Positions 1 through 64,000 of a stretch of 64,000 bases of DNA are shown one piece after another. The notes under the pieces were generated by a model that saw nothing but the letters and a program-made list of their open reading frames with translations, was not told the origin of the DNA and did no database searches. Numbering within the stretch: the stretch's first letter is position 1; each line of letters opens with the position of its first letter. Origin of the DNA: Paracoccus subflavus (GTDB lineage: Bacteria > Pseudomonadota > Alphaproteobacteria > Rhodobacterales > Rhodobacteraceae); NCBI RefSeq assembly GCF_004310345.1, contig NZ_SISK01000002.1:62001-126000 (forward strand), written 5' to 3'. Made by a program: the position numbers and the translations under genes.

Positions 1-423
1 CATGGCGATCCGCATGTCGTGCGCGCCGCAAAGGAAGGCGCCTCGGGGTCGAACCTGAAAATTTTGGGCGTGACGATCCTGACCTCGCTGGAACGCTCGG
101 ATCTTGACGCGGGAATGCTTCGGCCCGGCGATCTGCACGAGATCACCGTGGAACGCGCCGCCCGCGCCTTCGAGGCGGGCGCCGACGGCATCATCTGTTC
201 CCCGCGCGAGGCGGCGGCGATCCGCGCCCTGCCGGGATCGCGCCTGATCGTGACGCCGGGGGTCCGTCCCGCGGGCGCGGCCCTGGGCGATCAGAAGCGC
301 GTCGAAACCCCAGCCAGCGCAATCGCCGCCGGAGCCGATCACATCGTGGTCGGCCGTCCGGTCTGGCAGGCTGCCGATCCGCGCGCGGCAGTGCAGGCGA
401 TCCTGGCGGAACTGCGCGGCTGA
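1..423 (+). CDS. pyrF: Orotidine 5'-phosphate decarboxylase, C-terminal part (5' end outside window)
   Basis: Decarboxylates OMP to UMP, the last step of de novo pyrimidine synthesis. The frame is open from base 1 to a TGA at 421-423, so only about the last 140 residues are present. Visible family features are the LGVTILTSL strand, the GADGIICSPREA segment, VTPGVRP, the phosphate-binding GDQKRVETPASAI stretch and the final GADHIVVGRPV strand, in the order expected for the TIM barrel. The Lys/Asp catalytic cluster lies upstream of the window. It is followed 13 bases later by an unknown membrane protein gene on the same strand. Confidence 0.93.
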   Translation, partial: HGDPHVVRAAKEGASGSNLKILGVTILTSLERSDLDAGMLRPGDLHEITVERAARAFEAGADGIICSPREAAAIRALPGSRLIVTPGVRPAGAALGDQKRVETPASAIAAGADHIVVGRPVWQAADPRAAVQAILAELRG

Positions 424-436
424 GGGAGCAGGCGAT

Positions 437-1159
437 ATGGCGGACAAGAACGGGATTTCCCAAAAGGCGCACAACGATCTGGTTCTGTCGTTTCTGGCCG
501 TTCGTCGGGCCATCGGGGCGCTGGGATTTTTTCTGCCCCTGGCCCTGATCGCCTATGGCCTGGGCAGCGGAGAGATGCTGTCCAGCCTTTCGGCCTCTTA
601 TTATTCTCCCATGCGCGAGGTGTTCGTGGGCACCCTGATCGCGCAGGCCGTGTTCCTGTGGAGCTATGAAGGGTTCCGCCCCGATGCCGGCGACCTGATC
701 AGCGACAAGATGACGGCCCGCGTCGCGGCGGTGGCCATTGCCCTGGTGGCATTGGTGCCGACCTGTCCCGGCGACGGCATCTGCGAAGTGCCGCCAGAAA
801 CCTGCACCCTGCTGCAATGCGCCCTGAAGCCCCCGCTGTCGGCATGGGTTCATCTGATCGCGGCGGCGGTGTTTTTCGGGGCGCTGGCGCTCTATTGCCT
901 GGTGCTGTTCACCAAGGGGGCGGTGGATGGACCAGAGAAACAGGCATCGAATCGCATCTATCGGATCTGCGGCTGGACCATCATCGTCAGCATCGGGATG
1001 GTGGGCCTATTGTTCGCCGCCCGGCTGGACGATCCGTTGAAGGGGCTGAACCCCGTATTCTGGCTGGAAACGATCGCAACCTTTGCCTTTGCGGCAAGCT
1101 GGATGGTCAAGGGCGACGCGCTGCGCCCGTTGGTGCATACGGTCGCGGCGATGCGCTGA
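437..1159 (+). CDS. Unknown six-helix integral membrane protein
   Basis: A 240-residue protein with about six hydrophobic segments (roughly residues 26-48, 62-80, 92-112, 137-160, 177-198 and 208-228), so an inner-membrane protein. The loop after helix 1 carries SASYYSPMREVFVG, a pattern I associate with DUF998-like proteins, but I cannot assign a family firmly. A cysteine-rich periplasmic or cytoplasmic loop (about residues 115-133, four Cys) lies between helices 3 and 4 and could form disulfides or bind metal. A GGGAG ribosome-binding site precedes the ATG. It may be cotranscribed with pyrF. No function is proposed. Confidence 0.75.
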   Translation: MADKNGISQKAHNDLVLSFLAVRRAIGALGFFLPLALIAYGLGSGEMLSSLSASYYSPMREVFVGTLIAQAVFLWSYEGFRPDAGDLISDKMTARVAAVAIALVALVPTCPGDGICEVPPETCTLLQCALKPPLSAWVHLIAAAVFFGALALYCLVLFTKGAVDGPEKQASNRIYRICGWTIIVSIGMVGLLFAARLDDPLKGLNPVFWLETIATFAFAASWMVKGDALRPLVHTVAAMR

Positions 1160-1240
1160 TCGGGTCAGTCTTCGCCGCCACGGCCCCGAAGGCGGCGAAA
1201 AGCCCGCCCGGCCGATTCCCGCCGGCATGGGCGCCTTTCG

Positions 1241-2107
1241 CTATTGCGCCGCGATCACTGTCTGGATGGGACCGTCGGCATCCAGAACAGACAGTCTGCG
1301 GATGACCGCTGTGAACCTGGCTGCGAAGTCGTCGAACCCCTCATGGGGGGTGATGGTCTGTTCATCCATGTACAATGCCCGGTCGATTTCCAGTTGCACC
1401 ACATGGACGTTCTGGCCGGGGCGCCCATAGGTCGAACAGATATAGGCGCCCGCAAAAGGCGAATTGCGCCGCACGCGCCAACCTTCGGATTCGATGGCGG
1501 CGACGATGGCGTCCGACACCCGCGCGGCGGCTGACAGGCCATGGCGATTTCCCAGAACCATGTCTGGCCGCGACCCTTGCAGATGACCCAGCGCATCATG
1601 GGGCATCGAATGCATGTCGATCAGGATCGCCTGGCCGAACCGGGATCGTGCCTCGGCGATCAGGCCGGACAAGGCCTGATGATAAGGCCGCCAATAGCTG
1701 TTGATGCGGCGTTCGGCCTCGGACCGTTCAAGGGGGCGTTCCAGGATCGCGCGGCCTTGGGACACGACGCGCGGGATGACCCCCAGCCCCGCCAGGGTCC
1801 GCTGGTTCAGCGGATGGCGCGGCACGCCGCGCACGACAAGGGGGTCGATCTCGTCGGGCGCGCGGTTCAGGTCCACGACGGCGCGGGGCACCTGCGCCCG
1901 AATCGTCACCGCGCCAAAGTCGGGCGCGCCGGCGATCAGCCGGTCCACGAAGGCATCCTCGGACGAGCGCAGCGTTGCGGGGGGCAGCCGCGTGCCCTTC
2001 AGGAACCAGTCGGGATAGATGCAGCCCGAATGCGGGGATCCAAAGATGACGCCACTGACCCAGTGATCGGGCCGCTCGATCAGGACGGAAAGGTCGGATT
2101 CGGTCAA
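1241..2107 (-). CDS. N-formylglutamate amidohydrolase family protein
   Basis: A 288-residue protein of the N-formylglutamate amidohydrolase family, which hydrolyses N-formyl-L-glutamate to glutamate and formate in histidine breakdown (HutG type) and includes related deformylases. The N-terminal SPHSG motif and the RAVVDLNR strand are typical, and a later IDMHSMP motif supplies a further metal-ligand-type His. No other hut gene is adjacent, so the true substrate is open. The likely start is TTG at 2107 behind a GGGG stretch; I found no in-frame ATG or GTG upstream near it. It is convergent with the gene before it. Confidence 0.85.
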
Positions 2108-2172
2108 GGCAGACCCCGGCAGGCGGTTTCTTCGGGTCCCATATAAGCAATAACTTTCTTGCTGCGATAGGC

Positions 2173-2201
2173 TTGAAACCCTGTTTGCCCGTCTGTATAG
2201 A
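2173..2201 (+). promoter_or_regulatory. Sigma70-type promoter of the tRNA-Val gene
   Basis: TTGAAA at 2173-2178 and TATAGA at 2196-2201 are separated by 17 bases, a near-consensus housekeeping promoter. Transcription would start near 2208, about 50 bases before the mature tRNA-Val 5' end. It is read from sequence only. Confidence 0.65.
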
Positions 2202-2257
2202 CACGCGGACCCAAGGCCGTTCGGCGCGCAATCCTGCGGGCCGGACTTCCGGGGAAC

Positions 2258-2332
2258 GGGCGGTTAGCTCAGCGGTAGAGCACTACGTTGACATCGTAGT
2301 GGCCACTGGTTCGATCCCAGTACCGCCCACCA
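2258..2332 (+). tRNA. tRNA-Val (anticodon GAC)
   Basis: A cloverleaf can be drawn: acceptor stem GGGCGGT paired with ACCGCCC, a D arm starting GCTC, anticodon stem CTACG/CGTAG with loop TTGACAT (anticodon GAC), and a T arm with TTCGATC. The CCA end is encoded (2330-2332). It reads the valine codons GUC and GUU. Confidence 0.96.
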
Positions 2333-2343
2333 TTGTTTTCGCC

Positions 2344-2377
2344 GCCCCCGGCCGGACAGTCGGGGGCCTTTCGTTTT
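2344..2377 (+). terminator. Rho-independent terminator after tRNA-Val
   Basis: Stem GCCCCCG (2344-2350) pairs with CGGGGGC (2361-2367) across a 10-base loop, and is followed by CTTTCGTTTT. It sits 11 bases after the CCA end and before rpmJ. Confidence 0.75.
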
Positions 2378-2412
2378 CCTGCGGCTGCGGGCCGCGTGAT
2401 GGAGAAAAACCG

Positions 2413-2538
2413 ATGAAGGTTCGCAATTCGCTCCGCTCGCTGAAAAGCCGGCACCGCGACTGCCAGGTGGTGCGCCGCAAGGGCCGCATCTATGTGATCA
2501 ACAAGACCAACCGCCGGTTCAAGGCCCGCCAGGGCTGA
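2413..2538 (+). CDS. rpmJ: 50S ribosomal protein L36, zinc-free type
   Basis: A 41-residue, very basic protein starting [14 protein letters not shown] and ending RRFKARQG, matching bacterial L36 of the large subunit. It has a single cysteine (Cys17) and lacks the C-C-C-H zinc ligand set, so it is the zinc-independent form (the C- or YkgO type), as is usual in alphaproteobacteria. A GGAGAAAAACCG ribosome-binding site precedes the ATG. It is monocistronic here, bounded by terminators on both sides. Confidence 0.95.
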
Positions 2539-2576
2539 TCGACCGGTCCCCGTGGATCGCAGGGAGAACGAGACAA

Positions 2577-2599
2577 CCCGCCACGCCGGCGGGTTTTTT
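2577..2599 (+). terminator. Rho-independent terminator after rpmJ
   Basis: CCCGCC (2577-2582) and GGCGGG (2588-2593) form a stem with a 5-base loop, followed by six T (2594-2599). Confidence 0.85.
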
Positions 2600-2769
2600 C
2601 ATGCCGCGGTCGGCGTTGGGGGGAGCCGTCCGGCGATCCGCCTGCACCCCCTTTCCATGGCGCCGCTTTTCCTTTATGGGCGGCCATCCGCCAAGGCGGA
2701 GACCTCCACGGGCCAGCGCTGGACGACATCCCGGCCTGAGCCATAACCCTTTTGCAAAAGGAGAACCCG

Positions 2770-3039
2770 ATGTCGATCACTGTCGAGGAAAAGGCCCGCG
2801 TCATTCAGGAATTCGCGACCGGGGCCAACGACACCGGCTCGGCCGAGGTGCAGGTGGCGATCCTGTCGTCGCGCATCGCCACCCTGACCGAGCATTTCAA
2901 GACCCACAAGAAGGACAACCATTCGCGCCGTGGCCTTCTGAAGCTGGTTGCACAGCGCCGCAAGCTGCTGGACTATCTCAAGCGCAAGGACGAGGCCCGC
3001 TATACGGACCTGATCGGCAAGCTGGGCCTGCGCCGCTGA
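2770..3039 (+). CDS. rpsO: 30S ribosomal protein S15
   Basis: An 89-residue protein starting [15 protein letters not shown], with the S15 signatures [17 protein letters not shown] and [20 protein letters not shown]. It binds 16S rRNA and organises the platform of the small subunit. AAAAGGAGAA lies just upstream of ATG 2770; an upstream in-frame codon at 2752 overlaps this ribosome-binding site and is rejected. The familiar rpsO-pnp neighbourhood is kept, but an unknown gene and its own terminator separate the two. Confidence 0.97.
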
Positions 3040-3071
3040 TCGCGGCACGGCCGACCGCCATCCTGCATCAA

Positions 3072-3100
3072 GCGCCCGCAAACGATTTGCGGGCGCGTTT
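3072..3100 (+). terminator. Rho-independent terminator after rpsO
   Basis: An 11-base perfect stem, GCGCCCGCAAA (3072-3082) with TTTGCGGGCGC (3086-3096), has a 3-base loop and is followed by GTTTGATTTG. Confidence 0.85.
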
Positions 3101-3119
3101 GATTTGCAAAGCGGGATGG

Positions 3120-3134
3120 TTAAGAATTCGTTAA
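3120..3134. promoter_or_regulatory. Perfect CtrA-type box TTAA-N7-TTAA
   Basis: TTAA at 3120-3123 and TTAA at 3131-3134 are separated by exactly 7 bases, the consensus for the cell-cycle regulator CtrA in alphaproteobacteria. It lies 76 bases upstream of the start of the unknown 174-residue gene and after the rpsO terminator, so it can only serve that gene. CtrA binding is inferred from the motif. Confidence 0.6.
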
Positions 3135-3210
3135 AATTCATAGGGCTTTGTCGTAGGCTAAAGGTGGTTTGCGGGCTAGTTTCGCGATGTTTTTGTGAAA
3201 GGAACCGCAC

Positions 3211-3735
3211 ATGGTACTGAGTCTTCTGAAGCCCGTCATGAGCCCATCGCCGTCATCCACCACCACGACCGCGCCCACGACCAATATATCCGCCTCCACC
3301 TCTGCATCTGCGCCCCCCGAGTCGGAGTCCACCACCGAGGCTGCCGGGCAGCAGACAAGCCAGCCCGAGGCGCCCGAGGGGGTGAGGTTCGATTTTTCGG
3401 ACGCTGCCCTGAAACAGATCGAGGCGGCGGCCTTGTCGGCTGAAACAGCGATGATGTCCGGGTCCACCCGGTCCTATGGCCTGAGCAGGTCAGAGGCTCC
3501 TGCGGCAACGTCCGCCGGTCCTGTCGAGCGATCGGCCGATGCCGTCGACCCGACCGAGGAAGATCGCGCCCGCGCCTGGGCCATCCGGGGAATGGAGCGG
3601 GAAAAGCTGCTGAATCTGGTCAGCACGCTGAACGCCACACCTGCCGCCAATCCGGCCGAAAAAGAGGTGGCAGAGTATGCCGCCGCTCAGCCAAATATCC
3701 AGATAGCCCCGTCGTCCGATCGCCTCGTGGCGTGA
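3211..3735 (+). CDS. Unknown 174-residue protein, candidate CtrA target
   Basis: I do not recognise the family. Residues 10-55 are low-complexity Ser/Thr/Ala/Pro. The rest is mildly acidic, with two likely helical stretches: FSDAALKQIEAAALSAE at about 60-76 and a segment with TEEDRARAWAIRGMEREKL at about 114-132. There is no signal peptide, transmembrane helix or cysteine, so a cytoplasmic or secreted linker-type protein is possible. A GAAAGGA ribosome-binding site precedes the ATG. It has its own terminator and a perfect CtrA-type box upstream, pointing to cell-cycle or motility-linked expression. Confidence 0.72.
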   Translation: MVLSLLKPVMSPSPSSTTTTAPTTNISASTSASAPPESESTTEAAGQQTSQPEAPEGVRFDFSDAALKQIEAAALSAETAMMSGSTRSYGLSRSEAPAATSAGPVERSADAVDPTEEDRARAWAIRGMEREKLLNLVSTLNATPAANPAEKEVAEYAAAQPNIQIAPSSDRLVA

Positions 3736-3756
3736 TAAAACCTGTATCGCCCTGTC

Positions 3757-3786
3757 ACGCCCGCAGCCTGTCAAGCTGCGGGCGTT
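3757..3786 (+). terminator. Likely terminator after the 174-residue gene
   Basis: ACGCCCGCAG (3757-3766) pairs perfectly with CTGCGGGCGT (3776-3785) around a 9-base loop. The downstream tract (TTCTGATTATTTC) is only moderately T-rich. Confidence 0.65.
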
Positions 3787-4265
3787 CTGATTATTTCCCC
3801 CAGGAACTTGGACAAGATTTTGGTCTGAATGGTTTTTCATAATCCATTCGGCCAAATGCGTCGTCTTTTCTGTCCTGCGGGCACTTTCTTTTCATGTCCA
3901 GGTTTCTTCCCGGCAGACCCCCTCCAATCCTATGGCGGCAACCATGCAGCCCGGAATCTGCCTTTGTCCGACAATCTGGTTTCCGCCGATGATCGCCCTC
4001 GGCATCTCTGCATGGCGCGAGAGGTCTGAGAGTTCCGAAGAATGTCTCCTCCGGGCACAGGCACTCACCTGCCTGCGCCTGCAAGGGCGGCGAAAGCCCG
4101 AATCGCGCCGGGCTTCCCAAGACCCGTGTTTTCCTGTAATGCCCCGCCATCTGTGACGTGACGCCCCAAGCCCCGGGGCACATGCAAAGGATAGGGGCGG
4201 CGGCAATGGGGCCGCCATAGGACACGGCCGCTGCCAGAGGGCTGGCGCGGCCCAGAGGAAACCAG
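3787..4265 (+). promoter_or_regulatory. Long structured region upstream of pnp, no gene found
   Basis: No convincing coding frame or known RNA family was recognised in these 479 bases. Several hairpins can be drawn: AAGCCCG (4094-4100) with CGGGCTT (4109-4115), a GCCCC/GGGGC pairing near 4163-4179, and GGCGGC (4199-4204) with GCCGCC (4211-4216) about 50 bases before the pnp ATG. In E. coli the pnp leader is a hairpin processed by RNase III for autoregulation, so a similar role is plausible but unproven. A small RNA gene cannot be excluded. Confidence 0.4.
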
Positions 4266-6410
4266 ATGTTCGACGAAGTGAAGAAATCCATCCAGTGGGG
4301 CCAAGAAACGCTCACGCTGGAAACGGGCAAGGTTGCCCGTCAGGCCGACGGCAGCGTCATCGCCACCCTGGGCGAGACCAGCGTCATGGCCAACGTGACC
4401 TTCGCAAAGGAACCCAAGCCGGGGCAGGATTTCTTTCCCCTGACGGTTCATTATCAGGAAAAATACTATGCCGCCGGCAAGATCCCCGGCGGCTTCTTCA
4501 AGCGCGAGGCGCGCCCGACCGAAAAGGAAACGCTGACCGCGCGCCTGATCGACCGGCCTTGCCGTCCGCTGTTCGCGCCGGGCTTCAAGAACGAAACCCT
4601 GGTGATGTGCACGGTCCTGTCGCACGATCTGGTCAACGATCCCGACATCGTCGCGATGATCGCGGCATCGGCCGCGCTGACCATTTCGGGCGTTCCCTTC
4701 ATGGGGCCGATCGGTGCGGCCCGCGTGGGCTTTGCCAACGGCGCCTATGTGCTGAACCCCGAGGTTCAGGATATGGACAACCTGCGCGCCAATCCCGAAC
4801 AGCGCCTGGATCTGGTCGTCGCCGGCACCAAGGACGCCGTGATGATGGTCGAATCCGAGGCCTATGAGCTGACCGAGGAGGAGATGCTGGGCGCCGTCAA
4901 GTTCGGCCACGAACAGATGCAGCCGGTCATCGACCTGATCATCGACCTGGCCGAGGCTGCCGCCAAGGAGCCTTTCGATTTCCGGTCGCCCGACTACAGC
5001 ACGCTCTCTGCCCGCGTGAAGGAACTGGGCGAGGACGGGATGCGCGCGGCCTATGGCCTCATCGACAAGGCCGAGCGGCGCGACGCGATCCAGACGGTGC
5101 GCGAAACGATCGTGGCCAGCCTGTCCGAGGAGGAACTGGCCGATCCGAACCTGGGTTCGGCGCTGAAGAAACTGGAATCCGGTATCCTGCGCGGTGACAT
5201 CATCCGCGGCGGCGCCCGCATCGACGGCCGCGACAACCGCACCGTCCGGGCCATCCAGTCCGAGGTCGGCATCCTGCCGCGCACGCACGGCTCGGCCCTG
5301 TTCACCCGCGGCGAGACGCAGGCCCTGGTGGTCACCACGCTGGGCACCGGCGATGACGAACAGATCATCGACGCGCTGCACGGCAACAGCCGCTCGAACT
5401 TCCTCCTCCACTACAATTTCCCGCCCTATTCGGTGGGCGAGGTGGGTCGCGTAGGGTCGCCCGGCCGCCGCGAGATCGGCCACGGCAAGCTGGCCTGGCG
5501 CGCGTTGCAGGCTGTTCTGCCCGCACCGACGGATTTCCCCTATACCATCCGCCTCGTGTCCGAGATCACCGAATCGAACGGTTCGTCCTCGATGGCGTCG
5601 GTCTGCGGCGGCTCGCTGTCGATGATGGATGCGGGTGTGCCGCTCAAGGCGCCGGTGGCCGGCGTGGCCATGGGCCTGATCCTCGAGGATCAGGACAACT
5701 GGGCAATCCTGACCGACATCCTGGGCGATGAGGATCACCTGGGCGACATGGACTTCAAGGTTGCCGGCACCGCCGAGGGCATCACCAGCCTGCAGATGGA
5801 CATCAAGGTTCAGGGCATCACCCCCGCCATCATGGAGCAGGCCCTGGCCCAAGCCAAGGACGGCCGGCTGCATATCCTGACCGAGATGGGCAAGGCCCTG
5901 ACCGAAGGGCGCCGCGAATTCAGCGCCCATGCCCCGCGCATCGAGACGATGACCATCCCCACCGACAAGATCCGCGAAGTGATCGGTTCGGGCGGCAAGG
6001 TCATCCGCGAGATCGTGGAAACCTCGGGCGCCAAGGTGGACATCAACGACGACGGCACCATCAAGATCGCCTCGGCCAATGCCGATTCGATCAAGAAGGC
6101 CTATGATCTGATCTGGTCGATCGTGGCCGAGCCGGAAGAGGGCAAGATCTATACCGGCAAGGTCGTCAAGCTGGTCGATTTTGGCGCCTTCGTAAACTTC
6201 TTCGGCAAGCGCGACGGTCTGGTTCATGTGTCCCAGATCGCCAACAAGCGCCTGACCCATCCCAACGAGGTTCTGAAGGAAGGCCAGGAGGTCAAGGTCA
6301 AACTGCTGGGCTTTGATGACCGCGGCAAGGTCCGCCTGGGCATGAAGATGGTCGACCAGCAGACCGGCGAGGAAATCGCCGAGAAGAAGGAAGAAACAAC
6401 CGAAGGCTGA
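4266..6410 (+). CDS. pnp: Polynucleotide phosphorylase
   Basis: A 714-residue 3'-5' phosphorolytic exoribonuclease that degrades mRNA to nucleoside diphosphates, usually with the RNase E degradosome. Two RNase PH-like domains are visible (about residues 1-240 and 310-545). The second has the [16 protein letters not shown] and [19 protein letters not shown] signatures of the active domain. A KH domain follows ([15 protein letters not shown], about 565-580), then an S1 domain ([18 protein letters not shown] onward). AGAGGAAACC precedes the ATG. It is full length for the family and is followed by a strong hairpin. Confidence 0.98.
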
Positions 6411-6432
6411 GGCCCGTTGTCTTGAACCGACA

Positions 6433-6459
6433 GGATGCCCCCGGTCCCCGGGGGTATCC
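6433..6459 (+). terminator. Hairpin terminator after pnp
   Basis: Twelve-base arms, GGATGCCCCCGG (6433-6444) and CCGGGGGTATCC (6448-6459), with one G-T pair and a 3-base loop, lie 22 bases after the stop. The T-tract is weak (GTGCTTT), so it may also act as an mRNA-end stabiliser. Confidence 0.65.
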
Positions 6460-6697
6460 GTGCTTTGACCGGGATTGCAGATGGCTCATCTGGCATCATT
6501 CTGGACTGGCGGCGGGCTGGGCCGCCAAGGGGCAGAGGCGTTTCCAGCGCAACCCAGGCGATCGTCCGGCGACCGCCATTCCCTTTATCCCCTGATCAGG
6601 CAGTACCGCATGGCCGGCGACAGGGCCTTGGGCCTTGGGGCACAGGCTGTTGCAGCAGGCCCGGCCGACGCGGCGCGGCACGGGCCGGGACTGATGG

Positions 6698-7354
6698 TCA
6701 CGCCGGATCCTTGGCAAACCGCAGATAAGGCAGCTTGATGTCGAGGGGGCCATAGCGTTCCGCGGCGGCCTTGTCGTCCAATGCCAGGGCCACGATCACG
6801 TCCTGCCCCGGCACCCAGTCGGCCGGCGTGGCAATGGGCACGCCATCGGTCTTGCGCACGGCATCCAGGGCCCGCAGGATTTCGGCAAAGTTGCGGCCGA
6901 TCGACATGGGATAGGTCATCGTCAGACGGATCTTCTTGTCCGGTCCGACAATGAAGACGCTGCGCACCGTCGCCGAATGCTGCGGCGTGCGCCCTTCGGT
7001 CGGCAGATAGTATTCGGCGGGCAGCATGTCATAGGCCTTGGCCACCGTCAGGTCGCTGTCGTCGATGATCGCGAAATTGGCCGGAGCACCCGCGACCTGC
7101 TCGATGTCGCGCTTCCATTTGGCGTGGTCCTCGACCGAATCGACCGAGACGCCGATCACCTTGGTGTTGCGCTTTTCGAATTCAGGGATCAGCCGGGCCA
7201 CGGCGCCGAATTCGGTGGTGCAGACCGGCGTGAAGTCGCGCGGGTGGCTGAAGATGATGGCATAGCTGTCGCCCAGCCAGTCGTGAAACCGGATCTCGCC
7301 CTCGGTCGAGGGGGCGGTGAAATCGGGGGCGATGTCGTTGATGCGCAGGGACAT
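6698..7354 (-). CDS. 1-Cys peroxiredoxin (Prx6 type)
   Basis: A 218-residue thiol peroxidase that reduces hydrogen peroxide and organic hydroperoxides in the cytosol. The peroxidatic site FTPVCTTE holds Cys45, and no other cysteine occurs in the protein, so there is no resolving Cys and it is a 1-Cys enzyme. The PQHSATVRSVFIVGPDKKIR stretch and the long C-terminal extension (beyond about residue 165) are typical of the Prx6 branch rather than AhpC. An AAAGG site precedes the ATG. It is divergent from the aldehyde dehydrogenase gene, with 154 bases between them. Confidence 0.92.
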   Translation of the reverse strand: MSLRINDIAPDFTAPSTEGEIRFHDWLGDSYAIIFSHPRDFTPVCTTEFGAVARLIPEFEKRNTKVIGVSVDSVEDHAKWKRDIEQVAGAPANFAIIDDSDLTVAKAYDMLPAEYYLPTEGRTPQHSATVRSVFIVGPDKKIRLTMTYPMSIGRNFAEILRALDAVRKTDGVPIATPADWVPGQDVIVALALDDKAAAERYGPLDIKLPYLRFAKDPA

Positions 7355-7508
7355 GGCGTGACCTTTCCAGAAAGGGTATCAAAGGCAACATAGGCCGATC
7401 AGGCCGGAATGCCAGAGATTGCCTGCAGCGGGCTGTCTGCTTGCCGGGGGTTGCGCCCACGCGATCCGCGATCCACGCTGCGACGGGAAATGCGACAAAG
7501 GGATGCCG

Positions 7509-8957
7509 ATGACCGACCTTCTGGACAAGCGCAAGTTCTACATCGACGGGGCATGGGTGGACCCGGCACGGCCCAACGATCTCGAGGTGATCGATCCCTC
7601 GACCGAGGATGCCGTAGCCGTCATCAGCCTGGGCGACCAGGCCGACACCGACCGCGCCGTGGCCGCGGCCAAGGCTGCCTTTGCCGGCTGGTCGCAGACC
7701 GAACCTGCCGAACGGCTGGCCCATGTTCAGCGGATTCTGGACATCTATCGCCGCCGGGCCGGCGACATGGCCTGGGCCATCAGCCACGAGATGGGCGCGC
7801 CGCAGGACATGTCCTTGAACGACCAGGTCGATGCCGGAGCCTATCACATCCAGAACTTCATCGATGCCTTCCGGGATTTCCGCTTCATCCGCCCGTTGGG
7901 GGATCACGCCCCGACCTCGATGATCGCATGGGAGCCGGTGGGCGTGGCGGGTCTTATCACTCCCTGGAACTGGCCCATGAACCAGGTCACACTGAAGGTC
8001 ATTCCCGCGATCCTTGCGGGCAACGCCTGCGTGCTGAAACCCTCCGAGATCGCGCCCCTGTCCTCTTTGCTGTTTGCCGAGATCGTTGACGAGGCCGGAC
8101 TGCCCAGGGGTGTTTTCAACCTGGTCAACGGCGACGGGTCGGGGGTGGGCGCGCAGCTCTCTACCCACCGCGACGTGGACATGATCAGCTTTACCGGATC
8201 GACCCGCGCGGGCATCGCCATCACCAAGGCCGCGGCCGATACCCTGAAGAAGGTGGTTCTGGAGCTGGGCGGCAAGGGCGCCAACATCGTCTTTGCCGAT
8301 GCCGACGACAAGGCCGTCGTGCGGGGCGCGCGTCACTGTTTCTATAACAGCGGTCAATCCTGCAATGCGCCGACCCGGATGCTGGTCGAACGTTCGATCT
8401 ATGACCGGGCGGTCGAGACGGCCGCGCGGGTCGCCCAGGAAACGCAGGTGGCCAGCGCCCATCAGCCGGGCCGCCATATCGGCCCGGTGGTCAGCCGCCA
8501 GCAATGGGAACGTATCCAGGACCTGATCCAGAAGGGCATCGACGAGGGCGCCCGCCTGGTCGCCGGCGGACCCGGCCTGCCCGAGGGCGTCAATCGCGGC
8601 TATTTTGTGCGCCCCACCGTCTTTGCCGATGTCGGCAACGACATGGCCATCGCCCAGCAGGAAATCTTTGGCCCCGTCCTGTCGATCATTCCCTTTGACA
8701 GCGAGGACGAAGCCATCGCCATCGCCAACGACACTCCTTATGGTCTGACAAACTATGTCCAGTCGCAGGACGGCGCGAAACGCAACCGCGTGGCCCGCCG
8801 CCTGCGGTCCGGCATGGTCGAGATGAATGGCGTGTCCCGCGGTGCCGGATCGGCCTTTGGCGGTGTCAGGATGTCGGGCCGTGCCCGTGAGGGCGGCGTG
8901 ATGGGGCTTGAGGAATTCATGGATTCCAAGGCCATAAGCGGCTGGGCCAACGACTGA
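7509..8957 (+). CDS. NAD(P)+-dependent aldehyde dehydrogenase
   Basis: A 482-residue enzyme oxidising an aldehyde to the acid. The family motifs are in order: TPWNWPMNQ, the cofactor-binding FTGSTRAG, Glu252 in LELGGKGANIV (general base) and Cys285 in FYNSGQSCNAPTR (nucleophile), then EIFGPVLSI and NDTPYGLTNYV. The substrate cannot be told from the sequence. Start 7509 is chosen because AAAGGG ends six bases upstream; ATG 7503 is two codons earlier and sits on that site. The gene stands alone, divergent from the peroxiredoxin. Confidence 0.93.
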   Translation: MTDLLDKRKFYIDGAWVDPARPNDLEVIDPSTEDAVAVISLGDQADTDRAVAAAKAAFAGWSQTEPAERLAHVQRILDIYRRRAGDMAWAISHEMGAPQDMSLNDQVDAGAYHIQNFIDAFRDFRFIRPLGDHAPTSMIAWEPVGVAGLITPWNWPMNQVTLKVIPAILAGNACVLKPSEIAPLSSLLFAEIVDEAGLPRGVFNLVNGDGSGVGAQLSTHRDVDMISFTGSTRAGIAITKAAADTLKKVVLELGGKGANIVFADADDKAVVRGARHCFYNSGQSCNAPTRMLVERSIYDRAVETAARVAQETQVASAHQPGRHIGPVVSRQQWERIQDLIQKGIDEGARLVAGGPGLPEGVNRGYFVRPTVFADVGNDMAIAQQEIFGPVLSIIPFDSEDEAIAIANDTPYGLTNYVQSQDGAKRNRVARRLRSGMVEMNGVSRGAGSAFGGVRMSGRAREGGVMGLEEFMDSKAISGWAND

Positions 8958-9004
8958 GCCTGCCGGTCCCTTGGGATGTCCGATAATACCGGGCATTTGA
9001 GGGG

Positions 9005-9019
9005 TTAACTTGTTCTTTG
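9005..9019. promoter_or_regulatory. Imperfect CtrA-type box before motB
   Basis: TTAA at 9005-9008, then 7 bases, then TTTG at 9016-9019: one good half-site and one poor half-site, 49 bases before motB. Weak evidence alone, but better boxes occur at 3120 and 9816. Confidence 0.3.
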
Positions 9020-9068
9020 CCCTGCATATCGCGACATTGTACCCGAATGGTTCAAGGCGGTCAGGACA

Positions 9069-9806
9069 ATGGCAAGGCAAAAAGGGGCTGATGGTCCCAC
9101 GATCATGATCAAGCGGGTCACCGCCTCGACCGAAGTGGGACACCACGGCGGGGCATGGAAGGTTGCCTATGCGGACTTCGTGACCGCAATGATGGCATTT
9201 TTCCTGCTGATGTGGCTGCTGAGCGCCACCACCGAACAACAGCGCAAGGGTTTGGCCGATTATTTCAATCCGACCATCGTGCGCACGCCGGGCGCCTCGG
9301 GCGATGGGCTGGAACAGTTGGGCAAGGCGCCATCCGACGCTGCCTTTGAACAGATCGCCGCCGAAATCGACCGGCAACTGCGCGGTGGCGGTGGCGAATC
9401 GCAGCAGTTGACCAACCTTTTGCGCCATGTCGCGACCCGGATGACCGATGAGGGCCTGGTCATCGAACTGGGCGACCTGACCGACCAGCCCCTGTTTGTC
9501 GAGGATACCGGCCAGCCGCAGCCGATTCTGTCCGACCTGACGCGAATCATCGGTCGGGTCATCGCCAAGACCCGCAACCAGATCGCCATCTCGGGCCATG
9601 TGCGGGCCTATCCGGAAACCCTCGTGACCTCTCCGGTCTGGGCCTTGTCAAACGCGCGTGCCCATACCGTGCGCAACCTGCTGGAAGGGTCGAGCCTGGA
9701 CGCGCAGCGAATCCAGCGTGTTACGGGATATGCCGACCGCAAGGCAGTAACCCAGAATCCCATGGACCCGGCCAACAACCGGATCGAGGTGATTTTACTC
9801 AGATGA
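9069..9806 (+). CDS. motB: Flagellar motor stator protein MotB
   Basis: A 245-residue stator subunit that anchors the proton channel to peptidoglycan. The single N-terminal membrane helix (about 32-52) contains the proton-binding Asp36 in AYADFVTAMMAFFLLMWLL. The C-terminal OmpA-like domain (about 130-245) has SGHVRAYP, a variant of the usual GHTD-type motif, then LSNARAHTVRNLL and PANNRIEVILL. It is somewhat short for MotB. MotA is not adjacent, so its partner must be encoded elsewhere. A CtrA-type half-box lies upstream. Confidence 0.9.
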   Translation: MARQKGADGPTIMIKRVTASTEVGHHGGAWKVAYADFVTAMMAFFLLMWLLSATTEQQRKGLADYFNPTIVRTPGASGDGLEQLGKAPSDAAFEQIAAEIDRQLRGGGGESQQLTNLLRHVATRMTDEGLVIELGDLTDQPLFVEDTGQPQPILSDLTRIIGRVIAKTRNQIAISGHVRAYPETLVTSPVWALSNARAHTVRNLLEGSSLDAQRIQRVTGYADRKAVTQNPMDPANNRIEVILLR

Positions 9807-9815
9807 CCACGGCGA

Positions 9816-9830
9816 TTAGCCGAATCTTAA
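9816..9830. promoter_or_regulatory. CtrA-type box before flgE
   Basis: TTAG at 9816-9819 and TTAA at 9827-9830 are separated by exactly 7 bases, one mismatch from TTAA-N7-TTAA, 45 bases before flgE. It probably drives the flgE-flgK-flgL-flgI operon. Inferred from the motif and the known CtrA control of flagellar genes in this class. Confidence 0.55.
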
Positions 9831-9875
9831 GCCCTGGCATGGATGATCCATGTTGAACCACAAGAAGGTGATGCC

Positions 9876-11186
9876 ATGTCAATGTCTTCCGCAATGAGCG
9901 CCGGGGTTTCGGGGCTGGCTGCGAACTCCACGCGTCTCGCCACCATCTCGGACAATATCGCGAATTCCGGAACGCACGGCTACAAGCGAGTAGAGACCGA
10001 CTTCAACGCCTTTGTGATGAATCAGGGCCGGACAGCCGGGCTGTATTCGGCGGGCGGCGTCACGGCAGCCACGCAAAGGGTGATCGAAGATGACGGAGGG
10101 CTCACTACCACTGGCCATCCTCTGGACATCGCGGTGGCGGGGCGCGGCATGTTGCCGGTAACGTCGATCGTGGGTATCGACAACGGGTTCTCTGATGCCC
10201 CTTTCATGATGACCCGGACAGGGTCGTTCAGAACCGATGCCGAGGGGGTGCTGAGAACCGGTTCGGGACTGGTCCTGATGGGGTGGCCGGCCCAGCCGGA
10301 TGGCACGGTGCCGGTGATGACGCGCGACAGCATGGGCAGCCTTGCTCCGATTGTGGTCAATACCAACCAGACCGCCGGCGATCCGACGACCAGGGTTTCG
10401 CTGGGCGTCAACCTGCCCGCCACGGAAACGCAGCCGGGCGCATCGGGTGCGCCTCTTCCTTTGAAGGTGGAATATTTCGGCAATCTCGGCACCTCGGAAT
10501 ATCTGGACATCAACTTCGTGCCGGACACGTCAGACCCGATGGGCATGTCCAACACCTGGGTGATAGAGATCAGCGATTCTGCATCGGACCCGGCGCTGAA
10601 CCCCATCTCGACCCATACCATCACCTTCAATGACGGGCGGGCCAATGGCGGCAGCATTGCCACCGTCGCACCTGCCGGCAACTACGATCCGGTATCAGGC
10701 TCGATCTCCCTGGCGGTCGGGGGCGGCGTGATGGATCTGGTGATCGGCACACCGGGGGGGACGACAGGCCTGCGGCAGTTGTCGGCCAATTTTTCGCCCA
10801 CCAATATCACCAAGAACGGATCGCCCGTCGGAAACCTGACCACGGTCGAGGTGGATGCCAATGGCTTCCTGAAGGCCAGCTATGACACGGGCTTCATCAA
10901 GACGCTTTATCAGATTCCGCTAGTGGACGTGCCCAACCCCAACGGGCTGAATTCGCTCAGCGCACAGGCCTATACCGTGTCATCGACGTCGGGGAACTTT
11001 TTCCTGTGGGATGCAGGCGACGGACCGACCGGGGCGATCCAGGGTTATGCGCTTGAGGAATCGACCACCGATGTGGCCAAGGAACTGACCCATCTGATCC
11101 AGACGCAGCGCGCCTATTCCTCGAACGCCAAGATCATCCAGACGGTGGACGAGATGCTGCAAGAAACCACCAATATCAAGCGCTGA
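9876..11186 (+). CDS. flgE: Flagellar hook protein FlgE
   Basis: A 436-residue building block of the flagellar hook, exported through the flagellar type III system. The N-terminal D0 rod-family signature is clear (SGLAANSTRLATISDNIANS, then GTHGYKRVETDF). The C terminus has the matching helix (AKELTHLIQTQRAYSSNAKI). The middle is the variable D1/D2 part. ATG 9876 has AAGAAGG upstream; a further upstream frame start at 9843 lacks a site. It is the first gene of flgE-flgK-flgL-flgI, with no flgD or fliK beside it. Confidence 0.95.
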   Translation: MSMSSAMSAGVSGLAANSTRLATISDNIANSGTHGYKRVETDFNAFVMNQGRTAGLYSAGGVTAATQRVIEDDGGLTTTGHPLDIAVAGRGMLPVTSIVGIDNGFSDAPFMMTRTGSFRTDAEGVLRTGSGLVLMGWPAQPDGTVPVMTRDSMGSLAPIVVNTNQTAGDPTTRVSLGVNLPATETQPGASGAPLPLKVEYFGNLGTSEYLDINFVPDTSDPMGMSNTWVIEISDSASDPALNPISTHTITFNDGRANGGSIATVAPAGNYDPVSGSISLAVGGGVMDLVIGTPGGTTGLRQLSANFSPTNITKNGSPVGNLTTVEVDANGFLKASYDTGFIKTLYQIPLVDVPNPNGLNSLSAQAYTVSSTSGNFFLWDAGDGPTGAIQGYALEESTTDVAKELTHLIQTQRAYSSNAKIIQTVDEMLQETTNIKR

Positions 11187-11199
11187 AGGACCCGGGGAC

Positions 11200-12654
11200 A
11201 TGAGCATCGCACGCGCCCTTGGCAACGCCCTGTCGGGACTGACCACGACCGCCCGGGGAACCGAGATGGTGGCGGCCAATATTGCGAATGCCTCGACACC
11301 GGGCTATGCGCGGCGCGATCTTGTCGTCAGCCCCCAGACGGTCGGGGGCAATGCCGGGGGCGTCAGGATCGACGGCGTGTCCCGCGCCGTCAATGCCAGC
11401 ATCCTGTCCGAATTGCGCTCGGCCGAATCCGCGCGCGCCGAGGCTGCGACCCGGCTGACCTTTGCAGCCGAGATCGAAAACGCCATCGGCATTGCCGGCA
11501 ATGCCGGAAGCCTGGGGTCTGCCCTGAACGACTTTCGCGCGGCTCTTGGTTCGGCCGCCAGCCGGCCCGATGATGAGGTTCGGCTGACCCATGCCGTGGA
11601 CAAGGCGCGGGTTCTGGCCCGGCAGTTCAACACCATCTCGGACAAGGTGCAGGCTGCGCGTAGCGCCGCCGATCAGGCAATCGCTGACGATGTCGCCACC
11701 CTGAACGTGTCGCTGACCCAAGTGGCCGATCTCAACCGCAAGATCACTGCCTTGGAGGCGGACGGCTCTGACCCCTCGTCGCTCTACGACCAGCGCCAAG
11801 GCATCATCAGCGAAATCGCCAAGATCGTGCCGGTTCAAGAGGTGATGCGTCCCGCGGGCGCCGTTGCGCTGTTCACCGCCGAAGGTGCGGTGCTGTTGGA
11901 CGGAACGGTTCCCACGGACTTCTCGTTTGCGGCGGCGGGCCAGATCACCCCGGACCAGACGATCGGGGCGCCGCTTGCCTTGTTGACGCAAAACGGCATT
12001 GACCTGTCTTCGCCGCAAATGCGGCTTTATGGGGGCGGGCGGCTGGCTGCAAATTTCGCCATCCGCGATGAACTGGCCCCGGCAGCCCAGTCGCTGGTGG
12101 ACGATCTGGCCATGGACTTGCATGATCGTCTGACCGATCCGGCAGTTGATCCGACCCTTGCGGCGGGAATGGCCGGACTTTTCACCGATGCCGGAGCTTT
12201 TGCCGATCCGGCAAACAAGGCCGGACTGGCCGGGCGCCTCGGGGTGAACTCGGCTCTTGTGATATCCGAAGGGGGCGATGCCTGGCGTTTGCGATCGGGC
12301 ATCGGCGCGGCGACCCCCGGTGCCGTTGGCGATTCATCCCTGCTGATCGCCCTGTCGAACGCCATGGACACAGCACAGGCCGCGCCCAGCGCGACAGGTT
12401 TTTCCGGCACGGCTACGCTGATAGGTCGGCTTGGCGCGGTAGAGTCGCAGATTTCGACCGCAAGGGTGAATGCCCAATCCGCAGCCACCGTCCGCAACAG
12501 TCAGGCCGATACCATCGCCACGCGCTTTCTGGCCGATGGAGTCAATAGCGACGCTGAAATGCAGAAGCTTCTGCAATATGAACAGGCTTATGCCGCTAAT
12601 GCGCGCGTGATCCAAGCCATCCAGACCATGATGGACCAGATATTGGAGATTTGA
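11200..12654 (+). CDS. flgK: Hook-associated protein 1 (FlgK)
   Basis: A 484-residue junction protein between hook and filament. The N terminus has the rod/hook family motif (TEMVAANIANASTPGYARRD-like stretch, residues about 27-47). The C terminus has LLQYEQAYAANARVIQAIQTM, the terminal D0 helix. The centre has the long helical FlgK region. It starts 13 bases after flgE with a GGACCCGGGGAC leader and ends 2 bases before flgL. Confidence 0.94.
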   Translation: MSIARALGNALSGLTTTARGTEMVAANIANASTPGYARRDLVVSPQTVGGNAGGVRIDGVSRAVNASILSELRSAESARAEAATRLTFAAEIENAIGIAGNAGSLGSALNDFRAALGSAASRPDDEVRLTHAVDKARVLARQFNTISDKVQAARSAADQAIADDVATLNVSLTQVADLNRKITALEADGSDPSSLYDQRQGIISEIAKIVPVQEVMRPAGAVALFTAEGAVLLDGTVPTDFSFAAAGQITPDQTIGAPLALLTQNGIDLSSPQMRLYGGGRLAANFAIRDELAPAAQSLVDDLAMDLHDRLTDPAVDPTLAAGMAGLFTDAGAFADPANKAGLAGRLGVNSALVISEGGDAWRLRSGIGAATPGAVGDSSLLIALSNAMDTAQAAPSATGFSGTATLIGRLGAVESQISTARVNAQSAATVRNSQADTIATRFLADGVNSDAEMQKLLQYEQAYAANARVIQAIQTMMDQILEI

Positions 12655-12656
12655 CG

Positions 12657-13667
12657 ATGACGGTTCAATCCATCGGGGACCAGGCCCGCGCGTTTGCGAT
12701 GCAATCTGCATCGAACCGGATCAAGACAACGCTGGCGACGCTGACCGCCGAACTTACCAGCGGAGAGGTTTCCGATCTGGGCGCCCGACTGGGCGGCAAG
12801 ACGCAGAACCTGACCGGGATCGAGGCGCGCTTGGCCATGCTGGCACAATTCAAGTCGAACGCCGCAGAGGCCGCTGCGCATACGGCGGGAATGCAAGAGG
12901 CGCTGACGGCAATCCATTCAATGTCTGAAAAGCTTGGGCAAAGCCTTTACATCGAGCCGGCAGGCACAACCGATGCCTCGGTGCGTGCCCGGTCAACCGA
13001 AGCGGCCACAACATTCCAGACAGTGGTCGGGCGTCTCAATGCATCGGTAGGTCAGCGGTTCCTGTTTTCGGGCATTGCCAGCGACACTCCTCCGCTGGTC
13101 TCGGCCGATGATATGCTGGCAGAATTGTCGAATGTGGTCGGAGGCCTGACAACGGCCGTTGATATGGCCCAAGCGGTTTCGGACTGGTTCGACGCCCCTG
13201 CGGGAACCGGAGGATATGCCGATTTCGCCTATCGTGGCATGGCTGACGGTCTGGCCGTCCCGGTCGGCGAGGATACTACCCTGCTGCTGGAAACTACTGC
13301 ATTGGCTTCCTCTGTTCGAGACACTTTCAAGGGGCTTGCGGCAGCGGCACTGGTTGATCGTGGTGCACTGGCAGGCAATCTCCAGGAGGAACGTGCCCTG
13401 CTCAGGGACGCCGGCAAGAATCTCATAGAGGCTTCACCCGCCTTGGTGGCGGAAATGGCGCAGGTGGGTTATGCCCAGCAAGTCATTGCCAGCACTCATA
13501 CCGAGGGCGAAGCTGCCACAGCCACTCTGCAGACCGCACGCAACACCCTGCGTGAGGCCGATCCTCTTGCAACAGCAACGGCCCTCAACGATGCCGAAAC
13601 AAGGCTGCAGACACTCTATGCGGTGATCGGCCGGTTGTCGCAACTCAAACTGGTGGATTACATTTGA
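12657..13667 (+). CDS. flgL: Hook-associated protein 3 (FlgL)
   Basis: A 336-residue flagellin-like junction protein. It has a flagellin-type N-terminal helix, a central TTFQTVVGRLNASVGQRFLFSG stretch (the FLFSG motif is typical of FlgL/flagellin) and a C-terminal helix ending LQTLYAVIGRLSQLKLVDY. ATG 12657 follows the flgK stop after two bases; the TTG six bases earlier overlaps that stop and is less likely. The family and the position directly after flgK agree. Confidence 0.9.
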   Translation: MTVQSIGDQARAFAMQSASNRIKTTLATLTAELTSGEVSDLGARLGGKTQNLTGIEARLAMLAQFKSNAAEAAAHTAGMQEALTAIHSMSEKLGQSLYIEPAGTTDASVRARSTEAATTFQTVVGRLNASVGQRFLFSGIASDTPPLVSADDMLAELSNVVGGLTTAVDMAQAVSDWFDAPAGTGGYADFAYRGMADGLAVPVGEDTTLLLETTALASSVRDTFKGLAAAALVDRGALAGNLQEERALLRDAGKNLIEASPALVAEMAQVGYAQQVIASTHTEGEAATATLQTARNTLREADPLATATALNDAETRLQTLYAVIGRLSQLKLVDYI

Positions 13668-14767
13668 TGCGACAACTGGTGGCCATCCTTCTTATGACGT
13701 TGATGCCGATCTGGGCCGCAGCGGCCCCCGTTCGGGTCAAGGATCTGGCAGATTTCGATGGTGTGCGGGGCAACGATCTGGTCGGCTATGGCCTTGTAGT
13801 CGGGTTGGACGGGACCGGCGACGGCTTTCGAAACGCACCCTTTACCGAAGAGCTTCTAGCCGGGTTGCTGGAACGGCTGGGCGTGAATGTCACGGACGAG
13901 GCGCTGCGGTCACGCAATGTCGCCGCCGTCGTGGTCACGGCGACGCTGCCGCCCTTTGCCCGGTCGGGCAGCCGGATCGATGTCAGTGTGTCAACGATCG
14001 GCGATGCAAAGAGCCTTTTGGGCGGGACATTGGTGATGACCCCGCTCAAGGCAGCTGACGGCAATATTTATGCGGTTTCACAAGGCTCGATCATTGCGAG
14101 CGGTGCCGCAGTCGAGGGCGAGGCTGCGCGTGTGGTCGAAGGGGTGCCGACATCTGGCAAGATTCCGGCTGGCGCGCGGGTCGAACGCGAAGTCGAGTTC
14201 GACTTTGCGGGAATCGAAAACATTCGCATTGCTCTGCGCAATGCCGATTTCACCACCGCCACGCGGATCGAGGATGCCATCAACCGCGATTTCGACCGCC
14301 GCTTGGCCACTGCTCAGGACAGCGGCACCGTTCTTGTGGAATTCCGGCAGTTGGGGAATGTAAATCCTGCACGTGTCCTTGGCCGCATCGAGAACCTGAC
14401 GGTCGAACCCGAGGATCGCGCCAAGGTCGTCATCGACCACAAATCGGGCACGATCGTTATCGGCGAGCGGGTGCGAATTTCAAGGGTTGCGGTATCGCAA
14501 GGCGCCTTGACGCTTCAGGTCAGCGAGGCCCCTTTGGTTTCACAGCCCAATCCGTTTTCGCGGGGTGAAACGGTCACTGTCCCGCGCACCGTGGCCGAAC
14601 TGCGAAACGAGCCGGGTATCGGTTTTGCCGAAGTCGTGGGCGAAACCTCGCTCAGCGATCTGGTCGAAGGCTTGAACGCTTTGGGCGTTCGGCCGCGGGA
14701 GATGATCGACATCCTGAAATCGATCCATACGGCCGGGGCCTTGCATGCAGAACTGATCGTCGAATGA
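13667..14767 (+). CDS. flgI: Flagellar P-ring protein FlgI
   Basis: A 366-residue periplasmic protein that forms the P ring around the rod. A Sec signal peptide (about residues 1-20, ending WAAAA) is followed by the highly conserved VRVKDLADFDGVRGNDLVGY and GLDGTGDGF segments. The C terminus has EMIDILKSIHTAGALHAEL. The ATG overlaps the flgL stop (TGATG), so translation is probably coupled. Its assembly chaperone, flgA, lies 6 kb away on the other strand. Confidence 0.97.
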   Translation: MRQLVAILLMTLMPIWAAAAPVRVKDLADFDGVRGNDLVGYGLVVGLDGTGDGFRNAPFTEELLAGLLERLGVNVTDEALRSRNVAAVVVTATLPPFARSGSRIDVSVSTIGDAKSLLGGTLVMTPLKAADGNIYAVSQGSIIASGAAVEGEAARVVEGVPTSGKIPAGARVEREVEFDFAGIENIRIALRNADFTTATRIEDAINRDFDRRLATAQDSGTVLVEFRQLGNVNPARVLGRIENLTVEPEDRAKVVIDHKSGTIVIGERVRISRVAVSQGALTLQVSEAPLVSQPNPFSRGETVTVPRTVAELRNEPGIGFAEVVGETSLSDLVEGLNALGVRPREMIDILKSIHTAGALHAELIVE

Positions 14768-14853
14768 CAGGACGTCATTTTCTTTGCGAGGGCAAGTGAC
14801 AGTCGCGGCCGCTTCCCTTACAGGATGAGGCCGTAGTGCTGACCGGATCGCCG

Positions 14854-15414
14854 ATGAAGATCGAAACCACCACCCTGCCCGATGTGCTTGTCCTGACGCC
14901 GCCCCGGTTCGGCGACGAACGGGGCTTCTTTTCGGAAAGCTGGAATCGCCGAACCCTGTCCCAGGCCGGCCTTGATCTGCCGGACTTTGTCCAGGACAAT
15001 CATTCGCTGTCTGCACATGTCGGCACCATTCGCGGTTTGCATTATCAGGCGCCGCCTTTTGCCCAAGGCAAACTGGTGCGTTGCGGGCGGGGATCGCTCC
15101 TGGATGTTGCTGTGGACGCTCGCCTGGGCAGTCCCTTTTATGGGCAATGGGTTGCGGTTGCTCTCAGCGATCGGAACGGGCGGCAGCTATGGGTGCCGCC
15201 AGGTTTCCTGCATGGCTTCGTCAGCTTGGAGCCTGACACCGAAATCATTTACAAATGCACCGCCCACTATAACCGCGAGAGTGACGGGGCTGTCCGGTGG
15301 GACAGCCTGGGCATCGACTGGGGGGTGACCGATCCCATCCTATCGCCCAAGGATCGCGATGCTCCCCCCTTTGCGGAATGGGATTCTCCTTTTGTCTATG
15401 GCGGTGGGGCATGA
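14854..15414 (+). CDS. rfbC: dTDP-4-dehydrorhamnose 3,5-epimerase
   Basis: A 186-residue cupin enzyme that epimerises dTDP-4-keto-6-deoxyglucose at C3 and C5, the third step of dTDP-L-rhamnose synthesis. [19 protein letters not shown], and RGLHYQ with catalytic-type His63 are all present, as is [14 protein letters not shown] at 14836 in the same frame is an alternative start; neither has a strong ribosome-binding site. It is the first gene of rfbCBDA and overlaps rfbB by four bases. Confidence 0.95.
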
Positions 15415-16451
15415 GGATTCTTGTGACCGGCGGCGCCGGCTTTATCGGCTCGGCCGTGGTGCGGCTGGCTATCCGACGGGGGCACGAGGTCGTCAACGTC
15501 GATGCGCTGACCTATGCCGCCAATCCTGCCAACATCGCCGAGGCGGCCGGCAGCTCCCGCTATCGCTTCGAGCATGTGGACATTCGTGATCGGGCAGCGC
15601 TGGACCGGGTCTTTGCCCAGCACCGGCCCGATAGCGTGATGCACCTGGCCGCAGAAAGCCATGTTGACCGCTCGATCGACGGGCCCGCCGCCTTTGTCGA
15701 GACAAACGTGATCGGCACCTTCAATATGCTAGAGGCCGCCCGACGCCACTGGATCGACCAAGGCCGGCCCGATGGATTCCGCTTCCACCACATCTCGACC
15801 GACGAGGTGTTCGGCTCTCTGGGGGAAACCGGGCAGTTTACCGAATCCACGCCCTATGATCCCCGCAGCCCCTATTCCGCCAGCAAGGCCGGATCGGATC
15901 ACCTGGTGCGCGCGTGGCACGAAACCTATGGATTGCCAGTTGTCCTGACCAACTGTTCCAACAACTACGGACCCTATCATTTCCCCGAAAAGCTGGTGCC
16001 GGTGGTGATCCTGAAGGCCCTGTCGGGCGAGCCGATCCCGGTTTACGGCGATGGCGGCAACGTGCGGGATTGGCTGTATGTCGAGGATCACGCCGATGCG
16101 CTGCTGCTGGTTCTGGAAAGGGGCCGGGACGGTCGCAGCTATAATATCGGCGGCGAAAACGAGGCCAGGAACATCGATCTTGTGCGAACGATCTGCGCGC
16201 ATATGGACGATCTGCACCCGCGGGGGGCGCCCCATGCCGAGCTGATCACCTTTGTGGCGGACCGGCCCGGCCATGACCGCCGCTATGCCATCGACCCTTC
16301 GCGCATCCGGGACGAACTGGGTTGGCGGCCCTCGGTCACAGTCGAGGAGGGATTGCGGCGCACGGTGGAATGGTATCTGGATAATCGCGACTGGTGGCAG
16401 CCGCTTCTGGGCCGCAACGGTGTCGGTCATCGTCTGGGCCAAGCGCGATGA
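15411..16451 (+). CDS. rfbB: dTDP-glucose 4,6-dehydratase
   Basis: A 346-residue short-chain dehydrogenase-like enzyme converting dTDP-glucose to dTDP-4-keto-6-deoxyglucose with bound NAD. The N-terminal [11 protein letters not shown] is the Rossmann loop. [12 protein letters not shown], the acid/base pair in [11 protein letters not shown], and the YSASK active-site Tyr/Lys are all visible, followed by [12 protein letters not shown]. The ATG lies in the four-base overlap with rfbC. It is full length. Confidence 0.97.
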
Positions 16452-17305
16452 CCGGCCTGCTGGTTTTGGGCAGATCAGGCCAGCTTGCCCAGGCTCTTGC
16501 GCGCCTTGCTCCGGACGCTGCATTCTGGGGCAGGGCCGAGGCTGACCTGACCGATCCCAAGGCCGTCGCATCCCGGTTGCGCGATCATCGGCCCTCGGCT
16601 GTCATCTTTGCCGCCGCCTATACGGCAGTTGATCGGGCCGAAACCGATGCCGAGGCTGCCATGTTGCTGAATGCCACGGCTCCGGGGCTGCTGGCCCAGG
16701 CTGCGGCTGATTTGGGTATCCCCTTCCTGCACGTCTCGACCGATTACGTCTTCGATGGATCCGGCAATGCCCCGCGCGGCGAGGATGCTGCCCCCGCCCC
16801 CTTGGGCGTTTACGGCCGGACCAAGCTGGAGGGGGAACGGCGGGTCGCCGCGGCGGCAGGGCAGTGGGCCATTTTGCGCACCTCCTGGGTTTTTTCCCCG
16901 GATGGCGTCAACTTTGTCAAGACGATGCTGCGGCTGGGTGCCGAGCGCGACCGGATCAATGTTGTGGCCGACCAGATCGGCGGTCCGACCGAGGCAGGGC
17001 GGATCGCTGCCGCCTTGCTGGAGATGGCGCACCAGATGCGGACCGACCCGCACAAGGGCGGGCTTTACCATTTCGCCGGGGCCCCGGATGCCAGTTGGGC
17101 CGATCTCGCCCGCGAGATCATGGCCCGCGCGGGCTTGCCCTGTGCCGTTTGTGACATTCCGTCCGGTGACTACCCGACCCCGGCCCGGCGTCCGGCCAAC
17201 TCCCGGCTGGACTGCGGGCGCATTGCGCGCGATTTCGGCATCGGCCGTCCCGACTGGCGGGACGATCTGGACAGGGTTCTGCAGCATCTGGGATACGCGA
17301 CATGA
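16448..17305 (+). CDS. rfbD: dTDP-4-dehydrorhamnose reductase
   Basis: A 285-residue NAD(P)H-dependent enzyme giving dTDP-L-rhamnose. The Rossmann start [35 protein letters not shown] and the YGRTKLEGE Tyr/Lys motif identify it. Its ATG is within the rfbB stop (four-base overlap), and it overlaps rfbA the same way, so the four genes form one tightly coupled operon. Confidence 0.96.
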
Positions 17306-18180
17306 CCGCACGCAAGGGCATCATTCTGGCCGGAGGTTCCGGGACACGCCTTTATCCGATCACCCTGGGCGTGTCCAAACAGCTTTTGCCGCTTTATGAC
17401 AAGCCCATGATCTATTATCCGATCTCGGTACTGATGCTGGCCGGCATCCGCGAGATTGCGATCATCACCACGCCCGACGACCAGGCGCAGTTTCAGCGCC
17501 TTCTGGGGAATGGCGGGCAGTGGGGACTGCGCTTTGAATGGATTGTCCAGCCGTCGCCGGACGGCTTGGCCCAGGCCTATCTCTTGGCCGAGGATTTCCT
17601 GGCCGGCGCGCCTTCGGCCATGGTGCTGGGGGACAACATTTTTTTCGGGCACGGCTTGTCGGATTTGCTGAAGGACGCCGATCAGCGGAGAGAGGGCGGG
17701 ACGGTTTTCGGCTATCGGGTGTCCGACCCGGAACGCTATGGCGTGGTGGATTTCCAATCGGATGGAAAGGTCCGTGCGATCATTGAAAAACCGCATTTGC
17801 CGCCGTCGAATTTTGCCGTCACGGGCCTTTATTTCCTCGACGGTACGGCCTCTGGGCGGGCAAGAACCGTCCGGCCGTCGGATCGCGGCGAACTGGAAAT
17901 CACCACTCTGCTGGAAAGCTATCTGCACGAGGATCTGCTGACCGTCGAAAAGATGGGCCGCGGCTTTGCCTGGCTGGACACGGGCACCCATGGCAGCCTG
18001 CTGGATGCCGGCAATTTCGTACGCACCCTGGAAAAACGGCAAGGTCTGCAAACCGGTTGCCCCGAGGAAATCGCCTATGAGGCCGGCTGGATTACCGAAG
18101 ACATGCTGCGCGAACAGGCCCAGAGATTTTCGAAGAATGCCTATGGGCGCTATCTGATGGGGCTGGTCGGTCAGGGTTGA
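17302..18180 (+). CDS. rfbA: Glucose-1-phosphate thymidylyltransferase
   Basis: A 292-residue nucleotidyltransferase making dTDP-glucose from dTTP and glucose 1-phosphate, the first committed step of the pathway. The signature ILAGGSGTRLYPIT, the KPMIYYP motif, and the LGDNIFFG metal site are clear. It is the last gene of rfbCBDA. Its last 10 bases overlap the end of a glycosyltransferase gene on the other strand, leaving no room for a terminator. Confidence 0.97.
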   Translation: MTARKGIILAGGSGTRLYPITLGVSKQLLPLYDKPMIYYPISVLMLAGIREIAIITTPDDQAQFQRLLGNGGQWGLRFEWIVQPSPDGLAQAYLLAEDFLAGAPSAMVLGDNIFFGHGLSDLLKDADQRREGGTVFGYRVSDPERYGVVDFQSDGKVRAIIEKPHLPPSNFAVTGLYFLDGTASGRARTVRPSDRGELEITTLLESYLHEDLLTVEKMGRGFAWLDTGTHGSLLDAGNFVRTLEKRQGLQTGCPEEIAYEAGWITEDMLREQAQRFSKNAYGRYLMGLVGQG

Positions 18181-19130
18181 CGCAGCCGGCCCATCAGGGC
18201 TGCCGCATAGAGCGCAGCCGTGCCGGTCCGCGTCTGGCGGTAAAGTCCGGTACGCATCATCGTGGCGGCCGCGTACGGTCCCGGCTGGCAAAGAGCATCG
18301 CCGAGCCGGTCCAGGATCCGGCGGTTTTCCGGCCGGAACACCGTCGTGACAGCGTCCAGCGCCGCATGATTCCGGCCCAGCCAGACGGCGTAATCCCCTG
18401 ACATCAGCATCCCGGCGCGTTGGGTCATGGCGGCAAGGGTGTCGTTGCGGCCCATTTCGCTGCGCGCGTGCTGCCGATAGAACAGCGCGGGGGTGGCGTC
18501 ATGGATCAGCACCGCCCCGGCGCCCGAAGTGATCTGGTAGGCCCACCAGTCGTGAGAGGGAATCCGGTGGTTCTGCGCGGGCGCGACGCATTGCTTCAGG
18601 ATCGCTGCGGCGGGGGCGTTGAACACGGATGTATTGCCCGCCATGATCGCCTGGACCAGGGCGTTGCGAAACCCCAGCGGGCGACGGAAATGGCGCGACG
18701 GCGCCACGGGGTTCAGCGCCGCATCCGTAATGACCGTGCGGGCCGCATAATGAGCAGGGCCGTCCTGCGCCGACAGCGCCACCATGGCGCGAGCCAGCTT
18801 GTCGGGGAACCAGACATCGTCCTGATCGCAAAAGGCGACCGGCCCGTCTGGGGCAATCGACAGCAGGTGCAGAAAATTCTGCGTGGCGCCCTGGCATGGC
18901 CCGGAAACCACCTGCACCTGGCCGGGGGCACAATCGGTCGCGAATTTGGCAACGATATCAGGGGTGCCGTCGCTTGATCCGTCATCCGACACAATAAGCC
19001 GCCAGTTTCCCAAGGTCTGTTTGGCGATGCTGCGCAGTTGCGCACTGATGAAATCCGCGCCCTGATAACTGGCCAGAAGGATCGTTAGCGGTGCCTCCTT
19101 GGGCTGGCTCTGGAAGGATGGATGGTTCAC
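18171..19130 (-). CDS. Family 2 glycosyltransferase, rhamnosyltransferase-like
   Basis: A 319-residue GT-A enzyme. The N-terminal strand TILLASYQGADFISAQL and VSDDGSSDGT are the nucleotide-sugar half, FCDQDDVW carries the DxD metal motif, and HDWWAYQ matches the acceptor-side motif of rhamnosyl/O-antigen GT2 enzymes. Being convergent with a complete dTDP-rhamnose operon supports rhamnose as donor, but this is inferred. Start chosen as GTG 19130, with GGGG upstream; an in-frame TTG at 19187 would add 19 unlikely residues. No membrane helix is seen. Confidence 0.85.
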   Translation of the reverse strand: MNHPSFQSQPKEAPLTILLASYQGADFISAQLRSIAKQTLGNWRLIVSDDGSSDGTPDIVAKFATDCAPGQVQVVSGPCQGATQNFLHLLSIAPDGPVAFCDQDDVWFPDKLARAMVALSAQDGPAHYAARTVITDAALNPVAPSRHFRRPLGFRNALVQAIMAGNTSVFNAPAAAILKQCVAPAQNHRIPSHDWWAYQITSGAGAVLIHDATPALFYRQHARSEMGRNDTLAAMTQRAGMLMSGDYAVWLGRNHAALDAVTTVFRPENRRILDRLGDALCQPGPYAAATMMRTGLYRQTRTGTAALYAAALMGRLRQP

Positions 19131-19190
19131 GCGGAAGCCCCTGGTCGAACAGGTCGGGCTTCTGCCCCCTGCACCCGGCCGATGCAACCG

Positions 19191-19745
19191 TCATCCGGCC
19201 TGACGGGCAATATCCTCGATCAGGATCGCCTTGACGGGCAGATCCGTGCCAGCCTGCGCAGCCTTGTGCAACCGTTCGCGCAGGGGTGCCAGCCGCGCCT
19301 CGGCAGTGAAGTTACCATCGAAGCCGCCGGTATTGGCATGGATCAGCAACTCGCGAAGCAAGGCATCGCGCAGGCGGTGTTCCTGCTGTTCCATGGCCGC
19401 AAGGTCGCTTTCCGAGGTCTCGATGCTCAGCGTCAGGATCATGACCGCACCCATGTCGCCGTTGCGCATCAGGGGCACAAAGAACTGCGTCGGAAAGGTG
19501 AACCATCCCGCAGGCGCCGTGGCCCCGCCTTTTTCGTCGGTCGTGGCGGCATAATCGTCGGCGGGCTTTTCGGATTCATAGTCCTCCTTTTCAGCCTCCG
19601 GACTGCTGGGTGCAATCTGGTCCGCGTTATCCGCCGGGGCCTCGGCCTGGTCGGTCGCGGGCGCGCCGGGACGCAGCATCTCGCCCGCGGCAACGCCTCC
19701 GACCAAGGCCAGGACCGGGATCAGCAGAACCAGGATCTTCTTCAT
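19191..19745 (-). CDS. fliL: FliL-like flagellar basal-body protein
   Basis: A 184-residue protein with one N-terminal membrane helix (residues 2-24), an acidic low-complexity linker (about 28-75) and a C-terminal domain starting WFTFPTQFFVPL and including VMILTLSIE. This is the layout of FliL, which sits around the stator and helps torque generation. ATG 19745 is used; it follows a GAGGG site that overlaps the flgH end. It closes the reverse flagellar operon. Sequence identity to FliL is modest, so the name rests partly on position. Confidence 0.75.
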   Translation of the reverse strand: MKKILVLLIPVLALVGGVAAGEMLRPGAPATDQAEAPADNADQIAPSSPEAEKEDYESEKPADDYAATTDEKGGATAPAGWFTFPTQFFVPLMRNGDMGAVMILTLSIETSESDLAAMEQQEHRLRDALLRELLIHANTGGFDGNFTAEARLAPLRERLHKAAQAGTDLPVKAILIEDIARQAG

Positions 19746-19753
19746 CGGCGCCC

Positions 19754-20479
19754 TCAATACGGCAGGATCACGTCGGCCAGTTGCTGGCCGAGACGGGGTT
19801 GCTGGACATCCGTGATCTGGCCGCGCCCACCATAGGAGATGCGCGCCCCGGCAATGCGGTCATAGGCGATCTCGTTGCTGCGGTCGATGTCGGCGGGGCG
19901 GACAAAGCCGCTGACGGTCAGTTCCCGCAGTTCGAAGTTCACGCGAACCTCCTGAGTGCCCTCGATCTGCAAGGTGCCGTTGGGCAGGGTATCGATTACG
20001 GTGGCCGCCACGCGCAGGGTCAGCTTGTCGCGCCGGGTGATGTTGCCGCTGCCCTTGTAGGTCGAGGAGGACTGGGCATCGGCCAGGTCGTCGAAGCTGG
20101 CGCCCTCGGGCAGTTTCTCGTTCAAGCGCTGGGGGATGCCGACCATCTGCGGAATGCTGACGCTTTCGCCCGCCGACCGGCTGCGCCCCGAAGTATTGGT
20201 CATCTGCGCCTCGTCGTCGATCTGGATCACCACGGTCAGGATGTCACCGCGTGTGGCGGCCCGCCGGTCGCTGATCAGCGACGAGGTGGTCCCTGCCCAC
20301 AGCGATGCCGCGGCTTCGGGACGGCCGGAATCGACCGGGATTTCCAGGGGCGGATTGGTCATGGCGATGAATTCCTCGCTGTTGCGAGGCGAGGTCAGGG
20401 TAGGGGGCTTGCCCAGATGGTCGGCGCGCGCGCAGGCGGTCAGGGTCAGGGCCAGGCAGATCAGGGCGGTCGGTTTCAT
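19754..20479 (-). CDS. flgH: Flagellar L-ring lipoprotein FlgH
   Basis: A 241-residue outer-membrane lipoprotein forming the L ring. The signal peptide ends with the lipobox LTAC (Cys16). The conserved SLWAG, RGDILTVVIQI and the C-terminal NEIAYDRIAGARISYGGRG are diagnostic. ATG 20479 has an AAGGA site; an upstream in-frame ATG at 20497 overlaps the flgA stop and would precede the signal peptide by six residues. Confidence 0.96.
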   Translation of the reverse strand: MKPTALICLALTLTACARADHLGKPPTLTSPRNSEEFIAMTNPPLEIPVDSGRPEAAASLWAGTTSSLISDRRAATRGDILTVVIQIDDEAQMTNTSGRSRSAGESVSIPQMVGIPQRLNEKLPEGASFDDLADAQSSSTYKGSGNITRRDKLTLRVAATVIDTLPNGTLQIEGTQEVRVNFELRELTVSGFVRPADIDRSNEIAYDRIAGARISYGGRGQITDVQQPRLGQQLADVILPY

Positions 20480-20493
20480 CGGATATCCTTGCG

Positions 20494-20907
20494 TCATTTC
20501 ATGGCCAGCAGGCTGCCATCGGGCTGGACAACCGCGCTGACGGTTGCGCGTGATTCGAGGTTCATCACACGGATCACGTCGCCCGCCGCGCCGTCCGACA
20601 GGGTGCGGGCGGTGGTCACGATGCGCAGGGCGCCGCGTTCAAAGACCAGCGGGTGCATCTGGTTACGGGAAATCAGCTTCGGGGCCTGCAACAGCGAGGC
20701 CTGCAAGGGCCGGCCCTCGTGAATGGTGATGCGGGTCTGAAGGCCGATGGCCTCGGACGGATCGGACAGACCGAGGCGGTTGCCGTCCATCGCGCGCAGG
20801 TCCGCTGCGGTGATCACCGTGCCGGCGGGCAGGGTGCGGGCGGCGGCCAGCACGGCCGCCGATGCGGGCAAGGGGGCCAAGGCCAGGATCAGGGCAAGCC
20901 AGCGCAT
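20494..20907 (-). CDS. flgA: Flagellar P-ring assembly chaperone FlgA
   Basis: A 137-residue periplasmic chaperone needed for FlgI polymerisation. It has a Sec signal peptide (about residues 1-17), the SAF-domain stretch AARTLPAGTVITAADL and the C-terminal GDVIRVMNLESRATVSAVVQPDGS typical of FlgA. It is short, as is usual in Rhodobacterales, containing only the C-terminal half of the enterobacterial protein. Its ATG overlaps the flgG stop (TGATG). Confidence 0.92.
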   Translation of the reverse strand: MRWLALILALAPLPASAAVLAAARTLPAGTVITAADLRAMDGNRLGLSDPSEAIGLQTRITIHEGRPLQASLLQAPKLISRNQMHPLVFERGALRIVTTARTLSDGAAGDVIRVMNLESRATVSAVVQPDGSLLAMK

Positions 20908-21692
20908 CAGCGCACCTGCGTGGTCGCCGCCAGCATCTGGTCGGCGGCGGTGATGACCTTGGCGTTCAGTTCGTAGCCGCGCTGCGCCTTGATCAGTTCG
21001 GTGATCTCGCGCACGGAATCGACCGAACTGTCCTCGAGATAGCCCTGCCGCAGCGTGCCCAGGCCTTCCTGGCCCGGTGTCGTGACCTGCGGCGTGCCGG
21101 AGGCCGCGGTTTCCAGAAAGAGGTTCGACCCGATCGCCTCGAGGCCCTTCTCGTTGGAAAAGCCGGCCAGGGTCAACTGTCCCAGCAGTTCCGGCTCGAC
21201 CTGGTCGTTGAAATAGGCATAAACCTCGCCGGCGGCATTGATCGAGATCGTCCGCGCATCGTTGGGGATGGTAATGGCGGGCACCACCGGATAGCCGTCC
21301 GAGGTCACGATCAGCCCATCGGGCGAGCGTTTCAGGCCGCCGTCGCGCGTAAAGGCCGAGATCCCCGAAGGCAGCGTCACCTCAAGGTAGCCGTCGCCGT
21401 CGATGGCCAGGTCCAGGTCGCCCTCCGTCGCATTCAGGGAACCCTGCTGCAGGTTGATGCTGACCGCTGTGGGTCGCACCCCCAGGCCCAACTGGACGCC
21501 CGCCGGAATGACGGTGCCGTCCGCCGCCGTGACGGTGCCTGGGCGCGTGGCCTGCTGATAATGCAGGTCGGCGAATTCCGCACGCCGGGCGTTGTAGCCG
21601 GTGGTGGACATGTTGGCGAGGTTGTTCGAGATCACCTCGACACGGGTCTGCTGCGCGCTCATGCCGGTGGCGGCGATCTGCAAGGCTCTCAT
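20907..21692 (-). CDS. flgG: Flagellar distal rod protein FlgG
   Basis: A 261-residue rod protein. MRALQIAATGMSAQQTRVE, NNLANMSTTGYNARRAEF and the C-terminal VREITELIKAQRGYELNAKVI are diagnostic, and LGVRPTAVSINLQQGSL is the FlgG-type insert. It is full length (E. coli FlgG is 260). It lies 11 bases after flgF. Confidence 0.97.
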   Translation of the reverse strand: MRALQIAATGMSAQQTRVEVISNNLANMSTTGYNARRAEFADLHYQQATRPGTVTAADGTVIPAGVQLGLGVRPTAVSINLQQGSLNATEGDLDLAIDGDGYLEVTLPSGISAFTRDGGLKRSPDGLIVTSDGYPVVPAITIPNDARTISINAAGEVYAYFNDQVEPELLGQLTLAGFSNEKGLEAIGSNLFLETAASGTPQVTTPGQEGLGTLRQGYLEDSSVDSVREITELIKAQRGYELNAKVITAADQMLAATTQVR

Positions 21693-21703
21693 GGGCTGTC
21701 CTT

Positions 21704-22420
21704 TCAGCGGGTCATGCCGGTGATCGCGCTGCGGATGCGCTGATCTTCGCGGTCAAGGAAGGATTGGCCCAGTTCGTAGGCACGCTGGACCTCGATCATG
21801 CGGGTGATCTCAAAGACGGAATCGACATTTGATTCCTCCAGGAAGCCCTGGCGGATGCGGGCGTCGTCGACCGGTTCGGGCTGTTCGTCCGTGGTGAACG
21901 CAGTGCCGCCCTGATGGGTCAGTTGCGCATCTTCAGGGGCCGTGAACACACCGATCTTGCCGAATGCCACGCCGTTTGCGGACAGCGTGCCGTCCGCCCC
22001 CACCGCGACGCCGCTGGCGCCTGCGGGCACGATGATCGGGGCCATCCCCTCGTCCAGCAGGCGGAAGCCATCGGCGGTCATCAACTCGCCCTCGGCCGAG
22101 GGCAGAAAGGCGCCCGCCCGGGTCAGGCGGTTGCCGTCGGGCGTCTCGACCAGAAAGAAACCTTCGCCCTCGATTGCCAGGTCGTAATTGCCGTTGGTCT
22201 GGGTCAGCACGCCTTGGTCAAGATCGACCAGACGGCCGCGCGCATGGGCCATCGACAGCGTGTCGCCGCGGCGGTCGAGCGCCGAAAGGTGTTCGGCAAA
22301 GATCACACCTTCGCGGCGAAAGCCGGTCGTATTGGCATTGGCGATGTTGTTGGCGACCACCCGCATTTCCGCCATCAGGCCGGATTGCCGGGTCAGGGTC
22401 GCGTAGATTCCGTTCTCCAT
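21704..22420 (-). CDS. flgF: Flagellar proximal rod protein FlgF
   Basis: A 238-residue rod protein starting MENGIYATLTRQSGLMAEM, with NNIANANTTGFRREGV and a C terminus FEITRMIEVQRAYELGQSFLDREDQRI. It is related to FlgG but shorter, with the FlgF-type start. It lies between fliQ (4 bases) and flgG (11 bases) in the reverse operon. Confidence 0.94.
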   Translation of the reverse strand: MENGIYATLTRQSGLMAEMRVVANNIANANTTGFRREGVIFAEHLSALDRRGDTLSMAHARGRLVDLDQGVLTQTNGNYDLAIEGEGFFLVETPDGNRLTRAGAFLPSAEGELMTADGFRLLDEGMAPIIVPAGASGVAVGADGTLSANGVAFGKIGVFTAPEDAQLTHQGGTAFTTDEQPEPVDDARIRQGFLEESNVDSVFEITRMIEVQRAYELGQSFLDREDQRIRSAITGMTR

Positions 22421-22424
22421 CGGC

Positions 22425-22691
22425 TCAGCCTCCCGCGACCAGGGGAATGATCTGCCCCAGATAGAAATCAGACAGGGCGGTGGTCATGAAGCTCATGCTG
22501 ACCCAGAAGACCGCCAGCATCAGCCCGACCTTGGGCACGAAGGTCAGGGTCATTTCCTGGATCGAGGTCAGCGCCTGGAACAGCCCGATGACCGCCCCCG
22601 CGATCAGGGCCACCGCCAGCATCGGGGCGGACATGCGCACCGCGATCAACAAGGCCTGGCGCAGCATGTCGAAAAGCAGCGTTTCATCCAT
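22425..22691 (-). CDS. fliQ: Flagellar export gate protein FliQ
   Basis: An 88-residue inner-membrane protein of the flagellar type III export gate (FliPQR). It has two membrane helices, roughly residues 14-38 and 50-75. The conserved VALIAGAVIGLFQALTSIQE segment between them is the FliQ signature. FliP and FliR are not in the window. Confidence 0.93.
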   Translation of the reverse strand: MDETLLFDMLRQALLIAVRMSAPMLAVALIAGAVIGLFQALTSIQEMTLTFVPKVGLMLAVFWVSMSFMTTALSDFYLGQIIPLVAGG

Positions 22692-22694
22692 GGA

Positions 22695-22979
22695 TCACAC
22701 CGGCATCCGCAGGATTTCCTGATAGGCCTCGACCACCTTGTCGCGGATGGCGACAACCGTCTCCATGGCCAGTTCGGCCTCGGCAATGGTCTGAACCAGG
22801 CGATGCGTTTCGACCTGTCCGGTCATGGCTCCGGTGGCAACGGCATCGACCTTGCCCATCTGGGCAGCAAAATCCTCGGCCGCTTGCGACACGGCTTGGA
22901 CGGCGGGGCCGGACGGTCCCGGCGTGACCGCGGTGCGGGCTGCGGAATAGGCAGTGGCGGCATTGAGACTGGTGAGCAT
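22695..22979 (-). CDS. fliE: Flagellar hook-basal body protein FliE
   Basis: A 94-residue adapter between the MS ring and rod. The C-terminal helix AELAMETVVAIRDKVVEAYQ and the closing EILRMPV are diagnostic of FliE. The N terminus is variable, as usual. It is separated from fliQ by 3 bases and from flgC by 11. Confidence 0.92.
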   Translation of the reverse strand: MLTSLNAATAYSAARTAVTPGPSGPAVQAVSQAAEDFAAQMGKVDAVATGAMTGQVETHRLVQTIAEAELAMETVVAIRDKVVEAYQEILRMPV

Positions 22980-22990
22980 AGCGAGCCTTT

Positions 22991-23383
22991 CTAGCGACGC
23001 AGAAGATCCAGAAGCGACGCGCCCATCTGGCGCGTTTGTTCGAACATTTTCAGATTGGCCTCGTAGGAACGACCAGCCTCGCGCGAGTCGGCGATCTCGA
23101 TCACCAGATCCACATTCGATCCCAGATAATAGCCGTCGGCATCCGCCATGGGATGCGATGGATCGTAAAGGCGCGGCAGTTCCCGCTGATCCAGCCGCAG
23201 CCGCGAGGCATCGACCTCGCCCGAAGGGCGGCCGAAGCGGATGGCCTCTTCGAAGGTGACAAGCTTGCGGCGATAGCCGGGGGTGTCGGCGTTGGCGATG
23301 TTCTCGGCCGTGTGGCGCAGGCGTTCGCTTTGCGCGCGCATTCCCGATGCCGACAGGTGCAGGGCGGATACGGGACGGTCCAT
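22991..23383 (-). CDS. flgC: Flagellar proximal rod protein FlgC
   Basis: A 130-residue rod protein with ALHLSASGMRAQSERLRHTA, ENIANADTPGYRRK and a C terminus SYEANLKMFEQTRQMGASLLDLL. ATG 23383 overlaps the flgB stop (ATGA), so it is preferred over the GTG one codon upstream. Confidence 0.95.
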   Translation of the reverse strand: MDRPVSALHLSASGMRAQSERLRHTAENIANADTPGYRRKLVTFEEAIRFGRPSGEVDASRLRLDQRELPRLYDPSHPMADADGYYLGSNVDLVIEIADSREAGRSYEANLKMFEQTRQMGASLLDLLRR

Positions 23384-23766
23384 CACGCCCTCCGCCCGAT
23401 GCTGGTGCGCATCAGATCAAGCGCCGAGCGATAGATGCCCAGCGACAGGTCATGGCTCCGCTTGACTTCGGCCGCCTTCAGCATCTCTTCCTCCAGCGAG
23501 ACGGAGTTTCCATTGGGCGAGACGCCCGTTTCGTCGGAAACCTGTCGGGCTGCGGGGGACCAGCCGGGCGCTTGCAAATGACGCGGATCGGTTGCCCGCA
23601 AGGGTTCGGACGCTGCACGATAGCTGTCGGCAAAGGACTGCACGTCCCGGGCCTTGAAGTCCGGGGTATCGGCATTGGCGATGTTGCGCGCCACCGTGAT
23701 CTGGCGCTGGCTTGCGTGATGGCCCAAGGCGCGGGCCATGCGCATGACTTCGATCTTTTCAAACAT
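23383..23766 (-). CDS. flgB: Flagellar proximal rod protein FlgB
   Basis: A 127-residue rod protein. RQITVARNIANADTPDFKARDV is the FlgB form of the rod motif, and the C-terminal RSHDLSLGIYRSALDLMRTSI is typical. ATG 23766 has GAGGAG upstream. It is the first gene of the reverse operon flgB-flgC-fliE-fliQ-flgF-flgG-flgA-flgH-fliL. The frame stays open upstream across fliI, but that part is antisense. Confidence 0.94.
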   Translation of the reverse strand: MFEKIEVMRMARALGHHASQRQITVARNIANADTPDFKARDVQSFADSYRAASEPLRATDPRHLQAPGWSPAARQVSDETGVSPNGNSVSLEEEMLKAAEVKRSHDLSLGIYRSALDLMRTSIGRRA

Positions 23767-23850
23767 GAGGCTTCTCCTCATTGGCGATAACCCGGTCTTA
23801 ACTGCGATTCGTTTAGAAACCGTTTGCGGACTGAAAAAACGGATGGGACT

Positions 23851-25185
23851 ATGGACCAGTTGGCTTCGATCGCGGCACGGATCGCCGATCTGCGCGTCAC
23901 CCGGCATTTCGGCCGGGTCCATTCCATGCAAGCGGGCCTGATCCGTGTCGAGGGGTTGAACACCCATGCCTCGGTCGGGGACAGGGTTATGATTTCCCTG
24001 CAGAAAATGAACGTCGGCGGGGAAGTCGTGGGGTTGGCTCCCCGCCATGTCGAGGTGCTGCCCGAAGGAAATACCGAAGGGTTGTCGGTCGGGGCCGAGG
24101 TCGAGCTGTTGTTTGCCCCCTCCATCGCCCCCTGCGATGGATGGATCGGACGAATCATCGACCCGCTGGGCCAGCCCTTGGACGGGCGTCCCCTCCCCAA
24201 AGGGCACGAACCCCGCCCGTATCGGCGCGAGGCGCCCCCTGCTGTAAGACGCAAAAGGCTCGGTGGTCGGCTGCCGACGGGGTTTGCCGTTTTCGACACC
24301 CTGCTGCCCCTGGTCATGGGCCAGCGAATCGGGCTGTTCGCGGGATCGGGCGTGGGCAAGTCCACGCTGCTGTCGGGGCTGGCCCGGGGTGTAGAGGCCG
24401 ATGTGGTGGTGATCGCGATGATCGGCGAACGGGGCCGCGAGTTGCGCGAATTCGTGGAAAAGACGCTTGGCCCCGAGGGCATGATGCGGGCGGTGATCGT
24501 GGCCGCGACCTCGGATCGGTCGCCCCTGATCCGGCGGCGCTGCGCCTGGGCGGCCATGGCGGTGGCCGAGCATTTCCGCGATCAGGGGCGTCACGTCCTG
24601 TTTCTGGCCGATTCGATCACCCGATTTGCCGAAGCCCACCGGGAAATTGCTCTGGCCGCGGGCGAGCCCCCCAGTTACCGCGGCTTTCCGCCATCGGTAT
24701 CGAACCTGATCATGGCGCTTGCCGAACGATCCGGGCCGGGACTGGAGGGAACAGGCGACATCACCGGCATTTTCAGCGTGCTGGTTGCCGGATCGGACAT
24801 GGACGAGCCGGTCGCCGACATCCTGCGCGGCACGCTGGACGGACATGTGGTTCTGGACCGGACAATCGCGGAACGTGGCCGCTTTCCCGCCATCGACGTC
24901 GTGCGCTCTGTGTCCCGTTCGCTGCCGGACGCGGCAACGAGCGAGGAAAACCGCCTGATCGGCGAAGCCCGCGCGGCCTTGGGGGCCTATTCCGAATCCG
25001 AACTGATGATCCGGGCGGGGCTTTATTCGGCCGGGACCGACCCGCGTCTGGACAAGGCCGTGAAACTTTTTCCCCAGCTAGAGGCTTTTGTTACCGAAAA
25101 AACGACGGGTATCGGCGAAAGTTTCACTTTCCTGGACAGGGCGTTGAGAGTGCCGGCACAGGGACGGCCCGTGCGGACAACCTGA
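23851..25185 (+). CDS. fliI: Flagellar export ATPase FliI
   Basis: A 444-residue F1-beta-like ATPase that powers and orders flagellar protein export. The Walker A loop GSGVGKST is at 165-172 (Lys170), Walker B is HVLFLADSITRFA (Asp254), and the GRIIDPLGQPLDG and PPSYRGFPPSV motifs match the family. ATG 23851 is chosen; an upstream in-frame codon at 23824 lacks a site. It is divergent from flgB with 84 bases between, where no confident promoter is visible. FliH and FliJ genes are not adjacent. Confidence 0.95.
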   Translation: MDQLASIAARIADLRVTRHFGRVHSMQAGLIRVEGLNTHASVGDRVMISLQKMNVGGEVVGLAPRHVEVLPEGNTEGLSVGAEVELLFAPSIAPCDGWIGRIIDPLGQPLDGRPLPKGHEPRPYRREAPPAVRRKRLGGRLPTGFAVFDTLLPLVMGQRIGLFAGSGVGKSTLLSGLARGVEADVVVIAMIGERGRELREFVEKTLGPEGMMRAVIVAATSDRSPLIRRRCAWAAMAVAEHFRDQGRHVLFLADSITRFAEAHREIALAAGEPPSYRGFPPSVSNLIMALAERSGPGLEGTGDITGIFSVLVAGSDMDEPVADILRGTLDGHVVLDRTIAERGRFPAIDVVRSVSRSLPDAATSEENRLIGEARAALGAYSESELMIRAGLYSAGTDPRLDKAVKLFPQLEAFVTEKTTGIGESFTFLDRALRVPAQGRPVRTT

Positions 25186-25241
25186 TCTTCATATAATCGG
25201 CTGGTTTGGCTTAATGAATGTTACATTGCAAGGCCACCTCG

Positions 25242-26030
25242 ATGGAGGGAAAAGGCCTATTGCAACGGTCGCAGGTTGAACGGAAAAGGGTGCTGGAATT
25301 GGCGATCACCGAATACTTTGTCCGCTATCTTCAACAGCGCGACAATCTGGCTCCACAGGATCTCGAACGCCTGAAAGCCATCAGGACGACCCATGCCAGC
25401 TTTGGCCCCGGAGAAGTGATCGTTCCCGCCCATGTGATGGAAACGCGCAGTTGCATGATGCTGCGCGGGCTGTCGGCACGGTCCCATCGTCTTGTGGGCC
25501 GGCCCGATGACCGGGTCATCACGGCCCTGCATGTGCCGGGTGACTTTGTCGATCTGCACGGCTTCATTCTGGCCGGGCTGGATCACGCGGTGATTGCCGT
25601 CGGTCCCACCGAGGTCGAGCTGATCGAACATGAGGAACTGATCCAGATCACCGAGAACTTTCCGCATCTGACGCGGCTCTTGTGGATGGCGACGCTGATC
25701 GACGCGGCCATTCACCGGCAGTGGCTGGTCGCCGCGGCCTCGCTGCGGTCAAGCGCGCATCTCGCGCATCTCCTGTGCGAGATCTACACGCGGCTCAGCG
25801 CAGTAGGCGCGGCGTCGGGTGGACAATTCCAGTTGCCCCTGTTGCAGCGCGAGTTGGCCGACATCCTTGGCTATTCGCCCATCCACGTGAACCGCGCGGT
25901 TCGCGACCTGCGCGACCGGGGCCTGATCCGCTGGTCGGGGTCTGACATCGTCATCATCGACTGGAATGGGCTTGTGCTGCTGTCGCGTTTCGATCCGGCC
26001 TATCTGGATCTCGAGCGCGTCCGCCGCTGA
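25242..26030 (+). CDS. Crp/Fnr-family transcriptional regulator
   Basis: A 262-residue regulator with a cyclic-nucleotide-binding-type beta barrel (about 50-150) and a C-terminal winged helix (about 180-245, with LQRELADILGYSPIHVNRAVRDLRDRGLI). There is no N-terminal Cys cluster, so it is not an oxygen-sensing FNR. The barrel lacks an obvious cAMP-binding RxxS-type motif, so the ligand is unknown. ATG 25242 has AAGG upstream; ATG 25218 would add eight residues. It converges directly with the extensin-like gene, with no gap. Confidence 0.88.
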   Translation: MEGKGLLQRSQVERKRVLELAITEYFVRYLQQRDNLAPQDLERLKAIRTTHASFGPGEVIVPAHVMETRSCMMLRGLSARSHRLVGRPDDRVITALHVPGDFVDLHGFILAGLDHAVIAVGPTEVELIEHEELIQITENFPHLTRLLWMATLIDAAIHRQWLVAAASLRSSAHLAHLLCEIYTRLSAVGAASGGQFQLPLLQRELADILGYSPIHVNRAVRDLRDRGLIRWSGSDIVIIDWNGLVLLSRFDPAYLDLERVRR

Positions 26031-26819
26031 TCACTGACAAAGCCGCCAGCCGCCGGGACGCAAGGCGGTGTCCAGATGCAGGTGGTCGTCATGGGCCGCG
26101 TTCGATCCCGGGCCCAGGACCGTGGAAAAGAACAGGCAGCCCGACGCGCGAAGCGTGCCCTGGAATGCCTCGGCCAGATCGCCCGTATCGGTGCGCGGCT
26201 GGATGGCGATGGGGTCGCCCCGTGACAGGACAACGCCAGCGATGTCGATGGCATTGCCAAGGGCATGTTCGGACAGCTTCGGCACCTCCTGCCCGGTCCC
26301 CACGCGGGGGCGGCAATCATAGGTGGTTCCCAGTCGCAGGCCGGTGACCTGCGGCGCGCCCGGCAACCGCGCCGCGGCCGGTTGCAGAAAGTCGCGTGCC
26401 CATGATCCCAACGCCTGCGCGGTGGCACAGCGCATCACGGCCCCACCCTCCAGCGCCAGACCCGGCAGGATCTGTTCGACCCGGATCGGACGGGCAATGC
26501 CGCAATCCCGATCCTCGTCGCCGGTAATGGGCGGCTGGTCCTGGAACACCGTTCCCATCGCCGTCAGGGCCGCCTTGCAGGCCGCGAGTTCGACGTCGGT
26601 TTCGCGCAACAGCCACCAGGCCGGCGGGAGGGGCGGGCCAAGAACTGCCGCCGGTTCGCCGTCCGGTGTGGGGACGGCAGGCCCGGACGTGGCAGCGGGT
26701 GCCGACAACGGTTCCGTCGGACGCTCTGGCGGGCGATCCTGTCCAAGAGCGGGGGCCTGCCCAAGAGCGGGCGCCATCGGCAGGCAGAGCGCCGCCAGGA
26801 TCGCGGCTGCCCGGATCAC
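26031..26819 (-). CDS. Extensin-like secreted protein (M15-type fold)
   Basis: A 262-residue protein with a Sec signal peptide (about 1-20), a Pro/Ala-rich linker (about 21-65) and a C-terminal extensin-like domain. This domain carries the CGIARPIRV start and the zinc-peptidase-like pair SEHALGNAIDIAG and HDDHLHLD, as in LAS/M15 enzymes, so peptidoglycan hydrolysis or binding is plausible. Several Cys may form disulfides. The ATG overlaps the L,D-transpeptidase stop (four bases), so the two are coupled. An 18-base direct repeat codes part of the linker. Confidence 0.85.
   Translation of the reverse strand: MIRAAAILAALCLPMAPALGQAPALGQDRPPERPTEPLSAPAATSGPAVPTPDGEPAAVLGPPLPPAWWLLRETDVELAACKAALTAMGTVFQDQPPITGDEDRDCGIARPIRVEQILPGLALEGGAVMRCATAQALGSWARDFLQPAAARLPGAPQVTGLRLGTTYDCRPRVGTGQEVPKLSEHALGNAIDIAGVVLSRGDPIAIQPRTDTGDLAEAFQGTLRASGCLFFSTVLGPGSNAAHDDHLHLDTALRPGGWRLCQ
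26739..26774. repeat. Two 18-base direct repeats in the extensin-like gene
   Basis: CTGTCCAAGAGCGGGGGC (26739-26756) and CTGCCCAAGAGCGGGCGC (26757-26774) differ at two positions. They encode repeated GQAPAL-type units just after the signal peptide. Confidence 0.8.
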
Positions 26820-28153
26820 GGCTGTTCGCTGACCGGGGGAACGACGAAGCCGTCGGGCAAGGCCCCGGTCAGCGCATGACTGAGGGGATCGGCCTCTGGG
26901 ACCAGCGAATCGGCCGCTTCTTCCGAGGTGTTCTCGTAGACCGGTTCGACCGGCGTCCTTTTGGCCGCCAGGGGATCGCTGTAATCCAGAGTGGCCTGGG
27001 GTTCGGCCGGCATGGCCTCGGCCAAGGCCGGGCTTGCGGCCACCGGCGTTTCCAACGGCTGGGCCGGCGGGATATCACCGGTCGAGATGCCCAGACTGTC
27101 GGCGATGGTCACGCCCGACGGCAGGAATTCGACGGCGGTTCCGTCGATCTTGACCATATGAGCCAGTTCCTCGGCATCCCAGTTGGTCAGCCGCACGCAG
27201 CCCATCGACTGGTTGACGAACAGTTGCGATGGCGTCGGCGTGCCGTGGATGCCGTAACTGGGCTTGGACAGGCCGATCCAGACCGTGCCGACCGGACCAT
27301 TCGGACCCGGCGGCACCACCAGGGGCTTGTCATTGTCACCCTGCTGAAAATTGCGCTGGGGGTTATAGGTATAGTTGGGGTCCAGAGCGATGGTGGCCAC
27401 CTGATGATTGCCCGAGGGCGAGGGTGTTGCCGCCGATCCGATAGTGGCGGGATAATCTACCAGCAACTGCCCGTCCGCCCCGAATCCTGCCACACGGCGC
27501 GTATTCACATCCACCAGAATGCGCGTCACCGTTCCCTTGAGTTTCTGACCGGGATTGATGACCTTGATCGTCGCGCCCGGCACCAGATCCACACCGGGGT
27601 TCAAAAAGGCGACGAACTTTTCGTCCATGTGGAACCGCTCGCCCAGGCGTTCGGCCACGCTGGTATAGGCCAGGGATTCCATCTGGGCCTTCTCGGCATA
27701 GTCGGTGGGGATCGAATCGACCAGACCCTGCGCGTCCTCGGCGGTGATCGTATAGTCCTGGGTCATGGGCTGTGCCGCAAAGGACTGGAGCAGGTTCCAG
27801 ACATGGGCGTCCAGTTCCCCGTCGATGGGCAGGCCCGCGCGGCGCTCGAAGGCCATCAGGGCACTGCGGCTCATGCCGCCCTTGAAGCCGTCGATGACCC
27901 CCGGAGAGATCCCGGCCCGATCCAGCAGAACCTGGACCTTGGTGGTCAGCGCCGAACGCCCCGACGCAAGCCCCCCCGTCCCGCCATAGGCCGCCGCCTC
28001 GACATCGGCCGCCAGAAACGGGGCATCGTTCGTTTGGGCCGGGCCGGTCTGAGCCGGGTCGCCCTGAGCCGGGTCGGTCTGAGCCAGGGCGGGCAAGGCA
28101 CCCAAGGAAGCCAGCATCACGGCAAGCGGGAATCGGAAGGAAAGGAGGGGCAT
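26816..28153 (-). CDS. L,D-transpeptidase (YkuD) with peptidoglycan-binding domain
   Basis: A 445-residue secreted enzyme that cross-links peptidoglycan (3-3 links) or attaches proteins to it. A signal peptide (about 1-25) is followed by a repeat-rich linker. Next come a peptidoglycan-binding-like helical domain (about 65-130, with LDRAGISPGVIDGFKGG), a LysM-like middle, and the YkuD catalytic domain with YGIHGTPTPSQL and the nucleophile in SMGCVRLTNWDAEEL. The tail is long, acidic and disordered. ATG 28153 is the signal-peptide start; the frame extends 23 codons further upstream without a signal. Confidence 0.93.
   Translation of the reverse strand: MPLLSFRFPLAVMLASLGALPALAQTDPAQGDPAQTGPAQTNDAPFLAADVEAAAYGGTGGLASGRSALTTKVQVLLDRAGISPGVIDGFKGGMSRSALMAFERRAGLPIDGELDAHVWNLLQSFAAQPMTQDYTITAEDAQGLVDSIPTDYAEKAQMESLAYTSVAERLGERFHMDEKFVAFLNPGVDLVPGATIKVINPGQKLKGTVTRILVDVNTRRVAGFGADGQLLVDYPATIGSAATPSPSGNHQVATIALDPNYTYNPQRNFQQGDNDKPLVVPPGPNGPVGTVWIGLSKPSYGIHGTPTPSQLFVNQSMGCVRLTNWDAEELAHMVKIDGTAVEFLPSGVTIADSLGISTGDIPPAQPLETPVAASPALAEAMPAEPQATLDYSDPLAAKRTPVEPVYENTSEEAADSLVPEADPLSHALTGALPDGFVVPPVSEQP
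28041..28085. repeat. Three 15-base tandem repeats in the L,D-transpeptidase gene
   Basis: Units at 28041-28055, 28056-28070 and 28071-28085 each end in TCTGAGCC or CCTGAGCC and encode a DPAQT/GPAQT-like pentapeptide just after the signal peptide. Such repeats are prone to length change. Confidence 0.85.
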
Positions 28154-28315
28154 CGGTGTCTCCGTCGAACAGGCGCAGCATCGGCGGTTCTGCGCAAAAT
28201 CGCCAGATAGACCGTTGTTCACAATCCGGTCAATTCCCGTTCAGGACGCCGTTGGTCCAACCCCTTCTTGTCCTTTTTGCCACGGCCGACGCTTTGGTCC
28301 GTGTCGGGCCTTGGC

Positions 28316-29002
28316 CTAATCCCCTGACATCAGCCGGTGCTGCGGAGGGTAAAGCTGCCGCGCAAATGACAGGGGGGTTGTGTCGGCCCAGTTCGTGCGC
28401 TCGATGGCCAGAACGGGGGTGCCCTCCTCGATCTTCAGATGACGCGCATCCTCGGCTCCGGCCCGGTCGGCCATGATCGAGAAGTGTCCGTGGGTCAGGG
28501 TTACTCGATCGGCCAGCCATTCATGGGCTGACTTCCGCTCCAGATCTTCGCGCTTCAGGGGCGGCAGAACTCGTGCATTCAACCACACCGTTTCAAAGCA
28601 ATGCGGCAGGTCGTCCGCGCAATAGATCGCTTTGATCGCCACGGTTTCGTCGCCGGCGGACAGTTGCAGGGCATGGGCCGCCGCCTCGGTCGGGGCCTCT
28701 ACCGAAAACCCCGCAAGCGCATAGGCATAGATCGCACCCATGTCCTCGATCTCGGTGCGGATCGCAGGCATGTCCAGAACCGTGCGGCGCGCAAGCGTGG
28801 TCGCCACCCGTGTGCCGACCTTTCGGCGGCGTTCGATGATGCCGATGTCGGCCAGTTCGCGCAGCGCGCGGTTCACGGTGGCCCGCGCACAGCCAAGGCC
28901 GGCCGCCAGCTCCTGTTCGGTAGGGATCAATTCGCCAGGGGGCCATTCGCGGCTGCGAATGCGGTCCAGGACATAGGCGCGCACCGATTGCCACGTGTTC
29001 AT
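28316..29002 (-). CDS. GntR-family regulator with UTRA domain (HutC-like)
   Basis: A 228-residue repressor-type protein. The N-terminal winged helix (about 1-68) has PPGELIPTEQELAAGLGCARATVNRALREL, and the C-terminal UTRA effector domain (about 85-228) ends ERTNWADTTPLSFARQLYP. It resembles HutC and related repressors, but no hut genes are adjacent. It is divergent from an MFS exporter gene with a palindrome between them, so it probably controls that operon. The effector is unknown. The frame is open upstream of ATG 29002, but family length favours this start. Confidence 0.88.
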   Translation of the reverse strand: MNTWQSVRAYVLDRIRSREWPPGELIPTEQELAAGLGCARATVNRALRELADIGIIERRRKVGTRVATTLARRTVLDMPAIRTEIEDMGAIYAYALAGFSVEAPTEAAAHALQLSAGDETVAIKAIYCADDLPHCFETVWLNARVLPPLKREDLERKSAHEWLADRVTLTHGHFSIMADRAGAEDARHLKIEEGTPVLAIERTNWADTTPLSFARQLYPPQHRLMSGD

Positions 29003-29159
29003 GCGCCGGCCACCCCCGGCCGCACCTGATGCCCGCAGCGACCGGACAAGATTTCCGGAGGTTTTAACCATTCGACTGACTATGATACTCGAAAAAAGAT
29101 ACAACCCGGCCACATTCGGAAAAAGTTGACGCAAAAGGAAGCTATCCAAATCGTCAATT

Positions 29160-29183
29160 GGCGGGAACCTGCAGGTTCCTGCC
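29160..29183. promoter_or_regulatory. Palindromic operator candidate between gntR and MFS genes
   Basis: GGAACCTGCAGGTTCC (29164-29179) is a perfect 16-base palindrome. It extends to an imperfect 24-base one with GGC/GCC ends (29160-29183). It lies about 80 bases before the MFS gene and 158 bases before the gntR gene. It is a plausible binding site of the GntR protein; it could instead be a hairpin. Confidence 0.5.
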
Positions 29184-29264
29184 GGCAGGGGGTTATAAGA
29201 GAGCCGCTTGAAACCCTTGGAATCGCTGCTATTGCATGATGTGCAGTCAGGGGGTGGAGAACCG

Positions 29265-30467
29265 ATGCGCGCCGAGACATCGACAGCGGGGCCGGCTGCG
29301 GCCCCGGGCACGGCCTGGTGCATCCTGACCGCGATCAGCCTGTGCCATATGATCAACGACGTGATGCAGTCGATGCTGGCGGCCATCTATCCGCTGCTTC
29401 GGATCGAATTCGCGTTGAGCTATGCGCAGATCGGGGTGATGACCTTTGCCTTTCAGGTCACGGCCTCGCTTCTCCAGCCCCTGATCGGCATGGCCACCGA
29501 CCGCCATCCACAGCCCCGGTCTCTGCCCTTCGGCATGGCCTCGACCTTTTGCGGGGTGCTGCTGCTGGCCTTTGCCCATCGGTACGAGATGCTGCTGCTG
29601 GGGGCGATGCTGATCGGCGTCGGATCGGCGGTGTTCCACCCCGAAAGCTCGCGCGTGGCGCGGCTGGCCTCGGGCGGGCGGTTCGGCACGGCGCAGTCGC
29701 TGTTCCAGATGGGCGGCAATTTCGGGCAATCGCTGGGGCCGCTGCTGGCGGCCTTCATCGTCGTGCCGTTGGGCCGCCCGGCGGTGGCCTGGTTCGCGGT
29801 TGTCGCCGCCCTGGGCGCCGCGCTGCTGTGGCATGTGGGCGCCTGGGCCGAGGGGCGGCGCCGCGCCACGACCATGCGGGCCGACACGACCCTGCGCCAT
29901 CCTCGTGGCATCGTGTTCCGGGCAATCGCCGTTCTGGCGATCCTGACCTTTACGAAGAACATCTACACGGCCTCGATGAGCAGCTACTTCACCTTTTTCA
30001 CCATCGAAAAGTTCGGCCTGGGCACACAGGGAGCCCAGATCATGCTGTTCCTGTTCCTGGGCGGCATGGCCGGGGGCGTCATTCTGGGCGGCATCGTCGG
30101 CGACCGGATCGGGCCGCTGCGGGTAATCTGGTTCTCGATCCTGGGGGTATTGCCCTTTACGTTGCTGCTGCCCCATGTCGGGCTGGCGGCGACGGGGGCG
30201 CTGGCGGTCGTCATCGGGCTGATCCTGGCTTCGGCCTTTCCGGCCATCGTGGTCTTTGCACAGGAACTGGTGCCGGGCCGCACGGGCACCATCGCCGGAC
30301 TGTTCTTCGGCTTTTCCTTCGGCATGGGCGGCATCGCCGCTGCGGCCCTGGGCGTCCTGGCCGATGCGCGGGGAATCGAGACAGTGTTCGTGCTGTGTTC
30401 GTTCCTGCCCGTCCTGGGCATCCTGACGATCCTGCTGCCGCGACCGGGGCGTCTGATCGGCGGATGA
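29265..30467 (+). CDS. MFS efflux transporter, fosmidomycin-resistance (Fsr) type
   Basis: A 400-residue protein with about 12 membrane helices. The CHMINDVMQSMLAAIYPLLR start and VGSAVFHPESSRVARLASGG motif are those of the Fsr-like branch of the major facilitator family. Members export drugs such as fosmidomycin, but the natural substrate here is unknown. ATG 29265 has GGAGA five bases upstream. The stop overlaps the next gene (four bases), so an export/glycosyltransferase pair is cotranscribed. Confidence 0.88.
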   Translation: MRAETSTAGPAAAPGTAWCILTAISLCHMINDVMQSMLAAIYPLLRIEFALSYAQIGVMTFAFQVTASLLQPLIGMATDRHPQPRSLPFGMASTFCGVLLLAFAHRYEMLLLGAMLIGVGSAVFHPESSRVARLASGGRFGTAQSLFQMGGNFGQSLGPLLAAFIVVPLGRPAVAWFAVVAALGAALLWHVGAWAEGRRRATTMRADTTLRHPRGIVFRAIAVLAILTFTKNIYTASMSSYFTFFTIEKFGLGTQGAQIMLFLFLGGMAGGVILGGIVGDRIGPLRVIWFSILGVLPFTLLLPHVGLAATGALAVVIGLILASAFPAIVVFAQELVPGRTGTIAGLFFGFSFGMGGIAAAALGVLADARGIETVFVLCSFLPVLGILTILLPRPGRLIGG

Positions 30468-32167
30468 CGGGCGAACCCCTGTTTTTCCACATCAGCCCGG
30501 ACGGTTGCGGAGAGGACCGTCTGGCCCACCTGTTCCACCGGAACGGCCTCCCTGCCATCTGCCACGACGGCGGACGGCTGGCCGAAGATATGCTGTTCGC
30601 CAAGGCCAGCGGCGGCGCGCCCCTGACCCGGTGGCCGGGAGCGGTGCTGTTTTCCGGCCTTTACCGCCATGCGCCGCATTGGCGCCCGCCGTTGGAGGCA
30701 TGGCGCCATTTTGACTGTCTGGCCGGCCGCTTTCCGCAGGCGCGCTTTATCCTGGCCCTGCGCCGGCCCGAGGACTGGATCCTCGACCGCCTGACCCGCG
30801 ACGGGGGTGCGGTCGCGCGCTGCCACGTCCATCATCGCGGCTGCGGCCCGGCGGATTTGCCAGATATCTGGGCTGCGGACTGGGCCGATCATCTGGCCGC
30901 CGTCGAGGCCTTTTTCGGTGACGACCCCCGCCTGATCCGCCTGAATCTGGATCGTGACACACCCGGCGATCTGGCTGCCCGGATGGGTCCGATCCTGTCG
31001 GATGCCGGATCGCCGGGCTGGTTTTCCAAAAGCGGCGAAGCCGGTATTGACCCGGCTGCTCTGGCCAAGCCTGAGGCTGAACAGGTCGATCCCGCCTATG
31101 TCGAGGATGTCGCGGCATTCTGCCTGTCTGGCCTGTTGCCCGGCACCGGCCCGGAGGCCGGCGCGGACGCCGGTCTTTCGGAATATTTTTCCAGATGGGA
31201 CGGCGCGGGGGTGGTTGCCGACCGCAAGGGCGCCCCGCGCCGGATCGTGGTCCGGGACGGGATCGCCCTGTCCGCTCCTGATCGTCCCTTCAAGATCCTG
31301 CGCGCCGAAGGGGTCATCAACGACGCCCTGCGCCTGGGCTGTGCCCAGCCCCTGCGCATCGACATGGAGGATTCGCGGTGGTTCGGATCGCCGCAGGGCG
31401 AACCCTTGGCTGCGCCGACCCTGTGCCACAACCGCCGGGTCGGCGCGCGGAACGCGGTGCTGTGGCCGCTGCCCGACCAGCATTCCATCGGCCTGCCCGG
31501 TTTCGACGATGCCGCCCCCGACCCGATCCCGTGGGAAGACAAGCGCGACCAGGTCGTCTGGCGCGGCATGATTTCGGGCAGCGAGATGCGGGATGGCATC
31601 AGGCCGGGTCCGGCCGCGCATGTGTTCCTGCGTCAAGTCGCGGATGCGGGGGACGACCCGGCGGCGCGGCAGGCTGCGTGGGACCGGCTATGCAACACCA
31701 ACCGGCTGGCCTTTGTGCGCCGGTGGTGGGGTCATCCTGATTTCGACCTGGGCGTCGTCATGGCCTGGGGGTTCCGCGAGTTCGCCGCCGACCCGCTGCT
31801 GGCACCCTACTGCACGCCGCGCCGAGATCGTGCCTTCTTTCGGCAGTTCCGCTATCAGTTGTGCCTGACGGGCTATGACCACGGCTCGAATTTCATCGGC
31901 GCCATCGACGGGCATTCGGTGCTGCTGAAGGAGGAGGACGGGTGGGAAGTGTTCTACTCCGGTCGCTTCCAGCCGTGGAAACACTATATCCCGCTAGAGC
32001 GTCATGGCAGCGACATCGCTGAAAAGCTGGCTTGGGCGCGCGCAAATTCCCAAGCCTGCAAGGCCATGGCGAGTGCCGCGCGGGTCGAGGCGGCCCTGCT
32101 GCGCAAGCCTGCCACGCGGCGCGCGATCCTGGCGCGCATCCTCGACGGGCTGGCGACTGCGGGCTAG
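30464..32167 (+). CDS. Sulfotransferase-like / GT90 (CAP10-like) fusion protein
   Basis: A 567-residue two-part protein. Residues 1 to about 230 resemble P-loop sulfotransferases: a first strand then SPDGCGEDRLAHLF, a LAEDML segment, and FILALRRPEDWILDRLTRD as the 3'-phosphate-type strand. The first loop lacks the usual Lys and Thr (the family has KCGTTSL-like loops), so activity is doubtful. About residues 330-567 are CAP10-like GT90: DQVVWRGMISGSEMR, TGYDHGSNFIGAIDGHSVLLK and PWKHYIPLERHGSDIAEKL. GT90 enzymes transfer sugars such as xylose or glucose to glycans or proteins. It is coupled to the MFS gene by a four-base overlap. Confidence 0.82.
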   Translation: MTGEPLFFHISPDGCGEDRLAHLFHRNGLPAICHDGGRLAEDMLFAKASGGAPLTRWPGAVLFSGLYRHAPHWRPPLEAWRHFDCLAGRFPQARFILALRRPEDWILDRLTRDGGAVARCHVHHRGCGPADLPDIWAADWADHLAAVEAFFGDDPRLIRLNLDRDTPGDLAARMGPILSDAGSPGWFSKSGEAGIDPAALAKPEAEQVDPAYVEDVAAFCLSGLLPGTGPEAGADAGLSEYFSRWDGAGVVADRKGAPRRIVVRDGIALSAPDRPFKILRAEGVINDALRLGCAQPLRIDMEDSRWFGSPQGEPLAAPTLCHNRRVGARNAVLWPLPDQHSIGLPGFDDAAPDPIPWEDKRDQVVWRGMISGSEMRDGIRPGPAAHVFLRQVADAGDDPAARQAAWDRLCNTNRLAFVRRWWGHPDFDLGVVMAWGFREFAADPLLAPYCTPRRDRAFFRQFRYQLCLTGYDHGSNFIGAIDGHSVLLKEEDGWEVFYSGRFQPWKHYIPLERHGSDIAEKLAWARANSQACKAMASAARVEAALLRKPATRRAILARILDGLATAG

Positions 32168-32188
32168 AACGGGAAACCGGAGGATTCC

Positions 32189-32671
32189 ATGACCAAGATC
32201 CGCATCGAACCTATCACCGCCGACGCCTTTGCCCCCTTTGGCGATCTGCTGACCCCGCGCGCCACCCCCGACAAGATGATCAATGGAGGCCATTGCGAGC
32301 GCCACCATGCCCTCGCCACCATCGAACGGGCGGGGGGCGAGGCGATCATCTCGATCTTCCGGTCAGACGCCGTCAGCCTGCCCTATGACTGCACGCTGCT
32401 GGAACGGCACCCGCTGGGCAGCCAGGCCTTCATGCCGCTGGGGCCGGACGCGTGGCTGTCGGTTGTGGCCCCGGATGACGGCGGCAGGCCGGGGATGCCG
32501 CGCGCCTTTCTGGTGCCGGCGGGCACCGGCGTGAACCTGCGCGCCGGGGTCTGGCATGGGGTGCTGACGCCGCTGGATCGGCCGGCGGATTTCCTGGTCG
32601 TGGACCGCGAGGGCGAGGGCGCGAACCTCGAGGAATATGCCGTTGTCCCTCCTGTCACCATCACCGCATGA
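32189..32671 (+). CDS. allA: Ureidoglycolate lyase
   Basis: A 160-residue cupin enzyme releasing urea from ureidoglycolate to give glyoxylate in purine/allantoin breakdown. The start IRIEPITADAFAPFGDLL, the ERHHALA segment and VPAGTGVNLRAGVWHGVLTP are AllA signatures. GGAGGATTCC precedes the ATG. No other allantoin genes are near. The stop overlaps rnhB by four bases. Confidence 0.9.
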   Translation: MTKIRIEPITADAFAPFGDLLTPRATPDKMINGGHCERHHALATIERAGGEAIISIFRSDAVSLPYDCTLLERHPLGSQAFMPLGPDAWLSVVAPDDGGRPGMPRAFLVPAGTGVNLRAGVWHGVLTPLDRPADFLVVDREGEGANLEEYAVVPPVTITA

Positions 32672-33298
32672 CATTGCCGGACTTCAGCTTTGAACGGGCC
32701 GCCCTGGCTGGGGGTGCCCGCCGCATAGCGGGCGTGGACGAGGTCGGGCGCGGCCCCCTGGCGGGGCCCGTCACCGCCGCAGCCGTGGTCCTGGACCCCG
32801 GCAACATCCCCAAGGGACTGAACGATTCCAAGAAGTTGACGGCGAAACGGCGGGAGGTTCTGGCCGAATGGCTGGCCGCCCATTGCGACCATTGCATCGT
32901 CCATGTCGGCGTCGATGACATCGACCGCTTGAATATCTATCATGCCGCGCATCTGGCGATGTGCATGGCCGTGGACGGGCTGCGAAGCCGGCCTTGTCAT
33001 GTCCTGGTGGACGGCAACCGTGTCCCGCACGGGCTGTCCTGTCCCGGCGAAGCCATCGTTGCGGGCGATGCCCGCTGCGTCACCATTGCCGCGGCCTCTA
33101 TCCTGGCCAAGGTGGCGCGGGACCGGCTGATGGTGGATTTAGCGCAACAGCACCCCGGATATGGCTGGGAAACCAATGTCGGATACCCGACGCCGGCGCA
33201 TCGGCAGGCCCTGATGGATTTGGGCGTAACACCATATCATCGGCGTTCATTCGGACCGGTACACAACATCTTGTGTAAACCTTTGTCATCAAACCTTT

Positions 33299-33300
<2 letters not shown>
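32668..33300 (+). CDS. rnhB: Ribonuclease HII
   Basis: A 210-residue enzyme that cuts RNA in RNA/DNA hybrids and removes misincorporated ribonucleotides. GVDEVGRGPLAGPV holds the first catalytic Asp/Glu pair. LNDSKKLTAKRRE, LVDGNRVP (third Asp) and SILAKVARDRLM follow in the usual order. It is directly followed by ccrM, an arrangement common in Rhodobacterales. Confidence 0.96.
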
Positions 33301-34521
<1,221 letters not shown>

Positions 34522-34577
34522 TCCCACAAGGTTCGCCTGGTTCCCCTGGCTGCCGCCACAAAAGGGGAACTGCCTTG

Positions 34578-34607
34578 CCCCGCCATGCCCGCATGGCGGG
34601 GTTTTTT
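34578..34607 (+). terminator. Rho-independent terminator after ccrM
   Basis: CCCCGCCATG (34578-34587) and CATGGCGGGG (34592-34601) form a perfect 10-base stem with a 4-base loop, followed by six T. Confidence 0.9.
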
Positions 34608-34681
34608 CGGAAACGCCCCCGCCTTGCTTGACCCCACCCGGCGGCCCGGCTAACCCGGAACCGCATCGCAAGGAGGCCCGC

Positions 34682-35806
34682 ATGTCCGACCGTTATTCGC
34701 TTCTTGTCCTGCCCGGCGACGGGATCGGCCCCGAGGTCATGGCCGAGGTGACCAAGGTCATCGACTGGTTCGGGACCAATCGCGGCATGTCCTTTGACAT
34801 CAGCCACGGGCTGGTGGGCGGGTCGTCCTATGACGCGCATGGAACGCCCCTGACGGATGAGACCATGGCCCGTGCCCAGGCGGTCGATGCCGTGCTGCTG
34901 GGTGCGGTCGGCGGCCCGGCATACGACAACCTGGATTTCAGCGTCAAACCCGAACGCGGCCTGCTGCGTCTGCGCAAGGAGATGGACCTCTACGCCAACC
35001 TGCGCCCGGCCCAGTGCTTCGATGCCCTGGCCGATTTTTCCAGCCTCAAGCGCGAGGTGGTGGCGGGCCTTGATATCCTGATCGTGCGCGAACTGACCTC
35101 GGGCGTCTATTTCGGCGAACCCCGCGGCATCCATTCCGACGACAACAATCCCGACAACGAGGGCGGGCGGGTCGGCATCAACACCCAGCGCTATACCTCG
35201 GGCGAAATCCGCCGTGTGGCGCGGTCGGCCTTTGAACTGGCGCGGCGGCGGTCGAACAGGGTCTGTTCGATGGAAAAGGCCAATGTGATGGAATCCGGCA
35301 TCCTCTGGCGCGAGGAGGTGCAATGGGTTCATGACAACGAATATCCGGACGTGGGCCTGACGCATATGTATGCCGACAACGGCGCCATGCAGTTGGTCCG
35401 CCGCCCGCAGCAGTTCGACGTGATCGTGACCGACAACCTGTTCGGCGACATCCTGTCGGATGCGGCGGCGATGCTGACCGGCAGCCTGGGGATGCTGCCC
35501 TCGGCCAGTCTGGGCGCACCGATGGCGAACGGACGGCCCAAGGCCCTGTATGAACCCGTTCATGGCAGCGCGCCCGACATCGCGGGGCAGGGCAAGGCCA
35601 ATCCCATCGCCTGCATCCTGTCCTTCGCCATGGCCTTGCGCTATTCCTTCGACCGGGGCGACGCGGCGGTCGAACTGGAACGGGCGGTCGAGCGGGTGCT
35701 GGCGGACGGCGTGCGCACGGCCGACCTGATGGGTCCCGAAGGCGGCACCCCCGTCACGACCGCCCAGATGGGCGACCGGATCGTGGCCGCCCTGTCGCAA
35801 GGCTGA
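34682..35806 (+). CDS. leuB: 3-Isopropylmalate dehydrogenase
   Basis: A 374-residue NAD-dependent enzyme of leucine synthesis, oxidising and decarboxylating 3-isopropylmalate. The motifs [44 protein letters not shown] and [14 protein letters not shown], then the adenine-site loop [18 protein letters not shown], are all present. A perfect AAGGAGG lies 7 bases before ATG 34682. leuC and leuD are not in the window. The DMT permease start overlaps its stop by one base. Confidence 0.97.
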
Positions 35807-36765
35807 TGGAGACCGCCACGAACGTCCGCGGCGCGGCCCTGGCCCTGCTGGCCATGGGCCTTTATGCGACCCACGACGTTCTGATCAAGGTGCTGGGCGC
35901 GCAGTATCCCGCCCTTCAGGTGCTGTTCTTTTCATCGCTTCTGTCGTTCCCGCTGGTGATGGTCATCATCATGCGCGATCCCACCCCCGGAACCTTGCGG
36001 CCGGCCAATCCCGGCTGGGTCGCGTTGCGCAGCATCGCCGGTGTCGTGGCGGGAATGGGCAGCTTCTTCGCCTTTTCCCAACTGCCGCTGGCGCAGGTTT
36101 ATTCGATCCTGTTCGCCGCGCCCCTGCTGATCACGATCCTGTCGATTCCCATCCTGGGGGAACGGGTCGGCCCCCACCGCTGGGCGGCTGTTGCGGCCGG
36201 GCTGGCCGGCGTTCTTGTCGTGCTGCGTCCCGGTGCGCAACCGCTGGAACTGGGTCATCTGGCCGCGCTGTTGGCGGCGCTCGCGTCGGCATCGACGGGG
36301 GTCATCATCCGCAAGCTGGGCCGGTCGGAACGCCCGCTGGTCCTGCTGATGTGGCCGATGCTTGGCAATTTCGCAGCCACCGGCGCCTCTCTGGCGCTGG
36401 ACTACCGCCCGATGGCGCTGCCCGATCTGGCACTGGCGGGCGTGATCGCCTGCCTGGGGCTGGCGGCGGGGTTTCTTCTGATCATGGCCTATCGCGCGGC
36501 CGAGGCCGCGATCGTGGCGCCCATGCAATATTCGCAGATCCTCTGGGCCACCGGCTATGGCTGGTTCCTGTTCGGCGAGACGCTGGACCTGCCTACGATA
36601 CTGGGCGGCGGCATCATCATCGGTTCGGGTATCTACATCGTCTGGCGCGAGGGGCGCGGGGGCAATTCGGCGAACCGCCCGGTGATCGCCTCGCGCATCC
36701 GGGCGGAAACCGTGACCGCGCCGCGCAGCACGATCCTGCAAAGATTGTGGCCCCCGCGCCCCTGA
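35806..36765 (+). CDS. EamA-family (DMT) permease
   Basis: A 319-residue inner-membrane protein with about ten helices in two EamA repeats (about 10-140 and 150-285). The first has FAAPLLITILSIPILGERVGPHRW and the second has AAEAAIVAPMQYSQILWATGYGWFLFGE. It is a metabolite exporter or importer of unknown substrate. The start ATG overlaps the leuB stop (TGATG), so it is cotranscribed with leuB; amino-acid export is only a guess. Confidence 0.88.
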   Translation: METATNVRGAALALLAMGLYATHDVLIKVLGAQYPALQVLFFSSLLSFPLVMVIIMRDPTPGTLRPANPGWVALRSIAGVVAGMGSFFAFSQLPLAQVYSILFAAPLLITILSIPILGERVGPHRWAAVAAGLAGVLVVLRPGAQPLELGHLAALLAALASASTGVIIRKLGRSERPLVLLMWPMLGNFAATGASLALDYRPMALPDLALAGVIACLGLAAGFLLIMAYRAAEAAIVAPMQYSQILWATGYGWFLFGETLDLPTILGGGIIIGSGIYIVWREGRGGNSANRPVIASRIRAETVTAPRSTILQRLWPPRP

Positions 36766-36813
36766 CGGGGCTTGCAATCGGTCCCGGGCCGCGCTACCTG
36801 CCCCACCTACGGT

Positions 36814-36890
36814 CGGAGCGTAGCGCAGCCTGGTAGCGCACCTGCTTCGGGAGCAGGGGGTCGGAGGTTCGAATCCTCTCGCTCCGACCA
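36814..36890 (+). tRNA. tRNA-Pro (anticodon CGG)
   Basis: Acceptor CGGAGCG pairs with CGCTCCG, the anticodon stem CCTGC/GCAGG holds loop TTCGGGA (anticodon CGG), and the T loop is TTCGAAT. CCA is encoded. It reads CCG proline codons. Confidence 0.96.
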
Positions 36891-36911
36891 GTTTCCCCGA
36901 AATCCCTTCCT

Positions 36912-37838
36912 TCAGGCCTGTCCGATCAGCAGCATGATCAACGGGATCGTCACAATACTGCCCGCGGTCGAGATCAGGATGGCGGCTGACACCCGCTGTT
37001 GTGCCACGCCGAAATACTCGGCCAGGATATAGATAGTTCCTGCCACCGGCAGGGCGGATGTGGCGACCATGACGCCTGCGGCAACGGGCTCGACTCCGAT
37101 CATCCAGGCTGCCAGACCCACGGCCAGGGGATGCAGTATCAGCTTGGCCAGGCTCAGCCAGGTCGATGCCGCCAGCCGTTGGATGCGCCGCCCGGCCAGA
37201 CCCGCGCCGATGGCGAACAGCGCGCCGGGGGTGGCCGCAGCGCCCAGCAGCACCAGGAACTCGTCCAGCGGGCCGGGCAGGGGCAGGCGCATCTGTGCCC
37301 AGGCCAGCCCGGCCACCATCGACAGGACCATCGGATTGGCGACAATGCCCCGCAGGACGGGGATCACGCTGGCCAGACGCAGACCGCCGCTGCGACCGGC
37401 ATGAATGATCAGGGTGATCAGCGTCGAAAACACCACCATGTCGATGGTCAGCACCATCAGCACCGGCCCGATGGCCTGTTCGCCCAGCAGCACAACCAGC
37501 ATCGGCACCCCCAGAAACCCGGTATTGCCGATCATGCAGCACTGCGCCTCCATCGCGGATTCCGCCAGCGACAGGCCACGCGCGCGGGCCGTCATCATGC
37601 CGATCGCCCAGACCGCAAGCGACCCGCCCAGATAGGCCAGCACAAAGCGCGGGTCGAACAGCGCCGCCAGATCCAGCCGGGCGGCAAAGCGGAACAGCAT
37701 GGCCGACAGGGCAAAATAGAACACGAACTTGGTCAGCCAGGCGGCCCCGTCCTGCGGAAAAAAGCGCGTCCGCGCTGCCAGCCAGCCCAGGCCGATCAGC
37801 CCGAAGAAGGGCAGGGTTTTCAGAAATACAGCCAGCAT
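36912..37838 (-). CDS. AEC-family transporter
   Basis: A 308-residue protein with about ten helices of the auxin efflux carrier family. [13 protein letters not shown] near the start, [17 protein letters not shown] and [19 protein letters not shown] near the end are typical. Bacterial members carry organic acids or amino acids; the substrate here is unknown. It ends the reverse operon that begins with a two-component system, 13 bases after the TusA-like gene. Confidence 0.88.
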
Positions 37839-37851
37839 TGTCGGTGTCTGA

Positions 37852-38103
37852 TCATCCCTGCTGGGCAGGGGTTGCAGGCCCCCGCTCGATAATGAATTCG
37901 GTCACGCCGTCGTCGTCGGCGCTGCGCTGGACGACCAGACGATGCCCGGCTTCTGCGCAGAAATGCGGCACGTCGAGGGCGGCCATGGCATCGGTCGCCA
38001 GCAGCGTGACCCGCGCGCCAACGGGCTGCGCCATCAGGGCCTTGCGCAGGCGCAGCACCGGCAGGGGGCATACCAGCCCGCGCGCGTCGACGACACGGCT
38101 CAA
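37852..38103 (-). CDS. TusA-like sulfur carrier protein
   Basis: An 83-residue TusA/SirA-family protein. DARGLVCPLPVLRLRKAL carries the CPxP motif with the sulfur-carrying Cys12. A second Cys lies in DVPHFCAEAGH. Such proteins pass persulfide sulfur to tRNA, molybdenum cofactor or selenium pathways. No ATG is available in place: TTG 38103 overlaps the DUF2478 stop (TTGA), giving translational coupling. The DUF2478 neighbour suggests a joint role, unknown. Confidence 0.85.
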   Translation of the reverse strand: MSRVVDARGLVCPLPVLRLRKALMAQPVGARVTLLATDAMAALDVPHFCAEAGHRLVVQRSADDDGVTEFIIERGPATPAQQG

Positions 38104-38612
38104 GATACGCCCGCGACCTGATCCAGGCACCACTCGGCCAGATCGTCGGGCGCCAGCTCCTGTCCCATGTCGCCGCAGAAGTCGGCGAATGCCGCGCGCT
38201 GTTCGGGCGGGACATGCAGCAGGACGGGGATGCCCTCGGCCACGGCCTGCGCGATCACGCTGCGAAAGCCGCGGCCCACCGCCTCTTGACGACCGAACTT
38301 GGGCAGGATCAGCAGTTCGGCCCCCGCCATGCGCGCCGCCACCCGGGCCGATGCGGTTTCCAGCGCCCCGGGATCGAGCCTGCATCCCGACGATCCCGCC
38401 CCCAGCGACTGCGAGATGCGGATGGGCCGACCCTCGTCACCGATCACCGTCACATCCATGTCGCAGGCGCAGTCGGCCCCCCGGTCGGTGTTCACCTGCA
38501 CCGCGCCCGCCACCCGCAGCCCGGCATCGGCCAGCCGGACCGACAGGCGTTCCAGCAGCCGGTCGGCCCCGCCCGGCGGGGCATCCGTTCCCATGGTGAA
38601 CCATCCCAGCAT
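38100..38612 (-). CDS. DUF2478 protein
   Basis: A 170-residue cytoplasmic protein of the DUF2478 family (function unknown). SLGAGSSGCRLDPGALE, LILPKFGRQEAVGRGFRSVIAQAVAEGIPVLL and the late DMGQEL segment are family features. The fold is predicted to be nucleotide-binding, and members often neighbour molybdenum genes. Here it lies one base after a response regulator gene and is fused by overlap to the TusA-like gene. Confidence 0.8.
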   Translation of the reverse strand: MLGWFTMGTDAPPGGADRLLERLSVRLADAGLRVAGAVQVNTDRGADCACDMDVTVIGDEGRPIRISQSLGAGSSGCRLDPGALETASARVAARMAGAELLILPKFGRQEAVGRGFRSVIAQAVAEGIPVLLHVPPEQRAAFADFCGDMGQELAPDDLAEWCLDQVAGVS

Positions 38613-38613
38613 G

Positions 38614-39237
38614 TCAGACTCCGCTGTCCAGGGCGAATTTCATCAGCCCGTTGATTCCGTCCACCCCCAGCTTGCGCTTGAGCGCCGAGGAGGTATTGGC
38701 CGCCGTCTTGTAACTGACATCCAGTTCGTCTGCGATGGCCTGAAGGCTGAGGCCGCGCCCGATCAGCCCAAGCACCCGCCGTTCGCGGTCCGACAGCGCA
38801 GCCAGGGGATCGGCCGCCGCACCCGCCCGCAACGTCGCAAGCGCCATGGCATGCCGGGGGGACAGATAGAATTCGCCCGCCTCGAGCGTGCGCACCGCCT
38901 CGCGGAAATCGTCGGGCGGCGCATTCTTGGACAGAAAGCCCTGGGCGCCTGCCTGCAAGGCGCGGGCGGCAAAGCCGGTCTGGTCGTTCATGGAAAAGAC
39001 CAGGATGCGCGCCTCGGGGGCGGCCGCCAGCAACGGCGCGACCAGATCAAGCCCGTTCGCGCCGGGCAGGCTGATGTCCAGAACGATCAGGTCGGGGCCA
39101 GGATCGCCGGCAATCTGGGACAGCGCCTCCTCGGCCGACATGGCCTGCCCGACCGGGTCGTATCCCAGGTCGCGCAGCAGGCGGCTGGCCCCCAGATGGG
39201 TGATCGGATGATCGTCGATCACAAGCGCGGATTTCAT
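38614..39237 (-). CDS. NarL/FixJ-type response regulator
   Basis: A 207-residue two-component regulator. The receiver domain has the phosphorylated Asp54 (LIVLDISLPG) and the conserved Lys104 (FLSKNA). The LuxR-type helix-turn-helix is at about 148-203 (SDRERRVLGLIGRGLSLQAIADEL). It follows the histidine kinase gene by 21 bases and is its likely partner. The target genes are unknown but may include its own operon. Confidence 0.93.
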   Translation of the reverse strand: MKSALVIDDHPITHLGASRLLRDLGYDPVGQAMSAEEALSQIAGDPGPDLIVLDISLPGANGLDLVAPLLAAAPEARILVFSMNDQTGFAARALQAGAQGFLSKNAPPDDFREAVRTLEAGEFYLSPRHAMALATLRAGAAADPLAALSDRERRVLGLIGRGLSLQAIADELDVSYKTAANTSSALKRKLGVDGINGLMKFALDSGV

Positions 39238-39258
39238 CGCATCCTCTTTGACGGGCCT

Positions 39259-40581
39259 TCAGTCGATCTGATGCCGGGGCAGGCTGGCCGCGATGGTGGT
39301 CCCCTGCGCGCCCGTGGACAAGGCCAAATCGCCGTCCAGCAGGGTGATGCGTTCGCGCATCCCGGTCAAGCCGGTGCCTTCGCGGCTGTCCGCCGCCATG
39401 CCGCGGCCGTTGTCCGATACCGTCATCCGCCAGTGCGCCGGGTCGGTCCACAATCGAACCGCGATGCGGCTGGCCCCCGCATGGCGCAGGGCGTTGGTAG
39501 TGCCTTCCTGAAGGATTCGGAACAGGGTCAGGGCGGTGGCCTCGTCGGGTTCGGGCAGGCCGGGCATCACGTCCAGGTCGATATGGGGGACGGCAAAGCG
39601 CCGCCGCAGGTCGATCACATAATCCGACAGCACCGTTGCCAGCGGCAACTGACCGATGGCCACCGGGCGCAGGTCGCCCAACAGCGCGCGGTTCACGCGC
39701 GCGATCTCGTCGGCGATGGCGGCGATGGCCTGGGCCTGGGCGGCGATGGCGGGGGTGGGCGCGGCCTTGTGCAGGGCGTCGGCCTCGACCCGCAGGCCGA
39801 ACAGGCAGGGGCCCATCTCGTCATGCAGGTCGCGGGCGATGGCCTTGCGTTCCTCGTCCCCGCGGGTGACGACGCGGCGTTGCAGCCGGGCGCGATCGGC
39901 CTGCGCCTGTTGCAGGGCCCGGGCCAGTTCGTCCATCCCGGCGGCGACGCCCGCCAGGTCGCGCCCCGCCACCGGCCCGACCCGGGCCTTCAGGTCGCCC
40001 CGGCGCAGGGCGGCCAGACGGCTGGCGATGACGGCCACAGGGTGCAGCGCCTGCCGCGTGGCCAGCAGGATCAGGACGGCCTGCACCAGGGATGCCAGCG
40101 CGGCCAGACCCAGAAAGGCCGACAGGTCGCGCCAGGCCCGCGCGATCTCGGCGTCCGGATCGGTGGCGATGAAGACATAGCCGCGCGGGCGTCCGTCGAT
40201 CATGACGGGCAGGCGGGTTTCGGAGGGATCGGGGGCCACCATCGCGGCGAACCAGCCGGGCGCGCGGGCAGGGGGCGTCGGGGGGGCGGGCGGGCGGCGC
40301 ACCACGCCGTCCAGGATGTCCACCGTGCCCACCGCCACGTGGCGCGGCACCACCAGCCGTTCGGGCAGCAACTGCATGATCCGGTCGGGCGGCACCGATC
40401 CCTGCATGGTGCCGATCGTTGCAAGCACCAGGGCGCGGGCCGTTTCCGCCGCCAGACGCGTTTCGGCTGCGATGTCGCGGCGCGCGCTGTTCAGGCTCGC
40501 GGCCGCCAGGGTCACAAACAGGGCCGCCTGGACCGCTAGGATCACCAGAAGAATGCGCTGCGTCAGGCTGAGGCGGTTCAT
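39259..40581 (-). CDS. Sensor histidine kinase (HisKA_3 type)
   Basis: A 440-residue membrane kinase. Two helices (about 8-28 and 155-177) flank a 125-residue periplasmic sensor that includes a Pro-rich stretch (about 97-108). A HAMP region follows, then HisKA_3 with the phosphorylated His253 in ARDLHDEMGP and a C-terminal ATPase with SDNGRGM and GLTGMRERI. ATG 40581 is used; an open stretch of 30 codons upstream is rejected. It is first in a five-gene operon and divergent from the sulfoxide reductase gene. Confidence 0.92.
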   Translation of the reverse strand: MNRLSLTQRILLVILAVQAALFVTLAAASLNSARRDIAAETRLAAETARALVLATIGTMQGSVPPDRIMQLLPERLVVPRHVAVGTVDILDGVVRRPPAPPTPPARAPGWFAAMVAPDPSETRLPVMIDGRPRGYVFIATDPDAEIARAWRDLSAFLGLAALASLVQAVLILLATRQALHPVAVIASRLAALRRGDLKARVGPVAGRDLAGVAAGMDELARALQQAQADRARLQRRVVTRGDEERKAIARDLHDEMGPCLFGLRVEADALHKAAPTPAIAAQAQAIAAIADEIARVNRALLGDLRPVAIGQLPLATVLSDYVIDLRRRFAVPHIDLDVMPGLPEPDEATALTLFRILQEGTTNALRHAGASRIAVRLWTDPAHWRMTVSDNGRGMAADSREGTGLTGMRERITLLDGDLALSTGAQGTTIAASLPRHQID

Positions 40582-40669
40582 GGCGGGCAGAGTGACCGAG
40601 CCTGCGGCGCGCGTCAAATGGCGCGCTTGACGGCTTTTCGCGCCCGTTCCGGCGGCATAGAAGAGGCGC

Positions 40670-41122
40670 ATGACCGATTACGACGCCCTTCATGCCCGCA
40701 TCCGCGCCCTGACCGATGGCGAAACCGACGAGGTTGCGCTGATGGCGACCCTTGCCTGCGAGATCCACCATTCGGACGACCGCTTTGACTGGACCGGCTT
40801 CTACCGCGTGGCGGCGCCCGAATTGCTGAAGATCGGCCCCTATCAGGGCGGGCACGGCTGTCTGGTGATCCCGTTTTCGCGCGGGGTCTGCGGGGCGGCG
40901 GCGCGGACCGGGCAGGTGCAGATCGTGCCGGATGTGGACGCCTTTCCCGGCCATATCGCCTGCGCCAGTTCCACCCGGTCGGAAATCGTCCTGCCGGTCC
41001 GGGGCCGGGACGGGCGGCTGATCGGCGTTTTGGACATCGACAGCGACCGGCCCGACGCCTTTACACAAGACGACGCCGACCGCCTGGGCGCCATTCTGAA
41101 GGAGGTTTTCCGTGATGTCTGA
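40670..41122 (+). CDS. Free methionine-(R)-sulfoxide reductase (GAF type)
   Basis: A 150-residue single GAF-domain enzyme that reduces free methionine-R-sulfoxide with thioredoxin. Its three cysteines, Cys64, Cys74 and Cys98, have the same spacing (10 and 24 residues) as the catalytic and recycling cysteines of the E. coli enzyme, within GHGCLVIPFSRGVCG and FPGHIACASSTRSEIVLPV. It is first of four overlapping genes; its end overlaps the next gene by eight bases in another frame. Confidence 0.93.
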   Translation: MTDYDALHARIRALTDGETDEVALMATLACEIHHSDDRFDWTGFYRVAAPELLKIGPYQGGHGCLVIPFSRGVCGAAARTGQVQIVPDVDAFPGHIACASSTRSEIVLPVRGRDGRLIGVLDIDSDRPDAFTQDDADRLGAILKEVFRDV

Positions 41123-41495
41123 TTTCACCGGACGCTGCCTGTGCGGGGCGGTCACCTTTTCGGGCCGCTGGGGCGGCGATGACCTGCGCGCCTGTCACTG
41201 CGGCCAGTGCCGTCGCTGGTCGGGGCATGTCTGGGCCGCCGCAGGGACTGTGGATCTGGCGATCGCGGGGCCGGTCAGGTGGTTCCGGTCCTCGGACATC
41301 GCCGAGCGCGGGTTCTGCCCCGATTGCGGCAGCAGCCTGTTCTGGCGCAGGCAGGGCCGCGACCGGATCGAGGTGGCGGCGGGCACCGTCGATAATCCCA
41401 CCGGCCTGCGTCTGGCGGGCCATATCCATGTGGCGGACAAGGGCGATTACTATGACATCGCCGACGGGCTGCCGTGCGAGGAGCAGGGCGGATGA
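41115..41495 (+). CDS. GFA-family (CENP-V/GFA domain) protein
   Basis: A 126-residue zinc-binding protein of the family named after glutathione-dependent formaldehyde-activating enzyme. The ligand motifs are GRCLCGAVTF, CHCGQCRRWSG and GFCPDCGSSLFW. Most members have unknown chemistry, so a role with formaldehyde is not claimed. ATG 41115 overlaps the reductase gene by eight bases and ATGA links it to the LysE gene. Confidence 0.88.
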   Translation: MSDFTGRCLCGAVTFSGRWGGDDLRACHCGQCRRWSGHVWAAAGTVDLAIAGPVRWFRSSDIAERGFCPDCGSSLFWRRQGRDRIEVAAGTVDNPTGLRLAGHIHVADKGDYYDIADGLPCEEQGG

Positions 41496-42118
41496 TCTGG
41501 GATAGCCTTGCCAACATCCCCGCCGCGCAACTGACCGCCTTTGTCGCGGGCGGGCTGGTGCTGAACTTTGCGCCCGGCCAGGACGTGTTCTTTGCCAGCG
41601 CCTGCGGCATCCAGGGGGGGCCGCGCGCGGGCGCGCTGGCGGGGATCGGCGTGGGCCTGGGCGTGGTGATGCATGTGGCGCTGGCGACGGTGGGGCTGGG
41701 TGCCCTTGTTGCCGCCCATCCCGAGGCGCTGCGCGCCATCAAGTATGCGGGTGCCGCCTATCTGCTGTGGCTGGCTTGGAAAAGCTGGCGGGCGGGGCCG
41801 GTCGATCCCTCGGCGCGCGGCAGCGTCCGGTCATGGACCATTGTCCGGCGCGGTTTCCTGTCCAACGCCCTGAACCCCAAGCCGGTGCTGTTTCTGCTGG
41901 CCTTCCTGCCGCAGTTCACCCACCCCGCCTGGGGGCCGGTCTGGCAGCAGATCCTGGGCCTGGGGCTGATCTTTGCCGTGACCGGCACGCTGGTGACGAT
42001 GGGCTATGGGATCGTCGGGGGTCTTGTCGGACAGGTGATGGGGCGGCGAATGGGCCTGTTGAACAAGATCGCCGCCGTCATGTTTGCCGGGCTTGCGGTC
42101 CGGCTGATCGCCCGATGA
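41492..42118 (+). CDS. LysE-family amino-acid exporter
   Basis: A 208-residue protein with about six helices of the LysE/RhtB family. VLNFAPGQDVFFASACGIQGGPRAG replaces the usual NPGP-containing start (here APGQD). The later KYAGAAYLLWLAWKSWR and RGFLSNALNPKPVLFLLAFLPQF are clear. Substrate unknown. ATG 41492 overlaps the GFA stop and its own stop overlaps the RluA-like start. Confidence 0.9.
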   Translation: MIWDSLANIPAAQLTAFVAGGLVLNFAPGQDVFFASACGIQGGPRAGALAGIGVGLGVVMHVALATVGLGALVAAHPEALRAIKYAGAAYLLWLAWKSWRAGPVDPSARGSVRSWTIVRRGFLSNALNPKPVLFLLAFLPQFTHPAWGPVWQQILGLGLIFAVTGTLVTMGYGIVGGLVGQVMGRRMGLLNKIAAVMFAGLAVRLIAR

Positions 42119-42765
42119 CCGCCGTCGCCTATAGGCCCCCCGATGGACAGCCGCAGGTTCTCCATGCCGACCACGAGGTTCTGGTGGTCGCCAAGCCCTC
42201 GGGCCTGTTGTCGGTGCCGGGCCGAGGCGAGGACAAGGAGGATTGCCTGATCAACCGCTTGCGCGGTGCCTTTCCGACGATCCTGCTGGTGCATCGGCTG
42301 GATCAGGACACATCGGGCGTGATGGTCTTCGGCCTGACCCCCCATGCGCAGCGCAACCTGTCGAAGCAGTTCGAGGAGCGCCGCGTCAAAAAGGTCTATG
42401 TCGCCCGCCTGGCCGGGCGGCTGGAGCCGAAAAACGGCAAGGTGGATCTGCCGCTGATCGTGGACTGGCCCAACCGCCCGCGCCAGAAGGTCGATCACGA
42501 CGCGGGACGGCCGGCGCTGACGGAATGGCGGGTGATCCGCGCGGGTGACGACGAAACCCGTGTGCGGCTGTTCCCCTTGACCGGCCGCAGCCACCAGTTG
42601 CGGGTGCATATGGCCGCGACCGGCCATCCGATCCTGGGCGATCCGCTGTACGCGACAGGCCCGACCGCCGATCACCCGCGGTTGATGCTGCATGCCGAAA
42701 GTTTGCGATTTCGCCACCCCGACAGCGGCGTGCAGGCGACCTTCGGCCAGCCCGCGCCGTTCTGA
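42115..42765 (+). CDS. RluA-family pseudouridine synthase
   Basis: A 216-residue RNA-modifying enzyme. LLVHRLDQDTSGVMVFG carries the catalytic Asp of the family (HRLDxxTSG), and PLTGRSHQLRVHMAATGHPILGDPLY is the C-terminal signature. There is no S4 domain, and the short length is like RluA, which modifies 23S rRNA and tRNA; the exact target cannot be told. It is last in the overlapping operon. Confidence 0.92.
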   Translation: MTAVAYRPPDGQPQVLHADHEVLVVAKPSGLLSVPGRGEDKEDCLINRLRGAFPTILLVHRLDQDTSGVMVFGLTPHAQRNLSKQFEERRVKKVYVARLAGRLEPKNGKVDLPLIVDWPNRPRQKVDHDAGRPALTEWRVIRAGDDETRVRLFPLTGRSHQLRVHMAATGHPILGDPLYATGPTADHPRLMLHAESLRFRHPDSGVQATFGQPAPF

Positions 42766-42784
42766 CGCCCCGTCGCGATCCGCC

Positions 42785-43489
42785 TCAGACGACCCGTGTG
42801 ACCAGGGGCGTCAATCCCTCGATCATGACCGTGACGGTCTGACCCCGCATCGCCGCGCCAACGCCCGCCGGGGTGCCGGTAAAGATCAGGTCGCCCGCCG
42901 ACAGCTTCACGAAGCCGGACAGATGGGCGATCACCTCGGCCACCGGCCAGATCATCTGGGACAGATCCGATTCCTGCCGCAAATCCCCATCGACCGTCAG
43001 CGCGATCCGGCCCCGGTCCAGCCGCCCCGTCCGGGCGACCGGGTGCAGGGGACCGCAGGCCGCCGACAGGTCGAACCCCTTGGCCAGATCCCAGGGCCGC
43101 CCGGCCCGTTTCGCCTCGGCCTGCAAGTCGCGCCGGGTCCAGTCGTTTCCCGCAGCGTAACCCCAGATCAGATCCCCGGCGCGGTCTGGCGCCACGTCCG
43201 ATCCGCCCGCGCCAAGCGCCACGACCAGTTCCGCCTCGAAATGCAGGTCGTCGGTCCGGGGCGGATAGGGCAGGACCGCATCCCCGGTCAGCAGCGTGTC
43301 GGCGGGCTTGGAAAAGAAGAACGGCGGCTCGCGATCCGGGTCGTGGCCCATTTCGCGCGCATGGTCGGCATAGTTGCGCCCCACGCAATAGATCCGGCGC
43401 ACCGGAAAGCGCCTGTCCTCGCCATGGACAGGCAAGGACGGGATGGCGGGCGGGGGGATCACGAAACGGTCGTCGGCGGGCATGGGCAT
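42785..43489 (-). CDS. Fumarylacetoacetate hydrolase family protein
   Basis: A 234-residue single-domain FAH enzyme. IYCVGRNYADHAREMG starts the fold, LHFEAELVVALG gives the ExE metal ligands, and YAAGNDWTRRDLQ and IFTGTPAGVGAAM follow. Members hydrolyse acylpyruvates or decarboxylate oxaloacetate. ATG 43489 has CCGGA upstream; ATG 43483 is an alternative. It converges with the pseudouridine synthase gene. Confidence 0.9.
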   Translation of the reverse strand: MPMPADDRFVIPPPAIPSLPVHGEDRRFPVRRIYCVGRNYADHAREMGHDPDREPPFFFSKPADTLLTGDAVLPYPPRTDDLHFEAELVVALGAGGSDVAPDRAGDLIWGYAAGNDWTRRDLQAEAKRAGRPWDLAKGFDLSAACGPLHPVARTGRLDRGRIALTVDGDLRQESDLSQMIWPVAEVIAHLSGFVKLSAGDLIFTGTPAGVGAAMRGQTVTVMIEGLTPLVTRVV

Positions 43490-43535
43490 GGTCCGGTTGT
43501 TGCGCCGGCCACAGTGTTCGGCCCCGCTGTTATCG

Positions 43536-44354
43536 TCAAGGCCAGCCACGGCCCGACGACACCGGGTCCAGCACCACCACCGTTGGCCGATCGGGCAGGC
43601 TGCGCAGGGATACCACGTATTCGCTGCTGCCAGGCCGCTCGACCGCGAACTGTTCCGACATGCCCGTGACAAAGGTTTCCAGCCGGGCCGGTCCGAACCA
43701 GTGCATCGGAATCACCACCGAGCTGTTCAGACGGCTGACCACGCGCATCATCGCCGCCTGTTCCATGGTATAGCTGCCATCCACCGGCACCAGCAGCACA
43801 TCCACGCGGCCCAGCATGGCATATTGCTGGTCGGTGGGTTCGTGATGCAGATGCCCCAGATGGCCGATGCACAGGCCCCCCGCTTCGAAGACGAAGATCG
43901 AATTGCCGTTTTCCTCGACGGCGCCAAAGGACCGGATGTCGGTCGGCACATTGCGGATCAGCGCATCGCCCACCGTCAGGTAATGGTCGGCCCCGATGCC
44001 GAACTGGCTGGACCAACCGCGCAGGACCTGGGGAATGCCCTGGACCGCGTCGGTCCAGTGGGTGGAATGGGCGTGATTCATCGTCACCACATCCGGGGCA
44101 GGCGCGCCCTGCGGAAGGGCGCCGTTATAGTCGGTAACGATGTCCACGCCGCCCTCGGTCTGGATCAGGAACATCGCGTGGCCCAGAAACGAAAGCCTGA
44201 CGGACCGTTCGGGCACCGGGTCGGACCAGGCGGCCTGCTGGACCCGTTCGGGCCCGCCGGCGATGGCGATGCAGTGGCTGGGACGTCGGTCCTGCGCCTG
44301 TGCCCCATGGGCGAATGTCATCAGCAGGGCAGCGGCGATCAGGGCAAGGCGCAT
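43536..44354 (-). CDS. Secreted metallo-beta-lactamase-fold hydrolase
   Basis: A 272-residue protein with a clear signal peptide (about 1-20, ending GAQAQ) and an MBL fold of the UlaG-like type: VRLSFLGHAMFLIQTEG, NHAHSTHW, IGHLGHLHH, VPVDGSYT and PMHWFG in order. The usual HxHxDH motif is reduced to HAHSTH, which lacks the Asp. Periplasmic. Substrate unknown. Confidence 0.85.
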   Translation of the reverse strand: MRLALIAAALLMTFAHGAQAQDRRPSHCIAIAGGPERVQQAAWSDPVPERSVRLSFLGHAMFLIQTEGGVDIVTDYNGALPQGAPAPDVVTMNHAHSTHWTDAVQGIPQVLRGWSSQFGIGADHYLTVGDALIRNVPTDIRSFGAVEENGNSIFVFEAGGLCIGHLGHLHHEPTDQQYAMLGRVDVLLVPVDGSYTMEQAAMMRVVSRLNSSVVIPMHWFGPARLETFVTGMSEQFAVERPGSSEYVVSLRSLPDRPTVVVLDPVSSGRGWP

Positions 44355-44524
44355 GGGATGTTCCCTTCTGCGGTTGGGTGCCGAAGACTAGCGCGAATCC
44401 CCCCTGCGCCCAAAGCCCGGCTGCACCGCCGGCCTCACATCCGCGTGACATGCACGCCCTGGGCTTTATGAATGGGAAGGGATGCCCGCAAGATCGCCAG
44501 CCATACCCTTGAAAGGACCTCTCC

Positions 44525-44845
44525 ATGTTCATCGCCATGAACCGCTTTACCGTGCCGGTCGAGAATGCCGAGGCGTTCGAGGCCATGTGGCTGGACCGCG
44601 ACAGCCGGCTTTCCGAACTGGCGGGCTTTGTCGAATTCCATATGCTGAAAGGCCCCGAAGAAAACGGGCGCCGCCTTTATGCCTCGCACACCGTCTGGGA
44701 ATCCGAGGATCACTTTGTCGGCTGGACCCGCAGCCAGCAGTTCCGCGACGCCCATGCCGGGGCCGGCGGCACGCGCAAGCTGTATGACGGATCGCCCCGG
44801 TTCGAGGGGTTCACCGCCATCCAGCATATCGGGCGCACGGGATAG
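44525..44845 (+). CDS. Heme-degrading-type monooxygenase (ABM domain)
   Basis: A 106-residue ferredoxin-like-fold protein. MFIAMNRFTVPVENAEAFEAMW, GFVEFHMLKGP and LYASHTVWESEDHFVGWTRSQQF match the HmuQ/IsdG-like heme oxygenases of alphaproteobacteria better than generic ABM proteins. AAAGGA precedes the ATG. No heme-uptake genes or clear iron-response box lie next to it, so the heme role is inferred from sequence alone. Confidence 0.78.
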   Translation: MFIAMNRFTVPVENAEAFEAMWLDRDSRLSELAGFVEFHMLKGPEENGRRLYASHTVWESEDHFVGWTRSQQFRDAHAGAGGTRKLYDGSPRFEGFTAIQHIGRTG

Positions 44846-44855
44846 GCCGCGCCGG

Positions 44856-45302
44856 TCAGGGTTCCATGCGGGCCGGCCGGCAGGCCGAGAGGATCGCCGC
44901 TCCATAGCCATCGGCGGCAATGTCGCGGCACAGGCCGGACCAGCCGCAGCCCCCGCAGGCGCCGCGCAGCGCGCCGGTGGCAAATGCCTTGCGCATATGC
45001 GCAAGGGTCGCGGCGTCAAGCACCAGTTCATCCCCGGGCCGCACCGGACGGCCCAGCAGGGCGGCGATATCCCGGGCTGCCCGCCGGTCGCGCCGTGCCA
45101 CGCTGTCATCGTGGCAATGGCAGGCGGGGTCGCCCAGCATCGGCGCGCAGACCTCGTCGGGGCCGCGTTCAAGGGTGATGCTCTCGCCGTTCGCGATGCG
45201 CCGGGCGATCGCCGTGAACCCCGCCGTGAAGGCGGGGCTGTATCCCTTGCCCGCATAAGTCAGCAGGCAGAGCAGGTGATGGGCGCGAAGCCGGATCGTC
45301 AC
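44856..45302 (-). CDS. DUF1284 protein coupled to bioY
   Basis: A 148-residue Cys-rich cytoplasmic protein of the DUF1284 family, of unknown function. IRLRAHHLLCLLTYAGKGYSPAF is the family start. PACHCHDD and GACGGCGWSGLC suggest metal or cluster binding. The start is GTG 45302 in a GTGA overlap with bioY, so it is cotranslated with the biotin transporter and should share BioR control. Confidence 0.78.
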   Translation of the reverse strand: MTIRLRAHHLLCLLTYAGKGYSPAFTAGFTAIARRIANGESITLERGPDEVCAPMLGDPACHCHDDSVARRDRRAARDIAALLGRPVRPGDELVLDAATLAHMRKAFATGALRGACGGCGWSGLCRDIAADGYGAAILSACRPARMEP

Positions 45303-45862
45303 GTCCTGCGCGCACGGCCCAGTTGCCGCAGCGCAAGCGCACCCACCGCCGATTTGAGCACCCCGCCCAGCACAAAGGGCAGAACGCCGTGGGTGATCGC
45401 CGCGTCCCAGCCGATGCCCTGCGCCAGCCAGGCCGCGCCAAGCGCAAGGCAAAGCAGGTTTCCGGCCAGCATCGACAGGAATGCCAGGCCCGGCCGGTCG
45501 CCATTCCAGCCGCGTTCGGCCAGCCAGCCGATCAGCGCGGCCATGACCGGAAAGGCCGCCAGGTATCCGGCAGTCGGTCCTGCGAAATGCGCAAGTCCCC
45601 CCGCGCCCCCCGCCAGCACCGGCAGGCCCAGGGCCGCCTGTCCCAGCCAGGCCAGCACGGTCGCAGTGCCCAGCCGCCAGCCATAGAGCGCCCCGATCAT
45701 GGCCACGGCAAAGGTCTGCATGGTGATCGGCACCGGCACCATCGGTACCTCGATCCGCGAGGAAATGGCCAGCAGCACCGTGCCGAAGGCAAGGGCCGCC
45801 AAACGGAAGGCCTGGGAGCGACTTTGAAGGTCGAGGGGGCTGAAGGCGGTAGAATTGAACAC
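45299..45862 (-). CDS. bioY: Biotin transporter BioY
   Basis: A 187-residue substrate-binding (S) component for biotin, with about six helices. EVPMVPVPITMQTFAVAMIGALYG and GPTAGYLAAFPVMAALIGWL are BioY signatures. BioM and BioN are not adjacent; it may work alone or with a shared energising module. Two BioR boxes and a promoter lie upstream. It heads the bioY-DUF1284 operon. Confidence 0.95.
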   Translation of the reverse strand: MFNSTAFSPLDLQSRSQAFRLAALAFGTVLLAISSRIEVPMVPVPITMQTFAVAMIGALYGWRLGTATVLAWLGQAALGLPVLAGGAGGLAHFAGPTAGYLAAFPVMAALIGWLAERGWNGDRPGLAFLSMLAGNLLCLALGAAWLAQGIGWDAAITHGVLPFVLGGVLKSAVGALALRQLGRARRT

Positions 45863-45881
45863 GAACGAACCTCATTCCTTG

Positions 45882-45912
45882 ATTATAGATAATTTTCGAT
45901 TCACGGTGGCAA
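45882..45912 (-). promoter_or_regulatory. bioY promoter overlapped by a BioR box
   Basis: On the minus strand TTGCCA (45912-45907) and a perfect TATAAT (45887-45882) are separated by 19 bases, slightly long. The perfect BioR box at 45883-45892 covers the -10, so bound repressor would block polymerase. Confidence 0.6.
45883..45892. promoter_or_regulatory. BioR box 1 (perfect)
   Basis: TTATAGATAA matches the published BioR consensus TTATMKATAA exactly. It lies 21 bases upstream of the bioY start. Confidence 0.85.
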
Positions 45913-45925
45913 CATCCTGCCAGGA

Positions 45926-45935
45926 TTATCTATCA
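45926..45935. promoter_or_regulatory. BioR box 2 (one mismatch)
   Basis: TTATCTATCA matches TTATMKATAA except at position 9. Its centre is 43 bases, about four helical turns, from that of box 1, and it ends 3 bases from the bioR stop. Confidence 0.65.
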
Positions 45936-45937
45936 AA

Positions 45938-46576
45938 TCAAGAAGGGATCTTCAGGCCTGTTGTCTTTGGCTTCTGCCCGCTGGCCTGGATGTGGCGGGC
46001 CAGAACCATTGCCGCCCTGTCCGGGTCCCTGGCGCGCAGGGCGTGAAGAATGGCGCGGTGGTCGCGGTCTGTCGGTGCCTCCCATTCCGCGCGCCACCCG
46101 GAAAACAGGAACCGCGCGCTGGCGACATGCAGGTCGTCGATGGACTGCAACAGCCGCGGCATTCCGCACGGGCCCAGGATCAGCCGGTGGAACAGCCGAT
46201 TGGCCTGATCCCAGGTCTCCACATCCGCCGCATTGTCTCCGGCCCGGATCGCGTTTTCGGCCTGGTCCAGAACGGCCGGGGTCAGATGTGGGGCGGCATG
46301 GCGCAGGGCCAGCATTTCCAGCGCGGCGCGCATCTCGGCCACCTCGCGCACCTCGGCGGCGGAAAAGCCCGCCACGCGGAATCCCCGCCGGGGTTCGTTG
46401 ACCGCAAGGCCCCGGCTTTCCAGTTGCCGGAACGCCTCGCGCACGGGGACATGGCTGGCGCCGAATTCCGCGGCGATGTGATCCTGCCGCAGGCGTTCAC
46501 CCGGGGCGATCCGTCCCGACACGATGCGGGCGGCCAGTTCGCGGCTGATGCGGTGGGCAAGGGGTTCCGGCGGCAT
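45938..46576 (-). CDS. bioR: BioR biotin repressor (GntR family, FCD domain)
   Basis: A 212-residue repressor. The N-terminal winged helix (about 5-70) has ISRELAARIVSGRIAPGERL and GASHVPVREAFRQLESRGLA, and the C-terminal FCD domain spans about 75-205. The protein alone could be any FCD-type GntR, but two BioR boxes and bioY right behind it make BioR the strong reading. BirA-type DNA-binding repression is replaced by BioR in many alphaproteobacteria. No box is seen before bioR itself. Confidence 0.85.
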   Translation of the reverse strand: MPPEPLAHRISRELAARIVSGRIAPGERLRQDHIAAEFGASHVPVREAFRQLESRGLAVNEPRRGFRVAGFSAAEVREVAEMRAALEMLALRHAAPHLTPAVLDQAENAIRAGDNAADVETWDQANRLFHRLILGPCGMPRLLQSIDDLHVASARFLFSGWRAEWEAPTDRDHRAILHALRARDPDRAAMVLARHIQASGQKPKTTGLKIPS

Positions 46577-46615
46577 GGATTCCAGATAGTCCCGCCAAGG
46601 TCCGTCGTCCAGCCG

Positions 46616-47161
46616 TCAGAAGCCCTTGTGCGTTTTCAGGAATTCCTCCTCATCGGGCGTATTCGGCCGATCCAGCAACGCATTGCGATGAGGAAAGCGG
46701 CCGAAACGCTCGACGATCTCTCGGTGGCGGATTGCATAGTCAAGATAGTCTGGAATGCCCAGGGCCTCGAACAGTTCGACCGAGCGGGTCTGGTCGGGCA
46801 GATCCTCGCTGTGTTCGAAAGGCAGGTACAGAAAGACCCGCCGCGCCGCGTCGATCTGCCGGTCGAAGCCCGCCTCCACGGCGGCGCGGGCATGGTCCAA
46901 GGCGATGTCGTCTGATTCGAAGGCCCGCCCGCTGCCGCGAAAGATGTTCCGCGGAAACTGGTCCAACACGATGATCAGCGCCAGCGCGCCGTCGGGGGTG
47001 GCGGCCCAGTTGTCCAGCTCGCGCCGATGCCCGGCATGATAAGTGTCGGCGAACCGGTGGCGGATACGATCGTCGATCATGTCCGACTTGGCGAACCAGT
47101 GCGGTTGCATGGCGTCCGAGAACCAGAAGTCCAGCACGTCCTGGGCGGTCCTGATGGTCAT
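46616..47161 (-). CDS. DUF924 family protein
   Basis: A 181-residue helical cytoplasmic protein. VLDFWFSDAM, ALALIIVLDQFPRNIFRGSG, FLYLPFEHSED and RFGRFPHRNALL are DUF924 signatures; the fold is TPR-like and the function unknown. It lies one base after the pirin gene and 39 bases before bioR, on the same strand. Confidence 0.88.
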   Translation of the reverse strand: MTIRTAQDVLDFWFSDAMQPHWFAKSDMIDDRIRHRFADTYHAGHRRELDNWAATPDGALALIIVLDQFPRNIFRGSGRAFESDDIALDHARAAVEAGFDRQIDAARRVFLYLPFEHSEDLPDQTRSVELFEALGIPDYLDYAIRHREIVERFGRFPHRNALLDRPNTPDEEEFLKTHKGF

Positions 47162-47162
47162 G

Positions 47163-48104
47163 TCATGTCCTTTCCGGCAGGGGGATATGCTCGGCCCGGT
47201 CGGTGGGCGGCAGGTCGAACAGGCCCTGTCCCCAACGCTCGGCCCGCCACTGGCGTTTCGCCTCGTCGATCCGCTCGCGCGAGGAGGCGACGAAGTTCCA
47301 CCAGATATGGCGTGGCCCGTTCAGCGTCTCGCCCCCCAGGGCCATCAGCCGCGCCCCCCGGTCGCCGGCCTGCACGGTGATCGCATCGCCGGGGCGGAAG
47401 ACCATCATCTGCCCCGCCGTGAATTCCTGTCCGGCAATCCGGATGCTGCCCTCGGTGACATACAGTCCCCGATCCTCGTGATCGTCGGGCAGGGGAAAGC
47501 GGGCTCCCGGATCCAGCGTCACGTCCAGATAGAAGGTGTCGGAATACAGCGTGGCCGGCGCAGTCTGGCCATAGGCGCGGCCCAGGATCAACCGCGCCTG
47601 AATGCCGTTGTCGCGGATTACCGGCAGGGCGTCCCGGCCGTGGTGTTCAAAAACCGGCGCCATGTCCTCGTGGCTTTCGGGCAGGGCGATCCATGTCTGG
47701 ATGCCCAGCAGGCTGCTGGGGCCCTGGCGCACCGCCTCGGGGCTGCGTTCCGAATGGGTCACCCCGCGCCCGGCGATCATCCAGTTCAGCGCGCCGGGCG
47801 TGATGATCTGATCGGCCCCGGTGCTGTCGCGATGCTGAAAGCTGCCGCGATAGAGATAGGTGACGGTGCCCAGTCCGATATGGGGGTGCGGGCGCACGTC
47901 GATGCCCTGGCCCGTCAGGAATTCGGCCGGTCCCATCTGATCGAAGAAGATGAACGGCCCGACCATCTGGCGCCTGGGCGCGGGCAGGGCGCGGCGCACC
48001 TCGAAACCGCCCAGGTCGCGGGCGCGGGGGATGATCAGGGCTTGGATGGCATCCGGGCCGATCTCGTCGGGGCAGCCGGGGGTCAGGGCGGGGTTCCAGC
48101 TCAT
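47163..48104 (-). CDS. Pirin family protein
   Basis: A 313-residue bicupin. The first cupin has VGPFIFFDQMGP and RPHPHIGLGTVTYLYRGSFQHRDS, which hold the metal-binding His residues, and PGALNWMIAGRGVTHSE. Pirins include quercetin dioxygenases and redox-linked regulators. Its position next to ring-cleavage proteins suits the quercetinase-like role, but that is inferred. It is divergent from the VOC-esterase fusion gene. Confidence 0.92.
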   Translation of the reverse strand: MSWNPALTPGCPDEIGPDAIQALIIPRARDLGGFEVRRALPAPRRQMVGPFIFFDQMGPAEFLTGQGIDVRPHPHIGLGTVTYLYRGSFQHRDSTGADQIITPGALNWMIAGRGVTHSERSPEAVRQGPSSLLGIQTWIALPESHEDMAPVFEHHGRDALPVIRDNGIQARLILGRAYGQTAPATLYSDTFYLDVTLDPGARFPLPDDHEDRGLYVTEGSIRIAGQEFTAGQMMVFRPGDAITVQAGDRGARLMALGGETLNGPRHIWWNFVASSRERIDEAKRQWRAERWGQGLFDLPPTDRAEHIPLPERT

Positions 48105-48268
48105 GGCGTTTCTCCGGGCGGGACATGGGTATCATAGGATCGATGGGGCGGAACGCGAACCGGAATGTGGTTTGGAAAAACCGAACGCCGCGTTGCCCGG
48201 CGCGCCGCTGGCGCCGAAGGGGCAGGCACCGCATCTTTGGCAAGAAAGCTTTGCATAAGGAGCGCGCC

Positions 48269-49789
48269 ATGAGCAGCGGAATCCACCACGTCACGGCGAT
48301 CACCGGCGACGTTCAGGCCAATGTCGATTTCTGGATGGGCTTCCTGGGCCTGTCTCTGGTCAAGCAGACGGCGGGGTTCGAGGATGCGGAACAACTGCAC
48401 CTGTTCTATGGCGATCCCGATGGTTCCCCCGGCAGCCTGGTCAGTTTCCTGGTCTGGCAGGGCGGCGCGCCGGGCCGGGTGGGCCATGGCCGGGTGGCGG
48501 AAATCGCCCTGGCCGTTCCCCGGGTCCGGATCGGCGACTGGCTGACGCGTGCCATGCAGCGGGGCCTGCGCGTCGAGGGGCCGGGCCGCGAATGGGGCGA
48601 ACCCGTGCTGCGGCTGCGCGATCCCGATGGCATCATCGTCAAGCTGGTGGGCACGGATGCGCCCGATACCGCCTGGCCTGCCGCCCCCCTCCGGCTCCGC
48701 GCGGTGACGATCTGGTCCGAGGATCCTGACGGGACCGCGGCATTCCTGGGCCGCTATGGCTATCGCCCGGGTCCGCAGGGCGGTGGGGTAAGGCGGCTGC
48801 TGTCGGACAGGGACGCCATCGACATCCGCAACGCTGCGGGGTTTCTGCCGGGCGTTCCGGGAACGGGCGTCATCGACCATGTGGCGCTGCGGGTGCCCGA
48901 TCTGGCAGCCCTGCATGGGCATCACGATGCCTTGCGGTCAGCCGGCGCGGCGAATGCGGTGACGGTTCATGACCGCCGGTATTTCACCTCGCTCTATGTC
49001 CGAGAGCCGGGAAATGCGCTGATTGAACTGGCGACCGACGGACCGGGCATGGCGGTGGACGAACCGGCCCGGGCCCTGGGCCGGACCCTGGTGTTTCCCC
49101 CGCATGTCGCAGACAGTGACGAGCTGCGCCTGCGGCTGCCACAATTCGCCCGTCCGGGCGAGGAAAGGATAGCGATGAGAGATCTGCCCTTTGTTCATCG
49201 GTTGCACCGGCCCGACAGGCCGGACGGATCTGCGATGGTGCTGCTGCACGGCACCGGTGGATCCGAGACGGACCTGATGCCCCTTGCCCATCGGATCGCG
49301 CCCGACGCCCTGCTGCTGGGCCTGCGCGGCCGTTCGGCCGAGGAAGGCGTGGCGCGGTTCTTTCGCCGCCTGACGATGACCACCTTCGATCAGGACGACA
49401 TCCGGGCCGAGGCTGCCGCCTTTGTCGCCTTCTGGCGGGGCGCCCTGGCCGCTTATGATCTGGATCCGGCGCGGATCACGGTGATGGGATACAGCAACGG
49501 CGCCAACTTCGCGGGCGCGGTGATGGGGTTGCATCCCGGACTGATCCGGCGGGCCATCCTGATGCGGCCGATGGCGGTGCTGGACGACCTGCCGCAGGTC
49601 GATCTGGGGGGCGTGTCGGTGCTGACCCTGAGGGGCGCCCGCGATCCCTATGGTCCCCATGCGCCGCGGCTGAACGACTGGCTGGCAGCAGCGGGCGCCG
49701 ATCTGGACGCGCGGGTCGTTCAGGCCGGGCACGACCTGACGGCGGATGATCTGACGGCAGCCACCGGCTGGATGGGCGTTACCGGATAG
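48269..49789 (+). CDS. Fused ring-cleaving dioxygenase-like (VOC) / serine esterase
   Basis: A 506-residue fusion. Residues 1 to about 300 are a two-module VOC protein of the MhqO/LinE type, with metal-ligand candidates in SGIHHVTAIT, VIDHVALRV and [12 protein letters not shown]. Residues about 303-506 are an alpha/beta-hydrolase of the MhqD/phospholipase-carboxylesterase type, with VLLHGTGGSETDL and the nucleophile in MGYSNGANFAG. In Bacillus MhqO and MhqD are separate genes for quinone detoxification. An internal AGGAAAGG and in-frame ATG at 49175 sit at the junction. AAGGAG precedes ATG 48269. Confidence 0.9.
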   Translation: MSSGIHHVTAITGDVQANVDFWMGFLGLSLVKQTAGFEDAEQLHLFYGDPDGSPGSLVSFLVWQGGAPGRVGHGRVAEIALAVPRVRIGDWLTRAMQRGLRVEGPGREWGEPVLRLRDPDGIIVKLVGTDAPDTAWPAAPLRLRAVTIWSEDPDGTAAFLGRYGYRPGPQGGGVRRLLSDRDAIDIRNAAGFLPGVPGTGVIDHVALRVPDLAALHGHHDALRSAGAANAVTVHDRRYFTSLYVREPGNALIELATDGPGMAVDEPARALGRTLVFPPHVADSDELRLRLPQFARPGEERIAMRDLPFVHRLHRPDRPDGSAMVLLHGTGGSETDLMPLAHRIAPDALLLGLRGRSAEEGVARFFRRLTMTTFDQDDIRAEAAAFVAFWRGALAAYDLDPARITVMGYSNGANFAGAVMGLHPGLIRRAILMRPMAVLDDLPQVDLGGVSVLTLRGARDPYGPHAPRLNDWLAAAGADLDARVVQAGHDLTADDLTAATGWMGVTG

Positions 49790-49819
49790 GCGCCTGTCCG
49801 AAGGGGGGCGCCACCCCGA

Positions 49820-50578
49820 TCAGACGAACCGGAACCGCGTGCCCCAGGGATCGGCGATGGTTTTGCCCGCGTGATCGGGGTCGGCGATGACGATCTCGGC
49901 CAGGCCGGTCATCTGCGGATCGCGCGTCCCTGCGCCGCGGCTGTTCCAGATGTTTCCCGCAAGATGGTGGTGATAGCCGTTCCAGCCGTACCAGGCCCCG
50001 CCAGGGCCGTCGAAAGTCCGCGTCAGGCCCAGATTGCCTGCGAAAAACCCGTCCGCCCGGTCCAGGTCGCCGACTTGCATGTGGACATGTCCAACGGTGC
50101 TGCCCTGGGGCATCGCGGACCAGGGCGCGTCAGCCTCCGCCAGCAGATTGTTCAGGTCCAGACGGTGGGTGAACATCTGGATGCGGTCGCCATGGCGGCT
50201 CCACTGTTCGGGCGAACGATCGCAGTAAATCTCGATCCCGTTGCCCTCGGGATCGTCCAGATACAGGGCCTCGCTGACGCCATGATCGCTGGCGCCGGAC
50301 AGCCGGGTGCCGCTGTCTGCGGCATGGCGCAGCCAGCGGGCCAGGGCCGCGCGGTCGGGCAGCAGAAAGGCGGTGTGAAACAGCCCCGCCTGACGCGGAT
50401 CGCGAGGTTTGGCGGCGGAATCGCGGCGCAGTTCCAGCAGAATCCGGTCGCCCGCGCCCAGATGCGCGGTTTCGCCGTCGCCGCCCAGGGGCGTCAGACC
50501 CAGCACATTGCGATAAAAGGCCGCCATGCCGGGCAGGTCGCGCACCGTCAGGGCCACATGGTCAATAGAGGGGGTCAT
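49820..50578 (-). CDS. VOC-family catechol-dioxygenase-like protein
   Basis: A 252-residue two-module VOC protein of the type of Bacillus MhqE/CatE. SIDHVALTVRDLPGMAAFY, LYLDDPEGNGIEIYCDRSP and VGHVHMQVGDLDRADGFF carry the usual metal-ligand positions. It is the last gene of the reverse pair with the flavin reductase; the start overlaps that gene's stop by four bases. Confidence 0.87.
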   Translation of the reverse strand: MTPSIDHVALTVRDLPGMAAFYRNVLGLTPLGGDGETAHLGAGDRILLELRRDSAAKPRDPRQAGLFHTAFLLPDRAALARWLRHAADSGTRLSGASDHGVSEALYLDDPEGNGIEIYCDRSPEQWSRHGDRIQMFTHRLDLNNLLAEADAPWSAMPQGSTVGHVHMQVGDLDRADGFFAGNLGLTRTFDGPGGAWYGWNGYHHHLAGNIWNSRGAGTRDPQMTGLAEIVIADPDHAGKTIADPWGTRFRFV

Positions 50579-51132
50579 GCCCGGTCCTTTCCTGCCACGC
50601 TGGCTGAGAAGCCCACGATGAAATCGGCCACCATCTGGCGGGTCTTGTCGTCGGTCAGGCTGCCGTCCGCATCGAACAGTCCACCTGCGCGCGACACCAT
50701 CAGCCGCCCGTCCCACCAGGGCCGGGTCCGCAGGGTGCGCAGCACCGGCCACCAGTGCGATTGCGCCTGCGTGGTCCCGAACCCGCCGGGCGAGGCGCCG
50801 ATAACGGCCACCGGCTTGCCCACGAACAGCGCCAGCCCGTCGCCACGCGACATCCAGTCGATGGCGTTCTTGAAGACGCCCGGAATGCCGTTGTTGTATT
50901 CGGGCGTCGCCAGCAGCAGCCCGTCGGCCTGCGCAAGCTGTTCGACCAGCCGCGCGACCGCCGGGGGCGTGCCATGGGCGGTTTCCAGGTCGCCATTGTA
51001 AAGCGGCACCCCGGATATGTCGCCGATGACGACGTCCACGCCATCCGGCGCCGCGTCGCGCGCGGCCCGCAGCAGGCCCGTGTTGATCGAGGCGCGGCGC
51101 AGGCTGCCCGACAGGCCGAGGATGATGGTCAT
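50575..51132 (-). CDS. NADPH-dependent FMN reductase
   Basis: A 185-residue flavodoxin-fold enzyme. LGLSGSLRRASINTGLLRAA is the FMN phosphate loop, and TPEYNNGIPGVFKNAIDWMSR is the family signature of two-electron quinone or chromate reductases (ChrR/AzoR-like). It probably reduces quinones directly. It is coupled to the VOC gene and follows the MhqO-like gene by 47 bases. Confidence 0.92.
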   Translation of the reverse strand: MTIILGLSGSLRRASINTGLLRAARDAAPDGVDVVIGDISGVPLYNGDLETAHGTPPAVARLVEQLAQADGLLLATPEYNNGIPGVFKNAIDWMSRGDGLALFVGKPVAVIGASPGGFGTTQAQSHWWPVLRTLRTRPWWDGRLMVSRAGGLFDADGSLTDDKTRQMVADFIVGFSASVAGKDRA

Positions 51133-51179
51133 GCGGAAACTCCTGACGGGACGGGGACAGGGTGCCCCCGGCGCGGGGT

Positions 51180-52121
51180 TCAGTCCAGCGGTTTCAGCCC
51201 CGCCTCGATGGCGGCGCGCCGGCTTTCCAGAAAGGGCGGCAGGGACAGGCCCTGGCCCATCGTGTCGCGCGGCTCGTCCACGTCGAAGCCGGGGCCGTCG
51301 GTCGCCAGTTCGAACAGGTTGCCGCCCGGTTCGCGGAAATAGAGCGAGCGGAAGTAATAGCGTTCCACCTCGCCCGAGTTGGGGACGCGGAAGCCCCGCA
51401 CATGGTTCGTCCAATCGGTCAGCGCGGCGGTATCGGGCACGCGGAAGGCGACATGATGGACCCCGCCCGCGCCCTGGCGGGCCGTCGGCAGGCCGGGCTG
51501 GACCGCGACATGCAGTTCGGCCGCCGCGCCCCCGTCGCCCATCTGAAAGACATGGACCTGGCCTTGCCCGTCCGGGCTGGCATAGTCGCGGACGCGGGTC
51601 ATGTTCATGACGCGGGTCAGCACGGTTTCGGTCGGGGCCAGGTCGGGAACGGAAATGGTGATCGGGCCAAGGCCGCGGATCTGGTGTTCGGCAGGCACCG
51701 GGCTTTGGTCCCAGGGCTGGCCCGCGGGGTCGGACGCGGCGATCAGGCGCAGGCGCTGGCCTTCCGGGTCCTCCACGTCCAGGCTGGCGCGGCCGTCCAG
51801 GATCGTCACCGCGCCGGTGGAGACGCCAAGGTCGGTCAGGCGCGCGGCCCACCAGTCAAGGCTGTCTTCCGCCACGCGCAGCCCGGTACGGGTGATGGTA
51901 TGGGTGCCGCGCCGTTCGCGGGCCGTGGGCCAGTCGAAAAAGGTGATGTCGGTGCCCGGCGTGCCCGCGCCGTCGGCGAAGAACAGGTGATAGGCCGAGG
52001 TATCGTCCTGGTTCACCGTCTTCTTGACCCGGCGAAGGCCCAGGGATTCCGTGTAGAAGCGGTTGTTGCCGGCCGCGTCGGCGGTGATCGCGGTCAGGTG
52101 ATGGATTCCGGTCAGTTGCAT
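51180..52121 (-). CDS. Ring-cleaving dioxygenase-like protein (MhqO type)
   Basis: A 313-residue two-module VOC protein. [20 protein letters not shown] and [11 protein letters not shown] supply His ligands and [16 protein letters not shown] the Glu, as in hydroquinone-type extradiol dioxygenases (LinE/MhqO). It is a paralogue of the N-terminal half of the fusion at 48269. It is the first gene of the reverse operon and divergent from a LysR regulator. Confidence 0.92.
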
Positions 52122-52195
52122 GAAGCGCCTCCTGTGTTGGCCCCAATATGGCGCATGGCGGGCGTTCGTTGCACCCGCCATGCAGGCAAAGCGGC

Positions 52196-52212
52196 GTTCG
52201 ATTCTTGCGAAC
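52196..52212. promoter_or_regulatory. LysR-type operator candidate
   Basis: GTTCG (52196-52200) and CGAAC (52208-52212) form a perfect inverted repeat with a 7-base spacer, and contain a T-N11-A core (T52198, A52210). It lies in the 106-base gap between the mhqO-like gene and lysR. Confidence 0.55.
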
Positions 52213-52227
52213 GGGGGTCCGGCCGCT

Positions 52228-53136
52228 ATGCTGTCCCCGATGGACTGGACGATCAGCGACATACGCACATTCCTGGCAGTGCTGGACGCGGGCAGCATAT
52301 CGGGCGCCGCGGCGCGGGCCGACCTGTCGAAATCCGTGGTCAGCAAGCGGATCAGCGATTTCGAATCCGCCCTGGGCGTGGCGCTGTTCGTGCGTCATGC
52401 GGGGCGGATCACGCCCACGGACGCCGCGCTGGCGCTGGCCGATCGGCTGCGCCCAGCCCTTGCCGAACTGGTCGCCGCCACCGAAAGCGTGGGCGCTGAG
52501 GTCGAGTTGCGCGGACGGCTGGCCATCGCCGCGCCGATGAGTTTCGGCATCCGCCATCTTGGCCCGGTGATCGCCGGTTTCGCCCGCGCCCATCCGGGGC
52601 TGGAGATGGTGCTGGATTATGACGACCAGTTGGCCGACCTGGGCCGGGCAGGGTTCGATGCGGGGCTGCGCATCGGCGATCTGAAGGACAGCAGCCTGAT
52701 GGCCCGACGCGTTTGCGAGGATCCGCGCGTGTTGGTGGCAAGCCCGGACTACCTGGCGCTGCATGGTCCCATCGACAGGCCCTCCGACCTGGCGCGGCAT
52801 CCCGCCATCGGCTATCTGAATGCGCGGATGGGCGATCTGTGGCCCTTTGCCGAGATTTTGCCCCCGCCCGTGGGACGGATCACCGCCAACAACGGCGATG
52901 CGATCCGCGATCTGGCGATTGGCGGGCTGGGTCTGGCGCTGCTGCCGCTGTTCATTGTCCATGATGCGCTGCGCGACGGGCGGCTGGTGCGCCTGCTGCC
53001 CGGCCTGCCGCAGCGCCCGCTGCCCGTCAGCGTGATCTGGCCGCCGGTCCGGCCGATGCCGCGCAAGACCCGCGCCTTTGTCGATCATGTGGCGGCGGCA
53101 TTTGCAGGAGCGCCGCCCTGGCAGGCGGGGTTGTGA
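52228..53136 (+). CDS. LysR-family transcriptional regulator
   Basis: A 302-residue regulator. The N-terminal helix-turn-helix (about 5-65) has [29 protein letters not shown], and the C-terminal substrate-binding domain (about 95-295) senses a small ligand. By position it probably controls the divergent mhqO-flavin reductase-VOC operon and possibly the fusion gene. ATG 52240 is an alternative start. Confidence 0.9.
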
Positions 53137-53275
53137 GGGGGCAAGGCCGGAGGACTTCACGTCACCCCCGGCCTGCCGCATGGCGTTCATCGCGGGAAAA
53201 CGTCCAGTGGACCTTTTTCCGGGCACGCTTCACCCTGTGTGAAATTTGAACCAAGGCAAAAGCGGGAGTTTAAAG

Positions 53276-53458
53276 ATGCTGGTTGATCCGAATGCCCCGT
53301 TTTTCCGGAGCCTGTGGGTGCGCATCCTCTGCGTGGTCGTGCCGCTGGCCTGGGCGGGGGTCGAGCTTTATACCGGCAACCCCTTCTGGGCGCTTTTGTC
53401 GGGGGCTGCCGGGATGTATCTGGCGTTCGAGCTGTTCGTGCGCCGCAGGCCGGATTGA
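53276..53458 (+). CDS. Small two-helix membrane protein
   Basis: A 60-residue protein with two hydrophobic segments (about 12-31 and 37-54) and a basic C-terminal tail RRRPD, so an inner-membrane hairpin. GGGAG lies 8 bases before the ATG. I do not recognise the family. It stands alone, convergent with the alpha-glucosidase gene two bases away. Confidence 0.65.
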   Translation: MLVDPNAPFFRSLWVRILCVVVPLAWAGVELYTGNPFWALLSGAAGMYLAFELFVRRRPD

Positions 53459-53460
53459 CC

Positions 53461-55062
53461 TCAGGCCGACAGGCCGACCGTTCCGTCCAGCCACGCAAAG
53501 CCGTTGGCCGGCAGGTCCAGCACCTTTCCCGACAGCGTGGCCCGCGATGGCCCGACCAGGGCCGCATTGCCGGACAGGTTGAGGCTTGCTGCCGTCCTGG
53601 ACAGGTTGAATACGCAGGTCAGCGACCGGTCCTCGAAGCAGCGATGAAAGGCCAGGATCGGTTCGGGCAGATCCAGAAACGATGTCTCGCCCCACCGCAG
53701 GGGGGGCTGCGCCTTGCGGAATGCGATGGTCGCGCGATAGGCCGCCAGAACGCTGTCGTTACGCCCTTGCTGGCCCGCCACGGCGCGCGCGGCCTGCGGT
53801 TCCTTGACCGGCAGCCAGGGCCTTGCGTCGGAAAACCCGGCATGGGGGCTGTCGTCCCAGACCATCGGCGTGCGGCAGCCGTCGCGGCCCCTGACCTCGG
53901 GCCAGAAGCGCAGGGCCGGGGGGTCGGTCAGTTCGACGTATTCCAGTTCGGTTTCAAGCTGGCCCAGTTCCTCGCCCTGGTACAGGCAGATGGTGCCGGG
54001 AAAGGACAAAAGCATCGCCGCCGCCTGCCGGGCGATGGCCTCGGGGCTTTCCGCATGGGGCAGCCAGCGGGTGACATGGCGGAACACGTCGTGGTTGGAG
54101 AACGACCAGCAGGCATGGCCGTCGGGCGCACCGTCATGGACCCCCTGTATCGTGTGGCGGAAATGCCGGGCGGTGAACTCGGCGCTCAGCATCTCGAAGC
54201 TATAGCACATGTGCAGCCGGTCGCTGCCTGCCGTGTATTCCGCCATGATGCGGATCGAGGTGTCGCCGCCGTCGCCGACCTCACCCACCATCATGCGGGC
54301 GTCGTATTCGTCGGTCAGCCGACGCATCCGTTTCAGGAAGCCGATGTTTTCCGGCCGGTTCTTGGAATAGACATGGCGCTGGAAGCCATAGGTGTCCGGC
54401 CCGGTGTGATCGGGATTGGGCGGGTTGCTGCGTAGCCGGGTGTCGTGGAAGTAATAGTTCACGGTGTCCAGCCGGAACCCGTCCACGCCGCGTTCCAGCC
54501 AGAACCGCATCGATTCGAGCAGCGCGTCCTGCACGTCGCGGTTCCACAGGTTCAGGTCGGGCTGTTCGATCAGGAAGTTGTGCAGGTAATACTGGCGCCG
54601 CTGCGGCTCCCATTCCCACGCGGGGCCGCCAAAGACCGAGGGCCAGTTGTTGGGCGGCGTGCCGTCGGGATTGGGATCAGCCCAGACATACCAGTCGGCG
54701 CGGTCGTTGTCGCGGTTCCTGCGGCTTTCGGCGAACCAGGGGTGCAGGTCGCTGGAATGGCTGATCACCTGGTCGATGATGACCTTCAGCCCCAGATCGT
54801 GGGCGCGTGCCACCAGCGTATCGAAATCGGCCAGCGTGCCGAACAGCGGGTCGATGTCGCAGTAATTGCTGACATCATAGCCCATGTCCTTCATGGGAGA
54901 GGTGAAGATCGGCGACAGCCAGATCGCATCCACCCCCAGGGAGGCGACATGATCCAGCCGGCGAGTGATTCCCGGCAGATCGCCCACGCCGTCGCCGTTG
55001 CTGTCCTGAAAGCTGCGGGGATAGATCTGATAGATCACCGCGTCGCGCCACCATTCCGTCAT
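53461..55062 (-). CDS. Alpha-glucosidase (GH13)
   Basis: A 533-residue cytoplasmic GH13 enzyme hydrolysing alpha-glucosides or maltodextrins. WWRDAVIYQIYPRSFQDSNGDG starts the barrel. The catalytic trio is in GFRLDTVNYY (Asp), MMVGEVGD (Glu) and FSNHDVFR (Asp), typical of GH13 subfamily 23 (AglA-like). It is divergent from glgB with 119 bases between, so it may be co-regulated with glycogen metabolism. There is no signal peptide. Confidence 0.92.
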   Translation of the reverse strand: MTEWWRDAVIYQIYPRSFQDSNGDGVGDLPGITRRLDHVASLGVDAIWLSPIFTSPMKDMGYDVSNYCDIDPLFGTLADFDTLVARAHDLGLKVIIDQVISHSSDLHPWFAESRRNRDNDRADWYVWADPNPDGTPPNNWPSVFGGPAWEWEPQRRQYYLHNFLIEQPDLNLWNRDVQDALLESMRFWLERGVDGFRLDTVNYYFHDTRLRSNPPNPDHTGPDTYGFQRHVYSKNRPENIGFLKRMRRLTDEYDARMMVGEVGDGGDTSIRIMAEYTAGSDRLHMCYSFEMLSAEFTARHFRHTIQGVHDGAPDGHACWSFSNHDVFRHVTRWLPHAESPEAIARQAAAMLLSFPGTICLYQGEELGQLETELEYVELTDPPALRFWPEVRGRDGCRTPMVWDDSPHAGFSDARPWLPVKEPQAARAVAGQQGRNDSVLAAYRATIAFRKAQPPLRWGETSFLDLPEPILAFHRCFEDRSLTCVFNLSRTAASLNLSGNAALVGPSRATLSGKVLDLPANGFAWLDGTVGLSA

Positions 55063-55181
55063 CCGGATCTCCTGTCTGGTCCGTGCCGGGTCGATTGAAC
55101 ACGACCGGGGTGGCAACAGAAAGGGGCTTTCGGCGTTAGGGATCGATTGCCCTGTTGCGCGGGCCGGCTAGAGTGAGGTTC

Positions 55182-57374
55182 ATGGAACAGTCGAAGCAAG
55201 CATCCGGCCTGACGAACGACGACATCGCGGCTCTGTCCGGCGGGCGATGCGACCGGCCTTTCGACATCCTTGGACCCCATGGCGGCTGGCTGACGGTCTA
55301 TCACCCCGATCTTGCCGCGCTGAGCGCCGTGACCCCCGGCGGCGAGGTTTCGCTGGACCGGGTTGCGGGCGATCTGTTCCGGGGACGGGTGGACGGCCCC
55401 TATCGGCTGAAGGCGCGGTCAGGTGGCGGGATAGAGTGGCTTTTTGACGATCCCTATCGTTTCGGGCAAGTGCTGGGCGAGATGGACCTGCATCTGCTGG
55501 GCGAGGGCACGCATCGGCGGCTGTGGCAGGCGCTGGGCGCGCATGTGATGACGCATGAGGATACGGCGGGCACGCATTTCGCGGTCTGGGCCCCCAATGC
55601 GCGCCGGGTGTCGGTGGTCGGGCCGTTCAATGGCTGGGACGGGCGGCGCCATCCGATGCGGCGGATCGGCGGTACGGGCGTGTGGGAAATCTTTTTGCCG
55701 GGCCTGGGCGAGGGGACGCTTTACAAATATGAAATCCTTGATGCCCAAGGCGGCCTTCTGATGAAGGCCGACCCGGTGGGCTTTGGCAGCCAGCATCCCC
55801 CTGAAAAGGCCAGCGTGGTGCGGGACATTTCGGGCTATGGCTGGAAGGATTCCGACTGGATGGCCGGCCGCGCCGTCATCCAGGATCGCCGTGCGCCGAT
55901 CAGCATCTATGAGGTTCATCTGGGATCGTGGCGCCGCAAAATTGATCAGGGCGGCCGGCCGCTGTCCTACAAGGAACTGGCCCGCGATCTGGTGGCCTAT
56001 GCGGTGGACATGGGGTTCACGCATCTGGAGCTTCTGCCGGTCAGCGAATTTCCGTTCGACGGCTCTTGGGGCTATCAGCCGGTGGGCATGTATGCACCCA
56101 CCATCCGCTTTGGCCCGCCGCACGAATTCCGCGATCTGGTCGAGGCCGCGCACGAGGCGGGCTTGGGCGTGTTGCTGGATTGGGTGCCGGGCCATTTCCC
56201 GACCGATGCGCATGGGCTGGCCCGGTTCGACGGGACGGCGCTTTACGAACATGCCGACCCCCGCGAAGGCTTCCACCAGGACTGGAACACGTTGATCTAT
56301 AACTATGGCCGGATCGAGGTTCAGAATTACCTGATCGCCAACGCCCTGTACTGGCTGGAGGAATACCACATCGACGGTTTGCGTGTGGATGCGGTGGCGT
56401 CCATGCTGTATCGCGACTATTCCCGGCGCGAAGGCCAGTGGATCCCGAACCGCCACGGGGGGCGCGAGAATCTGGAGGCCATCGAGTTCCTGAAGAACAC
56501 AAATGTCGCAGCTTATGCGGAAAGCCCGGGCATCATGACCGTGGCCGAGGAAAGCACGTCCTTTCCGAAAGTGTCGGCCCCGGTCGATGCCGGGGGGCTG
56601 GGCTTCGGGTTCAAGTGGAACATGGGCTGGATGAACGACACGCTGCGCTACATGAGCCGCGATCCGGTGCATCGGCAATATCACCACGACCTGATGACCT
56701 TCGGGCTGATGTATGCCTTTTCGGAAAACTTCATCCTGCCGATCAGCCATGACGAGGTGGTGCACGGCAAGGGGTCGATGCTGCGCAAGATGCCGGGCGA
56801 CGACTGGCAGCAATTTGCCAACCTGCGGGCCTATTACGGCTTCATGTGGGGCCATCCGGGCAAGAAGCTGCTGTTCATGGGCTGCGAATGGGGCCAGCCC
56901 GAGGAATGGAACCACAATGGCGAGCTGAACTGGCCGGCTGCGGCACAGCCGCGACATCAGGGGGTGCAGGCGCTGGTGCGCGACCTGAACCGTCTGTATC
57001 GCGGGACGCCTGCGCTTTATCGCAAGGACGCCGAGCCGGACGGGTTCGGATGGATCGCCACAGATGCGGCGCAATCGACCTTTGTGTGGCTGCGCCGGGG
57101 CGACGACGGCGACGCGCCGGTGGTCGTGGCCTGCAACATGACCCCGGTGCCGCGCCACCGGTTCCGCATCGGCGTGCCTTGCGCGGGTTACTGGCGCGAG
57201 GCGATCAACACCGATGCCGAACTTTATGGCGGCAGCGGCATGGGCAACCTGGGGGGGGTGCGCGCCAAGGATGGCCCGCAGGACGGGCAGCCCGCCTTTA
57301 TGGAGATCACGCTGCCGCCCTTGTCGGTGGTGATCTTCGTGGCAGACAAAAGCGGCAAAGGGGAGGAACTGTGA
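55182..57374 (+). CDS. glgB: 1,4-alpha-glucan branching enzyme
   Basis: A 730-residue GH13 enzyme that makes the alpha-1,6 branches of glycogen; length matches the E. coli protein. An N-terminal module (about 20-115) and a CBM48 domain ([19 protein letters not shown] onward) precede the barrel. The catalytic residues are in [11 protein letters not shown] (Asp), MTVAEEST (Glu) and [14 protein letters not shown] (Asp). GAGG lies just before ATG 55182. It is first of glgB-C-A-X-P and overlaps glgC by one base. Confidence 0.97.
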
Positions 57375-58630
57375 TGGCCGAGAAACGATTGACCCGCCGG
57401 GCCATGGCCTTCGTGCTGGCAGGCGGACGGGGCAGCCGCCTGCGGGAACTGACCGACCGCCGGGTAAAGCCGGCCGTCCATTTCGGGGGCAAGACCCGCA
57501 TCATCGACTTTGCCCTGTCGAACGCGATGAACTCGGGCATCCGCAAGATCGCCATCGCCACGCAGTACAAGGCCCACAGCCTGATCCGCCATGTTCAGCG
57601 CGGCTGGAACTTTTTCCGTGCGGAACGCAACGAATTCATGGACATCCTGCCTGCCAGCCAGCGCGTGTCAGAGGAGCACTGGTACCGCGGGACGGCGGAC
57701 GCGGTGACGCAGAACATCGACATCGTTGACAGCTATGACGTCGATTACATCATCATCCTGGCGGGCGATCACATCTACAAGATGGATTACGAGGTCATGC
57801 TGCGCCAGCATGTCGAAAGCGGCGCGGATGTGACCATCGGCTGCCTGACCGTGCCGCGCATGGAGGCCACGGCCTTTGGGGTGATGGCGGTGGACGGCAC
57901 CGGGCGCATCACCTCGTTTCTGGAAAAGCCCGCCGATCCGCCGGGGATACCCGACGATCCCGACAGCGCCCTGGCGTCCATGGGGATCTATGTGTTTAGC
58001 TGGCCGTTCCTGCGCGACCTTCTGGAACAGGATGCCGAGGATCCGAATTCCAGCCATGATTTCGGCCATGACCTGATCCCCGCCATTGTGAAGAACGGCA
58101 AGGCCATGGCGCATCGCTTCGATGTGTCCTGCGTACGCGATCCGGGCGCCCCGGCCTACTGGAAGGACGTGGGCACCGTCGATGCCTTCTGGCAGGCTAA
58201 TATCGACCTGACGAATTTCACGCCCGAATTGAACCTGTGGGATCGCGACTGGCCGATCTGGACCTATTCCGAAAGCGTGCCGCCGGCGAAATTCATCCAT
58301 GACGAAAAGGATCGCCGGGGGGTCGCGGTATCCTCGATGGTGTCGGGCGGCTGCATCATCTCGGGAACGGAAATCCGCAACTCGCTGCTGTTCACGCAGG
58401 TTCATACCAACAGCTATGCCTGCCTGGATCACGTCGTTGCGCTGCCCTATGTCACCGTGAACCGCCATGCGCGTCTGACCCGTGCGGTGATCGACCGGGG
58501 TGTCGTGATCCCCGAAGGACTGGTCGTGGGCGAAGACCCCCAAGAGGACGCCCGGTGGTTCCGGGTCAGCGATGGCGGCATCACCCTGATCACGCAGGAC
58601 ATGCTGGACCGGCGGGCGGCCAGCCTGTGA
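57374..58630 (+). CDS. glgC: Glucose-1-phosphate adenylyltransferase
   Basis: A 418-residue enzyme making ADP-glucose, the regulated step of glycogen synthesis. [28 protein letters not shown] has the nucleotide loop, the activator-site basic residues and the Lys of the family. [13 protein letters not shown] and [11 protein letters not shown] follow, with a C-terminal left-handed beta-helix (about 310-418). GGGAGG lies inside the end of glgB. The ATG overlaps the glgB stop (TGATG). Confidence 0.97.
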
Positions 58631-60054
58631 TGCGGGTTCTGTCGGTTGCCTCGGAATGCGCGCCGCTGGTCAAGACCGGGGGGCTGGCCGATGTGGCGGG
58701 CGCGCTGCCCGCCGCCCTGGCCGGGCAGGGGGTGGACATGCGCACCCTTCTGCCGGGTTATCCGGCGGTCATGGCGGCCTTGGGCGAGACGCCCGAGGTG
58801 GCCCGCTTCGATGACCTGTTCGGCGGACAGGGCCGGGTGCTGGCGGGCCGGGCAGGGGGGCTGGATCTGCTGGTGATCGACGCGCCCCATCTGTTTGCCC
58901 GGGCGGGCAACCCGTATCTTGGCCCCGACGGGCGCGACTGGCCCGACAATCCCGAACGCTTTGCCGCCCTGTCCTGGATCGGCGCGCATCTGGGCGTGCA
59001 TGGCGCACAGCGCTGGCATCCGCAGATCCTGCACGGGCACGACTGGCAGGCGGGGTTGATGACCGAATACCTGCGCCAGATGGGCGGGGGTCCGGCCACC
59101 GTCCTGACCATTCACAACATCGCCTTTACCGGCACGACCGATGTCGGCCGGATGCATTCGCTGCGACTGGACCCGAACCGCTACACGGTCGATGGCTATG
59201 AATTCTGGGGCGGCATCTCGGCGCTCAAGGCCGGGCTGATGGGGGCCGATGCACTGACCACCGTGTCGCCCACCTATGCCGAGGAACTGATGACCCCCGA
59301 CTACGGCATGGGCCTGGACGGGGTGATGCGGTATCGGCGCGAATCCCTGACCGGCATCCTGAACGGCATCGACACGGACGCCTGGAACCCCGCGACAGAC
59401 CCGGCGATCCATCCCTATGGTGACCTTGACGGCAAGGCCGCGAACAAGTCCGCCCTGCGGGCCGAGATGGGCCTGCCCGATGCCGACGGCCCGTTATGCG
59501 TGATCGTGTCGCGCATGACCCACCAGAAGGGGCTGGATCTGGTGCTGGCGGCGCTGCCCGCGCTGCTGGACCATGGCGGTCAGCTTGTCCTGCTGGGATC
59601 GGGCGATCCGGCGCTTGAACACGGGTTCCGGATGGCGGGCGAACAGCATCCCGATGTCGCCGTGCGCATCGGCTATGACGAGAGCCTGTCCCATCGCCTG
59701 ATCGCGGGCGGCGACGCGATCCTTGTGCCATCGCGGTTCGAGCCCTGCGGCCTGACCCAGATGTACGGGCTGCGCTATGGCACGATCCCCGTGGTGGGCC
59801 TGACGGGCGGGCTGGCGGATACGGTCATCAACGCCTCGCCCGCGGCGCTGGCGCAGGGCGTGGCGACGGGGGTGCAGTTCTCGCCCGTTACGGCCGACGC
59901 CCTGCGCAACGCCTTGGTCCGACTGTGCCAGCTTTATGCCGACCGTGACATCTGGCCGCGCCTGGTGGCCAATGCCATGGCCCAGCCGGTCGGCTGGGAC
60001 CAGTCGGCCCGCGCCTATGCCGCGCTTTACGACAGGCTTGCAGCCGCCCGATGA
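58630..60054 (+). CDS. glgA: Glycogen synthase (GT5)
   Basis: A 474-residue enzyme extending glycogen from ADP-glucose. VLSVASECAPLVKTGGLADVAGALP holds the KTGGL substrate motif, HGHDWQAGL and TIHNIAFTG are typical, and VPSRFEPCGLTQMYGLRYGTIP is the C-terminal catalytic Glu region. Overlaps glgC by one base and glgX by four. Confidence 0.97.
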   Translation: MRVLSVASECAPLVKTGGLADVAGALPAALAGQGVDMRTLLPGYPAVMAALGETPEVARFDDLFGGQGRVLAGRAGGLDLLVIDAPHLFARAGNPYLGPDGRDWPDNPERFAALSWIGAHLGVHGAQRWHPQILHGHDWQAGLMTEYLRQMGGGPATVLTIHNIAFTGTTDVGRMHSLRLDPNRYTVDGYEFWGGISALKAGLMGADALTTVSPTYAEELMTPDYGMGLDGVMRYRRESLTGILNGIDTDAWNPATDPAIHPYGDLDGKAANKSALRAEMGLPDADGPLCVIVSRMTHQKGLDLVLAALPALLDHGGQLVLLGSGDPALEHGFRMAGEQHPDVAVRIGYDESLSHRLIAGGDAILVPSRFEPCGLTQMYGLRYGTIPVVGLTGGLADTVINASPAALAQGVATGVQFSPVTADALRNALVRLCQLYADRDIWPRLVANAMAQPVGWDQSARAYAALYDRLAAAR

Positions 60055-62150
60055 CCCGACCCGCCGCCGCCCTGGGCGCGATCACCGGGGGCCGCCCCTT
60101 TCCCCTTGGCGCGTCCTGTGACGGGGACGGGGTGAACTTTGCCCTGTTCTCGCGCCATGCCGACCGGGTGGTTCTGTGCCTGTTCGACGACCAGGACCGC
60201 GAAACCCGCATACCCCTGCCCGAACGCGAGGGCGATATCTGGTACGGCCATGTCGCCGGCCTGACCCCCGGACAGCGGTACGGGTTCCGCGTCTATGGAC
60301 CCTATCGCCCCCAGGACGGGCACCGCTTCAATCCCAACAAACTGCTGATGGACCCTTATGCCCGGCGTCTCAGCGGGCGGCCCCGCGCCGATGACGCGTT
60401 GCTAGGATACCGCGCGGGCCATCCCGATGCCGACCTGTCCTTTGACCGTCGTGACAGCGCCGCCCATATGCCGCGGTCTGTCGTGACCGATCTTGGTCCC
60501 GGCGGGGACGACGACCCTCTGCGGCGCCCCCTGTCGGAAACGGTGATCTACGAGGCGCATGTCAGGGGCCTGACCATGCTGCATCCCGGTGTGCCGCGAC
60601 CCGGCACCTTTCTGGCCATGGCCTCGGACCCGATCCTCGACCATCTGACCAGGCTTGGCGTCACCGCCATCGAGTTGCTGCCGGTTCATGCCTTTCACGA
60701 CGAACGCTTCCTGACCGACCGGGGCAGGACGAACTACTGGGGCTACATGTCCTATGGGTTCTTCGCACCCGATCCGCGCTACATGGAGGGGGGCGACATC
60801 GCCGAATTCAGGCAGATGGTCGCCCGGTTCCACCAGGCCGGGATCGAGGTGATCCTGGACGTGGTCTATAACCACACCGCCGAAGGAAACGAGCTTGGCC
60901 CGACGCTGAATTTCCGGGGCATCGACAACGCGTCCTATTACCGTCTGGCCGACGACCGGCGTTTCTATGTCAACGATGCCGGCACGGGGAACGTGCTGGA
61001 TCTGGACAATCCCTTCGTGCTGCGGCTGGTGATGGACAGCCTGCGCTACTGGGTCGAGACAATGGGCGTGGACGGCTTTCGCTTTGACCTGTGCACGGTC
61101 CTGGGCCGGTCGCGGGGCAGCTTCGATCCCGACGGGCCATTCTTTCGCACCATCCTGCAGGATCCGGTCCTGAACCGCGTCAAGCTGATCGCAGAACCCT
61201 GGGATCTGGGACCGGACGGCTATCGGCTGGGGGGCTATCCGGCGCCCTTTGCGGAATGGAACGACCGGTTCCGCGACGGCGTGCGGGCCTTCTGGAGGGG
61301 CGATCCGGACCATGTGGGCCAACTGGCCAAGCGGATTGCCGGATCGGCGGCGCGCTTTGACCATGGCGGACGGGCCGCAACCTCGTCCATCAATTTCGTG
61401 TCGGCACATGACGGATTCACGCTGATGGATACGGTCAGTTACGACCACAAGCACAACCAGGCCAACGGCGAGGACAACCGCGACGGCCACAATCACAACC
61501 TGTCCGACAATATGGGCGTCGAAGGCCCCACCGACGATCCGACCATCCTTGCGCGACGCATCCGCCGCCGCCGCAACCTGTTTGCCACCCTGATGCTGAG
61601 CCAGGGCACGCCCATGATGCTGGCCGGGGACGAGCTGGGCAAGTCGCAGGGGGGGAACAACAATGCCTATTGTCAGGACAACCCGACGGGCTGGGTGACA
61701 TGGGCGGGGGCCGATCAGGGTTTTTTCGACTTCTGCCGGGCGGCAATCGCGTTTCGAAAGGCCCATCCGATCCTGCGCCAGCGGCGGTTCCTGCACAGCC
61801 AGCCGCGCGAACAGGACGGACTGCCCGACCTGTTCTGGCGCCGTGCCGATGGTCAGCCGATGACCTATCAGGACTGGGCCGACCCGGCCGGGCGGCTGCT
61901 GGCGGTGGAACTGCGCATGGCCTCGGGCACACCCGCCCATGCGGCGCTGCCGGGGGCGATCTTTCTGGTGTTCAACAACGGGCCGGCCACCGTTGTCCGC
62001 CTGCCCGAATCGACCCGTAATGGCCACTGGCGGCGCCAGTTCGACACCGCTTGCGATTCCATGCCGGACGATCCGGCAGCCCGGACAGAGGGGATCGCCG
62101 CGGAAAGCGTGGTGGCTTTTGTGTTGCGCGATGGTCCGATCAGGCCCTGA
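60051..62150 (+). CDS. glgX: Glycogen debranching enzyme
   Basis: A 699-residue GH13 isoamylase-type enzyme that cuts alpha-1,6 branches left by phosphorylase. A CBM48 N-terminal domain (about 15-115) is followed by the barrel. NYWGYMSYGFFAPDPRY, GFRFDLCTVLG (Asp), LIAEPWDLG (Glu) and VSAHDGFTLMD (Asp) are the active-site motifs. The ATG overlaps the glgA stop (ATGA). Confidence 0.97.
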   Translation: MTRPAAALGAITGGRPFPLGASCDGDGVNFALFSRHADRVVLCLFDDQDRETRIPLPEREGDIWYGHVAGLTPGQRYGFRVYGPYRPQDGHRFNPNKLLMDPYARRLSGRPRADDALLGYRAGHPDADLSFDRRDSAAHMPRSVVTDLGPGGDDDPLRRPLSETVIYEAHVRGLTMLHPGVPRPGTFLAMASDPILDHLTRLGVTAIELLPVHAFHDERFLTDRGRTNYWGYMSYGFFAPDPRYMEGGDIAEFRQMVARFHQAGIEVILDVVYNHTAEGNELGPTLNFRGIDNASYYRLADDRRFYVNDAGTGNVLDLDNPFVLRLVMDSLRYWVETMGVDGFRFDLCTVLGRSRGSFDPDGPFFRTILQDPVLNRVKLIAEPWDLGPDGYRLGGYPAPFAEWNDRFRDGVRAFWRGDPDHVGQLAKRIAGSAARFDHGGRAATSSINFVSAHDGFTLMDTVSYDHKHNQANGEDNRDGHNHNLSDNMGVEGPTDDPTILARRIRRRRNLFATLMLSQGTPMMLAGDELGKSQGGNNNAYCQDNPTGWVTWAGADQGFFDFCRAAIAFRKAHPILRQRRFLHSQPREQDGLPDLFWRRADGQPMTYQDWADPAGRLLAVELRMASGTPAHAALPGAIFLVFNNGPATVVRLPESTRNGHWRRQFDTACDSMPDDPAARTEGIAAESVVAFVLRDGPIRP

Positions 62151-62321
62151 CACGTGCCCACGCGGCAGGGCGGATCCTTGCGAAATGACGCGCTGCGAGG
62201 CGGGTGCCAAAGGGCTTTTCAATACCCGGCAAAGCTGGCAGCAGAAAATTAACATTTGTATCCTAGGGTGGCGGTTCGCCAGAATGGCGATGTGCGATCC
62301 CTTGCGGCAGGAGGCCCGATC

Positions 62322-64000
62322 TTGACATCAACCCCCACGGCCCAGACCCTGCACGATCGCATCCTGCATCATCTGGCCTACAGCCAGGGGCGGGGGGCGG
62401 AATTCGCCACGACCTTCGATTGGCGAATGGCGGTCAGCCATACCGTCCGCGATCTCATGACGCAGACCTGGATCGACGCCTTTCGCGCCGCCCGCGATCA
62501 GGGCGCCAAGCGGGTCTATTACCTGTCGATGGAATTCCTGATCGGCCGTATTCTGGACGATGCCATCATCAACCTGCGCCTTGAAAAGCCGATGGACGAG
62601 GCTTTGGGGATGCTGGGCCTGAACAAGCAGGAAATTCTGGACGACGAACCCGACGCGGCCCTGGGCAATGGCGGTCTGGGGCGGCTTGCGGCCTGCTTCA
62701 TGGAATCGCTCTCATCGCTGAGCTGCCCCGCCTTCGGATTTGGCATCCGCTACGAGCATGGATTGTTCCGACAGCGGTTCGAGGGCGGCCAGCAGGTCGA
62801 ATCGCCCGAGGATTGGTTGAACCAGCCCCACCCCTGGGAATTCGTCAAGATCGACTACAGCTATACCGTGGGCTTCAAGGGGCATGTCGAGCGGATAGGC
62901 GGCAGGTCGGTCTGGCATCCGGGCGAAAGCGTGATCGCGCGCGCCTATGACACGCCGGTGATCGGCTGGGGCGGCCACTGGGCCAACACGCTGCGGCTGT
63001 GGGGGGCACATCCGACCACCTTGCTGGATCTGCATCGCTTCAATGCCGGCGATCATACGGCGGCGGCCGAACCCGAGGCCTTGGCGCGAACCCTGTCGCG
63101 TGTCCTTTATCCCGACGACACGACCGACGCGGGCAAGGAACTGCGGCTGAAACAGGAATATTTCCTGACCTCGGCCTCGCTTCAGGACATCCTGCGCCGG
63201 TTCTTTCAGGAATATAGCGATCTGGAGATGCTGCCGGACAAGGTGGCGATCCAGTTGAACGACACCCATCCCGCCATTGCCGGACCGGAACTGATCCGCC
63301 TCTTGATGGATGATCACGGCCTTGCCTTCGAAAAGGCGCGCGACCTGGCGCGGGGGGTGCTGAACTATACCAACCATACCCTCATGCCCGAAGCGCTGGA
63401 ACGATGGTCCACATGGCTGATGGGCCGCGTTCTGCCGCGCCACATGCAGATCATCCAGATGATCGACGACGACCACCGGCGGACCAGCGGGCGCCCGCCG
63501 CATGTGGGCATCATCCAGCACGATCAGGTGCTGATGGGCGAACTGGCCTTTGTCATGGCCAGCAGGGTGAACGGCGTGTCCGCACTGCATACCGAACTGG
63601 TCAAGAACACGGTGTTTGCGGATCTGCACCGATTGCATCCCGACCGGATCGTGAACCAGACCAACGGCGTCACTCCGCGCCGCTGGATGCGGCTGGCAAA
63701 CCCCGGGCTGGCACGGCTTCTGGATGATACCATCGGCGAGGGGTGGACCACCGATCTGGACCGTCTGCGCGCGCTAGAGCCCCATGCCGACGACGCCGCC
63801 TTTCGCGAATCGCTGTCCGGCGTCAAGCGCGCCAACAAGGTATGGCTGTCCAACGGCCTTTTGGCGGGACTGGGCGTCAGGGCAGACCCCGATGCGATCT
63901 TCGACGTGCAGATCAAGCGCATCCACGAATACAAGCGGCAACTGCTGAATATTCTTGAAGCCATCGCCCTGTGGAAACGCATCCATGACGACCCCAAAGG
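62322..64000 (+). CDS. glgP: Glycogen phosphorylase, N-terminal two-thirds (3' end outside window)
   Basis: A GT35 enzyme releasing glucose 1-phosphate from glycogen. The frame is open to base 64000, about 559 residues. KRVYYLSMEFLIGR, ALGNGGLGRLAACFMES, QLNDTHPAIA and the final KRIHEYKRQLLN are diagnostic; the PLP-lysine region lies beyond the window. The start is TTG 62322: AGGAGG (62309-62314) is 7 bases upstream. An in-frame GTG at 62292 is an alternative without such a site. A 171-base gap separates it from glgX, so it may have its own promoter. Confidence 0.95.
   Translation, partial: MTSTPTAQTLHDRILHHLAYSQGRGAEFATTFDWRMAVSHTVRDLMTQTWIDAFRAARDQGAKRVYYLSMEFLIGRILDDAIINLRLEKPMDEALGMLGLNKQEILDDEPDAALGNGGLGRLAACFMESLSSLSCPAFGFGIRYEHGLFRQRFEGGQQVESPEDWLNQPHPWEFVKIDYSYTVGFKGHVERIGGRSVWHPGESVIARAYDTPVIGWGGHWANTLRLWGAHPTTLLDLHRFNAGDHTAAAEPEALARTLSRVLYPDDTTDAGKELRLKQEYFLTSASLQDILRRFFQEYSDLEMLPDKVAIQLNDTHPAIAGPELIRLLMDDHGLAFEKARDLARGVLNYTNHTLMPEALERWSTWLMGRVLPRHMQIIQMIDDDHRRTSGRPPHVGIIQHDQVLMGELAFVMASRVNGVSALHTELVKNTVFADLHRLHPDRIVNQTNGVTPRRWMRLANPGLARLLDDTIGEGWTTDLDRLRALEPHADDAAFRESLSGVKRANKVWLSNGLLAGLGVRADPDAIFDVQIKRIHEYKRQLLNILEAIALWKRIHDDPK

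Follow-up and report, generated by a model that had tools for sequence, protein, structure and literature searches.

A candidate CtrA-activated promoter ahead of an orphan gene behind rpsO in Paracoccus

CtrA regulons vary greatly among alphaproteobacteria. The published full CtrA site is TTAA-N7-TTAA, and sites of this kind are described for Caulobacter and for the fla2 promoters of Rhodobacter (Cereibacter) sphaeroides in the portion of PMC6180460 drawn on here. The same portion places the box of CtrA-activated R. sphaeroides promoters with its end 23-24 nt from the transcription start, near the -35 element, and connects Caulobacter CtrA half-sites that overlap the -10 or the core promoter with repression (PMC6180460). 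For D. shibae, the excerpted text of PMC6473078 gives predicted CtrA sites for com genes, dgc2 and flagella, and the CtrA regulon of this organism is also treated in PMC4046655, as far as its excerpt goes. Another regulon, that of CenR, is marked by an upstream TGA-N8-TGA direct repeat in the excerpt of PMC9275681. Judging by titles and abstract openings, our literature search turned up no study devoted to the CtrA regulon in Paracoccus itself.

The stretch of DNA that we analysed, here called the window, is 64 kb long and comes from a Paracoccus subflavus genome of 3.18 Mb in 25 contigs. It contains a single exact TTAA-N7-TTAA, TTAAGAATTCGTTAA, located 91 nt ahead of an uncharacterised gene of 174 codons that we refer to as X (Table 1). 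Dinucleotide shuffles of the window gave a mean of 0.04 such sites, with 4 of 100 shuffles reaching one. The initial annotation had pointed to this perfect box and to the isolation of the gene by terminators on both sides, and both observations hold: the order is rpsO, hairpin, box, X, hairpin, pnp, with box and gene enclosed by two terminator-like hairpins. Terminator-like sites are frequent in this region, with 11 between positions 2000 and 5000 against 3.2 expected. A mechanical list of open reading frames includes minus-strand frames that cross the box. We take these to be chance, and the box therefore serves X or nothing.

Two other kinds of element were considered at the locus and set aside. 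An RNA element was rejected, since a search of 2300-4400 against Rfam at E ≤ 1 returned only a chance-level sRNA match (2320-2369, scoring 17.7 bits where the cut-off is 35). CenR is an unlikely binder, as its TGA-N8-TGA repeat does not occur between rpsO and X; the window holds 13 such repeats against 19.3 expected, the nearest of them inside X at 3441-3454.

Table 1. Features of the rpsO-X-pnp region, in window coordinates.
Feature	Position	Strand	Basis
rpsO, upstream of X	2770-3039	same strand as X	named from sequence
rpsO terminator-like hairpin, 5' of X	3072-3096	+	terminator scan
Full CtrA-type box TTAA-N7-TTAA, TTAAGAATTCGTTAA	3120-3134	+	exact match; conserved in close orthologues
TTAAAAT: right half-site of the box and 5' anchor (TAAAA) of the family promoter-like element	3131-3137	+	
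TAGG: degenerate TGGA anchor of the window, predicted -35 region	3154-3157	+	alignment; putative promoter role
TAGTTT: predicted -10 hexamer	3177-3182	+	TAA column frequencies of the element alignment; putative
AAGGA: likely ribosome binding site	3199-3203	+	read from sequence
Gene X: orphan, 174 aa, fast-evolving, genus-restricted in searches	3211-3735	+	
X codons 64-83: first predicted helix, right after F-D-[LF]-S	3400-3459	+	AlphaFold2 model, alignment
X codons 116-142: best-predicted helix, EEDRARAWAIRGMEREKLLNLVSTLNA	3556-3636	+	AlphaFold2 model
Terminator-like hairpin 3' of X	3757-3785	+	terminator scan
pnp	4266-6410		named from sequence

X is a real gene. In a codon comparison its dN/dS was 0.29-0.56 in 11 of 12 pairs; in the twelfth (L051/L054, 111 codons, dS 0.02) there were too few changes for its ratio of 2 to be informative. 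Homologues of X at E ≤ 1 numbered 26, and all that carry an organism name are from Paracoccus. Of 125 genomes of the genus, 123 yielded rpsO, and the sequence that follows it was read in 118; the other five loci were truncated at contig ends, partial or not retrieved. An iterated profile placed X directly behind rpsO in 34 of these 118 genomes, and there was one displaced copy besides. The 34 loci, two of which (L051 and L091) are cut by contig ends, are what remained of 37 frames kept at first, once L050_0, L102_0 and L046_0 had been dropped as wrong-frame upstream stretches. Profile A1 matched 13 of the 125 genomes; a match in G049 (E 4.5e-4, with an in-frame TAG and on the strand opposite to rpsO) and a second match in G028 (E 1.5e-4) were not counted as X. 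P0025 and P0026, which have odd N-termini, were excluded from the first HMM and from A3 (49 rows).

The only stable neighbours of X are rpsO and, mostly, pnp. When profile A2 was run over 394 genomes of the family, it gave no convincing relative of X outside Paracoccus: of seven matches at E ≤ 0.01, one was to G000 itself, and the other six were weak (E 0.0013-0.0079, four of them with an in-frame TGA) and are taken as chance. As far as these searches reach, X appears to be restricted to Paracoccus. Within the genus its presence changes 11 times on an rpsO tree that is built from a short alignment of 270 columns and has weak support.

The initial annotation had made conservation of the box upstream of orthologues one test of its proposal. 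This conservation is clear among the seven close orthologues (L035, L038, L042-L045 and L049), of which six carry the exact box and one, L044, has a single mismatch. Identity among the seven is 0.93 in the left TTAA and 1.00 in the right TTAA, as compared to 0.59 in the spacer and 0.44 and 0.49 in the flanks; the five bases directly after the box reach 0.86 and are part of a second element, described below. Family-wide, however, only 14 of the 34 carrier upstream regions have an exact box (500 shuffles: mean 0.056, maximum 1), and the first 300 nt behind rpsO in the 84 non-carriers hold one in a single case (L119). The boxes of carriers also differ in placement, lying 88-92 nt before the ATG in nine cases, 80 nt in two, 50 nt in two and 46 nt in one. 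On the same weak rpsO tree there are at least nine changes of box state among carriers, with box carriers found in separate parts of the tree, and the boxes look to have been recurrently gained and lost ahead of X. Recurrent boxes in four placements before one fast-evolving gene make X a natural case for the gain and loss of CtrA targets. The one non-carrier with a box, L119 (G037), has two overlapping exact boxes made of three TTAA half-sites, 71-96 nt past the rpsO stop. They precede what appears by eye to be an aldehyde dehydrogenase gene, at the place behind rpsO that X occupies in other genomes.

The genome from which the window comes encodes CtrA: over residues 1-225 of the Caulobacter query the protein shares 71% identity, and the next best regulator reaches 34%. 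Over the 125 Paracoccus genomes, TTAA pairs occur 1717 times at N7, 475 times at N6 and 261 times at N8, so that N7 is 3.6 times as common as N6 and 6.6 times as common as N8, and it exceeds both in 124 of the 125 genomes. The corresponding counts in the window's own genome are 15, 4 and 1, and from the N6 and N8 counts about 2.5 of the 15 N7 sites are therefore expected by chance. A reversed control, AATT-N7-AATT, was less clear, with 9 matches in the own genome against the 15 real ones and counts above those of the real pattern in several genomes; the spacing comparison therefore carries the argument. The initial annotation had proposed X as a candidate member of the CtrA regulon. That proposal gains from the encoded CtrA, the genus-wide N7 excess, the conservation of the half-sites and the recurrence of exact boxes across lineages.

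At seven of the 15 own-genome sites, a mechanically called gene with an over-cut-off Pfam domain begins no more than about 120 nt downstream, the domains being GGDEF, response regulator, DsbA, Capsule_synth, Mg_chelatase (ComM type), GH108 with PG_binding_3, and Bac_transf. The remaining sites comprise one at a gene whose lamin-tail domain falls below threshold, the site at X, one (L011) beyond the 3' end of a histidine kinase gene, which is therefore not counted as a target, and five (L007, L008, L012, L013 and L014) without a nameable gene; one frame at L007 was scanned for families and matched none. The exact box at L010 (1501-1515) lies about 50 nt ahead of the GH108/PG_binding_3 lysozyme gene, which is presumably of the type used in gene transfer agent lysis. 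Our counts suggest that exact full sites alone could outline the Paracoccus CtrA regulon, with chance accounting for about one site in six here. When one mismatch is allowed, the window has three sites against 0.73 expected. A one-mismatch CtrA-type box, TTAGCCGAATCTTAA, is found at 9816-9830, directly ahead of flgE. The flgE-flgK-flgL-flgI run occupies 9843-14767, with FlgL named by weak flagellin matches and position, and beside it, at 15297-18177, are nucleotide-sugar genes (GDP_Man_Dehyd/Epimerase, RmlD and NTP_transferase).

Twenty of the 34 carriers lack an exact box, yet all of them have a second signal. We fitted NTAAAA, followed 16-18 nt on by the best match to TGGATT, over the 34 upstream regions. 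The element is found in all 34, a presence that is partly by construction because the element is a best fit; its distance to the ATG was not selected by the fit. The spacing is 17 nt in 29 of the 34, TGGA itself occurs in 24 and TGG in 29, and the lowest score is 3 of 6, a score shared by the window, whose TAGG stands 17 nt after TTAAAA. The element starts 76-82 nt before the ATG in 33 of the 34 loci, and at exactly 80 nt in 18. The exception, L088 (G076), has it at 44 nt with an open reading frame that stays open, apparently through a 35-base loss relative to L089. Among the 84 non-carriers, NTAAAA of any kind occurs in the first 300 nt of only one; a score of at least 4 is reached in none of them, as opposed to 30 of the 34 carriers, and a separate pattern for the element likewise matches none, as opposed to 29 of 34. 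Column frequencies were taken from the 27 loci with 17-nt spacing (L051 and L091 left out). In these, TAAAA, the T at position 23 and the G at position 25 are invariant, and there is a weaker TTTC before the element and a weaker TAA about 17 nt after it.

The displaced copy of X bears on this element as well. Among the non-carriers there were 38 in which pnp was not reached, and a further 4.5-4.6 kb was read in 37 of these. The 38th, G071, holds X about 2.2 kb behind rpsO (L025, at about 1340-1965). L025 was not used to define the element, and it nevertheless has its own copy of it with the ATG at the usual 80 nt, as if gene and promoter had moved together. The extra 4.5-4.6 kb of the 37 other non-carriers contained neither a displaced copy of X nor an element with an ATG at a distance like that of L025.

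The right TTAA of the window box is part of the TAAAA element, which counts against the CtrA reading: a longer and stricter promoter-like element, not visible to the initial annotation, covers the right half-site, is common to relatives that have no box, and may have a regulator of its own. Two other assignments of the element were discarded. It can be read as a leader peptide (K-[IM]-...-F-W) in one frame in several members, but in that frame the window and L038 have TAG for TGG, and L050 has it in a different frame from X. TGGATT could also be taken as a -10, 17 nt from TTAAAA; this was set aside because its position 2 is G (0.89) where a -10 needs A, and because the TAA block lies downstream at the distance expected of a -10. 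Either assignment is putative.

The arrangement is most simply read as a putative sigma-70 promoter whose -35 lies around TGGA and whose -10 is TAANNT; transcription would then start about 23 nt before the ATG of X, giving a leader of that length. Such a promoter would be activated from a site centred near -61, which in the clade of the window is a full CtrA box. A generic consensus scan found no sigma-70 promoter at X, and the -35 and -10 of the window are weak. Within this geometry, TTAAGAATTCGTTAA is most likely a site for phosphorylated CtrA that activates the single-gene promoter of X, a reading in which we have moderate confidence. Phosphorylated CtrA would bind at the box and switch on a promoter serving X alone. 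The box occurs in several lineages, and it is therefore likely that CtrA switches X on; we infer activation rather than repression. Against this reading, the window box would end about 54 nt before the predicted start, farther than known activating sites.

An alternative that we regard as possible but unlikely is that a gene-specific factor reads TAAAAT and then TTTCTGGA, with TTAA-N7-TTAA a partial by-product and its left half a peculiarity of the clade. The near-fixed distance of the element from the ATG in 33 of 34 carriers, its scarcity in non-carriers and its presence at the displaced L025 all favour such a factor. So does a strict version of the element (at most one mismatch), whose eight matches in the 125 genomes all fall at the X locus; this version recovers only 8 of the 34 carrier loci, however, and wider targets could be missed. 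A gene-specific factor would leave unexplained both the higher identity of the left TTAA than of the sequence beside it in the seven close orthologues and the exact boxes in other placements (L036, L041, L085, L098 and L104), and the element could also be an ordinary sigma-70 -35 with an activator contact. The divergence of the X protein, which reaches about 20% identity while the promoter geometry is near-fixed, belongs with a broader and more speculative picture, one that we put forward only tentatively and hold to be unlikely. X and its 80-nt promoter (TAAAA, about 17 nt, TGGA, about 51 nt, ATG) might form a self-contained cassette with a dedicated regulator, possibly X itself, to which different Paracoccus lineages repeatedly add CtrA boxes in different places, wiring a lineage-specific disordered hub protein into the CtrA cell-state switch.

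It is improbable that CtrA binds as a repressor or without effect on X. The boxes 46-50 nt before the ATG in L036, L041 and L098 would overlap or lie near the predicted core promoter, which counts against activation at these loci and recalls the Caulobacter half-sites whose overlap with the -10 marks repression in the part of PMC6180460 used here, but the window box and eight other exact boxes are placed 88-92 nt before the ATG, 5' of the predicted -35, in the position of activation. X offers a clean one-gene, one-box test of CtrA control.

The protein gives little to connect it with described families. The window protein matched no Pfam family at E ≤ 10, and against NCBIfam it had one chance-level match (E 1.4; 7.7 bits, the cut-off being 200). 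The 49 members of the family gave chance-level matches alone in the domain libraries, and Pfam, NCBIfam and the PDB held no relative of X above chance. The initial annotation was thus right that there is no recognised domain, as it was about a Ser/Thr/Pro-rich N terminus, these three residues making up 28 of the first 50. AlphaFold2, run with the 49 sequences, gave a mean pLDDT of 60 and a pTM of 0.25, with helices predicted at residues 64-83, 116-142 and 148-158 and much of the remainder at low confidence. The helix at 116-142 has block means of pLDDT of 82-92, and R121 and A124 are invariant in 31 sequences. Three parts are conserved: an M-hydrophobic stretch at the N terminus, F-D-[LF]-S and the EExRARAWAI helix. 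Of 32 complete members, 23 end in Ala, at an overall Ala content of 27%. By this prediction most of X would be disordered, apart from two helical motifs. From the predicted disorder and helices alone, our guess is that X may serve as a linker or adaptor, with helices that bind its partners; the usual C-terminal Ala may, again as a guess, be a recognition or degradation tail.

The link to flagella and chemotaxis that the initial annotation drew from the CtrA box was not borne out by X, which has no domain and no stable neighbour but rpsO and, mostly, pnp; in two carriers, G020 and G075, FliF is present but Flagellin_N gave no match at E ≤ 0.001. In these two the flagellin may be lost or very divergent. 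The 49 members contain, at E ≤ 1, neither the FliK C-terminal hook-length domain, which we take to be Pfam Flg_hook, nor the FlgM Pfam domain, by which the anti-sigma factor FlgM should presumably be recognisable, nor the PopZ C-terminal domain, which we take to be Pfam DUF2497. A role for X in flagellar assembly or export, as a FliK-like or FlgM-like protein, is very improbable. In its favour, a UniRef entry for P0020 bears the name Flagellar hook-length control protein FliK, the flgE run of the window is found 6 kb past X, and the overall build is loosely similar; but the 49 members match no flagellar Pfam family at E ≤ 1, the carriers G020 and G075 lack a Flagellin_N match, and the distance from rpsO to a weak FlgL-type match varies from about 11-13 kb in G091 and G070 to about 100 kb in G059.

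How, then, does the locus compare with known systems? PopZ polar scaffolds have a short N-terminal motif, a Pro-rich disordered linker and late helices. X is of similar length and has a similar overall build, but there is no sequence relation to PopZ and no such Pfam match in the 49 members of X. X differs from the CtrA regulon of D. shibae, as given in the excerpts used, in having no convincing homologue in 394 genomes of the family. Kinds of gene that are predicted CtrA targets in D. shibae in the excerpt of PMC6473078 have exact boxes in the Paracoccus genome of the window, namely a com gene and one for c-di-GMP synthesis, and its flgE has a one-mismatch box. The differences from the R. sphaeroides fla2 promoters lie in the predicted distance between box and start, about 54 nt as opposed to 23-24 nt in the portion of PMC6180460 drawn on, in the nature of X as an orphan rather than a flagellar gene, and in the overlap of the right half-site with an extra conserved element. 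What the locus shares with Caulobacter and with R. sphaeroides fla2, on the evidence of the same portion (PMC6180460), is TTAA-N7-TTAA, an encoded CtrA and a gene with a short predicted leader. The gene family itself is undescribed in the libraries searched, and its regulatory logic is of a known kind.
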